Of a stretch of 64,000 nucleotides of DNA, positions 1 to 64,000 are shown in pieces (the stretch's first letter is position 1; each line of letters opens with the position of its first letter). Location: NCBI RefSeq assembly GCF_021129235.1, contig NZ_JAJOMA010000001.1, forward strand, positions 186,001 through 250,000, in the 5' to 3' direction. The stretch comes from Kineosporia mesophila (lineage in GTDB: Bacteria > Actinomycetota > Actinomycetes > Actinomycetales > Kineosporiaceae). The notes beneath the pieces were generated by a model. The model saw only the letters and a list, made by a program, of their open reading frames with translations. It had not been told where the DNA came from and did no database searches. The translations under genes were made by a program, and so were the position numbers.

Positions 1-2207
1 TCCCGGGGCACCTCGGCGGCCGGATGGTGCTCGACCGTGAGCCGGTTCACCTCCAGCCCCTCCGCCCGGCGAGGAGCGTCGTGCGGGACCTCGCGCACCG
101 TGCGCGAGACCTCGACACCGTCCGCACGGGAGATCACGGTGAGACCGTCGCTCTGCGGCGTGGTGACGATCGGCAGCGGCCCGGTGGAGGACAGCCCCCC
201 GAACACCGAGATACTCCCCGTAGCCGGACCTTCCGGCTGGTGAGGTGCAGCGGACTCGGCAATCGGCGCCCAGCCGTCCGACGGACTCGGCGCCCACCCC
301 ATGTCAGCGGCGGCCCATGAGGCCGGCTGACCTTCAACGGGGTGGCCCTCTGGGCCGTGGTGCCCTGCGGGCGCCTCGGAACCTGTGGATCCTGAACCAC
401 CCGCATCGGAGGCGGCCGAAGTGGCCGGCCGTCCGGATCCGGTCGCCGGCCCGGAACCGGTCGACCTCACCGACCCGGCAACCGAACCACCGCCACCAGA
501 GACCCCCGTGGTGATCTGCGTCCCCCATTGAGGGCTGCCCGGAGCCGTACTGCCCGAAACCCCGTTACCGGAAACGCCATGACCCGAAATTGGATCGGCG
601 GCAGGCGCTCCCGCACCACCCCGAGCTGCGGGCCGCCCCTGGTTCCCGGGTTCGGGCCAGGGGTTCGGCCCGGCCTGGTCGGATGCCTCGGCCCGGCTCA
701 GGTCGAGGGGTTCCAGCAGGCGCGGGCCCTCGTTCTCGAAGGGTTCCAGGGGGAGCGACGAGGCTGGGAGCGTGATCTCGGTGGCCTTCTTCCGGCTGCG
801 ACGGGCACGCTTCTCCACCTTCTCCTCGGCCGCCGGAGTGGCGACCGGGGAAGGGGCCTGCCCGTATCCGTAACCGTCGTAACCGTTGCCCTTCTTGCGC
901 GGGGCGAAGTTCAGCACCGTACCGAGCATCTTGGCGCTGACGGACTCCAGCGACTTCAGCGCCCGCACGGTCTCTTCACGCCGGCTGCGACCGTGACGGA
1001 CCACCAGGATCGCGCCGTCCGCGGCGGTGGAGATGAGAGCCGCGTCGGTGACGGGCAGCAGGGGCGGCGCGTCGATGATCACCACGTCGTAGTGCTCGGC
1101 CAGGGTGTCGAGCAGATGACGCATCTGCTGGGAACCGAGCAGCTCCGAGGGGTTCGGGGGAGTGGGGCCCGACGGCAGCACCGCGAGCAGGTCGCGCTCG
1201 TAACCGACCACCACGTCGCGCAGGTCGTGCTGACCGGCGAGCACGTTGGTGAGTCCGGCCCCGTTGCTGATACCCAGGTACTTACTGACGGCGGGCTTGC
1301 GCAGATCACCCTCGACAAGCACCACCCGGGCGCCGCTCTGGGCCAGGATCAGGGCGATGTTGCAGGCCGTGGTGGTCTTGCCCTCGTCGGGCAGGGCGGA
1401 TGTAACGGCGATGACCCGCGGGGGGTTGTCCACGTCGGCGAACTGCAGGTTGGTGCGCAGCGTGCGGAATGCCTCGGCCCGTCCGCCGAACGCGTCGGCG
1501 GTGACCAGCGGCTGCTTCGGTGCGGAGGCGTCGAACGGCACCACTCCCAGAGGCACCGAACCGGTGAGCAGTTCGAGGTCGGAGCTGCCGCGCACGGTGG
1601 TGTTGAGCTGGTCGCGCAGCATGGCCGCACCGATGCCGAGGCCGAGCCCGAGCAGCAGCCCGAGCGCGATGTTCAGCGGCACCCGTGGCGAGACCGGCGC
1701 TGTCGGGGCGATCGCCGGGCGGGTGACGGTCAGCATCACCGAGGAATCCGCGGTGGATTGGCCGGCCATCTCCAGACTGCGCACGACGTCTTGCAGCTGG
1801 GTCGTCACCGCCCGGCCGATGGCCGCGGCCCGGTCGGGGTCCGGGTCGGACACGCTGATGTCGATCAGCACCGTGTCGAGCTTCGGGCTGGCGTCGATCT
1901 TCCCGGCCAGTTCACCGGCGGTGTAGGGCAGCCGCAGCTGCTTCACCACCGGCTCGGTGACGGCGCTGCTGGTCACCATGCTCGCGTACGACTTCACCCG
2001 TTGCTGGCTGAAGGTACTGCTCTCGGAGAGGGAACTGAGCGAGGAGTTCTTGCCCGGGTTCTGGGCGGAGACGAAGACCTGGGTCTGCGCCTGGTAAACG
2101 GGCGTCTGCCGGCTCGTGTACGCGGCGGCGGCGACGCCGAGCACCGCCATGATCAGAACGATCAGCCAGTGCTGCCGGAGCACTCGCAGGTACTGGGTCA
2201 GTGTCAC
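1..2207 (-). CDS. Polysaccharide tyrosine autokinase (Wzz domain + BY-kinase), 3' end cut by window
   Basis: Inner-membrane regulator of capsule or exopolysaccharide chain length fused to a bacterial tyrosine kinase. The open frame was read by hand from a GTG at 2207 (MTLTQYLRVLRQHW) and stays open to the left edge, about 735 codons. An N-terminal TM near residues 14-30, a Wzz periplasmic domain and a second TM near 180-200 precede the kinase. The kinase has Walker A (LPDEGKTTTA, near residue 270), a Walker A' motif reading LVEGDLRKP where D would be usual, and Walker B (IIDAPPLLPVTDA). The tyrosine cluster YDGYGYG is not terminal: a Ser/Gly/Pro-rich tail of over 200 residues follows. The start is chosen by alignment with the paralog at 16073-17587. 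The nearest strong ribosome site (GGAGGAG) lies about 25 bases upstream, so the start is not certain. Confidence 0.88.
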   Translation of the reverse strand, partial: MTLTQYLRVLRQHWLIVLIMAVLGVAAAAYTSRQTPVYQAQTQVFVSAQNPGKNSSLSSLSESSTFSQQRVKSYASMVTSSAVTEPVVKQLRLPYTAGELAGKIDASPKLDTVLIDISVSDPDPDRAAAIGRAVTTQLQDVVRSLEMAGQSTADSSVMLTVTRPAIAPTAPVSPRVPLNIALGLLLGLGLGIGAAMLRDQLNTTVRGSSDLELLTGSVPLGVVPFDASAPKQPLVTADAFGGRAEAFRTLRTNLQFADVDNPPRVIAVTSALPDEGKTTTACNIALILAQSGARVVLVEGDLRKPAVSKYLGISNGAGLTNVLAGQHDLRDVVVGYERDLLAVLPSGPTPPNPSELLGSQQMRHLLDTLAEHYDVVIIDAPPLLPVTDAALISTAADGAILVVRHGRSRREETVRALKSLESVSAKMLGTVLNFAPRKKGNGYDGYGYGQAPSPVATPAAEEKVEKRARRSRKKATEITLPASSLPLEPFENEGPRLLEPLDLSRAEASDQAGPNPWPEPGNQGRPAARGGAGAPAADPISGHGVSGNGVSGSTAPGSPQWGTQITTGVSGGGGSVAGSVRSTGSGPATGSGRPATSAASDAGGSGSTGSEAPAGHHGPEGHPVEGQPASWAAADMGWAPSPSDGWAPIAESAAPHQPEGPATGSISVFGGLSSTGPLPIVTTPQSDGLTVISRADGVEVSRTVREVPHDAPRRAEGLEVNRLTVEHHPAAEVPR

Positions 2208-2360
2208 CGAATGTGCCGCCTTGTCATTGCACTCCTCCACCGGCCTGAGGGCCCTACCGTACCCATATCTGGCTACAGAGTGGGGTCGAATGATTGCTCT
2301 GGGTCATGTGGGCCGGGAGCAGTCAAGGTATTTCGGGGAGTTACACCTGATTGGGCGGGT

Positions 2361-2597
2361 CTACCGAACGGTCAGAGGGAGGTCTCGACCCGACCGGGCC
2401 ACCTCGTCGCACCAGCTGAGCACGCGGGAGACGATCTCGTCGTCCAGGGAGCGGCGCCCGGCCTCGACCTCGCGCAGGACGTGATGGCGAAGTGCCTTCG
2501 CGTCGCGTCGGCGGCGGGCCGCCCGGCTGAGCCGCCCTGCGGCCAGATGGCCGGCGGCGAGCAGGACGACGAATCCGGACAGAATGAGCTCCTCCAT
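2361..2597 (-). CDS. Small single-pass membrane protein, unknown
   Basis: Protein of about 78 residues beginning MEELILSGFVVLLAAGHLAAG. The first 20 residues are hydrophobic and would form one TM or signal anchor. A basic stretch (RLSRAARRRRDAKALRHH) follows, then an amphipathic cytoplasmic tail containing a Cys. The ATG at 2597 is tentative; in-frame GTG codons at 2624 and 2603 are alternatives, and no clear ribosome site separates them. It lies upstream of the kinase gene on the same strand, with about 150 bases between. I recognise no family. Coding is supported by third-position GC bias and a membrane-protein pattern. Confidence 0.6.
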   Translation of the reverse strand: MEELILSGFVVLLAAGHLAAGRLSRAARRRRDAKALRHHVLREVEAGRRSLDDEIVSRVLSWCDEVARSGRDLPLTVR

Positions 2598-2719
2598 GAC
2601 CACAGAGCGTACTTGCTTGATCACGGCATGTCAGACGCTTGGTCGCATGCGCCGTAATTGCTCACGTTCTGCCAGGTCAGGAGGGAATGTGGTGCAGTGG
2701 GCGGGCAGCGGGAAAAGGT

Positions 2720-3094
2720 TTAGCGGCGCGGATCGTGGTCGCGGCCCGGCCGGTTACGCGGGTAGTTGCGGGCGGTGTCGCGCAGGGCGATGCCCGCGGC
2801 CTTACCCATCGGCATGTTCGTGCGCCGGGCCTTGATCAGGTGGAAGACGTAGAACGCGACGATCGTGAGCACCCCGGCGTCGTCGACCATGCCGAACGGG
2901 CCGAGCACGGCCTCGGGGGCGGCGTCGATCGGGCTGATCAAGTAGGCGAACGACGCGACCATCGCCGCGATACCGCGCAGCGGCAGGCGGTAGCGGTAGA
3001 TCACGTAGAGCCCGACCACGAGCAGTGCCACAGCCACCAGCAGCAGCACCACGACGAAAGCCACCACGACCGTGACGGTGGTGTTGTCGCCCAT
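2720..3094 (-). CDS. DUF1232 (YkvA-type) membrane protein
   Basis: 124 residues. Two hydrophobic segments at about residues 8-33 and 38-55 are followed by the DUF1232 signature region, SPIDAAPEAVLGPFGMVDD, and another hydrophobic stretch, then a basic tail. DUF1232 proteins are small membrane-associated proteins of unknown role, and the D-x-x-P-x-x-x-x-G-x-x-D-D pattern defines the family. A strong ribosome site (AAGGGGGAC) precedes the ATG at 3094. It is divergent from the HNH lipoprotein gene. Confidence 0.85.
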   Translation of the reverse strand: MGDNTTVTVVVAFVVVLLLVAVALLVVGLYVIYRYRLPLRGIAAMVASFAYLISPIDAAPEAVLGPFGMVDDAGVLTIVAFYVFHLIKARRTNMPMGKAAGIALRDTARNYPRNRPGRDHDPRR

Positions 3095-3208
3095 TTCGTC
3101 CCCCTTTACTCGTGGAACACCATTGTCGATCAGATCTTCGGCACTGCCTCATCCAGATGACGGACGATGCGTACGAGACGTGGGCGAGCGGTGCGTTCCG
3201 GGCGAGGA

Positions 3209-3214
3209 TACGGT
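3209..3214 (+). promoter_or_regulatory. Possible -10 element (TACGGT) of a leaderless transcript
   Basis: TAnnnT hexamer ending 6 bases before the GTG at 3221, the spacing typical of actinobacterial leaderless mRNAs. There is no good ribosome-binding sequence before this GTG. Confidence 0.35.
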
Positions 3215-3220
3215 TCTGGA

Positions 3221-4150
3221 GTGAAAATTGGTCGCTCTGGAGCAGCCCTCCTCGCCCTGATGCTGTCCTTCGGTCTCGCCGGGTGCGAGGTCACCAACGA
3301 CATCGGTGGATCTACCGTGTCGGGTTCGGACTCCTCCGACGGCACCACGAGCGACGACAACAGCGGTCAGAAAGCCACGAAGGTACTGGCCACGCTCTCG
3401 GTGAAGGGCCGGGCCGCGGGTACCGGCTACGACCGCGACGAGTTCGGCAGCGCCTGGAAGGACGTCGACAAGAACGGCTGCGACACCCGCAACGACGTCC
3501 TCAAGCGGGACCTGAGCGGTGAGAAGTTCCGCTCGGGCACCAAGGACTGCATCGTGGTCAGCGGCACGCTGAAGGACCGGTACACCGGCAAGGCGATCAA
3601 GTTCACCAAGGAGGACGCCTCCGCGGTGCAGATCGACCACGTCGTCGCGCTGGAGAACGCCTGGGTCACCGGTGCCTTCCAGTGGACGAAGGAGAAGCGC
3701 ACCGAGCTCGCCAACGACCCGCTGAACCTGCTGGCCGCCGACGGCCCGACGAACTCGTCCAAGGGCTCGGGCGACGCCGCCACCTGGCTGCCCGCGAACA
3801 AGTCGTTCCGCTGCGACTACGTGGCCCGGCAGATCGCGGTGAAGGCGAAGTACGGCAACTGGGTGACCAAGGCCGAGAAGAAGGCCATGAGTGGTGTGCT
3901 CGAGAGCTGCCCCGACGAGCGCGTACCCACCTCGAAGTCCAGCACCAAGGCCGACTCGAAGGAGTCCGCCGCCACGTCGTCCGGGGGCCAGGACAAGAAG
4001 TCGGACGCCGACAGCGACAATGGCAACAAGGAGACCCCGGGCGCGTTCTGTCCCGACGAGGGAGCGAAGGCCAAGGACTCCGACGGCGACACCCTGACCT
4101 GCAGCATCAAGGGCGACGACGACCGGGCCCGGTGGCGTACCGCCGCCTGA
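3221..4150 (+). CDS. HNH-family (DUF1524/GmrSD-type) nuclease, predicted lipoprotein
   Basis: Predicted exported nuclease of 309 residues. The start at GTG 3221 gives a short basic N-terminus, a hydrophobic core and a lipobox (LAGC, Cys about residue 22). A TACGGT -10-like hexamer ends 6 bases before the GTG, suggesting a leaderless mRNA; the upstream ATG at 3167 would put 18 Arg-rich residues before the signal. A low-complexity Ser/Asp linker leads to the HNH core with IDHVVALENAW and DPLNLLAADGPTNSSKG...TWLPAN, where the DH and N residues are the expected metal and catalytic positions. A charged linker and a C-terminal CPDEGAKAKDSDGDTLTC segment resemble an excalibur-type domain. Such lipid-anchored nucleases are common in actinobacteria, with a proposed role in degrading extracellular DNA. 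Confidence 0.85.
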   Translation: MKIGRSGAALLALMLSFGLAGCEVTNDIGGSTVSGSDSSDGTTSDDNSGQKATKVLATLSVKGRAAGTGYDRDEFGSAWKDVDKNGCDTRNDVLKRDLSGEKFRSGTKDCIVVSGTLKDRYTGKAIKFTKEDASAVQIDHVVALENAWVTGAFQWTKEKRTELANDPLNLLAADGPTNSSKGSGDAATWLPANKSFRCDYVARQIAVKAKYGNWVTKAEKKAMSGVLESCPDERVPTSKSSTKADSKESAATSSGGQDKKSDADSDNGNKETPGAFCPDEGAKAKDSDGDTLTCSIKGDDDRARWRTAA

Positions 4151-4178
4151 TCTCCCCGGTTCCGCACAGTCTTCCGTT

Positions 4179-4197
4179 GTAGGTTAGGCATACCTCA
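4179..4197 (+). promoter_or_regulatory. IdeR/DtxR-type iron box
   Basis: The 19 bases GTAGGTTAGGCATACCTCA match 15 of 19 positions of the TTAGGTTAGSCTAACCTAA consensus and keep the inverted AGGTTA/TACCT halves. The site is 20 bases before the start of the siderophore-interacting protein gene, where a bound Fe2+-repressor would block transcription. Confidence 0.8.
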
Positions 4198-4217
4198 CTT
4201 TGGAAGGTGGTAGACGC

Positions 4218-5084
4218 ATGTCCGTCTCTCCCCGCGCAGAAGGCGCACGCGACGGCCGTGGGCGGGTCGGTGGCCGCGGCGAAGGACGTGGCGGCGCGAC
4301 CCTGGTGCTCACGGTCGCCAGGACCGAGCAGCTCAGCCCGACCATGGTCCGCGTCGTCCTGACCGGCGACGACCTGGCGCAGTTCACGATGAACGAGTTC
4401 AGCGACGCCTACGTGAAGCTGATCTACCCGCGAGCGGGCATCGAGTACGACCGGCCGATCGACATGAAGGCGATCCGAACCCAGCTCCCACAGTCGCAGT
4501 GGCCGCAGAACCGCACGTACACGGTGCGGCGCTGGGACGAGCAGGCCCGCGAACTGTCCATCGACTTCGTCGTGCACGGGGACGAGGGCCTGGCCGGTCC
4601 CTGGGCGCGCGACGCGAAACCGGGCGACGAGATCTGGCTGGCCGGTCCGGGCGGGGGCTACCGGCCCGAGCCGGGCGCCGACTGGCACCTCCTGGTCGGC
4701 GACGAGAGCGCCCTGCCCGCCGTCGCGGCCTCGCTCGAGGCGATGCCCGACGACGCGAAGGGCATCGTGCTCCTGGAGATCCACGACCCGGCCTCGGAGC
4801 TCAAGCTCACCGCTCCGGCCGGGGTCGAGGTCCGATGGCTGCTTGACACCGGGCGCCCGGCCGGCACGGTGCTGGTCGAGGCCGTCACTGCGCTGGAGTT
4901 CCCGGCCGGCACCGTGCACGCCTTTGTGCACGGTGAGGCCGCGGCGATGCGTGACCTGCGCCGGTTCCTCAAGCGTGAGCGCGGTGTGAAGCAGTCACAG
5001 CTCTCGATCTCGGGTTACTGGCGGATCGGCGCCAACGACGAGGAATGGCGCGCGGTCAAGAGCGACTTCCAGAACGCGCCCTGA
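4218..5084 (+). CDS. Siderophore-interacting protein (FAD/NADPH ferric-siderophore reductase)
   Basis: Cytoplasmic flavoprotein of 288 residues expected to release iron by reducing ferric siderophores with NAD(P)H. The FAD-binding barrel carries RTYTVR at about residues 99-104 and DFVVHGDEGLAGPWA. The NAD(P)-binding half has GPGGGYRP and GDESALPAVAASLEAMP, and the family's FVHGEA and GYWRIG motifs lie near the C-terminus. The ATG at 4218 has a GGAAGGTGG ribosome site; the N-terminal 25 residues are Gly/Arg-rich and probably disordered. Expression is probably iron-repressed through the IdeR-type box just upstream. No siderophore synthesis genes are in view. Confidence 0.92.
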   Translation: MSVSPRAEGARDGRGRVGGRGEGRGGATLVLTVARTEQLSPTMVRVVLTGDDLAQFTMNEFSDAYVKLIYPRAGIEYDRPIDMKAIRTQLPQSQWPQNRTYTVRRWDEQARELSIDFVVHGDEGLAGPWARDAKPGDEIWLAGPGGGYRPEPGADWHLLVGDESALPAVAASLEAMPDDAKGIVLLEIHDPASELKLTAPAGVEVRWLLDTGRPAGTVLVEAVTALEFPAGTVHAFVHGEAAAMRDLRRFLKRERGVKQSQLSISGYWRIGANDEEWRAVKSDFQNAP

Positions 5085-5102
5085 GTCACCGTTCCCGCAG
5101 GA

Positions 5103-6755
5103 CTACCGCAGGCGGCGGGTGGTCGGAGTGATCACCCGCAGCCAGCGGTAGCCGTACCGTCCCAGATCCACCTCGCCCTTGATCTCCTCGTCGTGAGGAC
5201 TGAGCAGATCGATGGCAGTGCTGCCGGGCTCCAGCTCCAGGGGCACGGTCACCGGGTCGGGGCCGAAGTTGTGCATGGCGATGATGACGGCGTCCTCCCA
5301 GGTCGACCGGTGCACGAACACCTGCTCGCTCGACTGCGGCAGGACCTCGAAGTCACCCCAGCCCAGTTCCGGGCTGCTGCGGTAGCGCGCGATCAGCAGC
5401 CGCACGAAGTTCAGCAGTGAGTCCGGATCGGCCCGCTGCGCCTGCACATTCACGTGCTCGGGCCCGAACTCCCCGGTCACCAGCGGCGCCGGGAACGTCT
5501 CGGCGTCGTCGTTGCGGGAGAAACCGGCCCCCGGCTCGCTCGTCCACTGCATCGGCGTGCGCACAGCGGTGCGGTCACCGATCTCCAGGTTCTCGCCCAT
5601 CCCGATCTCCTCGCCGTAGAAGAGCACCGGGGTGCCCGGTAGCGAGAAGAGCAGGCTGTAGACCATGCGGATGCGGTCGGCGTCACCGTCGAGCATCGGG
5701 GGCAGCCGCCGGATCAGGCCGCGGCCGTACACCTGCATGCGCTTCTGGGGCCCGAACGCGTCGAACACCTCCTGCCGCTCGGAGTCGGAGAGCTTGTCCA
5801 GCGTCAGCTCGTCGTGGTTCCGCACGAAGGTGCCCCACTGGCACTCGCGGGGGATCTCCGGGCGCTGCTCGAGCGCCCGCTGCAGCGGCCCGGCGTTCTG
5901 CCGGGCCAGCGCCAGGTACATGTTCTGCATCGTGATGAAGTCGAACTGCAGCGTGAGTTCGTCGCCCTCGGAACCGCCGAAGAACTCCAGCTGCTGCTTG
6001 AAGGGCACGTTCACCTCGCCGAGCAGGATCGCGTCGCCGGAGCGCCGGTTGATGAACGCCCGCAGGTCACGCACCACCTGGTGCGGGTCGGGCAGGGCGG
6101 TGGGGGACTCACCGATGGTGTCGATGAAGAACGGCACCGCGTCGACCCGGAACCCGCTGACGCCCAGAGCCAGCCAGAACCCGACGATGCGCGCGATCTC
6201 GTCCCGCACGGCGGGGTTCGTCACGTTGAGGTCGGGCTGGTACTTGTAGAAGTGGTGCAGGTAGTACTGCCCGGTCTTCTCGTCGAGCGTCCAGACGCTG
6301 CTCTCCTGGTCGGGGAACACCGGCTCGGGCTGCTGGCCCGCCGGCGGCTCGTCGACCCACACATACCAGTCCCGGTAGGGCGAGTCCTTGCTCTCCCGGG
6401 AGGCGACGAACCACGGGTGCTGGTCCGAGGTGTGGTTCACCACCAGGTCCACGATCACCCGCATCCCCCGGTCGTGGGCCGTCCGGATCGCCTCGACCAG
6501 GTCGCCGTGGGTGCCCAGGCGCGGGTCCACCCCGTAGAAGTCGGTGATGTCGTAGCCGTCGTCGCGATCCGGGCTCGGGTAGAAGGGCATGAGCCAGAGG
6601 CAGGTCACGCCGAGCTCGGACAGGTAGTCGATCCGCTGGGCGAGCCCGGCCAGGTCTCCGGTCCCGTCGTCGTTCCAGTCCATGAATGTCTCGACATCGA
6701 GGCAATAGACCACCGCTGTTTTCCACCACATGTCCGCTGTGTCAGTGATCCGCAT
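5103..6755 (-). CDS. GH13 alpha-amylase-family protein (trehalose-synthase-like)
   Basis: 550-residue cytoplasmic (beta/alpha)8 glycosidase; no signal peptide. The four GH13 conserved regions are present: DLVVNH (about residues 103-108), GFRVDAV with nucleophile Asp205, LGEVN with acid/base Glu247, and VRNHDEL with Asp315. The opening WWKTAVVYCLDVETF...DGTGDLAGL and the RTPMQW motif match the maltose alpha-glucosyltransferase (TreS) and alpha-glucosidase subgroup. A classical TreS is often longer, so the substrate (maltose/trehalose versus another alpha-glucoside) is not certain. It is divergent from a small unknown gene, with a 178-base shared promoter region. A second ATG (MWWKT, 6731) is a possible start. 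Confidence 0.88.
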   Translation of the reverse strand: MRITDTADMWWKTAVVYCLDVETFMDWNDDGTGDLAGLAQRIDYLSELGVTCLWLMPFYPSPDRDDGYDITDFYGVDPRLGTHGDLVEAIRTAHDRGMRVIVDLVVNHTSDQHPWFVASRESKDSPYRDWYVWVDEPPAGQQPEPVFPDQESSVWTLDEKTGQYYLHHFYKYQPDLNVTNPAVRDEIARIVGFWLALGVSGFRVDAVPFFIDTIGESPTALPDPHQVVRDLRAFINRRSGDAILLGEVNVPFKQQLEFFGGSEGDELTLQFDFITMQNMYLALARQNAGPLQRALEQRPEIPRECQWGTFVRNHDELTLDKLSDSERQEVFDAFGPQKRMQVYGRGLIRRLPPMLDGDADRIRMVYSLLFSLPGTPVLFYGEEIGMGENLEIGDRTAVRTPMQWTSEPGAGFSRNDDAETFPAPLVTGEFGPEHVNVQAQRADPDSLLNFVRLLIARYRSSPELGWGDFEVLPQSSEQVFVHRSTWEDAVIIAMHNFGPDPVTVPLELEPGSTAIDLLSPHDEEIKGEVDLGRYGYRWLRVITPTTRRLR

Positions 6756-6933
6756 GAAAGCGATCTATCACTTGTGGGCAACATTCGCGCTTCCACAACC
6801 AGGTCTCCAGCGAAACCCGATCGCCGGGCGTAGGGTTGAACTGCGGTCAATGGAGATGCGCGGGACCAGAATTTACCTTCGTGTTCTCCGGCCAGGCCGT
6901 GACGACAGAGAAGGAGATGGGGGTCAACCCGCG

Positions 6934-7278
6934 ATGGACCCGACACAGTTGGTCGACGAGGCACTGCGCCGTTTCACCGCCCGGCAGATCGCCGCGAACT
7001 CCGGTGACTCGACCGGGGCCGCACAGCCGGGCGCCGATGCTCTCGCAGCTGTCTTTCAGCACCTCGCCAAGCTTGACGGCTGGGCCAAGGTGGCCATCGA
7101 CCGCCTGGTCGCAGATCCCGAGAATGTCCGGGCCGCAGCCGATCTCAAGCTGAGTATGGATCAGGCGGCACGTCTGCACCCGCAGTTCATGCGCACTCTC
7201 TCCGAGGTCTGCGCGGGAACGGGGGCGGCCCCCGCGGCGCTCTCCCCGCACGTCCGGGCACCGGGGCCGGCAGCCTAG
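6934..7278 (+). CDS. Small helical protein, unknown
   Basis: 114 residues, predicted almost entirely alpha-helical, with no TM or signal peptide. The ATG at 6934 follows a purine-rich stretch (AAGGAGATGGGGG). A long hairpin with a T-run follows the stop, so it looks monocistronic. No recognisable domain; the Ala-rich C-terminus is probably disordered. Confidence 0.7.
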   Translation: MDPTQLVDEALRRFTARQIAANSGDSTGAAQPGADALAAVFQHLAKLDGWAKVAIDRLVADPENVRAAADLKLSMDQAARLHPQFMRTLSEVCAGTGAAPAALSPHVRAPGPAA

Positions 7279-7304
7279 GAACCGGCGCGAGCACACCTGA
7301 GGGA

Positions 7305-7337
7305 CTGTCCGGGCAGATATCTGTCCGGACAGCCTTT
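7305..7337 (+). terminator. Terminator-like hairpin built from two CTGTCCGGRCAG boxes
   Basis: 12-base arms at 7305-7316 and 7321-7332 around an ATAT loop form a near-perfect palindrome with one G:T pair. CCTTTTG follows. The hairpin comes 27 bases after the stop of the preceding small gene. The arms are also copies of a palindromic motif that recurs before and after the GH1 gene, so a protein-binding role is possible too. Confidence 0.6.
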
Positions 7338-7451
7338 TGTCCCCGGAAAACCGAAGCGCATTTCACAGGAAGCCGTTGTCCGGGCGTTTCCCGGGAATGA
7401 CGGCGCGCTTTAGTGGCGACCCGTGAACACTGTGTGATCTTCCGGCGAAGA

Positions 7452-7461
7452 TGTCCGGACA
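7452..7461. promoter_or_regulatory. TGTCCGGACA palindrome, candidate operator
   Basis: Perfect 10-base palindrome 205 bases upstream of the GH1 start. Identical copies are at 7322-7331 and 9214-9223; near copies are at 7306, 7377 and 7520. Clustering around a sugar-hydrolase gene suggests an operator. Confidence 0.4.
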
Positions 7462-7666
7462 GACGGCGGGGCGGGGCCGATCGGGTTGAATTCCGGGCCG
7501 GGTGTATCCGGCGGTTTTCTGTCCGGATGGTGGACGCCCGCCAGGGTTCGGGGGCCGGGGAACGGTGGTTCCGCAGCGGGCCTCCAGGACGCATGCTTGG
7601 GTGCACCCCCGGCCCGGTATGCCGGGTTTCGCACTCGCGGCAGAGTCCTCGACCCGATGGAGAGAC

Positions 7667-9082
7667 ATGGACACCACGCTGACCCAGCCCAGTTCCGGTA
7701 CGCCCCTGAGCCTGCCGCCCGGATTCCGCTGGGGCGTAGCCACGGCCGCCTACCAGATCGAGGGGGCGGCGGCCGAGGACGGCCGGACGCCGTCGATCTG
7801 GGACACCTACTCGCATACTCCGGGCCGGGTGCACGGTGACGACAACGGCGACGTGGCGTGCGACCACTACCACCGCATGCCCGACGACGTGGCGCTGATC
7901 AAAGGGCTGGGGGTGGACACCTACCGGTTCTCGATCTCCTGGCCGCGGGTGCAGCCGGGTGGCAGCGGGGCGCTGAACCCCCAGGGCGTCGACTTCTACT
8001 CGCGGCTGGTGGACGAGCTGCTGGCCAACGGCATCGACCCGTGGGTCACGCTCTACCACTGGGACCTGCCCCAGGAACTGGAGGACGCGGGCGGCTGGCC
8101 CGCCCGCGACACCGCCCACCGGTTCGCGGACTACGCGGCGCTGATGTTCGACCGGCTGAGCGACCGGGTGGCGAACTGGACCACGCTCAACGAACCGTGG
8201 TGCTCGGCCATGCTCGGGTACGCCTACGGGCATCAGGCGCCCGGCCATCAGGACTTCCCCGCGGGCATCCGGGCCGTGCACCACCTGCTGCTCGGGCACG
8301 GTCTGGCGACGCAGCGGATGCGTGAGGCGGCCTCAGGGCTCGACCGTCCGGTGCACCTGGGCATCACGCTCAACCTCGGCCCCGGGCACCCGGCCACCGA
8401 CACCGACGAGGACCGCGACGCCGCCCGCCGCGCCGACGGCCTGAACAACCGGCTCTATCTCGACCCGCTTCTCAAGGGGGCCTACCCGGCCGACGTCGTG
8501 GACGACCTGGCCCTGCGGCACGCCGAGCTGCCGGTGCAGGAGGGCGACCTGGAGATCATCTCGACGCCGATCGACGTGCTCGGGGTGAACTACTACACCG
8601 GCTGGCTGATCTCCCATGTGGACGAGGACGGCTCGAGCACGGACTCCGACGGGGCCCTGGTAGCGCGATCCGTGGGCCGGGGCCGCCCGGTGACGGCAAT
8701 GGGCTGGGAGATCGTGCCCGAGGTCTTCACCGAGCTGCTCGTGCGCCTGTCCCGGGAGTACCCGGGCGTGCCGCTGTTCATCACCGAGAACGGCGCGGCC
8801 TTCGACGACGTCGTCGCCGCGGACGGGTCGGTGCCCGACCCGGAGCGCCAGGCCTACCTGGAGTCGCACATCCACGCGGTGCAGGACGCGGTGGCCCAGG
8901 GGGCGGACGTGCGGGGCTACTTCGTCTGGTCGCTCCTGGACAACTTCGAGTGGTCGTACGGGTACGACAAGCGCTTCGGCATCGTCCGGGTCGACTACAA
9001 GACCCAGGAGCGCACCCTGAAGGACAGTGCGCACTGGCTGCGCGGCCAGATCCGGGTCTGGCGGGAGTCGGTCGCCGGGTAG
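7667..9082 (+). CDS. GH1 beta-glucosidase
   Basis: Cytoplasmic 471-residue family 1 glycosidase hydrolysing beta-glucosides such as cellobiose. It opens with the family's FRWGVATAAYQIEGA signature. TLNEP (acid/base Glu176), NYYTG and ITENG (nucleophile Glu374) are present, and VWSLLDNFEWSYGY closes the aglycone site. The ATG at 7667 has GGAGAGAC directly upstream; the open frame extends further back but without domain content. A strong terminator follows. Upstream TGTCCGGACA-type palindromes may be the operator, but no LacI-type regulator or sugar ABC transporter is adjacent. Confidence 0.95.
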   Translation: MDTTLTQPSSGTPLSLPPGFRWGVATAAYQIEGAAAEDGRTPSIWDTYSHTPGRVHGDDNGDVACDHYHRMPDDVALIKGLGVDTYRFSISWPRVQPGGSGALNPQGVDFYSRLVDELLANGIDPWVTLYHWDLPQELEDAGGWPARDTAHRFADYAALMFDRLSDRVANWTTLNEPWCSAMLGYAYGHQAPGHQDFPAGIRAVHHLLLGHGLATQRMREAASGLDRPVHLGITLNLGPGHPATDTDEDRDAARRADGLNNRLYLDPLLKGAYPADVVDDLALRHAELPVQEGDLEIISTPIDVLGVNYYTGWLISHVDEDGSSTDSDGALVARSVGRGRPVTAMGWEIVPEVFTELLVRLSREYPGVPLFITENGAAFDDVVAADGSVPDPERQAYLESHIHAVQDAVAQGADVRGYFVWSLLDNFEWSYGYDKRFGIVRVDYKTQERTLKDSAHWLRGQIRVWRESVAG

Positions 9083-9100
9083 TTCTTCGTCAAGACCACG

Positions 9101-9153
9101 AATGGTGGACGCCGTCGGGCACCCAAGGAGGCCGACGACGTCCACCATTTTTT
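9101..9153 (+). terminator. Rho-independent terminator after the GH1 gene
   Basis: Arms 9101-9118 and 9132-9149 pair over 18 positions with one mismatch around a 13-base loop. A run of six T ends at 9153. Confidence 0.9.
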
Positions 9154-9213
9154 GATCGGTTTTCGAGCAAAATACGAAAACCCTTGATGAAGGTTTTCTT
9201 TCACCTGTACGCC

Positions 9214-9223
9214 TGTCCGGACA
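9214..9223. promoter_or_regulatory. TGTCCGGACA palindrome, third exact copy
   Basis: Identical to 7322-7331 and 7452-7461; sits between the GH1 terminator and the next small gene. Confidence 0.35.
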
Positions 9224-9348
9224 ACTCGAGGTGAGGGGCAGGTCACACCCCCAAAGGGGTAACGCTCTCGTCGAAGTGACCGTTAATGGGAGTGGCGGCG
9301 CAACCGCCGCCCCGCGAACCCGCGGAGGAAGTCGACCGAAAGGCACTG

Positions 9349-9555
9349 ATGATCACCGAACTGCGTACCCACCTGGCCGAGCGTCGAGTCGTCCGTCAGC
9401 GTAACCGCAAGCTCGCTCATGAGCTGGCGAGCTACAGCACCCCGGCCGAGCGTCAGGAGCTCGACGCGATCATGGGTCGCCACACCGAGTCCGAGATCGC
9501 CGAACTGGAGGCCGTGCTCAACCAGCAGGCGGCCACCCGGGCAGTTCACCTGTAA
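9349..9555 (+). CDS. Small charged helical protein, unknown
   Basis: 68 residues (MITELRTHLAERRVVRQ...), strongly charged and predicted as two helices with coiled-coil character; no membrane segment or cysteine. The ATG at 9349 is preceded by GAAAGG. A hairpin terminator follows, so it is probably a monocistronic unit. I recognise no family. Confidence 0.7.
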   Translation: MITELRTHLAERRVVRQRNRKLAHELASYSTPAERQELDAIMGRHTESEIAELEAVLNQQAATRAVHL

Positions 9556-9602
9556 CACCAACTTTTCGAGGCGCGCCAGAGACGCAGCGCCCATGATGAT
9601 GC

Positions 9603-9635
9603 GGCGACACGAAGACGTGTCGCCGTTGTTGTTTT
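9603..9635 (+). terminator. Rho-independent terminator
   Basis: 8-base arms GGCGACAC/GTGTCGCC at 9603-9610 and 9617-9624 with a 6-base loop, followed by a T-rich tail (GTTGTTGTTTT). It ends the small gene at 9349-9555. Confidence 0.75.
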
Positions 9636-9647
9636 GGCAGAGGTTTT

Positions 9648-10025
9648 TCAGAGGGTCCTGAGGAAGTGGACCTGGGCGTTCCCGGCCGGATAACCCTCGG
9701 CCCGCCCGGTCTCGACGTACCCGTGGCGCCGGTAGAAGTCCGGCGCCTGGAACGTGAACGACGACAGCACCATCCGGGCGCAGCCCCGCCGTCTGGCCTG
9801 GTCCTCCGCGGCCGCCAGGAGCTTGCCGCCCCAGCCGCCGGCCCGGTGGTCGGCGTGCACCCAGAGCATGCTCACCCCGCAGGTGCCGCCCCACGTCCAG
9901 CCGGTGAGTCCGCCCACCGGCTCACCGTTCTCGTCGTCCGCCCCCGTGGCCTTCGCGTTGAAGGCGGCCAGTTCCCGGTCGCTCGTACCGGTCGACCGCT
10001 GGGTCATGGGCGAAGCCCTGTCCAT
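9648..10025 (-). CDS. GNAT-family N-acetyltransferase
   Basis: 125 residues. The acetyl-CoA fold is visible in GGLTGWTWGGTCGVSMLWVHADHRAGGWGGKLLAAAEDQARRRGC, with the pyrophosphate-binding H-R-x-x-G-W-G-G loop, and in FQAPDFYRRHGYVETGR. This compact subgroup is common in actinobacteria and its substrate is unknown. The second in-frame ATG (MTQRSTG) could be the true start. It lies downstream of lpdA on the same strand, separated by a strong hairpin. Confidence 0.85.
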   Translation of the reverse strand: MDRASPMTQRSTGTSDRELAAFNAKATGADDENGEPVGGLTGWTWGGTCGVSMLWVHADHRAGGWGGKLLAAAEDQARRRGCARMVLSSFTFQAPDFYRRHGYVETGRAEGYPAGNAQVHFLRTL

Positions 10026-10031
10026 ACATGC

Positions 10032-10067
10032 GGAACGGCCGCGCCCCCAGAGGGGCGCGGCCGTTCC
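10032..10067 (-). terminator. Long GC hairpin after lpdA
   Basis: Perfect 16-base arms (10032-10047 and 10052-10067) with a CAGA loop, directly downstream of the lpdA stop. There is no T-run, so it may act as a transcript-end stabiliser or terminator. Confidence 0.7.
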
Positions 10068-10082
10068 GGGTGAACGGGCCGA

Positions 10083-11489
10083 TCAGAAGTTGATCATGTG
10101 CCCGGCCAGGCCGTGCACCGCTTCCTTCACGGCCTCGCTCAGAGTCGGGTGGGCGTGCACGTTACGGGCGATCTCGTGCACGGTGAGGTCCCACTGCTGG
10201 GCCAGGGTCAGCTCGGGCAGCAGCTCGGTGACCTCGGGGCCGATCAGGTGCCCACCGATCAGCTCGCCGTACTTGGCGTCGGCGATCAGCTTGACGAAGC
10301 CGACCGGCTCGGCCAGGCCGTGCGCCTTGCCGTTCGCGGTGAACGGGAACTTGGACACCTTGACGTCGTAACCCTTTTCGCGGGCCTGAGCCTCGGTGTA
10401 GCCGAAGCTGGCGACCTGCGGGTTGCAGAACGTGGCGCGCGGGATCATCGCGTAGTCGAGCGTCATGGTCTCGGCGCCGGCAATGGTCTCGGCCGCGATG
10501 ATGCCCTGCGACTCGGCCACGTGGGCCAGCATCAGCTTGGACGTGACGTCACCGATGGCGTAGATGCCCGGCACGTTGGTGCGCAGGTTGCCGTCCACCT
10601 CGACGGCGCCGCGCTCGGTCAGCTTCACGCCGGTGTTCTCCAGGCCGTAGCCCTTCGTACGCGGCACGAAACCAATGGCCTGCATGACCTTCTCGGTTTC
10701 CAGGACCTGCTGCTTGCCGTCTTTGGTGACGGTCACGCGGACCGGGCCGGAGCCGTCCTCGATCGAGTCCACGCGGGTGCCGGTGAGGAGCTTGATCCCG
10801 GCCTTCTTGTACCGCTTGGCGAGCTCGGTCGAGACGTCGACGTCCTCCAGCGGCAGGATCCGGTCGAGGAACTCGACGATCGTCACGTCCACGCCGTAAT
10901 TGCTCAGCACGTAGGCGAACTCGATGCCGATGGCACCGGCGCCGGCGATGATGATGCTCTTCGGCAGCTCGGACGTCATGATCTGCTCTTCGTAGGTCAC
11001 GACCCGCTCGGAGAGGGTCGTGCCCGGCAGCAGGCGGGTGGTGGCGCCCGCCGCGATGATGGCGTTGTCGAAGGTGACCGTCTCCTCGCCACCGTCGTTG
11101 AGCTTGACCTGCAGGGTGTGGGCGTCGACAAACGTGCCCCAGCCGTTCAGCTCGTCGATGCCGTTCTTCTTCATCAGGAAGTGCACGCCCTTGACGCGGC
11201 CGTCGGCCACGGAACGGCTGCGCGAGAAGGCGGCCTTGAAGTCGAAGGTCACCTGACCCTCGATCTGGATGCCGAAGGTCTTGGCCTCGTGCTGCACGGT
11301 GTGCGCCAGATCGGCGTTGCGGAGCAGGGCCTTGGAGGGGATGCACCCGACGTTGAGGCACACACCGCCCCAGTACTTGCTCTCGACGATGGCCACCCGC
11401 TTGCCGAGTTGCGCTGCTCGGATGGCGGCGACATAGCCGCCGGGGCCGGCTCCCAGAACGATGACGTCGTAATGACCAGGCATGTCCAT
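10083..11489 (-). CDS. lpdA: Dihydrolipoyl dehydrogenase (E3)
   Basis: 468-residue FAD enzyme that reoxidises dihydrolipoamide in the pyruvate and 2-oxoglutarate dehydrogenase complexes and the glycine cleavage system. It has the FAD-binding [12 protein letters not shown], the redox pair GGVCLNVGC (Cys44/Cys49), the NAD-binding [13 protein letters not shown], the second FAD motif YAIGDV and the C-terminal catalytic HAHPTLSE. Full family length. ATG 11489 or the ATG two codons later are both possible. It stands alone, away from E1/E2 genes. Confidence 0.96.
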
Positions 11490-11557
11490 ACACGTTAGTG
11501 GCCTTCTCGCGCGAGCCGCGCGCAGGTCCCGATGTGACGTCCGGGCGCGTCCCGGGA

Positions 11558-11571
11558 GTGACCGGGGTCAC
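11558..11571. promoter_or_regulatory. GTGACC-GG-GGTCAC palindrome in the lpdA/protease divergent gap
   Basis: 6-base perfect arms with a two-base centre, between lpdA (starts 11489, minus) and the protease gene (11732, plus). Could be an operator for either gene; no regulator is identified. Confidence 0.3.
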
Positions 11572-11731
11572 ATGCCGGTCAAATTCTCTGCGCTTTGTGA
11601 CCGTCGGGTTACTTTCTGGCGTTCAGGTCTTGTCATCGCTGCGGACAAATCGGACTATTAGGGCGCTTCCGGGTCGCCCGGACGTGTCCCTGACAGGGCA
11701 TCGCCCATCACGTCTGTCGAGAGGAACCACC

Positions 11732-12823
11732 GTGAAACCCAGCCGTCTGCTTATTGGCCTGGCCACTTCCAGTGTCGTCGCCGTCTGCCTCGCCGCACCC
11801 GCAGCTTCCGCGGGTGCCGCCGTCGGCGTCGGCGCTTCTCCCACCAGTCAGCTGGTGGCCGTCACCGCCGCGCAGAAGGAGTCCGTGAAGCAGGACAAGG
11901 CGGCCGACGCGCTCGCCAAGAAGCTCGGGAAGGAGAGCGCCGGCGTCTACTACGAGGGCAGCACGCTGACGGCCGCGGTCACCACCAAGGCCGCGCTGAA
12001 GGAGGCCAAGGCCGAGGGTGCCAGCGCGCACCTGGTGAAGCACACCACGGCCCAGCTCAACGCCGCGTTCAAGACGCTCGACTCGACGGTGAAGCTGTCG
12101 GGTACCTCCTATGGCGTCGACCCGGCGTCGAACAAGGTGCTGGTCACCGTGGACAGCACGGTCAAGGGCGCGAAGCTGGCCAAGGTCGAGGCCGCGGTGG
12201 CCAAGCTCGGCACCAAGGCCACGCTGGAGAAGACCTCCGGCGTGTTCAGCACCAAGATCGCCGGTGGGCAGGCCATCTACGGCGGTGGCTATCGCTGCTC
12301 GCTGGGCTTCAACGTGGTCAGCGGCTCGACGTACTACTTCCTGACCGCCGGGCACTGCGGTGAGGTGGCGAGCACCTGGTACTCGAACTCCGGTCAGACC
12401 ACGGTCCTCGGGCCGACGGTGGGCTACTCGTTCCCGGGCAACGACTACGCCCTGGTGCGGTACAGCAGCTCCACCACTGCCCACCCGGGCACGGTCTACA
12501 CCTACAGCGGCTCGCAGGAGATCTCCAGCGCCGGCACGCCGACCGTGGGCCAGACCGTCTACCGCAGCGGTAGCACCACCGGTGTCCACAGTGGCCGGGT
12601 GACCGCGCTCAACTCCACCGTCAACTACGCCGAGGGCAGCGTCTCGGGTCTCATCCGCACCACGGTCTGCGCCGAGGGTGGCGACAGTGGTGGCTCGCTC
12701 TACGCGGGCACGGTGGCGTACGGCCTGACGTCGGGTGGCAGTGGTAACTGCACCTCCGGTGGCGTCACGTACTTCCAGCCGGTCACGGAGGCGCTCAGCG
12801 TCTACGGGGTCAGCATTTACTAA
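11732..12823 (+). CDS. Secreted S1 serine protease (streptogrisin/alpha-lytic type) with pro-region
   Basis: 363-residue preproprotein. A Sec signal ends near Ala-Ser-Ala (about residue 27). The pro-region runs to about residue 175, and the mature chymotrypsin-fold protease probably begins near [14 protein letters not shown]. Catalytic triad: TAGHC His208, NDYAL Asp238 and EGGDSGGS Ser319. Cysteine pairs fit the family's disulfides, and SGGSGNC resembles the usual specificity pocket. The GTG at 11732 follows GAGAGGAA. A strong terminator follows. It is expected to be a secreted protein-degrading enzyme that processes itself. Confidence 0.93.
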
Positions 12824-12849
12824 GGGGTTCGTCCCCTGAGGGGGCGAAC

Positions 12850-12895
12850 GTGAGGACGCCGGTGAGCCCTGACCGCCGGCGTCCTCACTCCTTTG
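12850..12895 (+). terminator. Rho-independent terminator after protease gene
   Basis: 13-base perfect arms (12850-12862 and 12876-12888) with a 13-base loop, then TCCTTTG. Confidence 0.8.
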
Positions 12896-13012
12896 TCCCT
12901 CCCGCCGCTGGAGGGATGCCGTGAAGGGGGCGGATCGGGCATGATCGGTCCTCTGCGTGCGACCCGACCCCGGCCGGGCATAGCCTGGTTGCGGACGAGG
13001 GGTGGTGAGGGC

Positions 13013-13543
13013 ATGCGGCGCACCGGTAACGAGCCGAACAGCGCGCGCAGCCCGCTCCGGCTGCGTCTGGGACTCGCACTGACCGGTCTCGTCTCCTCCA
13101 CGATCGCGGCCGTCGTCCTGGCCGGCCGGGAGTCCACAGCCATCGTGCTGGTGTTCGCCGCGGTGGCGGTGAGCGCGGCCGTCGACCTGCTGGTCGTGGT
13201 GCGCCGGATACGGCAGGGCCCGCACTTCCAGCCGGGCTCCCAGGTGCCGCCCTACCCTCCCGTCGACCCACCGCCGCGGCCCCCACGGGAGCGTCGGCCG
13301 GTCGACGAGGGCACCCGCGTCCGCCGGTATCTCCTGATCATGGGAACCTGCGTACTGCTCGTGATTGCGGCCTGGACCGTGGTGAGACCGATCTCCACCG
13401 GTGCGGCCGTGGTCATGGGCATCGTCGCCGCAGTACTTCCACCCGTCGCAGTGTTCGTGGCCGGCCTTGGCGCGAACCTCTCCGGTGGCGGTACCGGCCC
13501 GGGATGGCAGCGTCGCCCCCGGGACGGGGGACTGGGAAACTGA
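13013..13543 (+). CDS. Membrane protein, DUF6343-like plus DUF3099-like halves
   Basis: 176 residues with four predicted TMs in two pairs. The N-terminal half (SARSPLRLRLGLALTG, then VVVRRIRQGPHFQPG and VPPYPPV) resembles DUF6343 proteins. The second half (RRYLLIMGTCVLLVIAAW...GIVAAVLPPVAV) resembles DUF3099. A Pro/Arg linker joins them. Both assignments rest on remembered family patterns. The ATG at 13013 has GGTGAGG upstream. Function unknown. Confidence 0.72.
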   Translation: MRRTGNEPNSARSPLRLRLGLALTGLVSSTIAAVVLAGRESTAIVLVFAAVAVSAAVDLLVVVRRIRQGPHFQPGSQVPPYPPVDPPPRPPRERRPVDEGTRVRRYLLIMGTCVLLVIAAWTVVRPISTGAAVVMGIVAAVLPPVAVFVAGLGANLSGGGTGPGWQRRPRDGGLGN

Positions 13544-13721
13544 GTCCCCCGTGACGCAACCGGCACAGGGGTCTCGTGCGTCAGAGTCTCTGCCTGCCGT
13601 GGGCCTACCCACGGCGAGCTATGAATTGTTCGGACAAAAGCCACACGTATAGGGCGATCCGGTTCGGGTGAGTCGCCGCTGTCGCGTACCGTAGTACCCG
13701 GTAGAGGGAAGGAGCGTTGCC

Positions 13722-15704
13722 TTGTCGGACCCGGCGCGCCTGTCGCAGGAAACGGGCAACCAGCTCATCGATGGTGTGAACACGGCTGACCCGACGACCG
13801 GGACTCTGGAGTACGCCTCGGCGTCTGCGGAGACCGCACAGGAGCTCAGCCCGTTGGCAGCTACGAGAGCTGTCGGCCCTGTTGATCTTTCCTCTTCTTT
13901 TGACACCTCTTCTTCCAGCACATCGGGTGGTTCTGGGCCAGTGCGACTGATCGGCGGAGACGAGACCTCCGAAGCGATGCAGATGGCGGAGGCGGGCGCG
14001 ATGTCGCTCGCCCCGGACTCCGACGCGGGTAGGGCGGACTTGTTCTCCACCTCCAACCTGCCGGCCGTCGTGGGAGGTGGCCCCGACAGCGGTGGCCTCT
14101 CCCTCAGCGCCGCCTCCGTGGGGGCAGCCCTCAGGGCCACCGGAGCCCCTCTCGACGTGGCTGCTGTCCCCTCCAGCTCACCGGCCTCCGGCGCACTGCC
14201 GACGGCCGATCCCGAACTGGGTCCCTCGACCGAGCCCTACACGGTCCAGCCCGAACCGGCCTCCGTGGCGGCGGGTGGCTCGTCGTTCGGTGCCTCGGCC
14301 TCGGCCGGGTCGGGAGCATCCGGGTCGGGGGCGTCCGGGTCGGGTCGTGGTGGCCAGCCGCCGCAGCAGCCGTCCCGGGCCTCGGCCTCGTCGGGCTCGT
14401 CCGAGTCGTCGGGCCCGTCCGGTCAGCCGGCGCAGGGCGGTCAGGGTGGTGGCCGTCCCGGTCGCCGTTCGCCCGACACCGGTGCGTTCGTGCCGCGGGA
14501 GATGGTCGCCCGGCGCCGCGCCGCCGAGGCGATGACGCGTGCCATCGTGATGGCGCCGCCCCTCCCGCCGTCGATGATGACCGGTTCCCAGCCGATGCCG
14601 GGGGTGCAGAACCCGGCCAGCGGCCCGATCACGCAGCCCGGTGGCCCTGAGACCCAGGTCGACCCGGCCGCCGCGGCCCGGGCCCAGGTCCAGCCCGGCG
14701 CCAAGAACCGCAAGCGCAAGGGCCGCAAGCAGGGGGCCCACACCGCCGGCATCCCGCTGAACACCGGTGCCAACCAGCAGGTGCAGCCGCCCACCGGCCA
14801 GCTGCCGACCGCTCCCGGCACCGGCTCGGTCCCGATCGGTTACAGCAACCCGCAGGGTTATGCTCCGCAGGGCTATCCCCAGGGGTATGCGCCCCAGGGC
14901 TACGCCCCGCAGGGCTACCCGCAGACCTATGCGCCGCAGGCGTACGCACCCCAGGGCTACCAGCAGCAGGGTTACCAGCAGCAGGTGCCGACCGGCTCGA
15001 TGCCGGTGAGTGCGATGGGTTCGGTGGGCGTGCCCACCGCCCCGCCGCAGCAGCAGCTCTACCAGGGTCACCCGCCGCGGCAGCCGAACCAGAAGCTGCC
15101 CTCCGCGGGTGCTCGCTGGGCCATGTTCGCGGTGGTCTGCCTGGTGATCGGTGGCATCATCGCCGGCGTCATGATCAGCCTGGGCCCCGACAACAAGGAT
15201 CCGAACGCCGCCGAGAACAACACCACGGCCACGCCCACGGTGACAGCCACGCAGGCGGCGACCGAGAAGGTGAAGTTCACCTGGAAGTCCTTCGACCCCG
15301 ACCCGTCCGGTAGCGGTGTCACGGATCAGGGCAACGGCACCTACCGCGCGGGAGCCGGCTACAACTCGGCTGCTTTCGGGAACCTGAAGAAGGGCCTCGG
15401 CCTGGTGCTCGACCTGGGCGAGGCCCGTGAGATCAGCGAGGTGAAGGTGAACGTCGGCGCTGCCCCGATCACAGTCGGGTTGCGGTCGTCCGATGAACTC
15501 TCCACCTCTGACCTGAGCGCTTACGACAAGGCGGTCTCCCAGAAGAAGTCCACGGGGAACGTCACGCTCGATGGGAGCAAGGCCGGCAAGCATCGCTACT
15601 GGATGGTCTGGGTGACGAGCCTGGCTCCGAGCACCGACTCCAGCCGCAGCGGCCGGTACGACTTCACCCTGAAAGACGTCACTGTGACGGCTCCGAAGCA
15701 GTAA
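13722..15704 (+). CDS. Single-pass membrane protein with disordered N-terminus and discoidin-like exterior domain
   Basis: 660 residues from TTG 13722, preceded by AAGGAG at good spacing. Residues 1-460 are low complexity, rich in Ser/Ala/Pro/Gly/Gln, and include repeats of GYAPQ and YPQ around residues 380-430. A TM lies at about 466-486 (FAVVCLVIGGIIAGVMI). A Thr-rich linker leads to a 150-residue exterior domain (KFTWKSFDPDPSG...LVLDLGEAREISEVKVNVG...DFTLKDVTVT) whose pattern resembles the discoidin-like tail of actinobacterial MurJ/MviN homologs. This suggests a cell-envelope role, perhaps as a kinase substrate or scaffold; that is inference. A strong terminator follows. Confidence 0.75.
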   Translation: MSDPARLSQETGNQLIDGVNTADPTTGTLEYASASAETAQELSPLAATRAVGPVDLSSSFDTSSSSTSGGSGPVRLIGGDETSEAMQMAEAGAMSLAPDSDAGRADLFSTSNLPAVVGGGPDSGGLSLSAASVGAALRATGAPLDVAAVPSSSPASGALPTADPELGPSTEPYTVQPEPASVAAGGSSFGASASAGSGASGSGASGSGRGGQPPQQPSRASASSGSSESSGPSGQPAQGGQGGGRPGRRSPDTGAFVPREMVARRRAAEAMTRAIVMAPPLPPSMMTGSQPMPGVQNPASGPITQPGGPETQVDPAAAARAQVQPGAKNRKRKGRKQGAHTAGIPLNTGANQQVQPPTGQLPTAPGTGSVPIGYSNPQGYAPQGYPQGYAPQGYAPQGYPQTYAPQAYAPQGYQQQGYQQQVPTGSMPVSAMGSVGVPTAPPQQQLYQGHPPRQPNQKLPSAGARWAMFAVVCLVIGGIIAGVMISLGPDNKDPNAAENNTTATPTVTATQAATEKVKFTWKSFDPDPSGSGVTDQGNGTYRAGAGYNSAAFGNLKKGLGLVLDLGEAREISEVKVNVGAAPITVGLRSSDELSTSDLSAYDKAVSQKKSTGNVTLDGSKAGKHRYWMVWVTSLAPSTDSSRSGRYDFTLKDVTVTAPKQ

Positions 15705-15720
15705 TCGGTTCTCGACCGTT

Positions 15721-15756
15721 ACGAAGGGCGCGACCTCCTGGGGTCGCGCCCTTCGT
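15721..15756. terminator. Bidirectional terminator between convergent genes
   Basis: 15-base perfect arms (15721-15735 and 15742-15756) with a 6-base loop, between the plus gene ending 15704 and the minus gene ending 15756. The distal arm touches the stop codon region of the minus gene. Confidence 0.85.
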
Positions 15757-16079
15757 CATATCCGCGAACGCAGTCCGTCCAGCACGTGGTCGGCGAGGGG
15801 CCAGCGGGGCACCACTCCGTCGACGGTGACCGCTACGGCTCCCTGGCCGGCGCGCGCCCAGCTGATGCCCTCGTAGCTCAGCACCGTGCCGGGGCGGGCC
15901 AGCCAGTGGCGCAGGGCCTCACGGTCGAAGACGGCGTAGCAGCTGTCGCCGACCCAGCACTCCACATACGCCCGGAAGATGCGCAGTTCCAGGGTGACTG
16001 CGCTGCCTGCGGTGTCACGCAGATCGATTCCCAGGCCGGCCATGCTCTCAGCGTCGGTCAGGGCATTGAACCTCACCAT
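15756..16079 (-). CDS. Small protein, paralog of 45963-46343, unknown
   Basis: About 107 residues, mostly beta-strand pattern, no TM. The C-terminal half (FDREALRHWLARPGTVL...ISWARA) matches the protein at 45963-46343 (IDRGDFRDWLLRPGTPL...VVWRSE), so the two form a small family with core D-R-x-x-[FL]-R-x-W-L-x-R-P-G. The start is uncertain: the open frame reaches 16118, but ATG 16079 overlaps the stop of the upstream kinase gene by 7 bases, as in coupled translation. Position behind a polysaccharide kinase suggests co-expression. Function unknown. Confidence 0.65.
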   Translation of the reverse strand: MVRFNALTDAESMAGLGIDLRDTAGSAVTLELRIFRAYVECWVGDSCYAVFDREALRHWLARPGTVLSYEGISWARAGQGAVAVTVDGVVPRWPLADHVLDGLRSRI

Positions 16080-17587
16080 GACGCGACATGGCACGCTAGG
16101 TGCACCGTGCGTAACCATTTCGTCACAGGGGCTTGCGGAGGCCTGTGCTCAGGGGGTGTGGCTGGGGTGCTCTCGGGCTCGGGGAGAGTGACGGCGGCCG
16201 AGCGCACGATCTGGGGGAGGGGCTTGGCCTGGGAGACGTTGCCGTACCCATAGCCGTATCCGTACCCGTCGTAGCCGCTCCGGTTCTTCTTCTTGGGGGC
16301 GAAGTTCAGCACCGATCCGAGCAGCTTGGCGTTGACGGCGGCGAGGGCCTGCAGGGCGCGGTTGGCGTCTTCCTTGCGGGTCTTCCCGTGGCGCAGCACC
16401 AGCACGGCGCCGTCGGCCGCGGCGGCGAGCACGGCCGCGTCGGTGACGGGTAGCAGGGGCGGGGCGTCGACCACGACCACGTCGTAGTGCTCGGCCAGGG
16501 TGGCGAGGAGATCAGCCATCTGCTGGGAACCGAGGAGCTCCGAGGGGTTCGGGGGAGTAGGGCCGGAGGGGAGAACGGCCAGGGTGTCGCGGCCGTAGAC
16601 CGTGACCACGTCGCGCAGGTCGTGGCGGCCGGCGAGCACGGTGGTCAGGCCCGCTCCGCTGCTGATGCCCAGGTAGCGCCCGACGCTGGGCTTGCGCAGG
16701 TCGCCGTCCACCAGCACCACGCGGGCACCGCCCAGGGCCAGGGTGAGCGCGAGATTGCAGGCCGAGGTGCTCTTTCCCTCGTCCGGAAGGGGTGAGGTGA
16801 CCACGATGACGCGGGGCGGCGAGTCGACGTCGGCGAACTGCAGGTTGGTGCGCAGCGTGCGGAAGGCCTCGGCTCGCGCACCGTGCTCGTCGGAGTCGAC
16901 CAGCGGTTGCTTCGAGGTGCTCGCGTCGAACGGAACCACGCCGAGAGGCACTGCCCCGGTGAGTTTCTCGATGTCGGAGATGCTGGAGACCGAGGTGTTC
17001 AGGGCGTCGCGCAGCACGGCCGCACCGATGCCCAGGCCGAGGCCGACCAGCAGGCCGAGGGCGAGGTTCAGCGGCACCCGCGGGGCGACCGGGGTGGAGG
17101 ACTCGGTGGCACTCTCCACGACCGACAGGCGTACCGGTGAGGACTCCTGCTGCGGAAGCTTTTCCAGCTGGGAGACGTAGTCGGGGAACTTGTCGGCGAT
17201 GCCGTTGGCGATGACCGCGGCCCGTTTCGGGTCGGTGTCGGTGACGGTGATGTCGAGCAGCACCGTGTCGGCCGGGGCGGTCACGCTGATCTGGCCCGCC
17301 GAGATCGGTACCCCGTAGGCCGCGGAGACCTTTTCGAGCACCGACGGACTGGTCACCACGTCGGCGTACGACTTGATGCGCTGCTGGATGAACGTACTGC
17401 CCTGGCTCATCTGCATGACGCTGTCCTGGTTCTCGCCGGTGATCCCGACGAACATCTCGGTGGTGGCCGAGTAGGTGCGCACCTGACGGTCGGTGTAGGC
17501 GTACGCGGCGCCGGTGCCGAGAGCGGCGAGCAGTAACACCACGAGCCACTGCCGGCGCAACACATGCAGGTACTGAACGATGGTCAC
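16073..17587 (-). CDS. Polysaccharide tyrosine autokinase (Wzz domain + BY-kinase)
   Basis: 504-residue membrane protein, paralog of the gene at the left edge. TMs at about 15-32 and 185-205 flank the Wzz domain. The cytoplasmic kinase has Walker A (LPDEGKSTSA, near residue 269), Walker A' LVDGDLRKP, Walker B VVDAPPLLPVTDA and a tyrosine-rich tail (YDGYGYGYGYG) that is the usual autophosphorylation site. GTG 17587 is chosen over the longer frame (17617) because TTGGGGGG sits just before it and the paralog starts there. It controls export and chain length of an unidentified polysaccharide; no glycosyltransferase or flippase genes of that pathway are in view. Confidence 0.92.
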   Translation of the reverse strand: MTIVQYLHVLRRQWLVVLLLAALGTGAAYAYTDRQVRTYSATTEMFVGITGENQDSVMQMSQGSTFIQQRIKSYADVVTSPSVLEKVSAAYGVPISAGQISVTAPADTVLLDITVTDTDPKRAAVIANGIADKFPDYVSQLEKLPQQESSPVRLSVVESATESSTPVAPRVPLNLALGLLVGLGLGIGAAVLRDALNTSVSSISDIEKLTGAVPLGVVPFDASTSKQPLVDSDEHGARAEAFRTLRTNLQFADVDSPPRVIVVTSPLPDEGKSTSACNLALTLALGGARVVLVDGDLRKPSVGRYLGISSGAGLTTVLAGRHDLRDVVTVYGRDTLAVLPSGPTPPNPSELLGSQQMADLLATLAEHYDVVVVDAPPLLPVTDAAVLAAAADGAVLVLRHGKTRKEDANRALQALAAVNAKLLGSVLNFAPKKKNRSGYDGYGYGYGYGNVSQAKPLPQIVRSAAVTLPEPESTPATPPEHRPPQAPVTKWLRTVHLACHVASW

Positions 17588-18002
17588 GCGTGACCCCCCA
17601 AGGGCAGTGTCGGGCATCTGTCCATCGCTGAACGGTCTTCATGCTATCGACGCCGAATGGCCGGGACCGGCCTTGCGGCAATCCGTTCGACCGATGCCGG
17701 AGTAGGTATTTCGGTCAAGGCAAATCCCGGAGTATGGAATGCTGGATGCTCGCACTCCTGATGGTGCGGTGGAAATTTTTCAGAAATGTGCGCACGAATT
17801 CTGGCCTGAAATGGCACGCTGCAGTGCAAGTGTGCGTCGGGTGTGCGTGGAGATACGCAGGGGTACTGCACCCACAGTGCACTTGCAAATCAATCTCGTC
17901 AGCCTCTGGAGAAAGCGGTGAATTCGCGCCTATGCTGACAATTGCTGCACGCGCAGTAGGTGTCGGCGGACCATATTTGCGCGATTGACGGGGGTCATCG
18001 TG
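17588..18002. other. 415-base divergent promoter region
   Basis: Less GC-rich than the flanking genes. Holds the inverted octamers TGCAAGTG (17825-17832) and CACTTGCA (17880-17887). I see no ORF or RNA gene here. Confidence 0.5.
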
Positions 18003-19652
18003 ATGACGGTGGAACGCTGGACAGGGCATGAGGCGTGGGCTTTGCGTCGGGCTCTGAGAATGACCGTGGTGGGATTTGCCGAATATCTCGGTGTCGGCAC
18101 CCGCACGGTGAGCAAGTGGGAGGCACGTGGTGCTGACATCGAACCGATGCCAGAACTACAGGCGGTGCTCGACACCGCCCTGGCCCGGGCAGACCGGGCC
18201 AGTGCCGAGAGATTCCGGCTGCTGATCCAGGCGGGTACGGCCGCAAGGGCCGCCGCGGGCAGACGGCGTGGCACGGTGGAGAAATCGCCCTCCTCACCGG
18301 CACCGGTGGCTCCGGTGTCCCCGGTGACGAGGGCGGTGGGTCCCGGACGTTCGGTCCGGGCTGCCCGTGCCAACCAGAACCTGGCCGATGCGGCCGGCCG
18401 TGTGGCGCGTACCTCGGTGCGCGACCGCACGACGGTGCCCGGCCGGATCCGGCCCAGGCGGCGTCCCGGCGCGCCCTCGGACCTCTCACCGGTGGCTCCG
18501 GTGACAGGACCGATCGCGCTGGGTGGTGCCGGGGTCCAGGGCAGTCCGAGAGGTGTGGCCGTCCACGACTGGCTGACCGACCCTCTGGTCCAGCTGCGTG
18601 CGGTCGACTCGGTGCCGGAAGGCGGTGCGCCCTCGGTCGCGCCGTCCCTGGCCTGCGCTCCGCCCGAGAGCTGGGAGACGAGCTGGCAGGAGGCCCGGGG
18701 GCAGAACGCCACCGAGCCACCGGGCGGCCTTCTCGCGGTCGGGCGCAGCGATGTCGAGGCGGTGCAGGAGACCGTCTCGTTCTTCAGCCGTGTCGACCAG
18801 CGCCGGGGCGGTGGTCACGCCCGGACAGCGGTGCTGCAGTACCTCACCTCCGACGTGTCCGCGTTCCTGAACGGCCGGTTCACCGACGACTCGGTGCGGC
18901 GGCAGATGTTCGCCGCGGCCGGGGAACTCGCGTGCCTGGCCGGGTGGATGTCGTACGACGACGCAGAACACCCGACGGCGCAGTGGGCCTACTCGATCGC
19001 GGTCAAGCTGGCCGCCGAGGCGGACGACGCACCGCTCGCCGGGTTCGCCCTGCGGGCCATGTCCCGGCAGGTGCTCGACCTCGGCCAGCCCGAGCGGGCA
19101 CTCGACCTGGCCGCGGCCTCGGTCAACGGTGAGCGCTACCGGCGGGCCGTACCCCGGGAACGGGCTCTGCTCTGTCTGGGGCAGGCCCGGGCGCTCGCCA
19201 TGGCGGGTGACCGGCAGGCCGCTACGGTGGCGGTCAAACAGGCGGAGGCGGAACTGGCCTCGGCCTCGGCGTCCGACATCGAGCCCGACCGGGTGTTCTT
19301 CGTCGGTGAGGCCTCGCTGGCTCACCAGAGCGGTTGCGTGCTGCGTGACTTCGGAGACCTGCGGGGCGCGCTCGAGGCTTTCGAGCGGGCGGTCCAGATC
19401 CGGCAGCGGTCGAAGTTCGCGCGGGCCCACGCCATCACCCTGGGCGACCTGGGTGATGTCCAGGCCCGGCTCGGCCGACACGACCAGGCCGTCGTGACCT
19501 GGTCCCAGGCGCTGGATGCGATGTCGGGCGTCCGCTCGGCCCGTACCCGCGCCATCGCCCGTCGCATCCGCGTGATGACGGCGAGCAAACCGGTGCGGGT
19601 CGAGGGTTCGGAAGAACTCGCGGCCCGCGTGGAGCACTACCTGGCCGGGTAG
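18003..19652 (+). CDS. XRE-type HTH regulator with long C-terminal TPR-like region
   Basis: 549 residues. The N-terminal DNA-binding part (ERWTGHEAWALRRALRMTVVGFAEYLGVGTRTVSKWEARGADIEP, about residues 3-50) is a lambda-repressor-type HTH. A low-complexity Arg/Pro/Ala linker (about 75-180) follows, then helical repeats of TPR type. The N-terminal 60 residues closely match the regulator at 40397-41611. ATG 18003 is 8 bases from a GGGGG run; the GTG just before it is an alternative and aligns with the paralog's start. It is divergent from the autokinase gene and may control it. No ligand is known. Confidence 0.85.
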   Translation: MTVERWTGHEAWALRRALRMTVVGFAEYLGVGTRTVSKWEARGADIEPMPELQAVLDTALARADRASAERFRLLIQAGTAARAAAGRRRGTVEKSPSSPAPVAPVSPVTRAVGPGRSVRAARANQNLADAAGRVARTSVRDRTTVPGRIRPRRRPGAPSDLSPVAPVTGPIALGGAGVQGSPRGVAVHDWLTDPLVQLRAVDSVPEGGAPSVAPSLACAPPESWETSWQEARGQNATEPPGGLLAVGRSDVEAVQETVSFFSRVDQRRGGGHARTAVLQYLTSDVSAFLNGRFTDDSVRRQMFAAAGELACLAGWMSYDDAEHPTAQWAYSIAVKLAAEADDAPLAGFALRAMSRQVLDLGQPERALDLAAASVNGERYRRAVPRERALLCLGQARALAMAGDRQAATVAVKQAEAELASASASDIEPDRVFFVGEASLAHQSGCVLRDFGDLRGALEAFERAVQIRQRSKFARAHAITLGDLGDVQARLGRHDQAVVTWSQALDAMSGVRSARTRAIARRIRVMTASKPVRVEGSEELAARVEHYLAG

Positions 19653-19966
19653 CCGAACCTGCGCTGGGTGCCCCGGTCACGTCGACCGGAGCACCCGGCC
19701 AGGAGCCATGCCCAGAACCAGGGCGGCGACCAGACAGCTGAGGTGATCGAGGTAGCTGGACGGCTGGGAACGGTCGTCCCGCTCTCCGTTCGTGATCATG
19801 CAACCTTTCCCCACGGAAGTGGGGGCACCTCCCGGCCGAAGGCTGGGGGATTGCATGATCACGGACGAAGGGATGGCTCTGGGTCCCCTCCTGGCGCAGG
19901 GCCGGTCCCAGCCGCTTCCCAGGCTGTTCGGGGCGGGCGCCCGGTTGTCCGGGCGAACCTTCACTC
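19653..19966. other. 314-base gap holding a hairpin repeat element
   Basis: Contains no credible gene. Its centre is the inverted-repeat element described separately at 19791-19863. Confidence 0.6.
19791..19863. repeat. Compound hairpin element A (CGTGATCATGCAA arms)
   Basis: Outer arms CGTGATCATGCAA (19791-19803) and TTGCATGATCACG (19851-19863) are perfect. Between them are two smaller hairpins: CCCCAC/GTGGGG (19809-19814/19819-19824) and a CCCGGCC/GGCTGGG pair. The inner part resembles dispersed intergenic repeats common in streptomycetes (recalled, not searched). The outer arms recur in element B. Confidence 0.75.
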
Positions 19967-20818
19967 ATGCTGATGTTCATCTTCACCGCGTTGCTCATCG
20001 CCGGTGCGGTGGGCTGGTTCATGAACCGGCGCACGCCGGTACCGGCCCAGGGCCGCCCGGTCGACCCGCAGAACGGTTACCAACCGCGCTACCAGCCCGA
20101 CCGACCCGACCAGCCCAACCAGCAGCCCGACTACGGCACGCCCACCTACGGCTACACCCCGACCGCCGGCCCGGACCTCTCCGACGCCCGCGCCGAGGCC
20201 TCGCACTGGGTGGAACGTCTCGGTGGCGGCATCACCGCGCTGGAGGGCACGAACGACGGCACCAACGCCGCGGCCCGGCAGTCGATGGCCGAGGCCGGCG
20301 AACGGCACGCCTCCGCCCGCCGTCAGCTGGCCGAGGCGGTCTCGGCCAAACAGATCCAGCTCGCCGGCCGCACCGCAATCGAGGGTCTGCACTACCTGCG
20401 CTCGGCCCGGACCGCGCTCGGTCTCGACCCCGGTCCGGCGGTGCCGCAGGAGAGCGCGGTCCCGACGGTCGAGGGCACCCGCCGGGTCACCGTCAACAAC
20501 GAGGAGTACGTGGCCTCGTCCGGTCCCGGCAACGCGACCCCGTACTACTACCCCGGCGGCCAGGTGCAGGGCCGGACCGTGCCGGCCGGCTGGTACAGCC
20601 GGCCCTGGTGGAAGACGGCCATGGTCGCCGGCGCCGCGGGTATCGGGTCGATGCTGGTGCTCGATGCCCTCTTCGGCGACCACGGCTTCGGCGGTCACGG
20701 CCACGGCTTCGGCGGCCACGGCTTCGGCGGTGGCCCAGGTGGTCCAGGCGGCCCCGGTGGCCCGGGCGGCTTCGGAGACGGGTTCGGAGACGGGTTCGGC
20801 GATGGATTCGGGTTCTGA
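19967..20818 (+). CDS. DUF1542-type membrane protein with Gly/His-rich tail
   Basis: 283 residues. TM at 2-18, a Pro/Gln linker, then a helical domain (WVERLGGGITALEGTNDGTNAAARQSMAEAGERHASARRQL...AIEGLHYLRSARTALGLDPGP). This leads to the family's PYYYPGGQVQGRTVPAGWYSRPWWK block, a second TM near 217-235 and a repetitive Gly-rich tail (HGFGGHGHGFGGHGFGG, GFGDGFGDGFGDGF). It matches actinobacterial proteins annotated as DUF1542; function unknown. ATG 19967 lacks a clear ribosome site. The His/Gly tail could bind metal, which is speculation. Confidence 0.8.
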   Translation: MLMFIFTALLIAGAVGWFMNRRTPVPAQGRPVDPQNGYQPRYQPDRPDQPNQQPDYGTPTYGYTPTAGPDLSDARAEASHWVERLGGGITALEGTNDGTNAAARQSMAEAGERHASARRQLAEAVSAKQIQLAGRTAIEGLHYLRSARTALGLDPGPAVPQESAVPTVEGTRRVTVNNEEYVASSGPGNATPYYYPGGQVQGRTVPAGWYSRPWWKTAMVAGAAGIGSMLVLDALFGDHGFGGHGHGFGGHGFGGGPGGPGGPGGPGGFGDGFGDGFGDGFGF

Positions 20819-20820
20819 CC

Positions 20821-20843
20821 GGCGGCGCCTCTACAGCGCCGCC
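20821..20843 (+). terminator. Hairpin after DUF1542 gene
   Basis: 8-base perfect arms GGCGGCGC/GCGCCGCC around CTCTACA, 3 bases after the stop. No T-run; a weak terminator or stabiliser. Confidence 0.5.
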
Positions 20844-20995
20844 CGGTCCCGGTCGATTACCTCCCCGCCATCGGCACGTCGGGTACCGGTCACCTTGGCG
20901 TGTTCCGCCGTCCTCGTCGATGATGGGTTCACCAGGACTCCAGGGGTCATCGCCGATCCGCCTAACTCCCAGCAACCCCGCAGCGGAGGCCGATC

Positions 20996-21421
20996 GTGGA
21001 ACTCCACCTGATAGCGAGCCGGGTGCTCGGCGTGATGCCGCGCAACCCCGAGCAGTTCCACGCCACGTTCGACCACGCGATGTCGGTCCTGGCGGCAGAG
21101 CCGGCCATGCGCTGGTCGTGCATCGCCCTGATCGCGGCCGGGGTGGGCCTGGCCCTGACCCGGCGCCTGATCCCGACCCTGATCGGCGTCCTCGCGCTCG
21201 GCGTCACCAGTTACGTGTGGCTCCAGGTGAGCCATGTGCGCGAGGGCGTGATCCTCTACACCTTCTCGTACGAGCACGGCCTCACCGAGGCCGATCTGCT
21301 CGTCCCCGTGGTGGTGACGATCTCGGTCGTGCTCTGGCTGATCGGCCAGGCCGTGTGGCGCCGCCGGGGACCTCGCGAGACGTACCGCCAGACCCGCACC
21401 GTGTCGATCACATCGTCCTGA
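20996..21421 (+). CDS. Three-TM membrane protein, unknown
   Basis: 141 residues from GTG 20996 with GGAGG six bases upstream. Predicted TMs at about 40-54, 57-77 and 100-120, with a basic C-terminal tail. It is convergent with the molybdoenzyme gene; the two stops are only a few bases apart. No family recognised. Confidence 0.75.
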   Translation: MELHLIASRVLGVMPRNPEQFHATFDHAMSVLAAEPAMRWSCIALIAAGVGLALTRRLIPTLIGVLALGVTSYVWLQVSHVREGVILYTFSYEHGLTEADLLVPVVVTISVVLWLIGQAVWRRRGPRETYRQTRTVSITSS

Positions 21422-21429
21422 AAGGCAGT

Positions 21430-22140
21430 TCAGCCCTCGACGTCCTGCCCGCCCGGCCCCTCGGAGCCGGGTGACTGCGACGGCAGGCGCCCCGGATGGG
21501 TCTCCTGGTACGACCAGCGCTCCTCGGCCCACACCTGCCCGCGCAGGTGGTACCCGCGTTCCTCCCAGAAGCCCCGGCGCGGCTGCAGCAGGTACTCCCA
21601 GCCGCGGAACCACTTCGGGCCCTTCCACGAGTACAGGTGCGGAATGATCAGCCGAACGGGGTAACCGTGTTCGGGCGCCAGGTCGGTCCCGTCCTGGCGG
21701 GTCGCGAGGATGGCGTTGTCGGCGATCAGGTCGTCCAGCCGCACGTTGGCGCTGTAGCCGTACTGCCCGTAGACGATGACGTTGGTGATCCCGGGCAGGG
21801 GCGGGTAGGCCTCGACGACGTCGCGGGCCAGCACGCCCTCCCACCGGTTGTCGAGGGTGGTGAACTTGCCGGCGCAGTGCATGTCGGCCGTCAGCGAGGA
21901 CTTCGGCAGCTGCTCCAGCTCGCCCAGCGTGACCACGAAGCTCTCGTCGCTCTTCGTCGCCCCGCCGAAGCTCATCGACCAGGTGTCGCGGTCCCGGACC
22001 TTGGGAACGGGTCCGTAGTGGCGCACCGGGCGGTCCAGGCGGCCCCTCTGGCCAGGCGGCATGAGGCGGTCGTCCGGCTGTTCGCCCGGGAGGTGGTCGT
22101 GATCCGGTCCCTCCTGCATCCCGTCCCTCATCCCGCCCAT
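21430..22140 (-). CDS. Sulfite-oxidase-type molybdopterin oxidoreductase
   Basis: About 236 residues from ATG 22140, carrying the Mo-pterin fold of the SUOX/YedY family. The Mo-ligand cysteine is in DMHCAGKFTTLDNRWEGV, followed by GYSANVRLDDLIADNAILATRQDG and the EHGYPVRLIIPHLYSWKGPKW motif. No Tat or Sec signal is visible with this start. The frame can be extended to 22338, but that adds Arg-rich non-family sequence and covers a perfect palindrome, so I prefer the shorter form. The substrate is unknown. It lies downstream of modABC on the same strand, which supplies its metal. Confidence 0.88.
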   Translation of the reverse strand: MGGMRDGMQEGPDHDHLPGEQPDDRLMPPGQRGRLDRPVRHYGPVPKVRDRDTWSMSFGGATKSDESFVVTLGELEQLPKSSLTADMHCAGKFTTLDNRWEGVLARDVVEAYPPLPGITNVIVYGQYGYSANVRLDDLIADNAILATRQDGTDLAPEHGYPVRLIIPHLYSWKGPKWFRGWEYLLQPRRGFWEERGYHLRGQVWAEERWSYQETHPGRLPSQSPGSEGPGGQDVEG

Positions 22141-22255
22141 CAGGTCTCGTGATCCCGCCGCGTCCGTACGATCTTGAATTACCGACCGGCGTCCACCATG
22201 TTCGACGCTGTCGGCCCATTCGCCCAATCGGCAGGTGGGCGGGGCCCTGGACTCT

Positions 22256-22269
22256 ACTGACCGGTCAGT
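22256..22269. promoter_or_regulatory. ACTGACCGGTCAGT palindrome, candidate operator
   Basis: Perfect 14-base palindrome between modC and the molybdoenzyme gene, about 116 bases before its ATG. Size and symmetry resemble TetR-family operators. Confidence 0.5.
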
Positions 22270-22384
22270 CAGGGTAGTTGACGCGGCCCGCTTCGGTGGG
22301 GACCGGGTTTCTGTAGGTGTCCGGATGCACCCGGTCATGTCCGCAGTTGGGACGAGGTGAGGACGCGGGCGGGCGGGGAAGCGG

Positions 22385-23509
22385 TCAGGGAGCCGGGTAG
22401 GCGGTGACCTCGGTCGCCTTGGCCGACAGGCGCACCTCCTGACCGGGTGACAGCTGGAGCTCGGCGACCGCCGCCGCGGTGACGTCCACCAGTGCGTCGG
22501 GAGCGCCGGTCACGGCCACCCGCACCCGGTCGGTGAGCAGCTCGACCCCACTCACCGTGCCGGTCCAGACGTTGCGGGGCGAGCCCTGGGGCAGTTCACC
22601 CAGATGCAGGGAGATGGCGCCGGGGGAGAGCACGGCCAGAACCCGGGAGCCCTCGGCCAGATCCTCGACACTGCGGGTCGCGGTCCGCAGCTCGCCCCCG
22701 CCGTCCAGCACGATGCGTCCCGGACCGGCCAGGCACCCGCTGTAAAGGTTGAGACCCATCAGCCGGGCCACGTATTCGGTGACCGGCCGCCGGGCCACCT
22801 CCGAGGGCGTCCCGGTCTGGGCGATGCGGCCCTCCTCCAGCACCAGGATGCGGTCGGCCAGCACCAGCGCCTCCAGCGGGTCGTGGGTGACCACGATGCT
22901 CGGCCCCGCGAAGGCGCTCAGGTGCCGGCGCAGCTCGGTGCGGATCTCCAGGCGGGTGCGGGCGTCCAGCGCGGCCAGCGGCTCGTCGAGCAGCACCATG
23001 GCGGGTTCGCTGGCCAGGGCCCGGGCCAGTGCCACCCGCTGGGCCTGCCCACCGGAGAGCTGGTCCGGGCGGCGCGCGGCCAGGGAATCCAGGCCGAGCC
23101 GCTCCAGCACCTGCGCGGCGCCGGTGCGGGCCACGCCCCGGCGGGCCCCGCGGGCGCGGGCCGCGAACGCCACGTTGTCGAGCACCGACAGGTGCGGGAA
23201 CAGCCGGTAGTCCTGGAACACCAGCCCGACGCGGCGATCGGTGGTGGGCACGAACAGGTTCGCCGCCGGGTCGTCCCAGCGCGCGCCCCCGACCTCGACG
23301 TGCCCCTCGCGCAGGGCCAGCAGCCCGGCGAGAGCCCGCAGCAGGGTGGTCTTCCCGGCCCCGTTGGGCCCGAGCACGGCCAGCACCTCGCCCGGCCCGA
23401 CGCGCACCTGCGCGCGCAGTTCGAAGTCCTCGCGGCCCACCACGATGTTCGCGTCCAGTCCGATGGTGGACGCGCCGACTGTCGCCTCGGGCGGGCTCGC
23501 GCCGGTCAC
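22385..23509 (-). CDS. modC: Molybdate ABC transporter ATP-binding protein
   Basis: 374 residues. The ABC ATPase domain has Walker A GPNGAGKTT, Q-loop VFQDYRLFPHLSV, signature LSGGQAQR, Walker B MVLLDEPLAALD and the switch His in VVTHD. The C-terminal 120 residues form a TOBE/Mop-like domain expected to bind oxyanion. It powers molybdate import through ModB. The GTG start overlaps the modB stop by 4 bases (GTGA), indicating coupled translation. Confidence 0.95.
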   Translation of the reverse strand: MTGASPPEATVGASTIGLDANIVVGREDFELRAQVRVGPGEVLAVLGPNGAGKTTLLRALAGLLALREGHVEVGGARWDDPAANLFVPTTDRRVGLVFQDYRLFPHLSVLDNVAFAARARGARRGVARTGAAQVLERLGLDSLAARRPDQLSGGQAQRVALARALASEPAMVLLDEPLAALDARTRLEIRTELRRHLSAFAGPSIVVTHDPLEALVLADRILVLEEGRIAQTGTPSEVARRPVTEYVARLMGLNLYSGCLAGPGRIVLDGGGELRTATRSVEDLAEGSRVLAVLSPGAISLHLGELPQGSPRNVWTGTVSGVELLTDRVRVAVTGAPDALVDVTAAAVAELQLSPGQEVRLSAKATEVTAYPAP

Positions 23510-24351
23510 AACCGTGCTCCACTGCTGAGCCAGCGATCACGCAGGAGGGCCAGCGCGGCCACCGAGACCAGTAGCATCACCAGGCTCAGGGCGATGCCGG
23601 CGTCCGGGTCGTTCTGGATCAGCAGGTAGATCTTCAGCGGCATGGTCTGGGTGGTGCCGGGGAAGTTGCCGGCGAAGGTGATGGTGGCGCCGAACTCACC
23701 CAGCGCCCGGGCCCAGGTCAGCACGCTGCCCGCGACCAGGCTGGGCGCGATCAGTGGCAGCGTGACCCGGCGGAACGTGGCGAACGGCTTCGACCCGAGC
23801 GTGGCCGCGGCCTCTTCCAGCCCTTGATTCGCGGTGCGCAGCGCGCCCTCCACCGTGATCACGAGAAAGGGCATGGCGACGAAGGTCTCGGCCAGGATCA
23901 CGGCGGTGGTGGTGAACGGCAGCGAGTAGCCGAACCATTCGTCCAGGTACCGCCCCACCAGTCCGCGCCGGCCGAGCGCCACCAGCAGGGCCACACCGCC
24001 GACCACCGGCGGCAGCACCAGCGGCAGCGTCACCAGGGCCCGCAGCACACTGATCCCCGGCCGTCGGCTCCGCGCCAGGATCCAGGCCAGTGGGATGCCG
24101 AAGAACAACGACAGGCCGGTCGCCGCCGTCGCACAGACCAGCGAGAGACGCAGCGCCTGAAACGCTTCCGGCTCGGACAGCAACTGCGGCAGATCGGTCC
24201 AGGGGGCCCGGACCAGAAGCCCGGCCAGCGGCAGCAGCAGGAACAGCACCGCGACCAGCGCGGGCAGCATCATCGGCCACGGCGTCCGCGTGGTGATCCG
24301 CAGATCCCGGTCCCGGCGGCCGGGCCGGTCGCCGCGGTCGAGGGCCATCAT
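23506..24351 (-). CDS. modB: Molybdate ABC transporter permease
   Basis: 281-residue inner-membrane permease with six predicted TMs. The cytoplasmic coupling loop is EEAAATLGSKPFATFRRVTLPLIAPSL and is followed by the ModB-typical RALGEFGATITFAGN. The ATG at 24351 is preceded by AGGAGGAAGGGG, a very strong ribosome site. The 163-base gap to modA holds a long hairpin, unusual inside an operon. Confidence 0.95.
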   Translation of the reverse strand: MMALDRGDRPGRRDRDLRITTRTPWPMMLPALVAVLFLLLPLAGLLVRAPWTDLPQLLSEPEAFQALRLSLVCATAATGLSLFFGIPLAWILARSRRPGISVLRALVTLPLVLPPVVGGVALLVALGRRGLVGRYLDEWFGYSLPFTTTAVILAETFVAMPFLVITVEGALRTANQGLEEAAATLGSKPFATFRRVTLPLIAPSLVAGSVLTWARALGEFGATITFAGNFPGTTQTMPLKIYLLIQNDPDAGIALSLVMLLVSVAALALLRDRWLSSGARL

Positions 24352-24394
24352 GCGTCCCCTTCCTCCTTTCTCTTTCCCGCCACTCTCTTTTCAC

Positions 24395-24477
24395 CGTGAT
24401 CATGCAAAACCTCCCCAGTGTTCTAGAACTCTTCGAGGAGGAGTTCTAGAACTCCGGGGAGGTTTTGCATGATCACG
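24395..24477. repeat. Long hairpin element B between modA and modB
   Basis: Perfect 22-base outer arms (24395-24416 and 24456-24477) whose tips read CGTGATCATGC, then perfect 12-base inner arms GTTCTAGAACTC/GAGTTCTAGAAC (24420-24431/24441-24452). In RNA it would form one stem of over 30 pairs. On the transcribed strand it follows modA and precedes modB. It shares its outer-arm tips with element A. Confidence 0.9.
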
Positions 24478-24514
24478 AACAAGGGGTTGTGGGGGTTGTG
24501 GGTCGAGATCGGGG

Positions 24515-25303
24515 TCAGGGCTTGCTGAAGCCGGCTGTCCCCAGTTCGGCCGTGCCCTTGTCGGAGAGCACGTAGTCGACGAAAGCCTGGGCCAGGTCGG
24601 CGTTCTTGCTGTTCTTGAGGGAGGCGATCGGGTAGGTGGTGGTGGCGTTGTCGTCGGCCGGGATCTCGATGCCCGAGACCTTGTCGCCCGCGGCCTTGAC
24701 GTCGGTGACGTAGACCAGGCCCGCGTCCGCCTCGCCCAGCGTGATCTTCGACAGGGTGGACTTCACGTCGACCTCGTTGCTGACCGGGGTGACGGTGATA
24801 CCGGCGTTCTTGAACACCGCACGGGCGCTCACGCCACAGGGCACGTCCTGCGCGCAGAGCACCACCTTGACGTCCTTGTTCGTCAGGTCGTCGAGGGAGT
24901 CGACTCCGGCCGGGTTGTCGGCCGGGACCGCGATCTCCATCGTGTTGTTCGCGAAGGCAACCGGGTTGGAGGCATTTCCGGCCTCGACGACCTGGTCCAT
25001 GTTCTTCGTGGCGGCCGAGGCGAACACGTCGGCCGGGGCGCCCTGGTCGATCTGCTCGGCCAGTCCGGAGCTCGGACCGAAGCTGAAAGTGACTTTCGTG
25101 CCTGGGTTCTCGGCCTCGAAGGCCTTGCCCAGGTTGGTGAACGAACCGGTCAGGGAGGCGGCCGCGAACACGGTGATCTCACCGGACGGACCCGAGGACG
25201 ACGACGCCGACGGCGTGCCCGAGGACGACGACCCGCCGCAGGCGGCGAGGGACAGGGTGGCGGCGGCCAGCACGGCGACCGCGCTGAACGTGTTTCTGCG
25301 CAA
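24515..25303 (-). CDS. modA: Molybdate ABC transporter substrate-binding lipoprotein
   Basis: 262 residues. Signal peptide with lipobox LAAC (Cys about 22), a Ser-rich linker, then the periplasmic-binding fold: ITVFAAASLTGSF, FGPSSGLAEQI, DVFASAATKNM, DVKVVLCAQDVPCG and EADAGLVYVTDV. These are the oxyanion-binding segments of ModA. The start is TTG 25303, nine or so bases after GGAG. It captures molybdate outside the membrane for ModBC. Confidence 0.95.
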   Translation of the reverse strand: MRRNTFSAVAVLAAATLSLAACGGSSSSGTPSASSSSGPSGEITVFAAASLTGSFTNLGKAFEAENPGTKVTFSFGPSSGLAEQIDQGAPADVFASAATKNMDQVVEAGNASNPVAFANNTMEIAVPADNPAGVDSLDDLTNKDVKVVLCAQDVPCGVSARAVFKNAGITVTPVSNEVDVKSTLSKITLGEADAGLVYVTDVKAAGDKVSGIEIPADDNATTTYPIASLKNSKNADLAQAFVDYVLSDKGTAELGTAGFSKP

Positions 25304-25332
25304 GAGTTTTCTCCGGGAATCGAGAGGTTGGG

Positions 25333-25755
25333 TCAGGACGGGTCGGGGACCTCGACCACGACGTTCGTCGACTTGATCGAGGCCACGGCGAGCGAACCGG
25401 GCTGCAGGCCCAGCTCGTCGGCGGCCTCGCGGCTCATCAGGCTGACTACGCGGAACGGCCCGGCCTGGATCTCGACCTGGGCCATCACGGTGTCACGCAC
25501 CACTCGGGTGACGAGCCCGGTGAACCGGTTGCGCGCCGAGGAGAGGCCGAGGCCGTCCTGGTCGGGGCCCGGGGTCTCGGCCGCCAGTTTCTCGGCGAAC
25601 ACCGCCAGGTCGGCGCCCTCCACCGCGCGGCGCCCGGAGTCGTCGGTCGTCGTGGGCAGGCGCCCGGAATCGGCCCACCGGCGCATGGTGTCGTCACTGA
25701 CGCCGAGCAACTCGGCGGCCTGCCGGATCCGGAACCTGGTCACGTTCGTGAGCAT
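25333..25755 (-). CDS. HTH-TOBE molybdate-responsive regulator
   Basis: 140 residues. The N-terminal MerR/excisionase-type HTH (FRIRQAAELLGVSDDTMRRWADSGRLP, about 8-34) and a short acidic linker precede a single Mop/TOBE domain (SARNRFTGLVTRVVRDTVMAQVEIQAG...LGLQPGSLAVASIKSTNVVVEV, about 72-138). Single Mop domains oligomerise to bind molybdate. It is the first gene of the mod operon, 29 bases before modA. It probably senses molybdate and regulates the operon, a ModE-like role in a different architecture. Confidence 0.88.
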   Translation of the reverse strand: MLTNVTRFRIRQAAELLGVSDDTMRRWADSGRLPTTTDDSGRRAVEGADLAVFAEKLAAETPGPDQDGLGLSSARNRFTGLVTRVVRDTVMAQVEIQAGPFRVVSLMSREAADELGLQPGSLAVASIKSTNVVVEVPDPS

Positions 25756-25789
25756 AACCGCAGGTGCGGATCAATCACCGTCCGAGGTT

Positions 25790-25810
25790 CCGTAGTTGCG
25801 TAACCGTAGT
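25790..25810. promoter_or_regulatory. CCGTAGT direct repeats upstream of mod operon
   Basis: Two CCGTAGT copies with start-to-start distance 14 (25790 and 25804), 35 bases before the regulator's start. Possible binding site; weak evidence. Confidence 0.25.
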
Positions 25811-25812
25811 AC

Positions 25813-26118
25813 TCAGAGCCGGGTGGTGGGCACCCGCACCGTGATCAGCCGCAGGTCGTCGGCCAGGTCGTCGATCCCCTCCCGCTGCACCGGCCCGGCC
25901 ACGATCAGCGCGTGCAGCGGATGCCGCTCGCCGAGGGCCCTCACGACCTGAAGGGTCTCGTCCTCGGCCCGCAGGCTGTCGTCCAGGTCGAAGGTGTCCA
26001 GCAGGGCGTACCCCTCGGAGCCGGCGCACAGGGCTATCTCGATGCGGGCCCGGCGGCGCAGCTGGTCCGACGACCCGGGTGGGACGCGGAACAGCCCGAC
26101 CGCGAGGGAATGCGCCAT
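25813..26118 (-). CDS. Small alpha/beta protein, possibly resolvase-domain-like
   Basis: 101 residues (MAHSLAVGLFRVPPGSSDQLRRRARIEIALCAGSEGYALLDTF...). The alternation of strands and helices, with IEIALCAGSEGYALLDTFDLDD and HALIVAGPVQREGIDDLADDLRLITVRV, recalls a trimmed recombinase N-terminal domain. The catalytic Ser context is absent, so enzymatic activity is unlikely. A much longer open frame upstream is antisense to the MFS gene and is ignored. The start is inferred from ATG 26118. Confidence 0.6.
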   Translation of the reverse strand: MAHSLAVGLFRVPPGSSDQLRRRARIEIALCAGSEGYALLDTFDLDDSLRAEDETLQVVRALGERHPLHALIVAGPVQREGIDDLADDLRLITVRVPTTRL

Positions 26119-26202
26119 GTCACCAGAATCCGTGACCAGGTTCTGGACAGCGATGTTCCACCGGTGAACCGCTGCTGCATCGTCCCCGTCCAGGGCGTTC
26201 GG

Positions 26203-26208
26203 TAGATT
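26203..26208 (+). promoter_or_regulatory. Possible -10 (TAGATT) of leaderless MFS transcript
   Basis: TAnnnT hexamer ending 6 bases before the GTG at 26215; no ribosome-binding sequence is present. Confidence 0.45.
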
Positions 26209-26214
26209 CGTCCG

Positions 26215-27498
26215 GTGCCGCGCCCCTCTTCCCTTCTTCGTGTCGCCGCCGTTCCGTCCACCGTGGCCCTGGTCGTCGTCACCGGGGTCGGCCCGATCGC
26301 CACCGACTCCTACGTGGCCGCCCTGCCCGCGGTGCAGGACTCGCTGGACACCTCGGCCGCGGTCGCGCAGCTGACCCTCACCGCGTTCATCGTCGGCATG
26401 GCCGCCGGCCAGATCCTGTTCGGCCCGGTCAGTGACGGCCGGGGGCGGCGCCGGCTGCTGGTGGGCGGGGCGATCGTGTTCACCCTGGCCTCGGCGCTGT
26501 GCGCGGTGGCGCCGACCGGTGCGCTGCTGGTGGCGGCCCGGCTCGTGCAGGGGCTGGCGGCGGGCTCCGGCATCGCGATCGGCCGGGCCGTGGTGGGCGA
26601 CGCCTATCCGCCGGCGGAGGCTGCCCGGCGCTACGGCACGCTCGCGTCCATCGTCTTCCTGGGGCCGGTGCTGGCCCCGGCCGCGGGCGGGCTGATCCTC
26701 ACGGTGGGCGACTGGCGCACCGTATTCGTCGTCCTCACGTTCTTCGGGGTCCTGATGATCCTGGCCGCCGGGCTGGGCCTGCCCGAGACCCTGCCGCCGG
26801 AGCAGCGCCACGGCGGTGGTCTCGGCGCGGCGGTCCGCCGGATGCGCGACCTGGGCGGCGAGTGGTCGTTCATGCGCCACGTCTGCCTGCAGTGCCTGAC
26901 CATCTGCGGGTTCTTCACCTACATCGGGGGCTCGTCGTTCGTGCTCCAGGAGGTCTACGGCATCTCCGAGAGCACCTATGCGCTGGTGTTCGCCGTGAAC
27001 GCCTGCGCGATGGCCGCCACCAGCATGCTCTTCCGGTTCGCGATCGGCCGGGTGTCACCGGCCCGGCTGCGCGTCATCGGGATGGCCGTCTCGACCTCCG
27101 CCGCCGTCGGGGTGCTGGCGTGCGCCGGGGCCGAGCGGGTGGCGGGCTCACCGCCCCCGCTGGCGATCGTCTGGGTGCTGCTGTCGGTGCTGGTCGGCGG
27201 GATGGGCCTGACCATCCCCTCCGCCACCGCGCTCGGCCAGGAGGCCGGTCGCCGGGCCCGGGGCACGGCCGCCGCCCTCCAGGGCGGTCTGGCGTTCTTC
27301 TGCGGTGCGGCCGTGACGCCGCTGACCGGCCTGATCGGCTACGACACCCTGCTGCCGATGGCCGCCCTGATGAGCGGCTTCTTCCTGCTCGCCCTCCTGA
27401 CGCTCACCGTCTGGTTCGGGATCCGGGAGACCGGTGGTGCGGCGTCCGCTAATGGGGAGAACATGAAGGTGACCGGATCGCCCGAGCTGCACAGCTGA
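26215..27498 (+). CDS. MFS drug-efflux transporter, Bcr/CflA type
   Basis: 427 residues, twelve predicted TMs. Family hallmarks are IATDSYVAALPAVQDSL in TM1, GPVSDGRGRRRLL (loop 2-3 motif A), LVQGLAAGSGIAIGRAVVGD (TM4) and the antiporter-type GPVLAPAAGG in TM5. It is expected to export drugs or small molecules by proton antiport; the substrate is unknown. Starts at GTG 26215, apparently leaderless. Confidence 0.9.
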   Translation: MPRPSSLLRVAAVPSTVALVVVTGVGPIATDSYVAALPAVQDSLDTSAAVAQLTLTAFIVGMAAGQILFGPVSDGRGRRRLLVGGAIVFTLASALCAVAPTGALLVAARLVQGLAAGSGIAIGRAVVGDAYPPAEAARRYGTLASIVFLGPVLAPAAGGLILTVGDWRTVFVVLTFFGVLMILAAGLGLPETLPPEQRHGGGLGAAVRRMRDLGGEWSFMRHVCLQCLTICGFFTYIGGSSFVLQEVYGISESTYALVFAVNACAMAATSMLFRFAIGRVSPARLRVIGMAVSTSAAVGVLACAGAERVAGSPPPLAIVWVLLSVLVGGMGLTIPSATALGQEAGRRARGTAAALQGGLAFFCGAAVTPLTGLIGYDTLLPMAALMSGFFLLALLTLTVWFGIRETGGAASANGENMKVTGSPELHS

Positions 27499-27510
27499 GC
27501 AACAGCCGTG

Positions 27511-27918
27511 TCAGTGCCGGTGCCGGCTCTTGCGCTGGGAGTGGCCGTGATCTACCCAGTCCACCCAGCGGTCCGAGCGGTGCAGACCGCCGCGGGAAGG
27601 CTGCCCCCGGGCGACCTGGACCCGGAGAATGGCCGGCGACTGCTCGCTCGGGGTCACCGCGACGATGCCGGGCAGCGCCCGGATCATCCGGCCGGCCGTT
27701 CCGTCTTGCCACTGGTCGGCATTGGCGTGCAGGTAGACCACCAGCACGTCGGGTTCGATGACGTCTTCGCTGATGTCCAGCAGCGCCAGCCCCCGGCTGC
27801 GCAGCTCGCGGCCCAGCAGCTCGGCCCGCATCTCCATCTCGGCCTGACTGTTCGCGCGACCTTCGTTCATGCTCGTGATCAGCCCCCTCGCGACGAGCAA
27901 TCCCTTGAACTCGGCCAC
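27511..27918 (-). CDS. Unknown protein with beta-alpha-beta core
   Basis: Up to 135 residues from GTG 27918; an ATG at 27870 (MNEGRANSQ) is an alternative. The core (AELLGRELRSRGLALLDISEDVIEPDVLVVYLH...MIRALPGIVAVTPSEQSPAILRVQV) alternates helix and strand like a ferredoxin-fold domain. The C-terminal tail is rich in Arg and His. No family recognised. It is convergent with the MFS gene and divergent from the HAD hydrolase gene. Confidence 0.65.
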   Translation of the reverse strand: MAEFKGLLVARGLITSMNEGRANSQAEMEMRAELLGRELRSRGLALLDISEDVIEPDVLVVYLHANADQWQDGTAGRMIRALPGIVAVTPSEQSPAILRVQVARGQPSRGGLHRSDRWVDWVDHGHSQRKSRHRH

Positions 27919-28192
27919 CAGGAACCCCGGCGCGAAGGACTCCTGGGAGGGCGAGACCAGCGACGGGTGATGGTCCCCAACCGCTGGCCTCGCCGATCTA
28001 GGTGGCCGACCCCCGTTTGCTCGGCCACATCACCAGGGTCATACGGATGATGGGCGAAGTCATCTGTTCGATGAGGACAGGACGAATGTCCTCATTGCAC
28101 CTTTGTGGGCGGGCAATGCTGTCCCACCGGCAGATCCAAGGCTCGGTGGGCTCGGTGGAAACAGCGGCAACAACCTGGGAGGAACGAGCAAC
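27919..28192. other. 274-base divergent promoter region
   Basis: Contains the inverted repeat at 28071-28095 and the GGGAGG ribosome site for the HAD gene. No other gene is seen. Confidence 0.5.
28071..28095. promoter_or_regulatory. ATGAGGACA-N7-TGTCCTCAT inverted repeat (site 1)
   Basis: Perfect 9-base arms 28071-28079 and 28087-28095 with a 7-base spacer, in the divergent gap 98 bases before the HAD gene. The same arms and spacing recur at 30535-30559 and 46962-46986. Confidence 0.65.
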
Positions 28193-28882
28193 ATGATCCG
28201 TTCAGTGGTGTTCGACGTCGGCGAGACGCTTCTGGACGACACGTCGGAGTGGGGCCGGTGGGCGGACTGGATCGGTGTGCCCCGGCACACCTTCTCCGCC
28301 GTGATGGGGGCCGTGGTGTGGGACGGCCGCGACAACGGTGAGACCTTCGAGTACTTCCGCCCGGGCTTCGACCTGCCGGCGGAACGACAGCGTCGGGAAG
28401 AGGCCGGATGCGGGGAGAACATCAGCGAGACCGACCTCTACCCGGACGTGAGGCCTGCGCTCGCGGCGCTGCGGGAGGCCGGTTACTGGGTGGGTGTGTC
28501 GGGCAACCAGTCGGCCCGGACGGGAGAGCTGCTGCGCGCGCTCGACCTGCCGGCCGACGCGGTGACGGTGTCGGGTGAGCTCGGGCTGATCAAGCCGTCA
28601 CCGGCCTACTTCGACTGGCTCGCCGGGTGGGCCCCCGGCGATCGGGACGAGATTCTGTATGTCGGCGATCATCGCGATTTCGATGCGATTCCCGCTCGGG
28701 CTCAGGGTTTTCGGGCCGCACTGGTGCGGCGCGGCCCGTGGGGGCACCTGTGGGCGGACGACGAGGAGGTCAAGCGGACGGTGGACTGGGTGCTCGGGTC
28801 GCTGACGGAACTGCCCGCGTTGCTCGGACCGTTGCTCGGACCGCGGGAACCGGCCGGGCCGGAGCCAGTACCTCACGGGTGA
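28193..28882 (+). CDS. HAD-family hydrolase
   Basis: 229 residues. Motif I VFDVGETLLDD (nucleophile Asp8), motif II VSGNQSA, motif III Lys in ELGLIKPSPAYF and motif IV YVGDHRDFDAIPA, with a helical cap between motifs I and II. Likely a phosphatase of a small metabolite. The ATG at 28193 follows GGGAGG. Its 3' end overlaps the convergent XRE gene by 113 bases. Confidence 0.9.
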   Translation: MIRSVVFDVGETLLDDTSEWGRWADWIGVPRHTFSAVMGAVVWDGRDNGETFEYFRPGFDLPAERQRREEAGCGENISETDLYPDVRPALAALREAGYWVGVSGNQSARTGELLRALDLPADAVTVSGELGLIKPSPAYFDWLAGWAPGDRDEILYVGDHRDFDAIPARAQGFRAALVRRGPWGHLWADDEEVKRTVDWVLGSLTELPALLGPLLGPREPAGPEPVPHG

Positions 28883-30137
28883 AGCCCTCCACCGCCGCGG
28901 CCCGCACCGGGCTGGTGCCGGCCAGAGCGGTGAGGGTGCTGTGCACGTCAGGGTCCACGCGCACGTTCTGGGGAGCGATCCGCTGCGCGGAGCGCAGCGT
29001 CTCCAGAACGTCGTCGTGACGCCCGATCGCGAACTGGGCGCGGGCCAGGTCGACGTAGAAGTGCGACCGGCGCTCGGCCGGCAGCGTCTCCGGGGGTGCC
29101 CAGCCCTCGGCCGTGTCGAGCGCCACCTGCGGGGCGTCCAGCTCGACGGCGGTGGACACCTCGTGGATGCGCACCGACTCCGGGCCGAACGCGGTGCCGG
29201 CCCAGATGCCCTCGGGGACCTGGGCGGCGGTGGTCCGGGCCTCGTCCAGGTGGTCCCAGGCCTTCTCCGGGAGTCCGGCCCGGGCGGCGGCGATCGCGGC
29301 CCGCATGTGCAGGGAGCCGTACTGCGCCAGCATCTCCTCCGGGCGGCCGTGGTCGCGCGCCTTCACCGCGTCGGCCGCACGCTCCAGCATGACGCGCCCG
29401 GCCCGTGGCTCGCGGCCGAGGAAGAACGACTCGGCGCGCACGTACGAGGTGGCGGCCACGCTGAACGGCTCGCCGGTCTGCCCCGCGGCCCAGCCCATGA
29501 TGTGAATGAGCCGGCCGGACAGGTCGTGCAGCCCGAGCTTGGCCGCCACCGCGTCGGCGGCGCGCCAGGCCTGGACCAGCATGCGGGCCACCCGCTGGCG
29601 TTCCTCGTCGGTGCGCTGCTTCTCCAGGGCCCGGGTCAGCTCGGGGATCAGGGCGGGCAGGGTGCTGAGCAGTTGCCGGTACTCCGAGTTGAGCCGTTCG
29701 TCGATGAGAGTGTGTGTGGCGGAACGTAATGCGCCGACATCCCGGACCGGGCCGTCGTCGGGCAGGTCGTACAGGTCGGCCAGCCGGTGCAGGGCGCCGA
29801 TGCCCGGGCCGTCGGCGGTGACCAGGCCGAGCCCGGTGTCCAGCCGCCGGGGCCGGGCCTCGATGCGGCGTTCGGCCAGGTCGAACTCCAGGGCCGCGGT
29901 CGCCAGCCGCACCAGTTCGCCCTCGGCGCCGAGCACGTCGTCGAGACGGCGCGCGACGTCGGGCTGCGGTCGCCGCTCGGCGCGTTCCATCTTCGCGATC
30001 AGGGTGCCGCTGACGTGAACGGTGCGGCCGAGCTGGGACTGTGCCATACCGGCCTGGGTGCGGTAGGCGCGCAGACGCGCACCGAACCGGGCAAGCCGGG
30101 AGGCATCGGGGTCGAGGTCGCGCAACGGCTGTGGCAT
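28770..30137 (-). CDS. XRE-type HTH regulator with TPR-like sensor region
   Basis: 455 residues. HTH at about 17-70 (RLRAYRTQAGMAQSQLGRTVHVSGTLIAKMERAERRP). A long all-helical region with TPR-like repeats follows, resembling actinobacterial regulators that bind peptides or signals. An Ala/Pro/Arg tail lies in the overlap with the HAD gene. The ATG at 30137 has GGGAGG upstream. A 16-base palindrome 50 bases upstream of the start is a plausible autoregulatory operator. Confidence 0.87.
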   Translation of the reverse strand: MPQPLRDLDPDASRLARFGARLRAYRTQAGMAQSQLGRTVHVSGTLIAKMERAERRPQPDVARRLDDVLGAEGELVRLATAALEFDLAERRIEARPRRLDTGLGLVTADGPGIGALHRLADLYDLPDDGPVRDVGALRSATHTLIDERLNSEYRQLLSTLPALIPELTRALEKQRTDEERQRVARMLVQAWRAADAVAAKLGLHDLSGRLIHIMGWAAGQTGEPFSVAATSYVRAESFFLGREPRAGRVMLERAADAVKARDHGRPEEMLAQYGSLHMRAAIAAARAGLPEKAWDHLDEARTTAAQVPEGIWAGTAFGPESVRIHEVSTAVELDAPQVALDTAEGWAPPETLPAERRSHFYVDLARAQFAIGRHDDVLETLRSAQRIAPQNVRVDPDVHSTLTALAGTSPVRAAAVEGFTREVLAPARPVPAVRATVRATRAVPSATRAPSPPSA

Positions 30138-30186
30138 GGCTGGCCTCCCATCAAAGGTCCAGTCGCAGCCATGCAGTCCGCTGTGT

Positions 30187-30202
30187 CAGCGTGCGCACGC
30201 TG
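30187..30202. promoter_or_regulatory. CAGCGTGCGCACGCTG palindrome
   Basis: Perfect 16-base palindrome 50-65 bases upstream of the XRE gene starting at 30137; candidate operator for that regulator. Confidence 0.5.
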
Positions 30203-30534
30203 CTGTCATCACAATATGCAACCCCGCACCAAAGGGTAAGTCCGAATTGGCCCTTTTTCGTGAAACCGTGACCCCTCCGACGTCTCCTCTGGCCACCCGT
30301 CCAAGGAAATTCCTACCGGGTTCCTCGCGAGTAGTCCGGCAAAGCCTTGATTGCCAGGCGTGTCGACGCTAAGTGCGGTTCGCGGGCCGGAACTTGGTGG
30401 GCGGGGCCGTGATGGGGCTCGAAGCTGTCCGTCATCGCGGCCCCGCCGGCAGCAGGGGGCAGTGTCGGGGTGCCTGCCGACACGGAGATACTGTCAGTCG
30501 CAGTGCGTTACGGGGCGACATCGGCAGTGACGAG

Positions 30535-30559
30535 AAGAGGACAGCGGGACTGTCCTCTT
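30535..30559. promoter_or_regulatory. AAGAGGACA-N7-TGTCCTCTT inverted repeat (site 2)
   Basis: Perfect 9-base arms 30535-30543 and 30551-30559, spacer 7. It also lies just 9 bases past the stop of the flavoprotein gene (minus strand), so it could serve as that gene's terminator stem; no T-run follows. Confidence 0.6.
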
Positions 30560-30568
30560 GGATCGGAA

Positions 30569-31780
30569 TCAGGCGGTCCGGGGCACCGGCGCCCCGCTGA
30601 GCGAGCGAAGCAGCCAGCGGGCAGGGGCGAAACGCAGTACCCGGGCGACGTTCGTCTGGCCGCGCGTCAGGCGCTGGAACTCGCGCCAGCCCAGGGGGGT
30701 ACGGGTCAGCAGGGCGTGCATGACCGACGGGTGTCGTTCGAATGCCTGCAGAAACACCCGGCCCGCCTCCATCTCCGGCCCCAGTTCTTCCGTGATGCGC
30801 ACCGTGTAGTCGCGCACCATCCGGCTGAGATCGCCCATGCTGGGCGGCATCCCGGTCGGACCGGCGGCCTTCGCGGCACACTCGCCGGCGATCCGGCCGG
30901 ACCGCAGGGCGAAGGAAATGCCTTCCCGGGTCCAGGGTTCCAGCAGGCCGGCGGCATCGCCGGCAACCAGTACCCGGCCCTGGCCGAGCGGGGAGTCGGT
31001 GGTGCGGCAGCGGGTCAGGTGGCCGGATTCGTGGATCACCTCGGCGTCGTCGAGACCCTGTTTCCGAACGAAATCCTTGAGGTAAGAGCGGGCTTCGTCG
31101 GACGTGCCGCGGCGCGCGATGACGCCGACGGTGATCGTGTCGCCCTTCGGGAAGACCCAGCCGTACGAGCCGGGGATCGGGCCCCAGTCCATGTGGATGC
31201 GCCCGGCCCAGGCGCGGGTGTGCTCCTCGGTGGCCCTCAGCTCGTACTCCAGCCCGAGGTCGACCTGCCCGAGCGTCACGCCGACGTGACGGGCGATGCG
31301 GCTGGCGCTGCCGTCCGCGCCGACCACATAGCGGGCCCGGATCGGCCCGACCGAGGTGGACAGCAGGGCGCCGTCGATGTCCTGGGTCACCGCCGTCACC
31401 GTGACCCCCGAGCGCACCTGCGCCCCCAGTGACACGGCGTGCTCGAGCAGGGCGGCGTCGAACTCGCTGCGGTCGACCAGGCTGAGCAGGCGCCCGCGGG
31501 ACGAGCGCCCGGCCGCCTTCTCGCCGTCGGCGGTGAACGACGCCCGCCTGATCTCCTGCTTCACCGGCACGTCGAACCCGGCCAGCTCGGCCAGGCTGAC
31601 ACCGATCAGCCCGCCGCCACAGGTCTTGTACCGGGGGAACTGCGCACGGTCGACGATCAGGGTGCGGGCGCCCATCCGCGCCGCCGCCGCGGCCGCACTG
31701 CTGCCGGCCGGTCCCGCGCCGACCACGACCACGTCGTAGCCGATGCGATCGTTGTGCTGCTGGTTCCCGCTGACGCCCAT
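30569..31780 (-). CDS. Geranylgeranyl-reductase-family FAD flavoprotein
   Basis: 403 residues. N-terminal FAD motif YDVVVVGAGPAGSSAAAAAARMG, then FPRYKTCGGGL, the typical C-G-G-G loop of the family. VGADGSASRIAR and the second FAD motif GQGRVLVAGDAAGLLEPWTREGISFALRSG follow. Members saturate isoprenoid chains of lipids or menaquinone, or act as related monooxygenases; which one applies here cannot be told. ATG 31780 has no ribosome site but a TAGCAT hexamer 6 bases upstream, suggesting a leaderless mRNA separate from kdp. Confidence 0.88.
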   Translation of the reverse strand: MGVSGNQQHNDRIGYDVVVVGAGPAGSSAAAAAARMGARTLIVDRAQFPRYKTCGGGLIGVSLAELAGFDVPVKQEIRRASFTADGEKAAGRSSRGRLLSLVDRSEFDAALLEHAVSLGAQVRSGVTVTAVTQDIDGALLSTSVGPIRARYVVGADGSASRIARHVGVTLGQVDLGLEYELRATEEHTRAWAGRIHMDWGPIPGSYGWVFPKGDTITVGVIARRGTSDEARSYLKDFVRKQGLDDAEVIHESGHLTRCRTTDSPLGQGRVLVAGDAAGLLEPWTREGISFALRSGRIAGECAAKAAGPTGMPPSMGDLSRMVRDYTVRITEELGPEMEAGRVFLQAFERHPSVMHALLTRTPLGWREFQRLTRGQTNVARVLRFAPARWLLRSLSGAPVPRTA

Positions 31781-31786
31781 TGGCGC

Positions 31787-31792
31787 ATGCTA
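31787..31792 (-). promoter_or_regulatory. Possible -10 (TAGCAT) of leaderless flavoprotein transcript
   Basis: Hexamer on the minus strand, 6 bases before the ATG at 31780. Confidence 0.45.
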
Positions 31793-31879
31793 GCCAGATC
31801 GTCTGAATGCCCGATGGTGAGGAAGCCCTAACTTGCTGACAAAGATCCATTTCGTGATCAGGTAGAGATCTTTCCGGGC

Positions 31880-32548
31880 CTACGGCTGGAACCGGTACCC
31901 CATCCCGGGCTCGGTGAGCAGGTGCGCCGGGCGGGTCGGGTCGTCCTCCAGCTTGCGGCGCAGCTGGGCCATGTACTGCCGCACGTTCTGGGTCTCCGCC
32001 CGGTAGGTCGGGCCCCACACCTGCTCCAGCAGGTAGCGCTGGCTGAGCAGCTTGCCCGGCTCGGCCACCACCGCGGCCAGCAGCTGCCACTCGGTGCGGG
32101 TGAGGTGCACGTCCTCCGGGGAGATCACGTGCCGCGCCAGGTCGACCGTGTGCCGGCCGATCCGGACCTCGCCCGGCGTCTGGCCGGCGCCCTGGCGGCG
32201 GGCCACCACCCGGATCCGGGCCAGCAGCTCGTCCACACTGAACGGCTTGGTCACGTAGTCGTCGGCCCCGGCGTCCAGGGCGTGCACCTTGTCGTGGCTG
32301 TCGGAGCGGCCGGACAGCACGATCACCGGCACCTGGGTCCACTCGCGCAGCTGCCGGATCACCTCGACGCCGTCCAGGTCGGGCAGACCCAGGTCGAGCA
32401 CCACGATGTCGGGCCGGTCCTGGCGCGCGGCGTCCAGGGCCGTCTGCCCGGTGCCCGCCGTGATCACCTCGTACTGCCGGGCCAGCAGGTTGATCCGCAG
32501 CACGCGGATCATCTGCGGCTCGTCGTCCACCACCAGGATCCGGGTCAC
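31880..32548 (-). CDS. kdpE: KdpE response regulator
   Basis: 222-residue OmpR-type regulator of the kdp operon. Receiver domain with DDE near residue 8, phospho-acceptor Asp52 (VVLDLGLPDLDG) and Lys in VTKPF. C-terminal winged helix with TRTEWQLLAAVVAEPGKLLSQRYLLEQVWG and TEPGMGYRF. GTG 32548 overlaps the kdpD stop by 4 bases (GTGA). The frame's upstream extension is antisense-like and is ignored. Confidence 0.95.
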   Translation of the reverse strand: MTRILVVDDEPQMIRVLRINLLARQYEVITAGTGQTALDAARQDRPDIVVLDLGLPDLDGVEVIRQLREWTQVPVIVLSGRSDSHDKVHALDAGADDYVTKPFSVDELLARIRVVARRQGAGQTPGEVRIGRHTVDLARHVISPEDVHLTRTEWQLLAAVVAEPGKLLSQRYLLEQVWGPTYRAETQNVRQYMAQLRRKLEDDPTRPAHLLTEPGMGYRFQP

Positions 32549-35073
32549 GGCGCGGTCACCTGCACGAGGGTCATGATCATGGTCAGCCCGCCTCCCGGCG
32601 TCGTGTCGGGGGTCAGCCTGCCACCCATCGCCTCGGTCAGGCCGCGGGACAGGGCCAGGCCCAGCCCGACCCCGGTGCCGTTGTCCCGGTCGCCCAGCCG
32701 CTGGAAGGGAAGGAAGACGTCGTCCCACAATTCGGTCGGGATCCCCGGACCCCGGTCGATCACCCGGGTCTCCACCTCACCGGCGTGCGCGCTCACCACG
32801 ATCATCGGGGGGCTGCCCGCCGGACTGTGCCGTAACGCGTTGCGCAGCAGGTTCACCAGCACTCTCTCGATCAGTACCGGGTCGCCGGTCACCTCCAGGA
32901 ACTCCTCCGGCAGGTGCACCGCGATCTCCCGCCCGTCCGGGCCGAGCTCGTCCAGGGCCATGGCCACGGTCTCGGCGATGCTGGTCGGCTCCGGGTGCAT
33001 GGCCAGCGCCCCGGCCTGCAGACGACTCATGTCCAGCAGGTTGTCCACCAGCCGGGTCAGCCGGTCCAGCGACTCCTCGACACTGGCCAGGAGCTCCTCC
33101 TGATCGTCGTCACTGAACCGGATCCCCGGCGTCCTCAATCCCCCCACCGCCGCCTTCGCCGACGCGAGAGGCGTCCGGAGATCGTGACTGACCGCCGACA
33201 GCAGTGCCGTCCGCATTCGGTCCACCTCCGCCAGCGGCCCCGCCGCGGCGGCCTGCTCCCGCAACTGCTGCTGACGCATCGCGACCACCGCCTGGGCGGC
33301 GAAAGCCTGCACCACGCGCCGGTCCTCGGCCGCGAGCGGATGACCGCAGAGCACCAGGGAGATCTCCTCGTCGACCAGAACCTCGGCATCGCCCTCGCCG
33401 GGCGTGGACAGCGGCCGGCCCACCGACGCGACCACCTGCCAGGCGCCCGGGTCGTGCTGCAGGTCCGGGCTCGGACCCGAGTCGGGCGTGCGCTGCAACA
33501 GCGTCGCGCCGTTGAACCGGAAGGTCTCGCGCACCTGGTCGAGCAGGGCCGGGAGCGGCTGGGCGCCGCGCAGCACGCTGCCCGCCAGGGTGGACAGCGT
33601 CTCCGCCTCGGCCCGCGCGCTCGCGGCCTCACGCGTGCGCCGCGCCGCGCGGTCCACCGTGGCGCTCACCGCCACCGCCACCACCAGGAAAACCGCCAGT
33701 GCCAGCACGTTCTCGCGGGTCGCGATGGTGATCGTGTGGAACGGCGGGGCGAAGAAGTAGTTGAGCAGTATCGACCCGGCCACCGCCCCGATCAGGGCCG
33801 GCCAGAGCCCGCCGACCAGGGCCACGATCACCACCGCGGCCAGGTAGAGCAGCAGGTCACTGCCCAGCGAGACCTGACCCCGCAGCTGGGTCAGCAGCGC
33901 CGTGAGCAGGGCCAGGCCCAGGGTCGCGACGAGAAGCCCGGCCAGCCGCCGGTTCCGGCTCAGGGCACTCTCGGCCTTGGGTACCACCCGGCCCTGGTGG
34001 GCCTGGGAGTGCGTGACCAGGTGCACGTCGATGGTGCCCGCGCCGTTGGTCGTGGTCACGCCGACACCGGGGGAGAGGAGGCCGGACAGCCGTCCCCGCC
34101 GGGAGACCCCCAGCACCAGCTCCGTCGCGTTCACCCCGCGGGCGAAGTCGAGCAGCGCCTTGGGTACGTCGTTGCCCACGACCTGGTGGTACGTCCCTCC
34201 CAGGTCTTCCGTCAGCGTCCTCTGGGCCACCAGGTGGGCGTGACTGCCCCCGCTCAGGCCGTCGTTGCGGGCCACGTGCACGGCCAGCAGGTCGGCCCCG
34301 CGCGAGCGGCTGGCCAGCCGGGCGGCCCGGCGGATGAGCGTCTCTCCCTCCGGGCCCCCGGTGAGCGCCACGACGACCCGCTCCCGGGCCTCCCAGGTGT
34401 CCGAGATGCCCTGCGAGGCACGGTAACTCTCGAGCTCGTCGTCCACCTTGTCGGCCAGCCAGAGCAGCGCCAGCTCACGCAGCGCGGTCAGGTTGCCGAC
34501 CCGGAAGTAGTTGCCCAGGGCGGCGTCGATCTTCTCCGCCCCGTAGATGTTGCCGTGGGCCATCCGGCGCCGGATGGCCTCGGGTGCCATGTCCACCAGC
34601 TCGATCGTGTCGGCCCGGCGCACCACCTCGTCGGGCACGCTCTCGCGCTGCGGTACCCCGGTGATCTGCCGGACGATGTCGTTGATCGACTCCAGGTGCT
34701 GCACGTTGACCGTGGTCATCACGGTCAGGCCGGCGTCGAGCAGTTCCTCGATGTCCTGCCAGCGTTTGGTGTTGCGCGAGCCGGGCACGTTGGTGTGCGC
34801 CAGCTCGTCCACGAGCACCACCTCGGGGGCCCGGGCGATCACCGCGTCCACGTCCATCTCGGTGAACGTGGCACCCCGGTAGGTCACCGTGCGGCGCGGG
34901 AGCACCTCGAGGTCGCCGATCATCGCCTCGGTCTGCTCCCGGCCGTGGGTCTCGACGTAGCCGATCACGACATCGGTGCCGCGTTCGCGACGCCGTTGTC
35001 CCTCCTCGAGCATCTTGTACGTCTTCCCCACGCCGGGAGCCGCCCCGAGGTGCACCCGCAGCCGGCCGGCCAT
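32545..35073 (-). CDS. kdpD: KdpD sensor histidine kinase
   Basis: 842 residues. The N-terminal KdpD domain has Walker A GAAPGVGKT at about 11-19, followed by a universal-stress-protein-like domain. Four TMs lie at about 385-480 and a GAF-like domain follows. The kinase core has the H-box SAVSHDLRTPLAS (His about 629), N-box LLRNALRHSP, and G-boxes DRGPGIP and GVGLGLALS. It senses K+ limitation and turgor and phosphorylates KdpE. Begins 3 bases after the kdpC stop. Confidence 0.96.
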   Translation of the reverse strand: MAGRLRVHLGAAPGVGKTYKMLEEGQRRRERGTDVVIGYVETHGREQTEAMIGDLEVLPRRTVTYRGATFTEMDVDAVIARAPEVVLVDELAHTNVPGSRNTKRWQDIEELLDAGLTVMTTVNVQHLESINDIVRQITGVPQRESVPDEVVRRADTIELVDMAPEAIRRRMAHGNIYGAEKIDAALGNYFRVGNLTALRELALLWLADKVDDELESYRASQGISDTWEARERVVVALTGGPEGETLIRRAARLASRSRGADLLAVHVARNDGLSGGSHAHLVAQRTLTEDLGGTYHQVVGNDVPKALLDFARGVNATELVLGVSRRGRLSGLLSPGVGVTTTNGAGTIDVHLVTHSQAHQGRVVPKAESALSRNRRLAGLLVATLGLALLTALLTQLRGQVSLGSDLLLYLAAVVIVALVGGLWPALIGAVAGSILLNYFFAPPFHTITIATRENVLALAVFLVVAVAVSATVDRAARRTREAASARAEAETLSTLAGSVLRGAQPLPALLDQVRETFRFNGATLLQRTPDSGPSPDLQHDPGAWQVVASVGRPLSTPGEGDAEVLVDEEISLVLCGHPLAAEDRRVVQAFAAQAVVAMRQQQLREQAAAAGPLAEVDRMRTALLSAVSHDLRTPLASAKAAVGGLRTPGIRFSDDDQEELLASVEESLDRLTRLVDNLLDMSRLQAGALAMHPEPTSIAETVAMALDELGPDGREIAVHLPEEFLEVTGDPVLIERVLVNLLRNALRHSPAGSPPMIVVSAHAGEVETRVIDRGPGIPTELWDDVFLPFQRLGDRDNGTGVGLGLALSRGLTEAMGGRLTPDTTPGGGLTMIMTLVQVTAP

Positions 35074-35076
35074 GCC

Positions 35077-35928
35077 CTACGCCTCGTCCAGGGCCAGGTT
35101 GAGTTCCAGCACGTCGACACCCGGCTCACCGATGAAGCCCAGGGTCCGGCCGTCGGTGTACTCGCCGATCAGTTTCCTCACGGCAGCAGTGTCCATCCCC
35201 CGCTCCCGGGCCACGCGCGCGACCTGCAGATCGGCGTAGGCCACGCTGATCTGCGGGTCCAGGCCACTGGCGCTCGCGGTGACGGCGTCGGCCGGCACGG
35301 CCGGGTGGTCCGGGGCGTCGCCCCGGATTGGCGTGGCCACGTAGCCGCTGTACTCGGTGTCCGGTTCGGCCGGCTCGACCTCGACGCCCTCGTACTCACT
35401 CACGAACGGCCGGGCCGGTGCGGCCTGGTTCAGGCTGACCACCTGGGTGATCCGGCCGGTGGCGCCGTCGGCCCGCCAGACCCCGAGCACGGCGCCGACC
35501 CCGTCGGAGGTGCAGTAGGGCCGGGACCCGTCCACACCCTCCAGCTCGCCGACGGCGAGACTGCGGGAGCAGACCTGGGTGAGCAGACTCTGGGAGGCGG
35601 TCTCCTCGTCCGTACTCAGGGTGTCGACGATGTCTTCCGGCCCGAGGTTGGACGCGCTGGTGGACAGCGGGTCGTAGCCGTCTCCGGCGGCGGACGGGCG
35701 GGACTGGAAGTACTGCGGCAGGGCCTGGCCGTCGGTGTCGGTGAAGGACTGGCCGATCAGCGCCGAGCCGACGGCCCTGCCGTTCTTCGCGAGCAGGTCG
35801 TGCTTCAGGCCGGGCAGCTGTCCCACCGCCGTGATCAGCAGGGGGTAGGCCAGACCGAGCACCACGGTCATGACCAGCAGGACGCGAAGGGCGGCGAGGT
35901 GCTGGCCGATCCACGAGGGGAGTCGCAT
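35077..35928 (-). CDS. kdpC: KdpC subunit of potassium-transporting ATPase, enlarged
   Basis: 283 residues. One N-terminal TM (VLLVMTVVLGLAYPLLITAVGQL), then the KdpC fold with GSALIGQSF, YFQSRPSA, SNLGPEDIV and the C-terminal ASGLDPQISVAYADLQVARVARERGM and LGFIGEPGVDVLELNLAL. E. coli KdpC has about 190 residues; the extra part is a middle insertion (about residues 108-195, with two Cys), seen in some actinobacteria. It sits between KdpA and KdpB and assists ATP use. Confidence 0.93.
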   Translation of the reverse strand: MRLPSWIGQHLAALRVLLVMTVVLGLAYPLLITAVGQLPGLKHDLLAKNGRAVGSALIGQSFTDTDGQALPQYFQSRPSAAGDGYDPLSTSASNLGPEDIVDTLSTDEETASQSLLTQVCSRSLAVGELEGVDGSRPYCTSDGVGAVLGVWRADGATGRITQVVSLNQAAPARPFVSEYEGVEVEPAEPDTEYSGYVATPIRGDAPDHPAVPADAVTASASGLDPQISVAYADLQVARVARERGMDTAAVRKLIGEYTDGRTLGFIGEPGVDVLELNLALDEA

Positions 35929-35940
35929 TGTTCTGGTTCC

Positions 35941-38073
35941 TCAGGAGATTCCGGGGATGTTCGAGATCAGCAGGTCGATGACCTTGATCCCGATGAAGGG
36001 GGTGACGATGCCGCCGACGCCGTAGACCAGCAGGTTGCGGCGCAGCATCGTGGCGGCGTCGGAGGGCCGGTAGCGCACACCGCGCAGGGCCAGCGGGATC
36101 AGCGCGACGATGATGATCGCGTTGAACACGACCGCGGACAGGATCGCCGAGGTGGGGCTGTCCAGGCGCATGATGTTCAGCGTGTCCAGACCCGGGTAGA
36201 CCGCCGCGAAGATGGCCGGGATGATGGCGAAGTACTTGGCGATGTCGTTGGCGATCGAGAACGTGGTCAGGGCGCCGCGGGTGATCAGGAGCTGCTTGCC
36301 GATCTCGACGATCTCGATGAGTTTCGTCGGGTCGGAGTCTAGGTCCACCATGTTCCCAGCCTCTTTCGCGGCCGAGGTGCCGGTGTTCATCGCCACGCCG
36401 ACGTCGGCCTGGGCCAGGGCGGGCGCGTCGTTCGTGCCGTCGCCGGTCATCGCGACCAGCTTGCCGCCCTCCTGCTCCCGCTTGATCAGCGCGAGCTTGT
36501 CCTCGGGGGTGGCCTCGGCGAGGAAGTCGTCGACGCCGGCCTCCCTGGCGATCGCCTCGGCGGTGCGCGGGTTGTCACCGGTGATCATCACCGTGCGGAT
36601 GCCCATCCGCCGCATCTCGTCGAAACGCTCTCGCATGCCGGGCTTCACGACGTCCTTGAGATGGATGACACCGAGCACCCGGGTGTGTTCGGCCACCACC
36701 AGCGGGGTACCGCCGGAGGAGGAGATCTCCTCGACGATGTCCTTCACGTCGTCCGGCACGTGACCGCCGTTCGCGCGGACCCACTCGATGACCGAGGCGG
36801 CCGCGCCCTTGCGCAGCTGCCGGTCGCCGAGGTCGACACCCGACATCCGGGTCTGGGCGGTGAACTCGATCCAGGTGGCGTCGCGCAGTTCGCCCGGCGA
36901 CCGTTCCGGCAGCTGGTGCGCCTGCTGGGCGTGGGTCACGATCGAGCGGCCCTCGGGCGTCTCGTCGGACAGGCTGGAAAGCTGCGCGGCGTCTGCGATC
37001 TCGGCCACCGAGACACCGTGCACGGGGACGAACTCGCTGGCCTGGCGGTTTCCCAGGGTGATGGTGCCGGTCTTGTCCAGCAGCAGGGTGCTCACGTCGC
37101 CGGCCGCCTCGACCGCACGCCCGGACATGGCCAGGACGTTGCGCTGCACCAGCCGGTCCATGCCGGCGATGCCGATGGCCGAGAGCAGGGCGCCGATCGT
37201 GGTCGGGATCAGGCAGACGAGCAGGGAGACCAGCACGATGCCGGTGACCCCGTCGTTGTTGAGCACCGCGTCGTCCGGGCCGAAACCCTGCTCCCGGACG
37301 GCGAACACGGCCATCGGCTGAAGGGTCGCCACCGCCATCAGGAAGATCACGGTGAGCGAGGCCAGCAGGATGTTCAGCGCGATCTCGTTCGGCGTCTTCT
37401 GCCGGTTCGCGCCCTCGACCAGGGCGATCATCCGGTCGACGAAGCTCTCACCGGGCTTCTGCGTGATCCGCACGATGATCCGGTCCGACAGCACGCGCGT
37501 GCCACCGGTGACCGCGGACCGGTCACCGCCGGACTCGCGGATGACGGGCGCGGACTCGCCGGTGATCGCCGACTCGTCGACGCTGGCGATGCCCTGTACC
37601 ACTTCGCCGTCGCCGGGGATCACCTCGCCGGCGTCGACCACGACGAAGTCACCGAGTTGGAGTTCCGGTGCCCCGACGGTGTGCTCGTCGATTTCCGGGG
37701 AGTCGGGATTCCAGTTGCGGAGCTTGCGACCGACCGTGTCCTGCTTGGCCTTTCGCAGGGTGTCGGCCTGCGCCTTGCCCCGCCCCTCGGCCACCGCCTC
37801 GGCCAGGTTGGCGAAGAGCACGGTGAGCCAGAGCCAGACGGTGATGACCCAGGAGAAGACGGACGGGTCGGTGATCGCCAGGACGGTGGTGAACACCGAG
37901 CCGATCTCGACGATGAACATGACCGGGTTGCGCCACAGGGTGCGGGGGTCGAGCTTGCGCAGGGCGTCGGGCAGCGAGGCCCAGAGCTGCTTCGGGTCGA
38001 GAAGCCCGCCCTTGATCGTGGGTTTCGTGGGTTCGGGGGGTGCTGGGGTGTCAATGATGGACGTGGTTGTCAC
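35941..38073 (-). CDS. kdpB: KdpB P-type ATPase catalytic subunit
   Basis: About 710 residues. P-type ATPase with the phosphorylation motif [11 protein letters not shown] (Asp near residue 332), TGES in the actuator domain ([12 protein letters not shown]), nucleotide-binding KGAA, and hinge [24 protein letters not shown]. Hydrolyses ATP to drive K+ uptake through KdpA. The preferred start is GTG 38073, preceded by GAAGGA; the frame runs 12 codons further to 38109, but that stretch falls inside a hairpin element. Confidence 0.96.
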
Positions 38074-38089
38074 CGGGGGTCCTTCGGGG

Positions 38090-38164
38090 GAGGAAAGTTT
38101 CATGATCACCGGGGAGGGCTGGCCTGATCACGGAACCTTGGTTCGTGATCGTGCGAACCTTCCC
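38090..38164. repeat. Degenerate hairpin element C between kdpA and kdpB
   Basis: Imperfect arms around 38090-38109 and 38145-38164. Their tips share GTGATC-x-TG with elements A and B, and the bases read TTCC/GGAA at the stem bottom. Like element B it lies between two genes of one operon. Confidence 0.55.
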
Positions 38165-38167
38165 GGT

Positions 38168-39829
38168 TCAGCTCAGGCCCTCGGCGATCGGCCCGAGGGC
38201 CAGCGCCGGGAGGAAGGTCAGGGCCACGACGATGACGACCACGCCGACGAGCATCCCGACGAACAGGGGCTGGTAGGTCTTCAGCGTCCCGGCCGACTCG
38301 GGCACGGGTCGCTGCCGGGCCAGCGATCCGGCCAGGCCGAGCACGAAGATGATCGGTAGCAGCCGGCCGAGCAGCATGCAGATGCCCAGGGCCGTGTTGT
38401 AGAAGCCGGTGTTGGCCGACAGACCGGCGAATGCCGAGCCGTTGTTGTTGCTGGCGGAGGTGAAGGCGTACAGCACCTCGGAGAAGCCGTGGGAGCCGGA
38501 ACTCAGCATGGAGTCGCGGGCACCGGGCGTGGCCATCGCGACCGCGGTGCCGACCAGGACCAGGGCCGGGGTCGTCAGCAGGTACAACGAGGCGAACTTG
38601 ATCTCGCGGGAGCCGATCTTCTTGCCCAGGTACTCCGGCGTGCGACCGACCATCAGGCCGGCCACGAACACCGTGATCACGGCGATCACCAGCATCCCGT
38701 AGAGACCAGAGCCGGTTCCGCCGGGAGCGATCTCGCCGAGCATCATGTTGAGCATCGTGAGCCCGCCACCGAACGAGGTGTACGAGGAGTGGAACGAGTC
38801 GACCGCACCGGTCGAGGTCAGGGTGGTGGCCGCGCCGAAGGTGGCCGACTGGAGCACGCCGAAGCGGGTCTCGGTGCCCTCGGTGGCGGCGCCGACCGCG
38901 GTCGGCACGGTGCCCAGGGCCAGGCCGTTGCTCAGGTTCAGCAGCGCGACACTGGCGATCGCGATGGTGCCCATCGCGGCGAGGATCGCGTACCCCTGCT
39001 TGTTGCTGCCCACCATCCGGCCGAAGGCGCGCGGCAGGGAGACGGGGATCAGCAGGATCAGGAAGATCTGGATCCAGTTGGTCCAGCCGGTGGGGTTGGA
39101 CAGCGGGTGGGCGCTGTTGACGTTCCAGAAGCCACCGCCGTTCGTGCCCAGCAGCTTGATCGCCTCCTGGCTGGCTGCGGGCCCGCCCGGGATCGTCTGG
39201 GTGCCGCCGGTCAGCGTGCTGATCTCCTGGCCCGAGGAGAAGTTCTGCGCGGCCCCGGCGGCGACGAAGACGATCGCGGCTACCACGGCGACGGGCAGCA
39301 GGACGCGGAAACAGATCCGCACCAGGTCGACCCAGAAGTTGCCCAGGTGCTCGGTGCGGCTGCGGGCGAACCCGCGCACCAGGGCCACGCAGACGGCGAT
39401 GCCGACGGCGGCGGAGAGGAAGTTCTGCACCGCCAGGCCGGCCATCTGCACCAGGTGACCGAGCGTGGACTCACCGCTGTAGGCCTGCCAGTTCGTGTTG
39501 GTCATGAAGCTGACGGCGGTGTTCCAGGACAGCTCGGGCGGCACGTCGTCGAAGCCCAGGGACAGCAGCAGGTGCCCCTGGAGCCGCAGGAAGGCGTAGA
39601 GGAGGAGCAGCGAGATCGCGGAGAAGGCGAGCACGCTGCGGGCGTAGATGCCCCAGGGCTGTTCCGCGGCGGGGTCGACCCCGATCACGCGGTAGACGCC
39701 GCGTTCCACCCGGGAGTGCCGGGTCCCGGTGAACACGCGGTACAGGTGGTCGCCGGCCGGCCGGTACGCCGCGGCCAGCACGACGACGAGCGACACCACG
39801 AAGAGGACGCCCGCTGTGGTCGCGCTCAT
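38168..39829 (-). CDS. kdpA: KdpA potassium-translocating subunit
   Basis: 553 residues, ten or more TMs, close to the usual 557. The K+-selectivity-filter segments are recognisable: [59 protein letters not shown] and [13 protein letters not shown]. The ATG at 39829 shares one base with the kdpF stop. Confidence 0.97.
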
Positions 39830-39918
39830 CAGAACTTCTCCGGGAAGAGCAGGGCCGCCAGCAGGAAGACGGTCAGGCCGACGGCGATCACGAGGCCGGC
39901 CAGGTTCACGAGGGTCAC
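39829..39918 (-). CDS. kdpF: KdpF small membrane subunit
   Basis: 29 residues read by hand: GTG start, [18 protein letters not shown] then [11 protein letters not shown]. One TM followed by the typical FPE-K-F ending of KdpF, which stabilises the KdpABC complex. It overlaps the upstream small ORF by 4 bases (GTGA) and abuts kdpA. Confidence 0.93.
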
Positions 39919-39998
39919 AGTCGTTCCACCCCTCGGACGATCAGGGCCAGGGCGCCGAAGAGCGCCACGGTCACCACCAGGTACACCAGGTCAAGCAC
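39915..39998 (-). CDS. 27-residue membrane peptide at the head of the kdp operon
   Basis: Read by hand from GTG 39998, with GAGGG upstream: [20 protein letters not shown] then VRGVERL. One TM and a basic end. Its stop overlaps the kdpF start as GTGA. Short proteins with a similar VYLxVTVALF...RGVERL pattern precede kdpF in other actinobacteria (from memory). Probably an accessory KDP subunit; unproven. Confidence 0.75.
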
Positions 39999-40396
39999 TG
40001 CTATCCCTCACTTGGCTCGCTCCGTCCGGCTTCCTGCCGGACTGGTGCAAGCACATCTCCGCACGATCGGGAAGAGCAGATGCGTTGACGGTTTCTTGAC
40101 GGATCTTGCAGAGATCCCGACAGCTTCTTGACGCCGATCCCTACGGGTCGTTGAACATCGGTTTGACCTGGGGTGATCCAAAGCACAAACGGTTGCGGAG
40201 AGCGGGGGACTCGAGCTGGCATGCGGCCTCAAACGTCCCTCTAAGTAACCGTCAGTCACGTGTCGTTACGGATATGGCAGTGGCAATGCAACGGCTATGG
40301 GGAATCGATCAAAGCCGACTTAACCTGATTCGGGATTTCGGGAACCGGCTCGTGCCCACGAAGCAGCAGCCGGTCCGTGCGGAAAAGGGTGGTCGT
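39999..40396. other. 398-base divergent regulatory region (kdp / XRE)
   Basis: Contains TTCTTGACG direct repeats at 40093-40101 and 40125-40133, 32 bases apart. No gene is seen. The plus-strand frame through it (from 40106) is the non-coding extension of the XRE gene. Confidence 0.5.
40093..40133. promoter_or_regulatory. TTCTTGACG direct repeats, candidate KdpE site
   Basis: Two identical 9-mers on one face of the helix (32-base period), about 95 bases upstream of the kdp operon's first start. Direct repeats suit an OmpR-type regulator. Confidence 0.35.
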
Positions 40397-41611
40397 GTGA
40401 TCGCGGTGGAGCGTTGGACAGGACGGGAGACCCGGGCACTTCGCCGGGCTCTGCGGATGACGGTCATCGGGTTCGCCGACCACCTGGGCGTCGCCGTGCG
40501 GACGGTGAGCAACTGGGAGTCGCGCGGCGCCGACATCGAGCCGCTGCCGGAGATGCAGGCCGCGCTGGACACCGCGCTGAGCCGGGCCAGCCGGGAGTCG
40601 GTGCACCGCTTCCAGGCCTTCCTCGGCACCGGTGAGCCGGCCGACTTCGACGCCCTGCCGCTGCCGGAGGGGCGCCGCGGTTCCGTGCGGCCGTCCCTGC
40701 CGGTCAGCGCCCAGGTCATCGACGAGCTCACCACTCTGCGGGCCTCCCTGGTCCGCTCCGACTCCATGCTGGGCCCGGGTCGCCTGATCGCGACGGTGGG
40801 GGAGCAGATGTCGAACGTGCAGGACATGCTGGGTTCCGCACGGGGGGACCTCAGACACCGCGTGTTCGACCTCGCGACCCTCTACGCGGAGTTCCAGGGC
40901 TGGTTGTTCGAGGACGCCGGGCAGTCCGTGCGCAGCGTCGTCTGGACCGGGCGCTCCGTCGAGTGGGCCCAGGCCAGCGAGAACACCGACCTGGCCGCGT
41001 ACACGCTGATGCGCCGGGCCCAGCAGGCAGCCGCCCAGCAGGAGTCGTCACTGGCGATCGGGCTGAGTGAGGCGGCCGAGCGGCGGGCCGGGTCGGCCCC
41101 CCGCATCCGCGCCGCGGCCGCCCAGCAGCGGGCCGTGGGCCTGGCCATCGAGGGCGACGGCACCGGTGCCCTGAGCGCGATGGACGACGCGCTCGAGCTG
41201 GTGCAGGACGATCCCGGCCCGGAGCCGGGCGACCCCTGGTCGCTGGCCGAGTGGTGCACCACCGACTACGTGACCGCGCAGCGGGCGAACGTGCTGATCA
41301 CCCTGGGCAAGGCGCAGGAGGCCGTGGACTCCTACGACCGGGCGCTCACCGAGTGGCCGCAGGAGTACCGGCGGGAGCGGGGGCTGCACATGGCCCGTAA
41401 GTCCAAGGCCCTGGCCATGCTGCGCCGCATCGACGAGGCCGTGGACGTGGGCAGCCAGGCCCTGGAGATCGGCGTGGACACCGGCTCGCGGCGCACGCTC
41501 GACGAGCTCCAGGCGATGACCGACGTGGCGGCCGACCAGGACATCGCCGACCGCCGGGTGATCGAGTTCGGCGAGTCGCTGGTGGGGGCCGTGCAGGCGG
41601 GGGCGCGATGA
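40397..41611 (+). CDS. XRE-type HTH regulator, paralog of 18003-19652
   Basis: 404 residues from GTG 40397. N-terminus ERWTGRETRALRRALRMTVIGFADHLGVAVRTVSNWESRGADIEPLPEMQAALDTAL is nearly the same as in the regulator at 18003. The remainder is a helical TPR-like region without the long linker of its paralog. GGGTGG precedes the start. The stop overlaps the RibD-like gene (ATGA), so both are made from one transcript. Upstream in-frame sequence lacks coding character. Confidence 0.87.
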   Translation: MIAVERWTGRETRALRRALRMTVIGFADHLGVAVRTVSNWESRGADIEPLPEMQAALDTALSRASRESVHRFQAFLGTGEPADFDALPLPEGRRGSVRPSLPVSAQVIDELTTLRASLVRSDSMLGPGRLIATVGEQMSNVQDMLGSARGDLRHRVFDLATLYAEFQGWLFEDAGQSVRSVVWTGRSVEWAQASENTDLAAYTLMRRAQQAAAQQESSLAIGLSEAAERRAGSAPRIRAAAAQQRAVGLAIEGDGTGALSAMDDALELVQDDPGPEPGDPWSLAEWCTTDYVTAQRANVLITLGKAQEAVDSYDRALTEWPQEYRRERGLHMARKSKALAMLRRIDEAVDVGSQALEIGVDTGSRRTLDELQAMTDVAADQDIADRRVIEFGESLVGAVQAGAR

Positions 41612-42360
41612 CGACGCTCGCGGTGTCGATCGACGAGCTGGTCGGCCGCGACGAGTGGGCGGCGGTGAACGAGCAGGGTCGCCCCTTCGTGGTCTACAAG
41701 TTCGCGGCCACGCTCGACGGGCGCATCGCGGCGGCCGACGGCACCAGTCAGTGGATCACCAGTGCCGCCAGCCGGGCCGAGGTGCACCTGCTGCGGGCCG
41801 GGTGCCACGCGACCGTGGTGGGCTCGGGCACCCAGCAGGCCGACGACCCGCATCTGGCGGTGCGGGGTCGTGACGATCCCCGGCTCGACCTGTCGTCGGT
41901 GCCGACGGCCGAGCAGCCGTACCGGGTGGTGGTGGACACCAACGCCCGGACCACTTCTGAAGCGCGAGTTCTCGACTCCTCGGCGCCCACCCTGATCGCA
42001 GTGGCCCCGGACGCCTCGACCGATCACCTGACCGGATCGTCCGCCGAGGTCCTGCGGATTCCCCGATCCTCGCAGGGGCTTTCGGTGCCGGCACTGCTGG
42101 AGGCGCTCTACGCGAAGGGAGTTCGGGGGCTCTTCCTGGAGGGCGGGCCCACGCTGGCCGGCTCGTTCATCGCCGCCCGGCTGGTCGATCGCGTGATCAA
42201 CTACGTGGCGCCGGCGCTGCTCGGGTCGGGCAAGAGTGGTCTGCTCGACGCCGGTATCGGCACGATGGACGACATCCTGCGCCTGGAACTGCTCGACATC
42301 GCCCGCTCCGGGCCGGATCTGCGGCTGGTGGCCCGTCCTTGCACGGGTGCGCAAGCCTGA
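41608..42360 (+). CDS. RibD C-terminal-domain (dihydrofolate-reductase-fold) reductase
   Basis: 250 residues. FVVYKFAATLDGRIAAADGTSQWITS opens the DHFR-like fold of pyrimidine reductases. RAGCHATVVGSGTQQADDPHLAVR, VRGLFLEGGPTLAGSFI (NADPH-binding G-G-P-T) and VINYVAPALLGSGKSG follow. The deaminase half of RibD is absent. In riboflavin synthesis this domain reduces the ribosyl pyrimidine; standalone copies may act elsewhere. Translationally coupled to the XRE regulator. Confidence 0.9.
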   Translation: MTTLAVSIDELVGRDEWAAVNEQGRPFVVYKFAATLDGRIAAADGTSQWITSAASRAEVHLLRAGCHATVVGSGTQQADDPHLAVRGRDDPRLDLSSVPTAEQPYRVVVDTNARTTSEARVLDSSAPTLIAVAPDASTDHLTGSSAEVLRIPRSSQGLSVPALLEALYAKGVRGLFLEGGPTLAGSFIAARLVDRVINYVAPALLGSGKSGLLDAGIGTMDDILRLELLDIARSGPDLRLVARPCTGAQA

Positions 42361-42713
42361 TCGCGTACGCCCGTGGCGATGTCGTTGCCGTTCTCACTGA
42401 TCACGGTGATCCCGGTGACGGTCGGCTGCGCCGGGTAGGTCAGGTCGGCGGCGGAATCGCAGACCAGGAGGGCCAGATCGGCCTCGTCCTCGTTCAGCGC
42501 GGTATTCACCGAGACGCCGGAGCAGTCGGGCAGAACCTCGATCTGGGTCACCCTCGGGTCACTCATCGTCTCGGCCAGATCGGTGCCGGTCACGCAGTCG
42601 GTCGGGATCACCCCGGCCGACGGGGTGGGGGCCGGCGGGGTCTCGTCACCGGTGTTGCTGCAGGCCGTCAGGGTCAGGAGGGCCAGGCCGATCAGGAACC
42701 CGGGGGACTTCAT
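42201..42713 (-). CDS. Small lipoprotein, last gene of five-gene operon
   Basis: 170 residues. Signal peptide with lipobox LTAC (Cys about 18), a Thr/Pro linker, then a small domain with four Cys (PTDCVTGTDL, LPDCSGVSV, LVCDSAADL, RDQACAP). Its ATG overlaps the glycosyltransferase stop by 4 bases. The last 50 residues run antisense to the convergent RibD-like gene for 160 bases and are Ser/Arg-rich, so the natural domain probably ends near residue 120. No family recognised. Confidence 0.65.
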   Translation of the reverse strand: MKSPGFLIGLALLTLTACSNTGDETPPAPTPSAGVIPTDCVTGTDLAETMSDPRVTQIEVLPDCSGVSVNTALNEDEADLALLVCDSAADLTYPAQPTVTGITVISENGNDIATGVRDQACAPVQGRATSRRSGPERAMSSSSRRRMSSIVPIPASSRPLLPDPSSAGAT

Positions 42714-43462
42714 GGGCGTGAGCGTAGTGCCTGCCTCGGAACCCCGGCGTGCGTCGCCCGCAGCCGGCCGAGCAGTTCGCCGAGACCGCCGGGGGCGCGA
42801 GGGGTGTCGCGACCGCTGGTGGTGACCACGTTGTCCGGGACCGGCACGACGGGCCAGTGGTTGTGGCGCAGGGCCTCGAGCAGGGCATGCTCCTCGCCGG
42901 GCACCTGGTCGGGCCAGCCGCCCACGTCGAGGTAGGCGTCGGCGCGGACCGCGAGGTTGGCCGCGTAGGCGTGCGGGCCGGTGGTGCGCATCAGGTGGTG
43001 GTAGGCCTCGTGGGCGTCGTCCTGGGTGTTCTCGTTCTCACATCCGGAGACGTGCACCAGGCCGGTGAGGGCGGCGGTGCGCCGGTCCATCCGCCGGCGG
43101 TAGCGGTCGATCCAGTCGGCCGGCACCCGGCTGTCGGCGTCGGTGGAGAGCAGCCAGGTGCGGTCGAAGGGCACGCCGTAGGCCGCGAGCAGGTAGAGCC
43201 CGGCCATCGTGCCGGTCGATCGCGCGGTGGCCACGCTGCCCCGGTCGAGGCGGACCACCATACCTTCGACCAGGCCACTCAGCTTCGAAAAACGTTTCCG
43301 GACGACGGTTTCGGTGTCGTCCGAGCAGTGGTGGGCGACCAGGACGATCGCCACCGGCACGCGGTTGCCGGAGACCGCGGTGATGACCGCGTCGAGACAG
43401 TCGCCGACCAGGTCGGCTTCGTTCATGGCAGGAATGATGACGGCGAGAGCTTCGGGTTTCAT
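42710..43462 (-). CDS. Family-2-like glycosyltransferase
   Basis: 250 residues. GT-A fold start EALAVIIPAMNEADLVGDCLDAV, VLVAHHCSDDTE, RGSVATARSTG and the metal-binding STDADSRVPADWI. The later YAANLAVRADAYLDVGGWP and PGEEHALLEALR segments fit GT2 enzymes. ATG 43462 overlaps the methyltransferase stop (ATGA). Acceptor and sugar unknown; coupled to a PIG-L deacetylase and an N/O-methyltransferase, so it probably modifies the same small molecule. Confidence 0.85.
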   Translation of the reverse strand: MKPEALAVIIPAMNEADLVGDCLDAVITAVSGNRVPVAIVLVAHHCSDDTETVVRKRFSKLSGLVEGMVVRLDRGSVATARSTGTMAGLYLLAAYGVPFDRTWLLSTDADSRVPADWIDRYRRRMDRRTAALTGLVHVSGCENENTQDDAHEAYHHLMRTTGPHAYAANLAVRADAYLDVGGWPDQVPGEEHALLEALRHNHWPVVPVPDNVVTTSGRDTPRAPGGLGELLGRLRATHAGVPRQALRSRP

Positions 43463-44016
43463 GGCTTTCTGAAGACATCGAGGACGAATTCCTCGTCCCG
43501 GTGGGAGATCAGGTGCCGCCACCCTGGCTGGGAGCGTAACCAGACGTGGGTGTCCTCCCCGGACAGATGAGTGTCGTCGGACGCGTGACGCCAGTGCACG
43601 ACGATCAGGTCACCCCCGGGGTCGAGGGCGGTCCAGGCCTGCGACAGCGTGCGTTCCCGGTCGGGAAGGGGCAGGTAGTAGAGGATCTCGGAGAGAACCA
43701 CGAGGTCGGCGGACGGGGGAGGTGGTTCGGCGGGTAATTGATGGACGTTCCACTCGGCGTTCGGGGGAACGTCACCGGAGCGCGCGGCGGCGATCGCGGT
43801 CGGGCTGGCGTCGGAGGCGACCACCCGGTCGGCGCGGGTGGCCAGACCCCGGGTGAGCACACCGATCGAGCACGCGGGTTCCCAGGCCAGCCGGTATCTC
43901 TCACGGGGCAGGCAGGCCAGGGTGATCGCGTACTTGCGCTGTTCGTACCAGGAATCGCGGTAACCCCAGGGATCGATGTCTTCCTGATAGCGCTTCTCGA
44001 AATCGGTCTCACGCAT
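43459..44016 (-). CDS. SAM-dependent methyltransferase, NodS-like
   Basis: 185 residues. FEKRYQEDIDPWGYRDSWYEQRKYAITLACLP is the N-terminal hallmark of NodS-type methyltransferases (which N-methylate deacetylated chito-oligosaccharides). The SAM-binding region EPACSIGVLTRGLA, the acidic VVASDAS and VVLSEILYYLP follow. ATG 44016, five bases after the PIG-L stop. Pairing with a deacetylase echoes the NodB-NodS logic. Confidence 0.88.
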   Translation of the reverse strand: MRETDFEKRYQEDIDPWGYRDSWYEQRKYAITLACLPRERYRLAWEPACSIGVLTRGLATRADRVVASDASPTAIAAARSGDVPPNAEWNVHQLPAEPPPPSADLVVLSEILYYLPLPDRERTLSQAWTALDPGGDLIVVHWRHASDDTHLSGEDTHVWLRSQPGWRHLISHRDEEFVLDVFRKP

Positions 44017-44021
44017 GGCGT

Positions 44022-44789
44022 CTACGGGATCCTCGGCACGAAGAACGGCTCCAGGCCGTCGGCGAAAAGCTCGAGCACGTGGTCAGGCAGGACCGGACCG
44101 TAACCGCTGAACGGGGAACGGATCTGGCTCTCGTGCGCGAGGATCGCCCGGCGCTTGGCCTGACGTTCCGCGGCCGACAGGCACACCACGGTCAGCGTGG
44201 CGTCGTCCACCCGGGCGTCGTCGGGCTGGACCGAGTGCCGCATCCAGATCGGGTACTGCCACAGTTCGCGCCCGGCGCGGGTCGCGGCGATCCGGGCCGC
44301 CCGGCCGACCGCCTGGTGATCGGGGTGCGGATCGTCGGGCCAGGGCGCCAGCACCAGGCCGTCCGCGGGCAGGAGATCGGTGAACCGGTCGGTCAGCTCG
44401 TCCTCGTGCGCGGCCGCCTCGCCGTCGGGGATGTCGAGAAAGATCGGCTGGGCGCCCTTCTGACACAGCTCGCGGATCGCGGCCCAGGTCTCCCGGCGGC
44501 GGGTGCGCGCCAGGTCGTGCCGTTGCGCCGGGTCGGCGCCGGGGTAGCCGGCGGCGCCGTCGGTCACGATCACGACGGTGGGGGTGCAGCCGGCGGTCGT
44601 GAGCCGGTGCAGCAGGCCGCCCGCCCCGAGTGACTCGTCGTCGGGGTGCGGGGCGATCACCGTCACCGGGCGGCCCGCGACGATCGGCAGCAACCGGGGA
44701 GTGGGGGCCGCCTCCAGCTTGGGCCGCCACAGGCTCGCCGGCAGCCCGCGGGCGGTGACCTCGGTATGGACCTCCATCTGATCGGTCAC
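44022..44789 (-). CDS. PIG-L (LmbE-like) deacetylase
   Basis: 255 residues. Zn-binding signature VTVIAPHPDDESLGAGGLL at about residues 42-60 and the distal LAPWPDDPHPDHQAVGRAA, with the H-P-D-H zinc ligand. Such enzymes remove N-acetyl groups from amino sugars such as GlcNAc-inositol or GlcNAc conjugates. GTG 44789 follows GGGAGGACG and overlaps the preceding gene's stop by 4 bases. Confidence 0.92.
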   Translation of the reverse strand: MTDQMEVHTEVTARGLPASLWRPKLEAAPTPRLLPIVAGRPVTVIAPHPDDESLGAGGLLHRLTTAGCTPTVVIVTDGAAGYPGADPAQRHDLARTRRRETWAAIRELCQKGAQPIFLDIPDGEAAAHEDELTDRFTDLLPADGLVLAPWPDDPHPDHQAVGRAARIAATRAGRELWQYPIWMRHSVQPDDARVDDATLTVVCLSAAERQAKRRAILAHESQIRSPFSGYGPVLPDHVLELFADGLEPFFVPRIP

Positions 44790-45886
44790 CGGAACGTCCT
44801 CCCGAGCAGTGTTCCGGTCTCGACCAGGTGGGCGCCGATCTGCTCGTAGTCCGCCTCACCGTGGTGCTGGCGCACGTAGATCTCCAGATCGGCCAGGCGG
44901 TGGGCGATCTCGCCGTTACGGCAGAGGCCGTTCGGGCCGGTGACCCGAGGGGCGCGGGTGAGTACCTCCAGCACCGCCAGTTCCACCGCGGTGCGGGCCG
45001 CGGTCATGTCGGCCAGGCTCAGCGGCTGGCCGGCCAGACTGGTCAGCAGGGCGTCGGCCGAGCTGATCGCCACGGCCATGGCGCCCAGGTGGGCGAGCTG
45101 ATGGGGGTTCGCCGCCCGGGTCTGGTTCCGGAGCAGGCTGTGGAGCAGACCGTGGGCACCGCCCAGCCAGACCGCGGCCACCCCGGCACCGCCGAGGGTG
45201 AAGCCGGGCCGGTCGAGGTAGAAGCCGGGGCCGCCGACCGCCGCGTCCCGGGGGACGGGCAGGTCGTGCACCTCGATGTCGACGCTGCGGCTGGCGTCCA
45301 TGCCCAGCGACGGCCAGGTGTCGTCGAGGCGGGCCAGGTGACGGGAGCGGACATCGATGTCCACGAGGACCTTGCCCTCGTCGGTGGAGACCACCGTGAG
45401 GGCGCGGTCGATGAACCAGGCGCCGGAGCAGAACCGCATGGTGCCGTTGACAGTCCAGCCGGTTTCGCCGGTTTCGCCGGTTTCGCCGGTGGTGGTCGAT
45501 GCGGTCAGGCCGGTTCCGCCGGAGGCGGAGGCCCAGACTCCGTAGACCGCGTCCGGCACCGGCGCGCGGCCGGCCTCGTGCAGGATCCGGACAGCGTCGA
45601 TGTGTCCCTCGGCCAGCCGGGCCACCGTCAGGTCGGCGTGGCCGAGCGCGGCCAGCGTCTGCCAGAGCGGCAGCAGCGGGCCGGTCGGCAGTTCGTCCCC
45701 GAGCGTCAGCACCACGGTGCGGACGGCGTCGGCGACCCGGTCGGCCGCGTCCGGGGCGGAGCGGTCGACAGCTTGCCCCTCGACGACGGAGAGCAAGGTG
45801 TTCGGCCCGGCGCCAAGCCACGAGAAAAGGTTCGTTGCAGCCCGGCCCGGGGGTGCGGTCAGGGTCGGATCTGTCAGCACTCCCAC
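44786..45886 (-). CDS. Acyl-CoA-dehydrogenase-like flavoprotein
   Basis: 366 residues, the first gene of the operon. Recognisable ACAD features: beta-domain YGVWASASGGTGLTAS, TVNGTMRFCSGAWFIDRALTVV and WPSLGMDASRSVDIEVHDLPVP; then a C-terminal helical bundle. The usual catalytic Glu context is not clear, so it may oxidise something other than an acyl-CoA or be a diverged member. A coding 9-base repeat (45461-45490) yields GETGETGETG between strands. GTG 45886 is the likely start. Confidence 0.8.
   Translation of the reverse strand: MGVLTDPTLTAPPGRAATNLFSWLGAGPNTLLSVVEGQAVDRSAPDAADRVADAVRTVVLTLGDELPTGPLLPLWQTLAALGHADLTVARLAEGHIDAVRILHEAGRAPVPDAVYGVWASASGGTGLTASTTTGETGETGETGWTVNGTMRFCSGAWFIDRALTVVSTDEGKVLVDIDVRSRHLARLDDTWPSLGMDASRSVDIEVHDLPVPRDAAVGGPGFYLDRPGFTLGGAGVAAVWLGGAHGLLHSLLRNQTRAANPHQLAHLGAMAVAISSADALLTSLAGQPLSLADMTAARTAVELAVLEVLTRAPRVTGPNGLCRNGEIAHRLADLEIYVRQHHGEADYEQIGAHLVETGTLLGRTFR
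45461..45490. repeat. 9-base tandem repeat inside ACAD-like gene
   Basis: GGTTTCGCC repeated three times plus GGT; in frame, encodes Gly-Glu-Thr triplets. A slippage-prone tract that keeps the reading frame. Confidence 0.85.
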
Positions 45887-45931
45887 GCGTTGAATCCTGA
45901 ACCCCGTGAGGTGATCCGGCCCGTCCAGATG

Positions 45932-45952
45932 TCCCCCACGGCCGGTGGGGGA
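45932..45952 (-). terminator. Hairpin after the 45963-46343 gene
   Basis: Perfect 8-base arms TCCCCCAC/GTGGGGGA with a 5-base loop, between that gene's stop and the downstream operon. It suggests separate transcription, though it lacks a T-run. Confidence 0.6.
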
Positions 45953-45962
45953 GATGCCCGGG

Positions 45963-46343
45963 TTAGATGAGGTTGTCGAGTCGCTGCAGGACGAAGTCCG
46001 GCACTGCGTAGGTGAGGCCCCCGATGACGATGTAGATGCCGTCGGCCTCGCTCCGCCACACCACGTCGTCCACGGGAAGCGGGGTGCCCGGGCGCAGCAG
46101 CCAGTCGCGGAAGTCGCCGCGGTCGATGACGGCGCGCTTGCGGGTGCCGTAGATGATCGTCAGCTCGGACAGGGCGACGTCGACGACCACCGTGCCGACG
46201 CGCCAGCCGCGGCCGTTCTTCGCATCGAAACTGAGCCGTCCGGTCCAGGCCTCGAGGTTGATCATCACCGCGCTCTCGCGGACCGGGCTGTAACTGGTCG
46301 AGACGCCCCCGACGGTGCTCGTGCTCCTGCTGACCTCGCTCAT
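45963..46343 (-). CDS. Small protein, paralog of 15756-16079, unknown
   Basis: 126 residues, no TM or signal. WTGRLSFDAKNGRGWRVGTVVVDVALSELTIIYGTRKRAVIDRGDFRDWLLRPGTPLPVDDVVW suggests an all-beta N-terminal part followed by the D-R-x-x-F-R-x-W-L-x-R-P-G core shared with the protein at 15756-16079. The ATG at 46343 has a strong GGAGG site. It faces a 760-base gene-free region. Function unknown. Confidence 0.78.
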   Translation of the reverse strand: MSEVSRSTSTVGGVSTSYSPVRESAVMINLEAWTGRLSFDAKNGRGWRVGTVVVDVALSELTIIYGTRKRAVIDRGDFRDWLLRPGTPLPVDDVVWRSEADGIYIVIGGLTYAVPDFVLQRLDNLI

Positions 46344-46774
46344 GACCAGACCTCCATGACCTGTGTATCGGTGGTGCTTTGCACTGCTGCCGTCACTCCC
46401 GTCAAAGAGTCACTGCGGGCGCTATCGGTGAAGGACCACCTCGCGTTACGAGCCGCGATTTATTGGCCCGTACGGACGGCTAATGCCTCGTCCGGACGTA
46501 TGAAGATTGGACTCAGTGTTTCCGTGAGGGCCCGGTAAGTCACCGGCAGATTTCCCGGTTCACCACACTTTTGATGCAGTTCTTTGTGTTGGTATCTGTA
46601 CGGATTTAGATCCCGGGATTCCGGGTGACGGGGTACCGGGGGGTGTCGCCGGAATGCACCGATGTGGCCACCGCGCCTATCCACTTGCACTGATGGATGG
46701 CAGTGTGGCGGCCCCCCTTGTTCCCGCTGGCGGCCCGGTGGTGCGAGATCTGGCGAGCGAGTGGGAACGAGCCG

Positions 46775-46826
46775 GCGCCGGGACGGGTGGAGGGTGTCGG
46801 CGGGTGACTGTCACCCGTCCCGGCGC
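46775..46826. ncRNA. Mutually exclusive hairpins (possible attenuator or RNA element)
   Basis: 15-base perfect arms 46775-46789 and 46812-46826 compete with a shorter hairpin, CGGGTGA/TCACCCG (46801-46807/46811-46817), that uses the same right arm. This resembles a switchable RNA structure. No T-run, so termination is not implied. Confidence 0.4.
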
Positions 46827-46961
46827 TGTTCCAAGAGCATTGCGTCTGCCCGGCTCCGGCGTACAGCCGCCGGGGGGAACGGCTCGGCTTCTGGGCGCCG
46901 CCTATCTCCGGTGACTCGTCGGGCTAGGCGGCTCGGCAAGGCAGGCGTGCATAAGCCTTCA

Positions 46962-46986
46962 ATGAGGACAAACGGGATGTCCTCGT
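46962..46986. promoter_or_regulatory. ATGAGGACA-N7-TGTCCTCGT inverted repeat (site 3)
   Basis: Arms 46962-46970 and 46978-46986 match at 8 of 9 positions, spacer 7, about 118 bases before the XRE gene at 47104. Confidence 0.6.
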
Positions 46987-47103
46987 GGGGTGCCTAGTCG
47001 CGCTAGTCGGCTTGGCTACATTCTTTTCGAGTCGTTAGCCAATCCGTGACGGATCCCCTACCGTCGGTCAAGACGGGGAAAACGGGGAAACAGGAGTCGA
47101 GCG

Positions 47104-48483
47104 ATGAACGTGGAACCAAGAAGTCCACTGCCCGCCGACGAGGTCTGGGAGCGTCTGGACATGCGCCGCGCGCTCGCGGCCCGTGATCTGGGCACAGTCT
47201 TCCGGTTGCTCCAGAAGCACGGCACCTCGCAGCGAACCATCGCGGCCCTCACCGGGATGTCGTCGTCCGAGGTCTACGAGGTGCTCCGGGGCCGCCGGGT
47301 GATGGCGTACGAGGTGCTCTGCCGGGTCGCTGACGGCTTCGGCGTACCGCGCGGATATCTCGGCCTCGCCTACGACACCGACACGGCGTCCTGGCTGGAC
47401 CAGAACCTCGTGCCGGCCCAGACCCGCACCGACCACGAGGACGACACCCGTGGGCACGCCCTCCTGGCCTACGCGGCCGAGGTCACGGTGGGGACGGCCG
47501 GCGAACTGTCCTCGGAGTGGGCCTCGGTCCCGGCCGCGGCCACACCGCTGCCCGGCCAGATCGGTCCCGAAGACGTCGAGCAGGCCGAGGCGGTCACGGC
47601 GCAGCTGCGCCACCTCGACTACCGGTTCGGCGGCGGGGCCTGCCGCGACGCCGTGGCCGCCCACGCCCGCTGGGTGGACAAGCTGTGCGAGCTGCCCTCC
47701 CGGCCGGCGACCCAGACCCAGCTGCTGGTGGCCGCCGCCGACGTGCACAACCTGGCCGGCTGGACCGCTTTCGACGTCGGTCTCTACAACGTCGCCGGGC
47801 GGCACCTCGCCCTGGCCCTCGACTTCGCCCGCCAGGCCAAGGTGCCCTCGCTGACGGCCAACGTGCTGTACCGCGCCGGCCGGGTCTACCTGCACCGCAA
47901 GCGGGTCGGCGAGGCACTGCGCTTCTTCCAGCTCGGTCAGCTCGCCGCGCAGGACTCCGGCTCACGGCGCACCGTGGCCATGCTGTGCGCCAACATCGCC
48001 TGGACCTACGCCGAGATGGGCGACGAGGCCCAGGCCATCACCCACCTCAACCGGGCCCAGGACGAGTTCGACCGGGCCGGGGACGCCGACCAGGAGCCGT
48101 GGGTGCAGTTCTTCGCCGAGCTCGACGTCCTGGCTCTCGACGGCATGACCAAGCTCGCGATGGCCCGGCACAACGACGCCTACGCGGCCCCGGCCCGCCA
48201 GGCGCTGGAGAGCAGCGTGACCCGGCGCACCGACGGCATGGCCCGCAGCCTGGCCTTCGAGCAGGGTGCGCTGGCCACGGCCTGTCTTCTGACCAAAGAC
48301 ACCCAGGCCGCGCTGGAGTACGGCGGTCAGGCCCTGGAGCAGGCCCACCGGCTGCGCTCGCGCCGGGTCACCGACCGGCTGGCCCCGCTGGGGCGGCTGG
48401 CTGTCGGCGTGGCCGACCGGGGCCCGAACGCGGACGCGGTCCGTGATCTGGGCCTGCGGATCGAGCAGGTTCTCGCCTCGTGA
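47104..48483 (+). CDS. XRE-type HTH regulator with TPR repeats
   Basis: 459 residues. HTH at about 25-75 (LGTVFRLLQKHGTSQRTIAALTGMSSSEVYEVLRGRRVMAYEVLCRVADGFGVPRGYLGLAY). A spacer is followed by several TPR-like helical pairs (LVAAADVHNLAGWTAFDVGLYNVAGRHLALALDFARQA and others). The ATG at 47104 has CAGGAG upstream. The stop overlaps the phosphotransferase start (GTGA). It may control that gene and perhaps the system downstream. Confidence 0.88.
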   Translation: MNVEPRSPLPADEVWERLDMRRALAARDLGTVFRLLQKHGTSQRTIAALTGMSSSEVYEVLRGRRVMAYEVLCRVADGFGVPRGYLGLAYDTDTASWLDQNLVPAQTRTDHEDDTRGHALLAYAAEVTVGTAGELSSEWASVPAAATPLPGQIGPEDVEQAEAVTAQLRHLDYRFGGGACRDAVAAHARWVDKLCELPSRPATQTQLLVAAADVHNLAGWTAFDVGLYNVAGRHLALALDFARQAKVPSLTANVLYRAGRVYLHRKRVGEALRFFQLGQLAAQDSGSRRTVAMLCANIAWTYAEMGDEAQAITHLNRAQDEFDRAGDADQEPWVQFFAELDVLALDGMTKLAMARHNDAYAAPARQALESSVTRRTDGMARSLAFEQGALATACLLTKDTQAALEYGGQALEQAHRLRSRRVTDRLAPLGRLAVGVADRGPNADAVRDLGLRIEQVLAS

Positions 48484-49529
48484 ACCCGGCCGACCCCAGT
48501 CCCGGGCTCGATCGCCCTGCGATGGATCCGGCGGAGATCACCGCGACGGTGAGTGCCGCCTGCCGGCTGCTGGACCTGGATCCCCGGGGCCACACCGTCC
48601 TGAAGTTCACCAACAACGCCGTGCTGCGCCTGCCCCACTCCGGGGTGGTGCTCCGTATCGCCGGGTCCGCCGCCGTGGGGGAGCGGGCCCGGCGGGTGGT
48701 GCACGTCGCCCGGCTGCTCGAACAGCACGGGGTGCCCGCGGTGCGGTTGTTCACGGCGCCCGGTCTGCCCGACGACCAGCCACTGATGATCCGCGGGCAC
48801 GAGGTGACGGTCTGGCACGACGTCCGGCCGGTGCGCGAGCCGGTGCCCGACGACCTCGCGACCCTGTTGCGGGCGGTGCACGCCGTACCGCTCCGGGCTC
48901 CGGCCGCCCCGGTCGTCCCCGCCCGGCGGGGCCGTAGCCGCAAGCGTCCCTCGGTGCCGGGACAGAACACCGGCCCGATGCCGGTGCAGTCGCCCTCCGT
49001 GACCCTGGTGCGGTGGGGCCCGGTGGCGGGTATCCGCCGCCGCATCGCCTCGGCCGGTCCGTTGGCGCTCGACGACCTGACGTTCCTCCAGGCCGAGACC
49101 GACGCGGTGGCAACGGAACTGGCCGCGCTGAACGATCTGGAACCGTTGCTGCCGGCCGGCCTGATCCACGGCGACTCGTTCCTCGGAAACGTCATCGTCG
49201 GCGAGAATGGTCCGGTGCTGTGCGATTTCGACTCCACCTGCTGGGGTCCACGGGAATGGGACCTGACCCCGATCGCGGTCGGCGCGCTGCGGTTCGACTA
49301 CGGCGGCGATCTCGCCGCGCGCTTCGCCCGGGCCTACGGGCAGGACGTGCAGTCCTGGGCGGGGTTCCCGGTGCTGCGCCGGCTGCGTGAGCTGCAGCTG
49401 GTCACCAGCGTGCTGCCGGTGCTGGCGGCGAACCCCGGGTTGCGCCCGCAGTGGCGGTTCCGGGTCGACAGCCTCCGGAGGGGAGATGCGACGGCCCGCT
49501 GGAGCACCTACGGCAAGGTTGCGGCCTAA
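48480..49529 (+). CDS. Aminoglycoside-phosphotransferase-fold kinase
   Basis: 349 residues. Kinase fold of the APH/choline-kinase type: TVLKFTNNAVLRLPHSGVVLRI in the N-lobe, catalytic GLIHGDSFLGNVIVG (Asp of H-G-D) and metal-binding LCDFDSTCWGPREWDL. The Arg-rich stretch near residues 145-160 is an insertion. Such proteins phosphorylate small molecules, or occasionally antibiotics; the substrate is unknown. Coupled to the XRE regulator; a strong terminator follows. Confidence 0.87.
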   Translation: MNPADPSPGLDRPAMDPAEITATVSAACRLLDLDPRGHTVLKFTNNAVLRLPHSGVVLRIAGSAAVGERARRVVHVARLLEQHGVPAVRLFTAPGLPDDQPLMIRGHEVTVWHDVRPVREPVPDDLATLLRAVHAVPLRAPAAPVVPARRGRSRKRPSVPGQNTGPMPVQSPSVTLVRWGPVAGIRRRIASAGPLALDDLTFLQAETDAVATELAALNDLEPLLPAGLIHGDSFLGNVIVGENGPVLCDFDSTCWGPREWDLTPIAVGALRFDYGGDLAARFARAYGQDVQSWAGFPVLRRLRELQLVTSVLPVLAANPGLRPQWRFRVDSLRRGDATARWSTYGKVAA

Positions 49530-49541
49530 GGGGTTGTTCCT

Positions 49542-49577
49542 GGAGCGGGCCGGGTCCTTCGGGGCCCGGCCCGCTCC
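49542..49577 (+). terminator. Terminator separating the phosphotransferase gene from the MoxR locus
   Basis: Perfect 13-base arms (49542-49554 and 49565-49577) with a 10-base loop. The next locus therefore starts its own transcript. Confidence 0.8.
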
Positions 49578-49629
49578 GCTTCGTCCGGGCTTCACCGGTC
49601 CGGCTCATCAAATTGTCGGTGGGCGTTGG

Positions 49630-49635
49630 TAGCGT
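49630..49635 (+). promoter_or_regulatory. Possible -10 (TAGCGT) of leaderless MoxR-locus transcript
   Basis: TAnnnT hexamer ending 7 bases before GTG 49643, with no ribosome site. Confidence 0.4.
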
Positions 49636-49642
49636 CCGTGAC

Positions 49643-50515
49643 GTGAGTTGGACGAAGACCGCGAGCGGGCACGAAGTGGCTCTTGTCGAGGGCCGGGTCA
49701 GGTGCCGTAACCAGGCCGGGCGCCTGCTGAAGGGTGTCCCGGCCTCTCTGAAAGACGATCCGGTCGTGGTGCAGCTGCGCCAGACTGTCGAGTGGCTCGC
49801 CCGGCACGAGGCGAGCTGCCTCGTCCAGGTCGAGACCTGGATGGTCCGATCGCTGCCGGTGCCGCTGGGGGTGCTGGCCGAGGTCTGGCCGGACGAGTCC
49901 TGGCAGCGGGCCCTGCGCGACCTGGTCGTGCGTCCTCTGGCCTCGGCGGCCGACCCGTCCTCCACCGGTGAGGTCGGCCTGCTGCGGGCGGTCGACCGGG
50001 AGAAGGGCATCGGGCTGGTCACGCTCGACGGTGACACGGTGTTCGTGCCCGCCCGGGCCGTCGTGGTGCCGCATCCGGTGCTGCTGGCCGATCTTGACGA
50101 GCTGCGCGAGTTCGTCGCCGATCTCCAGGTGGAACAGGCTGTCTCGCAGCTTTTCCGGGAGATCGCGCCACGCCCGGCCGGGCTCCGGGCCCGTGACACC
50201 TCGGTCAGTGACTGGGCCAACGGCGAGTTCGCCCAGTTGCGGCACCTCACCGGCCGGGCCACCTCCCAGGGTTACGCCGTGCGCGGTGGCTACGCCTGTC
50301 TGCGCATCTGGGAAGACGGGCACGCGCTGGACGCCCGCTACTGGCTCGGCTCCGACGACCCCGAGTCCCCCGCCTGGACGGGCGAACTCGGCTGGGTGGA
50401 CGAGCAGTCCCGGCCGGTGCCCCTGACCGGGATCGGCCCGGTGGCCTGGTCCGAGGGAGCCCGCATGGCCGCGCGCATCCACGCGGGCCGCAAGACCGAC
50501 GACGAAGATGCGTGA
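49643..50515 (+). CDS. DUF4132-domain-like protein, first gene of MoxR/VWA locus
   Basis: 290 residues, soluble. VSWTKTASGHEVALVEGRVRCRNQAGRLLKGVPASL leads into a domain with FVPARAVVVPHPVLLADLDELREFVADLQVEQAVSQLFRE. The E/D-x-x-L-R-E-F...D-x-x-V-x-Q-x-x-x-Q-L-x-R pattern recalls the C-terminal DUF4132 domain of E. coli YehI. The remainder (GYAVRGGYACLRIWEDGHALDARYWLG) is beta-rich. The assignment is from memory and moderate. Start GTG 49643 appears leaderless; the frame's upstream part covers the terminator and is not coding. Confidence 0.7.
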   Translation: MSWTKTASGHEVALVEGRVRCRNQAGRLLKGVPASLKDDPVVVQLRQTVEWLARHEASCLVQVETWMVRSLPVPLGVLAEVWPDESWQRALRDLVVRPLASAADPSSTGEVGLLRAVDREKGIGLVTLDGDTVFVPARAVVVPHPVLLADLDELREFVADLQVEQAVSQLFREIAPRPAGLRARDTSVSDWANGEFAQLRHLTGRATSQGYAVRGGYACLRIWEDGHALDARYWLGSDDPESPAWTGELGWVDEQSRPVPLTGIGPVAWSEGARMAARIHAGRKTDDEDA

Positions 50516-50528
50516 AGGGCGTTCAGGC

Positions 50529-53500
50529 ATGAGCAGAGCACTGCGCGACCGGCTGGTCGAGGCCGGGGCGATCGTGTCCCCGGAGCCCTCGGGCTCCCCG
50601 GTGGCCGGGGAGCCCGGGGCCACCGACACGGTGACGGCCCGGGCCTATCGCCATCCGGCGCTGGACGACCGCGTCGTGGTGCGGCTGGTGCCCGAAACCC
50701 TGGGCCAGGCCGAAGACCTGGCGCTGGAGTTCCTCGGGTTCGAGGTCGCCCGGCCGCCGGTTCCCGTCGGTACCGGCCGGCGTCAGGCCCTCGGGTTCCC
50801 GGCCTGGGCGCTGATCAACGACCCGGCCAACGGGCACCACGCCCTGGCCCTGGTGAAAGACATCGAGCGGCTCGCCCGGCAGGCCAAGAGCCGCCCCGGG
50901 GCCGCGAAAGACGGTTTCGTCGAACTCGCCGCCCGGCTCGGGGCCTCGGTGCCGCACTTCCTGCCCACCTTCTACGAGCAGGCCGGGCGGTCGTTCATCG
51001 CGGTCGACAACAAGCAGGGTGCCGCCACCATGTTCGGCAAGGCGCGCGAGGCCGAGCGGGTCTACGCCCTGCCGATCGACGAGAACCGTCAGCGAGATGT
51101 TTTCCTGGAGTTCGCGTTCAACGGCGCGCTGAACGCCAAATCCCTCACCCAGTACGCCAAGGACCTCGCCGGTCGCACCGATCCGGTGGCCGCGTACGAG
51201 CTGTTCCGCCAGGTCTGCGCCGAGCGGGTCGCGGGTGGCCTGCCGCCCTACGCCGGGATGGCCGACGACCTGCGCCGCCTGGTCAAGGCCGCGAAACTCG
51301 ACCAGGAGCAGCAGGAAGAGCGCGTCATCGCCGACCTGCTCGAGTCGCCGGCCCTGCCGCACGCTCCGTTGCCGTTCTGGAAGTCCTACGCACCCGCCCT
51401 CCGACGGCTCGCCGGGCACGACCCCGCGATCCGCGGCCGGCTGCTCGCCCTCTTCCCTCGCGCCGAGCAGGGCGGCACCGAGGAGTTCTGGTTCGGCCTG
51501 CTGCACGAGACCGGCGCGCTCGCCGGGCTGATCGAGACCGACGGCGTCGACCCGAAGGCCCGTCCCGACGACGGTTCGTCCGGCTGGCTGGGCCGGGCCG
51601 CGGCCTGGCGGGCCCGGGGCTGGCGCAACGCCCGGCGGTCGGCCCGTCTGCTCGACCTGGTGCAGCACATGGAGGCCCGGCTGAAGACCGAGAACCAGCC
51701 GCTGCGGTTGCTCGGGGCCGGGATCGACCTCGACCTGCTCGACCTGGTGCTTCATCTCGGCCTGAGCGTCGAGCTGCCCGAAGGCCAGGCGGTGCCGATG
51801 TTCCCGTTGCAGCGCTGGCGCCGCGACGACTCACCCGGTCGGCGTGACCTGGCCGCCCTGGCCGATGTCGACTGGGCCCGGCAGCCGATGCGGCTGGGCC
51901 TGAACGACGCCCTGCGTGGTGGTTACGGCGTGGGCCGCGACGGTGCCGGGCGTCTGCCCCTCGACCACGTGCGGGTGTTCTACGAGACCCGGGGCACCCG
52001 CGGTGCGCTCGCCACCTGGCTGGAAGAGGCGGCCGACGAGGTCGACGAGGGTGGGCTGCCCGCGCTGAGCGACGCTCTCGACCGGTTGCGGCCCGCGGCG
52101 CACGGCGAGGTGTTCGGGGTGCGCCCGCAGACCCATGCCCGGGTCACCGGGGTCGACGTCGCCGAGGTCCTGGCCCGTACCCTGCGCATCGGGCTGCTCG
52201 ACGAGTTCGGCTGGCCGGCCCTCGAGCAGGCCGTCACCGAGTTCCCCGAGCCGAAGCAGCACCCGAACGGCTGGACCGAGGAGGCGTTCTCGGTCACCGA
52301 CTCGTGGCCCGAGCTGATCCTGCACAACAAGGTGATGGCGGTCGTGGTGGGCCCGCACGAGGTGTTGCTGCGGCACACCTTCCGCATCCCGGCCGACGTA
52401 CCGGGCTACTACTCGCGGTCCGTCGTCCACGTCGACGGGCAGCTGCTGGTGACCTGGCAGAGCAGTGACGGGGTGCACGGGTACTGGAGCGACCGGCCCG
52501 ATGAGGTCTTCCGGGCCGGTAACGACCAGCCCCACCACTACTTCAGCCGGTTCGGCACGTCGTTGCCGCTGCCCGGCGGCGGGCGCACCTTCGGCGGCCG
52601 TCCGCTGCTGCCCGGTGACCGGGTCGTGGGCAAGGTCCGCGACGTGGCCACCGACGGCTCCGGCTGGTGGCGGCTGGAGGGGGAGGGATACTCCGGGCGG
52701 TCGTGGCGTGAGTACGACCCGGCGACGGGGGATGCGGGGCGCCGATCGCGTCCGGCCTTCTTCGAGGCCGGGCTGGAGGCCGAGGGGGCCGAACTCGCCG
52801 ATGACTGGTGTGCGCTGGCCCCGCTGCGGCCCGGCCTGGCGAGCACGCCGTTCGGCGCGGCCGGCGGTCTGCTCGGCTGGCGTTCGGTACGACGGGAAGA
52901 CGGCTCGCTGGAGGCTGTCTCGGTGACCGGCGAGGTGGCCCGGCTGAGCGTGCGGCTGACGGGCTCGGCCTGGATGAGTCATCAGACCGCGGCGATCGGC
53001 CCGATCCGGATGCCCGGCGGCGGTGAGCCCGCGGCCCTGCTGGCCAGTGGGCGGGCCGGCGGTATCACCTTCACCGACGGTGAGGCCCGGGGCGCGGAGC
53101 TGGTCACGGGCCGGCGCGGGGCCGAGGCGGTCTACGCCCGGGGCACGGCGTACATCCCGCCGGTGGCGTTCTGGCACGCGTTGCGCGCCCGTGACGAGAA
53201 CGGTTCCGCGGCACTGCGGGTCATCACCCGGGAGCAGGGCCGGGCTCTGCTCGACGGCGCCCGGAAGGGAAAAGCGGTCAAGGCCGTTCGTGCGGTTCTG
53301 CCCGGGATCAGTGACGAGCGACTGGTTCTGGGCGTGGCCGGCGTGGCCGAGGCGGCGGCCGAGCAGGTGCAGCGCATCACCGCTCTGCCCCGGCCCGTCA
53401 CCACGGGCGTCGTGGAGATCAAGCCGCGTCCCGTCACCGGGGAGGTCATCCTTCCCGAGGTGGCCACGGCTGTCGATCCGGTTCCGGGGCAGGGCATTCC

Positions 53501-55583
53501 GGTGCCAACCAAGACGACCGACACGGATCTGCAACGGTCGCTCGGCGGGCTCACCGACGTCCGTAGTTATTACTGGAGCCGCTCCCACGAGGCCCCCGAC
53601 ACGATCGTGAACCTGAAAGGCGTGGTCGCCGCGGTCACCGGCGGGCCGCCGAAGAAGGGCCTGCTGGCGAAGGTCGGCCTGGGCCGCAAGCAGGCCGCGG
53701 TGGTCGAGGTGCCGTCGACGTCGGTCGACTGGAGCCCCGTGATCGGTGGTCTGGGGGCCCTGGCCCTGAGGGTGGGGCTGGCCACCACCCCGGCGGAAGA
53801 CCGGGCGGCGCTGCTGGTGCTGCTTGCCGCCGTGGCGCAGACGCCGCTCGCCGAGCAGGACGGGCACTGGCGCCGGCTGAGACTCACCTCCTCGCAGTCG
53901 TCCTCGGCCAATGACGTCGAGATCGGCACATTGCTGCCGACCCGGGGTGGCCAGGCGTTCGCCCAGAGCTGGGGCAACGAGTACCTCGACGGGGCCTACC
54001 GGGGGGTGCTCACCGCGATCGAGTACGTGCCCGAGAGGGGAGATTTCGGCCCGGTCGCGGGCTTCGCGATCGCCGGGTCGCGCGAGGGGTGGGGCTGGGG
54101 CGGCCAGGCCCGCCTGCGGCAGATGCTCGAGCTGGTCGCGACCCGCGGGCCGGCCCCCTGGAGGCCGGAGGCGGTCGACGAGCTGGTGCGCGAGACCGGG
54201 CTCACCCGGGTCGAGGCGTCGTTGCTGCTGACCGGGTTGCTGCGGATCGACGCGTACGAGAACAACTTCCTGCCCAAGCCGGTGCGTGAGCAGCTGGGCC
54301 TGAAGGTGGCCGAGGCGAAGGCGGCCCGCGATTCGCTGCACCGGATGCTCACGACCGCCGACCGGCTGCGCCTGCTCGGGGCGGCGATGCCCGAGGAGCC
54401 GGCCGATCTCTGGGAGCAGGGGCCCGACGTCGGGCGGCTGGCCCGGGAATGGAACGCCCGGTTCGGCCGCCGGGTGCCGGTGCCCGACGTCCTGGTCGCC
54501 GATCTGGCCGCGTCCCGGAAGAACACCTACAGCGGTGCGGGTGACGCGTCCGCGGTGCTGCAGGGAATGGTGGCCCCGGAGTCCACGCCCTGGCTCACCA
54601 CCGACGTGCGGTGCCGGATGGAAGAGCACCGGGTGATGCACGGTGGCGAGGGAGAGAATCACGGTTTCCGGGATTCGCACCTGGCCGACACCGTCATCGG
54701 GCTGCTCTGGCTGGCCTACCGGTTGCCGCTGGGTGCCCCGATCCGCGCGGTCCTGCCCCGGGTGTACGAGGCCCTGCGGCAACGGCTCGAGAACCCTGAC
54801 CTGCTGCTGTCGTTCGCCTCCGGGCAGCCGGAGGCCGGGCTGGACGGGTTGCGTCAGGTCTACGGGCTGCCGCCGGCACCGACCGGCCAGCCGCGTCCGA
54901 CGGAGACCCTGGCGCTGGGTGACGCCGGCTATCTGGTCAGCCGGCCGTGGGCGACGGAGGTGTACGTCCGGCCGACCGCGCTGGACTCCGGCGGTGCGCC
55001 TCTGCTGGAACTGGCGGGCACACCGGCCGGGCGGCCGGGGGCCGCCCTGCTGATCGCTCGCGGGGCCGGACTGGCCCGGCTGGTGGACGAGCTCCGGCAG
55101 GAGTCCCCGGAAGGTTCGGGGTGGTTGCCGGATCCGCTGGTCAGCGTGCCCGAGCTGGTGGAGCGGGTGAGCAACCGACTGGGGCTGGACGAGAACGCGG
55201 CCCGGCTGTACCTGCAGCTGCTGGCGCTGCCCGATCCGACGGACAAGAACGTGAGGCTCTGGAACGGCTGGACACCGCGCGTGCTGAAGGCAGCCACGAC
55301 GGCGCTGCTCGGGGCCGGGCTGGTGGTCGAGGGGCAGCGGGCCCGGGCCGGTCGCGGAGTGTTCCTGCCCTCGGCCTGGCTTCCGGTGAAGGCGCCGGGC
55401 CTGCCGGTGGAGGCATGGAAGGTGCCCCTGCTCGGGCTGCTGGCCGACGGGACTTCACCGCTGGACCTGGGGGTTCCGGTCACCTCGGTGCGGGAGCTCT
55501 ACGGCACGGCGTGGGAACGGGTGGTCACTGAGGACGGGCCGAGGATGGATGCGCTCCGCACCGGACGGGACGCGCGACGATGA
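50529..55583 (+). CDS. Very large unknown protein of MoxR/VWA locus
   Basis: 1684 residues, no TM or signal, predicted mixed helix and strand. No ATPase, nuclease or other catalytic motif was recognised. Notable segments: an N-terminal Ala/Leu-rich helical part with repeat character (about 1-450); a beta-rich middle (TFRIPADVPGYYSRSVVHVDGQLLVTWQSSDGVHGYWSD, about 620-660) suggestive of a propeller-like or carbohydrate-type fold; and a C-terminal helical part with winged-helix-like stretches (LVRETGLTRVEASLLLTGLLRI; VSNRLGLDENAARLYLQLLALP). Thirteen bases after the DUF4132-like gene and followed by the MoxR gene. ATG 50529 is preferred to 50508, which overlaps the previous stop. Perhaps a scaffold or target-recognition subunit. 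Confidence 0.85.
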   Translation: MSRALRDRLVEAGAIVSPEPSGSPVAGEPGATDTVTARAYRHPALDDRVVVRLVPETLGQAEDLALEFLGFEVARPPVPVGTGRRQALGFPAWALINDPANGHHALALVKDIERLARQAKSRPGAAKDGFVELAARLGASVPHFLPTFYEQAGRSFIAVDNKQGAATMFGKAREAERVYALPIDENRQRDVFLEFAFNGALNAKSLTQYAKDLAGRTDPVAAYELFRQVCAERVAGGLPPYAGMADDLRRLVKAAKLDQEQQEERVIADLLESPALPHAPLPFWKSYAPALRRLAGHDPAIRGRLLALFPRAEQGGTEEFWFGLLHETGALAGLIETDGVDPKARPDDGSSGWLGRAAAWRARGWRNARRSARLLDLVQHMEARLKTENQPLRLLGAGIDLDLLDLVLHLGLSVELPEGQAVPMFPLQRWRRDDSPGRRDLAALADVDWARQPMRLGLNDALRGGYGVGRDGAGRLPLDHVRVFYETRGTRGALATWLEEAADEVDEGGLPALSDALDRLRPAAHGEVFGVRPQTHARVTGVDVAEVLARTLRIGLLDEFGWPALEQAVTEFPEPKQHPNGWTEEAFSVTDSWPELILHNKVMAVVVGPHEVLLRHTFRIPADVPGYYSRSVVHVDGQLLVTWQSSDGVHGYWSDRPDEVFRAGNDQPHHYFSRFGTSLPLPGGGRTFGGRPLLPGDRVVGKVRDVATDGSGWWRLEGEGYSGRSWREYDPATGDAGRRSRPAFFEAGLEAEGAELADDWCALAPLRPGLASTPFGAAGGLLGWRSVRREDGSLEAVSVTGEVARLSVRLTGSAWMSHQTAAIGPIRMPGGGEPAALLASGRAGGITFTDGEARGAELVTGRRGAEAVYARGTAYIPPVAFWHALRARDENGSAALRVITREQGRALLDGARKGKAVKAVRAVLPGISDERLVLGVAGVAEAAAEQVQRITALPRPVTTGVVEIKPRPVTGEVILPEVATAVDPVPGQGIPVPTKTTDTDLQRSLGGLTDVRSYYWSRSHEAPDTIVNLKGVVAAVTGGPPKKGLLAKVGLGRKQAAVVEVPSTSVDWSPVIGGLGALALRVGLATTPAEDRAALLVLLAAVAQTPLAEQDGHWRRLRLTSSQSSSANDVEIGTLLPTRGGQAFAQSWGNEYLDGAYRGVLTAIEYVPERGDFGPVAGFAIAGSREGWGWGGQARLRQMLELVATRGPAPWRPEAVDELVRETGLTRVEASLLLTGLLRIDAYENNFLPKPVREQLGLKVAEAKAARDSLHRMLTTADRLRLLGAAMPEEPADLWEQGPDVGRLAREWNARFGRRVPVPDVLVADLAASRKNTYSGAGDASAVLQGMVAPESTPWLTTDVRCRMEEHRVMHGGEGENHGFRDSHLADTVIGLLWLAYRLPLGAPIRAVLPRVYEALRQRLENPDLLLSFASGQPEAGLDGLRQVYGLPPAPTGQPRPTETLALGDAGYLVSRPWATEVYVRPTALDSGGAPLLELAGTPAGRPGAALLIARGAGLARLVDELRQESPEGSGWLPDPLVSVPELVERVSNRLGLDENAARLYLQLLALPDPTDKNVRLWNGWTPRVLKAATTALLGAGLVVEGQRARAGRGVFLPSAWLPVKAPGLPVEAWKVPLLGLLADGTSPLDLGVPVTSVRELYGTAWERVVTEDGPRMDALRTGRDARR

Positions 55584-55746
55584 GATTCGGAAGGGGCGCC
55601 GGTGTGTCTGACGGTGTGCCGAGGCCGGCGGGCCGGTCGGCGACGCATGTCGGGTGCGGCGTGGTGAGCGGGGCCCGGGAGACTGGCCGGGTGTCTGCCG
55701 GGCGTGGGCAGCGGCGAACGATGACGAGCAGGGCAGGAGCAGGGCG

Positions 55747-56931
55747 ATGACCGAGACGACGGGAACGGCCGCGACCGGGAGGACGGTGGCCACCGCTCCC
55801 CGGCAGGTGGATCCGCCGGAAGACCGGTATGCCGCCGAGCTGGAGTTCCTGGCCGCGTTCGACGACGGTGCACGGCCACCGGGCTGGAAGCTGACGCCCC
55901 GGGCGGTGGTCACGTTCGTGGTCGGAAGTGAGCGTCCGCTGTCGCTCCCGCAGGGCCGTGAGCGCGAGGGGGTGCCGCAGCGTCGGACGATCTCGGAGAA
56001 GTTCGTCGGGGAACGGGCCCTGGTCGAGCGCTGCGTGGTCACACTCGCGGGAGAACGCGGCCTGCTGCTGGTCGGTGAGCCCGGCACCGCGAAATCCATG
56101 CTTTCCGAGTTACTCTCGGCGGCAGTTTGCGGCACCAGCGGACTGGTCGTGCAGGGCACGGCGGGCACCACGGAAGACCAGCTGCGGTACGGCTGGAACT
56201 ATGCGGCGCTGCTGGCACAGGGGCCCAGCCGGTCGGCGCTGGTGCCGTCCCCGGTGATGAGTGCGATGTCGGCGGGTGCCGTGGCCCGGGTCGAAGAGGT
56301 CACGCGCTGCCTGCCGGAGGTGCAGGACTCGCTGGTCAGCATCCTGTCCGACCGGCGGATCGCGGTGCCGGAGCTGTCCGGCGCGGATTCGGCGGTGCAC
56401 GCCGCACCGGGGTTCTGCCTGATCGCCACGGCCAACCTGCGCGACCGGGGAGTGTCGGAGATGTCGGCCGCCCTGAAGCGGCGTTTCAACTTCGAGCAGG
56501 TGCATCCGATCGCCGACATCGCGATGGAGACCGCTCTGGTGCGCCGTCAGGCCGCGGCGGTGCTGGACCGGGTGCAGGCGCCGTTCACGGTCGACGACTC
56601 GGTCCTCGAGGTACTGGTCACCGCCTTCCGCGATCTGCGTAACGGCAGCACCGTCGAGGGCTGGGAGGTGGAGCGCCCGTCCACGGTGATGAGTACGGCC
56701 GAGGCGGTGTCGGTCGCGGCCGCGCTGGGGCTGGCCGCGGCGTACTTCCCCTCCGGGCGCGACGTGCTCTCCCTGCTGCCGGGCCACCTGCTCGGGGTGG
56801 TGCGTAAAGACGACCCGGCCGACGCGGCCCGGCTCCTGGGATATTGGGACGGCGCGGTGCGGCGGCGGGCCGAGCGCGGCGGACGGCTCTGGCGTCAGGT
56901 CTGGGAACTGCGCGACCGGCTCGAAGGGTGA
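55747..56931 (+). CDS. MoxR-type AAA+ ATPase (YehL-like)
   Basis: 394 residues. Walker A GEPGTAKS at about 113-120, the MoxR-type GNYAALL/QGTAGTTEDQLRYGWNY region, Walker B-equivalent GAVARVEEVTRCLPEVQDSLVSILSDR (Glu-Glu in place of Asp-Glu), sensor 1 LIATANLRDRGVSEMSAALKRRFNFEQVHPI with Arg fingers, and a lid domain. MoxR ATPases act as chaperones with VWA partners. ATG 55747 has GGAG upstream; the frame extends back to 55654 without domain content. Four bases before the VWA gene. Confidence 0.92.
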   Translation: MTETTGTAATGRTVATAPRQVDPPEDRYAAELEFLAAFDDGARPPGWKLTPRAVVTFVVGSERPLSLPQGREREGVPQRRTISEKFVGERALVERCVVTLAGERGLLLVGEPGTAKSMLSELLSAAVCGTSGLVVQGTAGTTEDQLRYGWNYAALLAQGPSRSALVPSPVMSAMSAGAVARVEEVTRCLPEVQDSLVSILSDRRIAVPELSGADSAVHAAPGFCLIATANLRDRGVSEMSAALKRRFNFEQVHPIADIAMETALVRRQAAAVLDRVQAPFTVDDSVLEVLVTAFRDLRNGSTVEGWEVERPSTVMSTAEAVSVAAALGLAAAYFPSGRDVLSLLPGHLLGVVRKDDPADAARLLGYWDGAVRRRAERGGRLWRQVWELRDRLEG

Positions 56932-56935
56932 GCTG

Positions 56936-59900
56936 ATGGCTCGCCAGAAGCAGACACCGGTGGAGCCGGGATCGTCCTCATCGGTTTCGGCCCGGCCTGG
57001 TTCGGAGCTGCCTAGCTCGGAGCTGCCTGGTTCGCGTCTGCCCGGCTCTGCCCCGCCTGGTTCGGATCTGCCGGAACCACAGGCTGCGGTGGCCGGAATG
57101 GTTGCTGCGCGGCCCTATCTGATCGGGGTGCGGCACCACTCGCCGGCTCTGTCCGCGGTGATCCCGGCGCTGCTCGACGAGTTCCGGCCGCAGGCCCTGC
57201 TGATCGAGATGCCACCGCAGTTCGCCCGGTGGATGCCGTGGCTGGGGCACCCTCGCACGGTGGCACCGGTCGCGCTGGCGGGGTCGGGGGAACCATTGCC
57301 GTTCTACCCGTTCGCCGACTTCTCCCCGGAACTGGTGGCCGTGCGGTGGGCGGTGGCGCACGGCGTGGAGATCGTGCCCTGCGACTTGCCCCTGGCCGAC
57401 GCCGGGTGGGGAGAACGGGGCAGCCGGGGGCCCCGGAAGAACGCGATGGCCGACGGTGGTCCACCGGTCCCGGAACCTGCTCGTGAGGATCTCTTCTCCC
57501 GGGCATTGCGCCGGTCCCAGACGGGCCGTGACGGTGACGACCTGTGGGACCGCGTCGTCGAGGCACCGGCTCCGGGGGCGACGCCGGAACAGGTGCGGCG
57601 GGCGGCGCTCGCCGTGGGCTGGGCGATGCGGGCCGACGAAGCCAGGAACGGCCGGGTCGCCGGGGTCGACCTGCGGCGTGAGGCCCAGATGCGGGCTGTC
57701 GTCGCCGATCAGCTGAGCCGTACGCCGGATGCGCGGATCGCTCTGCTGGTCGGGGCTTTTCACGCCCCGGCCCTGGTGGACGGGGACGGGGTCGACCCGG
57801 CGGGGCGGAAGCGGGCGGCTCCGCTCGATGCGCCGCGTCCGGTGCCCGACGTGACCACGAGCCTGATTCCGTACGCGGATCCGTTGCTGGACAGTCGTTC
57901 CGGTTATCCGGCGGGTATCCGCGACCCGCGGTGGCAGGCCGAGACGGTGAGGGCCGGGGGCGATCCCGCGCGGGTCTCGTCGGCGGCGGTGCGGATCGCG
58001 GTGGAGGTCTGCGCCGGTGTCCGCGAGGGAGGGCACCCGGCCGGCCCGGGTGAGGCGCGCGAGGTCGTGCGCCTGACCGAAGATCTCGCGCGGCTGAGGG
58101 GGCTGCCCGCCCCGGGCCGCAGCGAGATCGTGGAGGCACTGACCTCGGTCCTGGCCCAGGGCGAGATGCTGGGCCGGGGGCGGGTGGTGGCCCAGGCGAT
58201 GGAGAAAGTACTCGTCGGGGAACGCCGCGGTCGCCTGGCCCCGGGCACCCCCAGGTCGGGTCTCGGGCCGTCGCTGGAAGCCTTGCTGAAAGAGCTGAAG
58301 CTGCCGAATCCCGATCAGCCGCAACGTAAGGAGCTGCGCCTCGACCCGCTGCGCAGCCCGCTGGACCGGCGTCGCGAGGTCGCCCTCCAGCGCACCCAGG
58401 CCTGCGGCATCTACTACGCCCTCCCGGCCGACGTGCAGGGCGTCGGGGCAGCGGCCGCGCTGACCACCCTGTGGCTGGCCGAGTGGACCCCGTCGTCTGC
58501 TGCTCTGACGGAGATCGCCGGTCTGCTGGGGGTGACGCTGGAACAGGCGTCCGAGGGAACACTGCGCCGGCAGCGCGAACGGGAACGGGCCGACGGTGGC
58601 AGTACGGCCCAGCAGGTGCTCGACGGACTCCTGGCCGCGGCCGGGTGCGGGCTGCCGGGCCTGGCGGCCGACCGGCTGGACGACACCGCCCGGGTGCTGC
58701 CCGCGACGGCCACCCTGCCCGAACTGCTCGCCGGGCTCGACCTGCTGAGCCGGCTGGAACAGAACACCGTGCCGGGGGTGGCCGGCCACGCCCTGCCCGA
58801 TCTCGCCGTGGTCATGGAGGAGGTGCACACGGCGGCGATCCGGCAGGTCGACGGCCTGGCCGGTTCCAGCGACCGGGCCGACGCCCGCGCGCTCCTGGCC
58901 CTGGTGGTGCGCCACGACCGGCTGGGCACCGGCATGCGTCTGGATGCGGCGCTGAAACGCCTTGCGACCGAGGGCAGTCCGCTCATGCGCGGCGCCGGGT
59001 CGGCGGTGCGGGTGCTGCTCGGGCTGGACGACGCCGCCGGACTCGGCGACCGGGCCGCCGCCTGGCTCGACCTGGACACCCCGCTGGAGCTGGCCGCCCG
59101 GCTGTCCGGGCTGCTCATCGTCGCCGGGCCGTTGCTGGAGGCCGGGGGTGACGTGATCGACCCGCTGCTGGCCCGGCTCGAGCTGATGCCGGACGACCTG
59201 TTCCTGCGCCGTCTCCCGGCGGTGCGAGGCGGTTTCGACGTGCTCACCCCGGCCGCGCGGGCCCGTCTGCTGGCTGCGGTCGAGGCCCGGCTGGACGACC
59301 GGCTCGACCTGGTCATGACCACCGATCCGGTGTTGCTCGGACGCTGGGCGCAGGCCGACGCCCACGCCCTGGAAGCATTGCGTGAGCGCGGGCTGGCCTC
59401 GGCCGTCGCACTGGCCCCGGCCGACCGGTGGCGGCTGGTGCTCGGCCAGAAGCAGGACCAGTTGCAGGGACAGGCCAAGCGGTACGGCCAGGCCCTGGAC
59501 GAGCTCTACGGGCAGGGACGGGGCGAGGGATCCGGCGGTGACCTGGGCGGACCGGGCGCCGGTGACGGTCCGTCCTACCCCGGCGTGCGGGAGTGGTCGG
59601 AAGACCTGACCCAGCTGTTCGGCGCCACGGTGCGCGAGGAGGTGCTCGCGGCCGCGGCCGCCGGTGGTCGGGTCGACGCCGCACTCGCCATCGACCCGGC
59701 TTCGGCGCGGCCCTCGGTCGAACTGCTGACCAGTGTGCTCTCGCTGGCCGGCGCGCTGCCCGAGCGCACCGTGGCCCGGCTGCGTCCGCTGGTGGCGAAG
59801 GTGGTCTCCGATCTCACGCAGGAGCTGTCGCGCACGCTCACCCCCGCGCTCACCGGACTCACCTCGTCCCGGCCGACCCGTCGTCCCGGGGGCCCGATCG

Positions 59901-60508
59901 ACCTGCACCGCACGATCCGGGCGAATCTGAAGACGGCCCGTTACCTTCCGGACGGCACGCCCACCGTCATCCCCGAGCACCCGGTGTTCCGTACCCGCAG
60001 CAAACGCACCACCGACTGGCGCATCATCCTGCTCGTCGACGTCTCCGGGTCGATGGAGGCGTCCACCGTCTGGTCGGCCATCACGGCCGCCGTGCTCTCC
60101 GGCGTGCCCTCTCTGACCACGCACCTGCTCGCCTTCTCCACCGACGTCATCGATTTCACCGGTGTGGTCAGCGACCCGCTGTCGCTGCTGCTGGAGGTCT
60201 CGGTCGGGGGTGGCACGTCGATCGCGACCGGCCTGGCCGCCGCCCGTGAGCTCGTCACCGTGCCCAGTCGCACGATGGTCGTGGTGGTGAGCGATTTCGA
60301 GGAGGGCGGATCGATCGGCCCGCTCCTGGCTCAGGTGCGGTTACTGGTGGACGCGGGTGTGCACGTTCTCGGGTGTGCCGGTCTGGACGAGACCGGAGCA
60401 GCGCGGTACAGCGTCTCGGTGGCGAGTCAGCTGGTCGGCGCCGGTATGCCGGTCGCCGCCCTCAGTCCGCTCGAACTGGCCCGCTGGGTGGGGGAGCAGG
60501 TGCGATGA
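56936..60508 (+). CDS. DUF5682-VWA fusion protein (YehM/YehP-like)
   Basis: 1190 residues. After a Pro/Ser-rich leader, the N-terminal DUF5682-type domain shows YLIGVRHHSPALSAVIPALLDEFRPQALLIEMPP, PFYPFADFSPELVAVRWAVAHGVEIVPCDLP and HAPALV. A long helical region follows. The C-terminal VWA domain (about 1025-1190) has the full MIDAS: DVSGSM (Asp about 1034), GGGTSI and VVSDFEEGG. Metal-bound VWA domains are the typical partner of MoxR ATPases. In E. coli these domains are separate proteins. ATG overlaps tightly with the locus: 4 bases after moxR; stop overlaps the SWIM gene. Confidence 0.93.
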   Translation: MARQKQTPVEPGSSSSVSARPGSELPSSELPGSRLPGSAPPGSDLPEPQAAVAGMVAARPYLIGVRHHSPALSAVIPALLDEFRPQALLIEMPPQFARWMPWLGHPRTVAPVALAGSGEPLPFYPFADFSPELVAVRWAVAHGVEIVPCDLPLADAGWGERGSRGPRKNAMADGGPPVPEPAREDLFSRALRRSQTGRDGDDLWDRVVEAPAPGATPEQVRRAALAVGWAMRADEARNGRVAGVDLRREAQMRAVVADQLSRTPDARIALLVGAFHAPALVDGDGVDPAGRKRAAPLDAPRPVPDVTTSLIPYADPLLDSRSGYPAGIRDPRWQAETVRAGGDPARVSSAAVRIAVEVCAGVREGGHPAGPGEAREVVRLTEDLARLRGLPAPGRSEIVEALTSVLAQGEMLGRGRVVAQAMEKVLVGERRGRLAPGTPRSGLGPSLEALLKELKLPNPDQPQRKELRLDPLRSPLDRRREVALQRTQACGIYYALPADVQGVGAAAALTTLWLAEWTPSSAALTEIAGLLGVTLEQASEGTLRRQRERERADGGSTAQQVLDGLLAAAGCGLPGLAADRLDDTARVLPATATLPELLAGLDLLSRLEQNTVPGVAGHALPDLAVVMEEVHTAAIRQVDGLAGSSDRADARALLALVVRHDRLGTGMRLDAALKRLATEGSPLMRGAGSAVRVLLGLDDAAGLGDRAAAWLDLDTPLELAARLSGLLIVAGPLLEAGGDVIDPLLARLELMPDDLFLRRLPAVRGGFDVLTPAARARLLAAVEARLDDRLDLVMTTDPVLLGRWAQADAHALEALRERGLASAVALAPADRWRLVLGQKQDQLQGQAKRYGQALDELYGQGRGEGSGGDLGGPGAGDGPSYPGVREWSEDLTQLFGATVREEVLAAAAAGGRVDAALAIDPASARPSVELLTSVLSLAGALPERTVARLRPLVAKVVSDLTQELSRTLTPALTGLTSSRPTRRPGGPIDLHRTIRANLKTARYLPDGTPTVIPEHPVFRTRSKRTTDWRIILLVDVSGSMEASTVWSAITAAVLSGVPSLTTHLLAFSTDVIDFTGVVSDPLSLLLEVSVGGGTSIATGLAAARELVTVPSRTMVVVVSDFEEGGSIGPLLAQVRLLVDAGVHVLGCAGLDETGAARYSVSVASQLVGAGMPVAALSPLELARWVGEQVR

Positions 60509-62625
60509 ACCTCCCCCCGGCCGATCCGGAACTGGTGGCGTCAACTGTCGCGGGCCTGCCCGACCGGTTGCAGAAACGTCTCGACACCACGGTTTCGGGA
60601 TCTCCAGGATGGAACTACGCGGACGGTGTCGTCGACCTCGGCGGCGCCAAGGTCACGCTGGCGCCCGAGGACGGGTCTCTCCGCAGGCCCGAGAACGTCA
60701 TCTGTGATTGCCTTCTCGCCCCGGTCTGTCTGCATCGGGCCGCGGTTGTGAGCGTTGCCCCGGTGGCCGATCCGGCGCAGGAGGGGCGGGTCAGGGAAGG
60801 GTCTCGGGCGGAAGGGGGATGGTCGGCGGCGTCCGGCGATCCGGAGGTCTCCGGGGCCAGCGCGGCACCGGATCCGGAAACCTCCTGGCCGGCGACGAGT
60901 GAGACCGCGGTGCAGGGTCCTGCGGCTACCGTGCCGGGGGCGCCGGCTGCGGCGACAGGAGGGCATGGTCCCGCGGCGCCGGTGCCCGCGAATCCCTCGA
61001 AAGTAGCGGAACCGGGTTCGGTGGTGGCTGGATTCGTTGCGCCGGAGTCGGTCACGGCCGGGACCGGAGCTACTGCTGCCGCGCAGCCCACACCCGGGGC
61101 GTCCGCTCCGACCGTGCCCGACCCGACGGCGGCTACCCCCGCCGCGTCCACTCCCCACTCGAATCCCGCTGCTTCGAAACCCATTTTCTCTACTCCCACC
61201 AGGTCCGCGGCCGAGACTTCGGTGACCACGGCGTCCGTTGCTTGGAAACCACCAGAACGTGCTGCTGCCCAGATGATCTGGGACGCGGCTGGTCGCCTTC
61301 TCGAAGCCGGGACCGCCGGTGCCGGGGCGGCTCTGCAGGGGCAGTTGCTGGCCGGGGTGCATCAGGCGCGGCTCCGGGCGCTGAATCGCCTGGCCGCGGC
61401 GACCACCCGGGTGGTGAGTGCGGTGCGGGCGGCCCGGGCGGATGACGCCTCGTTCTCCCTGCCGGGACTGACGGCCGATCTACTCGAAGTTCTGTCGGTG
61501 GCGCACGCGGTGTCGACCGGTACGGGTGATCCTTCTGTCTGGCGGGGGACGGCCCGCACGGTCTACTCCGGGGTGGGTGGGCTGAGACTGGCCGGGCTGT
61601 GCCTGGAACCGGTGATCAGCTCCGCCGGGTACGCCGGGGTGGTGGTCTGGCTGACCGACGCCGAGGGCCGGATGTGGTCGGTCTCCGACGTCAAACCCGG
61701 TGACGCGGAGCGGGTCATGTCGTCGGCCGCGGGGCCGGTGGCGGTGGGGGAGACCGGGCTGTCGCACCGGGACCTGTCACGGGCGGGAATGATCATGTCG
61801 TCCGCCACCGCGAATCCGGACGGACGGCTGGGCAGCGGTAGCGGGGTGCGGGCCGTGCGGGCGGCCGGGGTGGGATGGACCGAACCGCAGCTCCTGGACC
61901 GGTTCGGTACTCTGAACGCGGATACCGGTGCGGCGAACGCGGGTGATCACAGGCCGCGGCTGCTCGCGCTCACGGTGTGCGGCGACGACCGGAACGCCCT
62001 GCTGGCCGTGGACGACCAGGGTCAGGGGGTGCGGCTCGTCGGGCCGGTGGGTGACCAGCACCGTATCCACCGCGACAACCTCCGGCTGCTCGCCGCGAAG
62101 CCGGGCCTGCGGATGCTGGCGATCGCGCGGCCCCCGACCGGAGACGTCAACGGTTTCGCCGCTCCGGCGCGCTTTCTCGGGCTCCCGGGCACCCTGGAAC
62201 TGATCGCGGTCGGAGGTGGCGACCTGCGGCTGCCGGCCGGCCTGGGAGGACGCGCCGATCTCGGGTTCGACCGCCTGTCGTCACGTTTCCTGCGTCCGTC
62301 GGGGCCACCGCCACCGTTCCCGGCGACCGGCGAGGTGACCGATCCGCTCCTGGCCTACCGGCGGCGACTGGAACGGGTGGTGTCCGGAGGGAGACGCACG
62401 CTGTCCGTGCCCGGTGTTCCCCGGGAGGTGCGCTCGGAGGCCGCGATGCTCCGCCGTGACCAGCTGGCCACGGCGTCCGTCCTGCTGGAGCGACTGCTCG
62501 ATGCCGCCCAGCCCGCGGAGCGTGACGTGTTCGGCCGGCTCGCCACCGAGACCGGGGGCGACCTGGCCCGGGCCTGGCTGGCCGCGGGTACGTACCAGCG
62601 TGAGCTCCTGGCGGCGCCGTTCTGA
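60505..62625 (+). CDS. SWIM zinc-finger protein (YehQ-like)
   Basis: 706 residues. SWIM motif CDCLLAPVCLH (Cys67, Cys69, Cys75, His77), a C-x-C-x5-C-x-H zinc site that may bind DNA or protein. A disordered Ala/Pro/Thr-rich linker of about 165 residues (95-255) follows, then a helical domain and a beta-rich domain. ATG overlaps the VWA-gene stop (ATGA). Last gene of the locus. Confidence 0.9.
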   Translation: MNLPPADPELVASTVAGLPDRLQKRLDTTVSGSPGWNYADGVVDLGGAKVTLAPEDGSLRRPENVICDCLLAPVCLHRAAVVSVAPVADPAQEGRVREGSRAEGGWSAASGDPEVSGASAAPDPETSWPATSETAVQGPAATVPGAPAAATGGHGPAAPVPANPSKVAEPGSVVAGFVAPESVTAGTGATAAAQPTPGASAPTVPDPTAATPAASTPHSNPAASKPIFSTPTRSAAETSVTTASVAWKPPERAAAQMIWDAAGRLLEAGTAGAGAALQGQLLAGVHQARLRALNRLAAATTRVVSAVRAARADDASFSLPGLTADLLEVLSVAHAVSTGTGDPSVWRGTARTVYSGVGGLRLAGLCLEPVISSAGYAGVVVWLTDAEGRMWSVSDVKPGDAERVMSSAAGPVAVGETGLSHRDLSRAGMIMSSATANPDGRLGSGSGVRAVRAAGVGWTEPQLLDRFGTLNADTGAANAGDHRPRLLALTVCGDDRNALLAVDDQGQGVRLVGPVGDQHRIHRDNLRLLAAKPGLRMLAIARPPTGDVNGFAAPARFLGLPGTLELIAVGGGDLRLPAGLGGRADLGFDRLSSRFLRPSGPPPPFPATGEVTDPLLAYRRRLERVVSGGRRTLSVPGVPREVRSEAAMLRRDQLATASVLLERLLDAAQPAERDVFGRLATETGGDLARAWLAAGTYQRELLAAPF

Positions 62626-62713
62626 GCGGGGGTGAACCCCAGATGCGGCGGAGCCAGTTGGACTGGCTGGGGCTTGGTGACCGTCGGGGGCGGTGACTTC
62701 AGGCCGACGTTGG

Positions 62714-62783
62714 GCGGCCACTTCACTGCGGCCACTTCACTGCGGCCACATCACTGCGGCCACATCACTGTGGACACATCGCC
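62714..62783. repeat. 14-base tandem repeat after SWIM gene
   Basis: Five units: GCGGCCACTTCACT twice, GCGGCCACATCACT twice, then a diverged GTGGACACATCGCC. Non-coding, 90 bases after the stop. Confidence 0.9.
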
Positions 62784-62847
62784 GGGCCGAGCCCCGCCCG
62801 GCCACCGGGTATCTCCTCGTTACGGCGGTAACTGAGGCAACAGGCCC

Positions 62848-62853
62848 TAGACT
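62848..62853 (+). promoter_or_regulatory. Possible -10 (TAGACT) of leaderless SPOR-protein transcript
   Basis: Hexamer ending 9 bases before GTG 62863; no ribosome site. Confidence 0.4.
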
Positions 62854-62862
62854 GCGGGCATC

Positions 62863-63447
62863 GTGACGGAGTTGAGCAGCAGCCCTCAGGTGAGGGCAGA
62901 CCGACGGCAGCCCTCTGACGGCACCACCGTCACTCAGGTCACTCCAGTCCCTGAAGTGTCTGCATCGGGCGAGGCTGAAGGCACAGTCGAATCAGGCGGG
63001 ACCGTTACTCGGGAAGCCGGCTTTCTGTCCCGCTGGTCGCTGCAGACACCGGGTATCGACATCTTCTGGCCGATCCTCGCTGTGGTGCTGACCACGTTCG
63101 TGATAGTCGTGTCGACGGTCGCGCACTCGTCGATGGCCGCCGTCGGTGCGGGCAGCCCACGCACCGACTGGGCCTCGTCACCGACACCGAAGGCCGACGC
63201 CCCGTTCGTCGTCGTGCAGATCTCCAGCCGGCCCACCCGGGCCCAGGCCCAGACCGAGGCCCAGGAGCTGCGGCGGGCCGGGCTGGACGCCGGGGTGCTG
63301 CGGTCGGACCTCTACGCCCCGATGAACAAAGGCTGGTACGTGGTCTACGTGGGCCCGTTCCCGGACACGGCCGAGGGCCGGGCCAAGGCCGAGGCGATCA
63401 CCCTCGGCATCAAGGACTCACTCGTCCGCATTCTCCAGCGGCGCTGA
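62863..63447 (+). CDS. SPOR-domain membrane protein
   Basis: 194 residues. A polar N-terminal tail of about 60 residues, one TM (FWPILAVVLTTFVIVVSTVA), a short linker and a C-terminal SPOR domain (FVVVQISSRPTRAQAQTEAQELRRAGLDAGVLRSDLYAPMNKGWYVVYVGPF...). SPOR domains bind peptidoglycan lacking stem peptides, usually at division sites. The last 30 bases overlap the convergent TetR gene. Confidence 0.87.
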   Translation: MTELSSSPQVRADRRQPSDGTTVTQVTPVPEVSASGEAEGTVESGGTVTREAGFLSRWSLQTPGIDIFWPILAVVLTTFVIVVSTVAHSSMAAVGAGSPRTDWASSPTPKADAPFVVVQISSRPTRAQAQTEAQELRRAGLDAGVLRSDLYAPMNKGWYVVYVGPFPDTAEGRAKAEAITLGIKDSLVRILQRR

Positions 63448-64000
63448 CAGCCCCACGGCGGGCAGGATCACCGTGTCGATGAGGTGGATGATCGACTCCC
63501 GCGACGGCGCCTGCTGCTCGTACATCGCCCGGTACATCGCCATCGCCGGGCCGAGCGAGGACAGCAGCTCGACATCGATATCGGGCCGGATCTCGCAGCG
63601 GTCGATCGCCCGCTGCATGACCACGCGGTAGGACTCGACCCGCGGCTTGACCATGATGGCGGTGAGGGCCTCGAACAGCTGCGGTTCCTGCGACATCATC
63701 GACGCCACGCCGATCATGATCTTCAGGTGGCGGTTGCTGTCGGTCACGGCCTTGGGCTTGACCATCGCGACCAGGTCGCCGCGTAGCGTGCCGGTGTCCG
63801 GCGGGACGTACGTGCCGTCCCGCTCCTGGGGCAGCGGCCGTTTCATGCAGGCGATGGCGTCGACCACCAGCTCGGCCTTGGACGACCAGCGGCGGTAGAG
63901 CGTGGCCTTACCGGCCTTGGCGCGCGTGGCCACCATGTCGACGGTCATGGTGTTGTAACCGACCTCGGCGAGCACGTCGAGCGCCGCGTCGAGGATGTCC
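63418..64000 (-). CDS. TetR-family regulator, 5' end cut by window
   Basis: At least 193 codons; the frame stays open to the right edge. The HTH is visible at the truncated N-terminus (DILDAALDVLAEVGYNTMTVDMVATRAKAGKATLYRRWSSKAELV), followed by a helical ligand-binding domain. The GTG at 63975 would remove part of helix 1, so the true start lies beyond the window. Target unknown. Confidence 0.9.
   Translation of the reverse strand, partial: DILDAALDVLAEVGYNTMTVDMVATRAKAGKATLYRRWSSKAELVVDAIACMKRPLPQERDGTYVPPDTGTLRGDLVAMVKPKAVTDSNRHLKIMIGVASMMSQEPQLFEALTAIMVKPRVESYRVVMQRAIDRCEIRPDIDVELLSSLGPAMAMYRAMYEQQAPSRESIIHLIDTVILPAVGLSAPLENADE

Follow-up and report, generated by a model that had tools for sequence, protein, structure and literature searches.

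To our knowledge, no job has been assigned to the yehI-L-M-P-Q gene set of E. coli, and a five-gene block of related content in Kineosporia mesophila raises the question of what such a machine is for. We analysed this block within a window of 64,000 nucleotides, by which we mean the whole stretch of DNA under study. Computation gave us its gene content and conserved order, a promoter motif kept in the company of repair genes, conserved residue motifs, and modular loss and duplication of part of the block. Judged from its sequence, the locus as a whole is likely to be a damage-induced MoxR-VWA machine.

A YehL-type core within a five-gene block

The five genes lie on the + strand and overlap or almost touch, with the exception of a 163-bp gap before moxR (Table 1). 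Because of this spacing, and because an apparent deletion in genome G005 sets MoxR directly on the leader and start of the DUF4132 gene, they are probably a single transcription unit, as the earlier note had held. Where it placed a terminator before the locus there is a terminator-like hairpin that is not followed by a T run; region 49530-49612 folds at -54.1 kcal/mol (z -5.1), a stability equalled by 0 of 200 shuffles. Rfam and tRNA scans of the whole 64-kb window gave no matches.

Table 1 Features of the locus, in window coordinates
Feature	Position	Strand	Basis or remark
Terminator-like hairpin, 16-bp stem and UUCG loop	49542..49577	+	Lies between the block and the APH and XRE genes
RecA-NDp (PafBC-type) DNA-damage promoter motif, TTGTCGGTG-N8-TAGCGT	49613..49635	+	12/12 positions of tTGTCRgtg-8 nt-TannnT
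DUF4132 protein, 290 aa, GTG start	49643..50515	+	PF13569, E 4e-26; hhalign to YehI C-terminal domain
Giant, 1691 aa (1684 aa from alternative ATG start at 50529)	50508..55583	+	Open frame
MoxR AAA+ ATPase, YehL-like	55747..56931 (longer open frame from 55654)	+	AAA_5, E 2.1e-36; profile match to YehL
MoxR motifs	Walker A GEPGTAKS 56074; Walker B RVEE 56287; sensor 1 56422; Arg finger ALKRRF 56470	+	
DUF5682::VWA fusion (E. coli YehM and YehP in a single chain)	56936..60508	+	PF18934, 8e-175; PF05762 (VWA_CoxE), 2.6e-59
DUF5682 N-terminal part, predicted TIKI/TraB/ChaN-like hydrolase domain	57092..58003	+	Motif-based; profile support weak
DUF5682 putative active-site motifs	HH 57134; E in LIEMP 57200; R in RREAQM 57674; GxxH 57752	+	
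VWA domain, CoxE-type	59828..60490	+	MIDAS DVSGS at 60038, SDF at 60290
SWIM zinc-finger protein, 706 aa	60505..62625	+	Finger CDCLLAPVCLH (CxCx5CxH) at 60703-60735

All of the families named beforehand were recovered: Pfam recognised DUF4132, AAA_5, DUF5682 and VWA_CoxE, while the SWIM protein, which has no Pfam match, carries the CxCx5CxH motif. Our own MoxR profile matched E. coli YehL at E 2.2e-130 across positions 1-349 of 351, with 47% identity, in a comparison made with YehL alone among the MoxR subfamilies, and profile matches for the fusion protein were to YehM (4.4e-121) and YehP (6.6e-87). Across related loci, Walker A, RxEE and the Arg finger are conserved in 103/103 MoxR frames, and sensor 1 in the same 103 by a loose pattern and in 57 by a strict one; the VWA MIDAS motif DxSxS occurs in 92/92 frames and the second MIDAS element in 83 of these. 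The four ligands of the SWIM finger are invariant across 11 aligned loci, with a CxCx5CxH-type motif present somewhere in 73 of 74 SWIM frames. A WGR domain was sought in the five proteins and none was found.

The N-terminal domain of DUF5682 is probably a TIKI-like hydrolase, a reading drawn from its residue motifs. HH[SGA]P, E, R and GxxH are collinear in 91/102 frames by a pattern that was widened after an earlier, narrower R-GxxH form had fitted 40/102; among the 11 frames that depart from it, nine are truncated or split, and the other two (L170, L174) are full length. The R-to-H spacing is 28, as against 29 in RRSP. Matches to TIKI-type Pfam families were weak (ChaN in 3/20 members, TraB in 1/20, best E 0.013), and a search of PDB sequences returned no relevant match. 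Alignment by hhalign to pieces of YbaP gave E values of 0.009 (probability 4%) and 0.83 alone and 0.076 with a second TraB sequence, a weak comparison because TraB, sought with a profile from actinobacteria, was found in 1 of 119 genomes.

A damage-promoter motif precedes the first gene

A feature absent from the earlier note lies at 49613-49635: a perfect RecA-NDp motif, whose 3' end is 7 bp upstream of the DUF4132 gene and whose 12/12 match makes the operon, at the level of sequence, a candidate member of a RecA-NDp/PafBC-type regulon. The consensus, with 12 positions and a spacing of 8, comes from mycobacteria, and ClgR has likewise been proposed as a reader of this promoter (PMC5656591). 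The exact match is unique in the window; allowing up to two mismatches yields three sites, with 1.8 expected by chance.

The comparison covered 80 relatives, kept out of 351 found by a search with the giant. Their leaders carry the motif at 12/12 positions in 37 loci and at ≥10 positions in 72, counts that come from related and hence non-independent loci; the best leader matches always have spacing 8, and 7 of 1600 shuffles score ≥10. By the same test (≥10/12 positions) the motif stands upstream of the DUF4132 gene in 70/78 relatives, as compared with 0/78 for the giant, 0/73 for MoxR, 0/72 for DUF5682 and 4/407 for flanking genes. It is missing or weak in L104 (same record as L057), L113 and L119, and was not found in L058 and L064. 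Some DUF4132 paralogues and other YehL-type loci also have it upstream of their first gene, and it is clear in 3/10 canonical SWIM-DUF5691 loci, 2/4 E. coli-type loci and 3/5 type C loci; in L061, L065 and L071 there are also sites that do not stand ahead of a system gene.

The motif keeps company with repair genes. The 11-position form has 39 exact sites in the organism's own genome and the reversed pattern has none; of 30 sites retrieved, 29 led to a downstream frame, and ten gene identities chosen by eye behind them are RecA, UvrA, UvrB, UvrC, RuvA, SbcD, RadA, LigA, a DEDD exonuclease and ThyA. Four genomes of a Streptomyces-like group (f6/g13, in which the five fetched giant loci have named Streptomyces loci as their nearest, with 84-91% DNA identity) each contain 10-40 exact copies of the motif and 0-1 of the reversed pattern, with sites upstream of ung, ruvC, uvrA and uvrB. 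An exact site is absent from genome G216. The motif includes a -10-like element and might for that reason mark housekeeping expression or another regulator, with an ordinary, damage-unrelated role for the operon. We consider this quite improbable: repair genes accompany the motif in this and other genomes, the motif is found far more often than its reversed pattern, which appears at most once per genome, while repair genes aside and no gene of the operon other than the first is preceded by it.

Links to damage responses were also sought in other lineages. The sequence CTG-N10-CAG lies directly upstream of yehF and may match the published molR box. LexA boxes at yehI-Q were not borne out by a consensus search, which gave 12 sites at ≤3 mismatches where 6.6 were expected, none before an operon gene; 2 of 100 shuffles reached that count. 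E. coli molR is listed as SOS/LexA-controlled in PMC3978071 and PMC11039860, and a DUF4132 gene of D. radiodurans goes up on DdrO depletion, although the authors suggest a molybdopterin role for it (PMC8533742). A pafBC mutant of M. smegmatis is reported to have lowered MoxR1, MoxR2 and a VWA protein, which may or may not be YehL-type; the main text of a 2021 mitomycin C study of M. tuberculosis names no MoxR, VWA or SWIM protein (PMC8151990). For S. venezuelae, the authors of the LexA paper write that a first search pointed to a lack of conservation of the PafBC motif, and that evidence for a response independent of RecA/LexA is still to come (PMC9380542); the counts in Streptomyces-like genomes bear on that question.

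A probable partner module, separable and fast-evolving

The small DUF4132 protein aligns only to the C-terminal domain of YehI (943-1205; hhalign E 3.6e-8). Its neighbour, the giant, had been described as an unknown protein and given 1684 residues. The first point stands: Pfam and PADLOC gave no convincing family, the sole NCBIfam match was far under cut-off, and PDB sequences gave no match. The length holds from the ATG start, while the frame from 50508 encodes 1691 residues. AlphaFold2 models (pLDDT 87.4 and 88.5) contain a predicted alpha-solenoid at about 111-577 and a predicted beta-propeller-like part at about 595-870, both read by eye. Foldseek found nothing in the PDB at E≤0.001 for either half. 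For the N-terminal half the TM-scores were ≤0.29 among the 50 matches listed, propeller and solenoid proteins included; for the C-terminal half, whose fold was unmatched, they were ≤0.41 among the matches listed, on short targets that include MarR-type winged helices. That the giant is a diverged YehI, DUF5691, or type-C 460-aa or 1558-aa protein was rejected, with hhalign E≥0.1 for each; for YehI, neither hmmsearch nor hhalign detected similarity.

Of all members of the locus, the giant evolves fastest. Its identity is below that of MoxR, VWA, DUF5682 and DUF4132 in 1653/1653 locus pairs and below that of SWIM in 1369 of them, and its dN/dS is 0.39-0.49 in 5/6 Kineosporia pairs, against 0.06-0.18 for MoxR; SWIM has 0.17-0.26 in 9/10 pairs and 0.46 in one pair with over-long frames. 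The DUF4132-giant module is gone from two Kineosporia genomes, and extra giant copies occur in 4/11 genomes, which were chosen partly for this. G005 keeps open MoxR and DUF5682::VWA frames and a shortened SWIM frame, with no DUF4132 or giant at the locus and no giant elsewhere. The dN/dS of the G005 core resembles that of other pairs, which, with the loss undated, says nothing either way about relaxed selection. DUF4132 and the giant are probably a separable, fast-evolving partner module of the core.

These observations bear on whether the core is a dedicated assembly chaperone that matures a metal enzyme or the complex of DUF4132 with the giant, in the manner of NorQD or RavA-ViaA, with DUF5682 as a structural part. 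MoxR-VWA pairs of known function are mostly maturation factors, according to Kaur et al. (PMC7159879) and PMC9976466. We nevertheless regard such a role as unlikely, given that the G005 core persists without DUF4132 or giant, that DUF5682 has kept its putative active-site residues, and that no conserved gene family lies in the flanks. Since G005 retains MoxR, DUF5682::VWA and SWIM frames without any giant, the core has no absolute need of the giant as a client.

Conservation and spread

Gene-neighbourhood conservation, which had been proposed as a check, was found beyond chance: 58/80 relatives have the whole block in the same order, with DUF5682 and VWA fused. Among the other 22 loci, 17 run off the sequence (16 where the record stops, L123 where the fetched stretch does), L137 and L158 have a gene split over two frames, L164 and L171 have no core beside the giant, and L176 was left unclassified. 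The XRE regulator does adjoin the block, and XRE and APH neighbours recur in 6/6 genomes of the genus, but as a feature of the locus it did not hold up, being matched, within the sequence examined, in 1/80 relatives, a Kineosporia. No conserved flank family offered a clue to function, the largest shared one occurring in 12/80 loci. A quick MoxR+VWA tree of 63 rows, with weak deep branches, keeps members of each bacterial family together, the number of changes being the minimum, and no spread between families was seen in it. Eleven plasmid records matched the giant, five of them across ≥80% of its length; a phage origin was rejected, with no match in 50,697 phage records.

The locus might instead be a damage-induced conflict system, modelled on the proposal for the MoxR-vWA ternary systems of Kaur et al., in which the giant would sense an invader, or damage as its sign, and the core would release a toxic or growth-arresting activity. 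Such a system is compatible with the promoter motif, and the rapid evolution, high dN/dS and extra copies of the giant, the loss of the partner module with the core retained, the varied flanks and the plasmid-borne copies are in keeping with it. We hold it to be rather unlikely. PADLOC gave no confident match for seven proteins (weak ones only, E 0.004-0.056), no toxin domain was recognised in Pfam and NCBIfam searches, the giant is without phage matches, the MoxR+VWA tree follows bacterial families, and the promoter motif is common to housekeeping repair genes. A mobile anti-phage system is not our leading reading because of the PADLOC result and the family-wise MoxR+VWA tree. The suggestion of an NTP-dependent conflict or stress system is upheld for stress, at the level of the promoter motif, and not for conflict, none of the domains of the Kaur systems exceeding cut-off.

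Proposed mechanism

Both the conflict-system and the assembly-chaperone readings differ from a damage-induced remodelling machine mainly in the task assigned. Induction in vivo, complex formation, hydrolase activity and the substrate are points that we infer. DNA damage would lead PafBC, or another RecA-NDp reader, to switch on the promoter at 49613, so that the five proteins would be produced alongside RecA, UvrABC, RuvA and further proteins of DNA repair. The MoxR ATPase ring, with the VWA domain binding a peptide via its MIDAS metal site, may then pull on or re-shape the bound protein. As the VWA is fused to the predicted TIKI-like DUF5682, remodelling would probably be coupled to cleavage by that domain. 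DUF4132 and the giant solenoid-propeller protein could serve as the separable partner, recognising the substrate or acting as its scaffold, and the SWIM finger would probably recruit the machine to nucleic acid. As its task we tentatively suggest the clearing or re-shaping of protein complexes at damaged DNA.

The damage-promoter motif offers a first concrete and directly testable role for a YehL-type machine. If DUF5682 is truly a TIKI-like hydrolase, the machine would be a MoxR-driven protease, a combination of which we know no other example. More speculatively, and with considerable doubt on our part, YehL-type MoxR, VWA, DUF5682 and SWIM proteins may form a general bacterial DNA-damage apparatus, placed independently under LexA, DdrO and PafBC, in which a TIKI-like protease driven by the ATPase ring takes proteins off damaged DNA, YehI, DUF5691 and DUF4132-giant are exchangeable large partners for recognition, and the giants of filamentous actinobacteria are diversifying adaptors.

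Comparison with known systems

In the E. coli yehF-yehH-yehI-yehK-yehL-yehM-yehP-yehQ cluster, MoxR (YehL), DUF5682 (YehM), CoxE-type VWA (YehP) and SWIM (YehQ) follow in the same order as here, and DUF4132 lies upstream in both. The parallel drawn in the earlier note thus stands for L, M, P and Q; for YehI it is confined to the C-terminus, the giant being unlike YehI. YehI is a 1210-aa chain with DUF4132 at its C-terminus, whereas in this block DUF4132 has a gene of its own and the giant comes next, and DUF5682 and VWA are fused here but separate in E. coli. We class the locus as YehL-type by its YehL-like MoxR, DUF5682, CoxE-type VWA and SWIM, in the absence of a full-length YehI, which we do not take as defining because a profile search found no DUF4132 gene in ten canonical loci.

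With the ternary systems that Kaur et al. described (2020; PMC7159879) the locus has in common the MoxR-VWA core, the GxxxTAKS Walker A variant, found in two of their subsystems, and a large third protein with solenoid and propeller-like parts, in the giant as modelled. By Pfam, no VMAP, iSTAND, FtsH or effector-associated domain reached cut-off in seven proteins, so that the third component (VMAP, iSTAND, FtsH-pair or propeller) with effectors of the ternary conflict systems was not recognised; the bpMoxR match is partial and below cut-off (23 vs 27 bits). The main text of that paper contains none of the words SWIM, yeh and DUF4132.

The canonical actinobacterial SWIM-DUF5691-MoxR-DUF5682-VWA loci share four families with the block, and three members share the damage motif. 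They have DUF5691 where Kineosporia has DUF4132-giant, hhalign detecting no similarity between the giant and DUF5691, and they keep DUF5682 and VWA in separate frames. With the mycobacterial RecA-NDp/PafBC regulon, as described in PMC5656591, the locus shares an identical motif of 12 positions and spacing 8.

A conserved five-gene block with a giant partner

The five genes proposed in the earlier note are present, with coordinates, starts and stops confirmed in the window sequence, and the block is real and conserved. HMM searches returned Pfam matches to DUF4132, AAA_5, DUF5682 and VWA_CoxE, in line with the families named there; the giant and the SWIM protein had no match in the Pfam search, and none of the five proteins had a match in NCBIfam or PADLOC that was above cut-off or convincing. 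The claimed SWIM zinc finger can be read directly from the sequence; an alignment of 11 loci shows no variation at its four zinc ligands.

Features of the block and its immediate surroundings
Feature	Position	Strand	Remark
RecA-NDp damage motif, TTGTCGGTG-GGCGTTGG-TAGCGT	49613-49635	+	3' of hairpin
DUF4132 gene	49643-50515	+	
Giant	50508-55583	+	1691 aa
MoxR	55747-56931	+	
DUF5682::VWA	56936-60508	+	
SWIM	60505-62625	+	
SPOR-domain neighbour	62863-63447	+	downstream of block; SPOR E 6.9e-8
TetR-type regulator lookalike	63418-63975	-	converging on SPOR-domain gene; judged by eye

With the window's own genome counted, the giant was detected in 6 of 13 family members and in 7 of 296 genomes sampled across the phylum. 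DUF5682 and VWA share a single frame at all 7 giant loci of the phylum sample, and at none of the 18 other DUF5682 loci compared. A named-genome scan with the giant gave 351 relatives, and the best 80, which were analysed, are all actinobacteria (a Streptomyces majority, plus Pseudonocardiaceae, Micromonosporaceae, Catenulispora and others). The complete order DUF4132-giant-MoxR-DUF5682::VWA-SWIM is conserved in 58 of these 80. Among the 22 incomplete relatives, 17 extend past the end of the sequence examined, two have a split gene (L137, L158), two carry DUF4132-giant with no core (MoxR, DUF5682::VWA, SWIM) within 9 kb downstream (L164, L171), and L176 could not be assigned. Flanks vary, the commonest flank family occurring at just 12 of 80 loci. 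The XRE regulator said to adjoin the block does exist, as an upstream XRE-APH pair, and is kept within the genus only.

In a few Streptomyces loci (L116, L153 and others), lookalikes of contractile-injection-system tube and cap genes, judged by eye and falling into upstream-flank families of three loci each, occur at a distance of ~2-5 kb. A linear plasmid of Streptomyces atratus (918 kb; NZ_CP108277.1, L209) carries five collinear block genes, annotated in order as DUF4132, DNA-binding protein (the giant), AAA ATPase, DUF5682 and hypothetical protein, next to an IS110 transposase gene.

A DNA-damage promoter motif precedes the block

A strong hairpin separates the APH gene from the operon, whose leader carries the RecA-NDp motif on which PafBC acts (excerpts of PMC6789036 and PMC8223512). 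We scored 80 leaders, from 78 loci with sufficient upstream sequence, the window and the Kineosporia genome G005. All 12 motif positions were matched in 37/80 and at least 10 in 72/80, counts that are not independent because the loci are related; 7 of 1600 shuffled leaders scored at least 10. In a comparison with native controls from the same loci, the motif stood before the DUF4132 gene in 70/78, as against 0/78 for the giant, 0/73 for MoxR, 0/72 for DUF5682 and 4/407 for flanking genes. Weak leaders scored 7 (L104), 8 (L113, L119) or 9 (L106, L118, L146, L151, L173), and a separate locus scan left as exceptions L057 (same record as L104), L064 and L058, which has lost its DUF4132 gene.

Genome-wide, the window's genome holds 39 exact TGTCRGTG-N8-TANNNT matches and none of the reversed pattern. 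The next open frame was listed for 29 of 30 sites examined, and ten genes picked by eye for identification proved to be RecA, UvrA, UvrB, UvrC, RuvA, SbcD, RadA, LigA, a DEDD exonuclease and thymidylate synthase; several of those behind the remaining examined sites do not resemble repair genes. Six further genomes were scanned: five contain 10-40 exact 12-position sites apiece, with 0-1 for the reversed pattern, and one (G216) has no exact site. From 30 sites in these further genomes, ten downstream genes were likewise picked by eye, and nine proved to act in repair or as helicases (Ung, two RuvC, two UvrB, UvrA, Nth and two helicases).

Four Streptomyces-like genomes (G035, G140, G183, G205) hold 10-40 exact motifs each, among the inspected sites before ung, ruvC, uvrA, uvrB and a YoaA/DinG-like helicase. 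This contrasts with an initial search in S. venezuelae, which, in the part of PMC9380542 consulted, suggested that the PafBC motif is not conserved.

A predicted damage-induced MoxR-VWA machine

The ATPase features of MoxR are intact: Walker A, RxEE and the Arg finger occur in 103/103 frames, and sensor 1 in 103/103 by a loose pattern and 57 by a strict one. The VWA domain has the MIDAS DxSxS in 92/92 and the second MIDAS element in 83/92. From the MoxR-VWA literature, as excerpted from Kaur et al. 2020, a ring ATPase acting via a peptide-binding VWA domain would be expected.

The N-terminus of DUF5682 carries a conserved HH[SG]P, with a Glu 23 residues past the second His and, later, R(E) and GxxH. 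Its members weakly matched two separate Pfam families, ChaN in 3/20 and TraB, presumably kin of the TIKI superfamily, in 1/20 (best E 0.013). The TIKI active site comprises two His, two Glu and a conserved basic residue, and ChaN is named as Tiki superfamily (PMC6254334, in part). The N-terminal motifs resemble this superfamily, and a TIKI-like domain is likely.

It is the promoter that gives the best functional reading: the block probably encodes a DNA-damage-induced MoxR-VWA machine, of which induction, activity and substrate are all predictions. Our literature search, over partial texts, found no description of the operon or its promoter.

The giant evolves fast and its module is separable

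Two confident AlphaFold2 models of the giant from 59-sequence alignments (pLDDT 87.4 / 88.5, pTM 0.79 / 0.90) show by eye an alpha-solenoid at ~111-577 and about five four-stranded blades at ~595-870. The C-terminal half had no PDB structure match at E<=0.001, and no catalytic signature was recognised in the giant. Across pairs drawn from 58 complete loci it is the fastest-evolving protein, its identity falling below that of MoxR, VWA, DUF5682 and DUF4132 in 1653/1653 pairs and of SWIM in 1369/1653. Kineosporia dN/dS for the giant is 0.39-0.49 in all but one of six pairs, the exception being 0.19, as compared with 0.06-0.18 for MoxR and 0.09-0.21 for DUF5682::VWA (15 pairs each).

The G005 locus lacks DUF4132 and the giant, with no giant elsewhere in the genome; it retains the leader and motif (10/12), MoxR starts at the former DUF4132 start, and the SWIM frame is without the finger. 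In another Kineosporia genome (G006), the locus has no DUF4132 gene and the giant is reduced to pieces. In Actinokineospora globicatena and A. diospyrosa a single giant accompanies the core, where the 20 kb examined contain no DUF4132 gene; both species carry DUF4132 and another giant away from it. In Actinosynnema pretiosum three giants stand in tandem, and a fourth lies on a separate contig. Because of these losses and extra copies, the DUF4132-giant partner and the core can be separated, and one core may be common to several giants. Loss of the SWIM finger together with DUF4132-giant in G005, a single case, suggests joint action.

Sister arrangements and the E. coli yeh cluster

At least four arrangements surround the same core in the phylum: DUF4132-giant, as in the window; full YehI-like (L067, L195, L196); canonical SWIM-DUF5691-MoxR-DUF5682-VWA (e.g. 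L072-L075, L083); and type C, with a 460-aa protein, VWA, MoxR and DUF5682. The window's own genome has a second MoxR-VWA-DUF5682 locus of type C (L066, G000:C45) and a separate 1097-aa DUF4132 protein (L095, G000:C40), the motif lying 45 bp upstream of the latter.

Against a chance expectation of 0.14 per 20 kb, the motif precedes the first gene at YehI-like L067 (a WGR + DUF4132 protein) and L195 (10/12), type C L068, L069 and L071, and canonical L073, L074 and L083 (7 bp from the SWIM gene). It also lies upstream of the DUF4132 paralogues L095 (10/12), L096, L097, L100 (10/12) and L101, and, at 11/12, of a solitary fused DUF4132-giant gene (L065, G194:C14, 6933-11183) with no MoxR match in the 20 kb examined. 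A 10/12 site near the L075 SWIM frame is ambiguously placed, other sites precede no system gene (L061 19448; L065 5310; L071 8116 and 15934), and none was found in L066, L070, L196, L072, L076, L078-L080, L082, L098 or L099. At L081, the gene 5' of MoxR extends beyond the record end.

The fused L065 frame (1416 aa) joins part of DUF4132 to N- and C-terminal parts of the giant. At L096, L097 and L101, a ~130-aa frame (no Pfam match for that of L096) sits right behind a perfect motif, 5' of a different DUF4132 gene.

The likeness drawn earlier to yehI-yehL-yehM-yehP-yehQ holds in part. The E. coli K-12 order is yehI-yehK-yehL-yehM-yehP-yehQ, and profiles of block proteins strongly matched YehL, YehM and YehP; the block SWIM profile did not reach YehQ, although YehQ has a Pfam SWIM finger. 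Most of the DUF4132 gene product aligns with the YehI C-terminus (residues 943-1205, E 3.6e-8), whereas the giant had no match anywhere in YehI (YehI profile of six sequences only).

A consensus scan for LexA boxes at the yeh region was negative. Directly 5' of yehF lies CTG-N10-CAG (L084, 8449-8468), a sequence compatible with a LexA site for a yehF-yehQ cluster. We take molR to be the yehF-yehH region adjoining yehI. E. coli molR is listed among SOS/LexA-controlled genes (PMC3978071, PMC11039860, both in part). In D. radiodurans, a DUF4132 gene is up on DdrO depletion, and the authors mention a molybdopterin role (excerpt of PMC8533742). MoxR1, MoxR2 and a von Willebrand factor protein are 1.6-1.7 fold lower in an M. 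smegmatis pafBC mutant (PMC5656591, in part), an independent hint of MoxR-VWA proteins in the damage response. Chance would be hard to credit with placing one family under three different damage regulators, the E. coli and Deinococcus links being drawn from papers.
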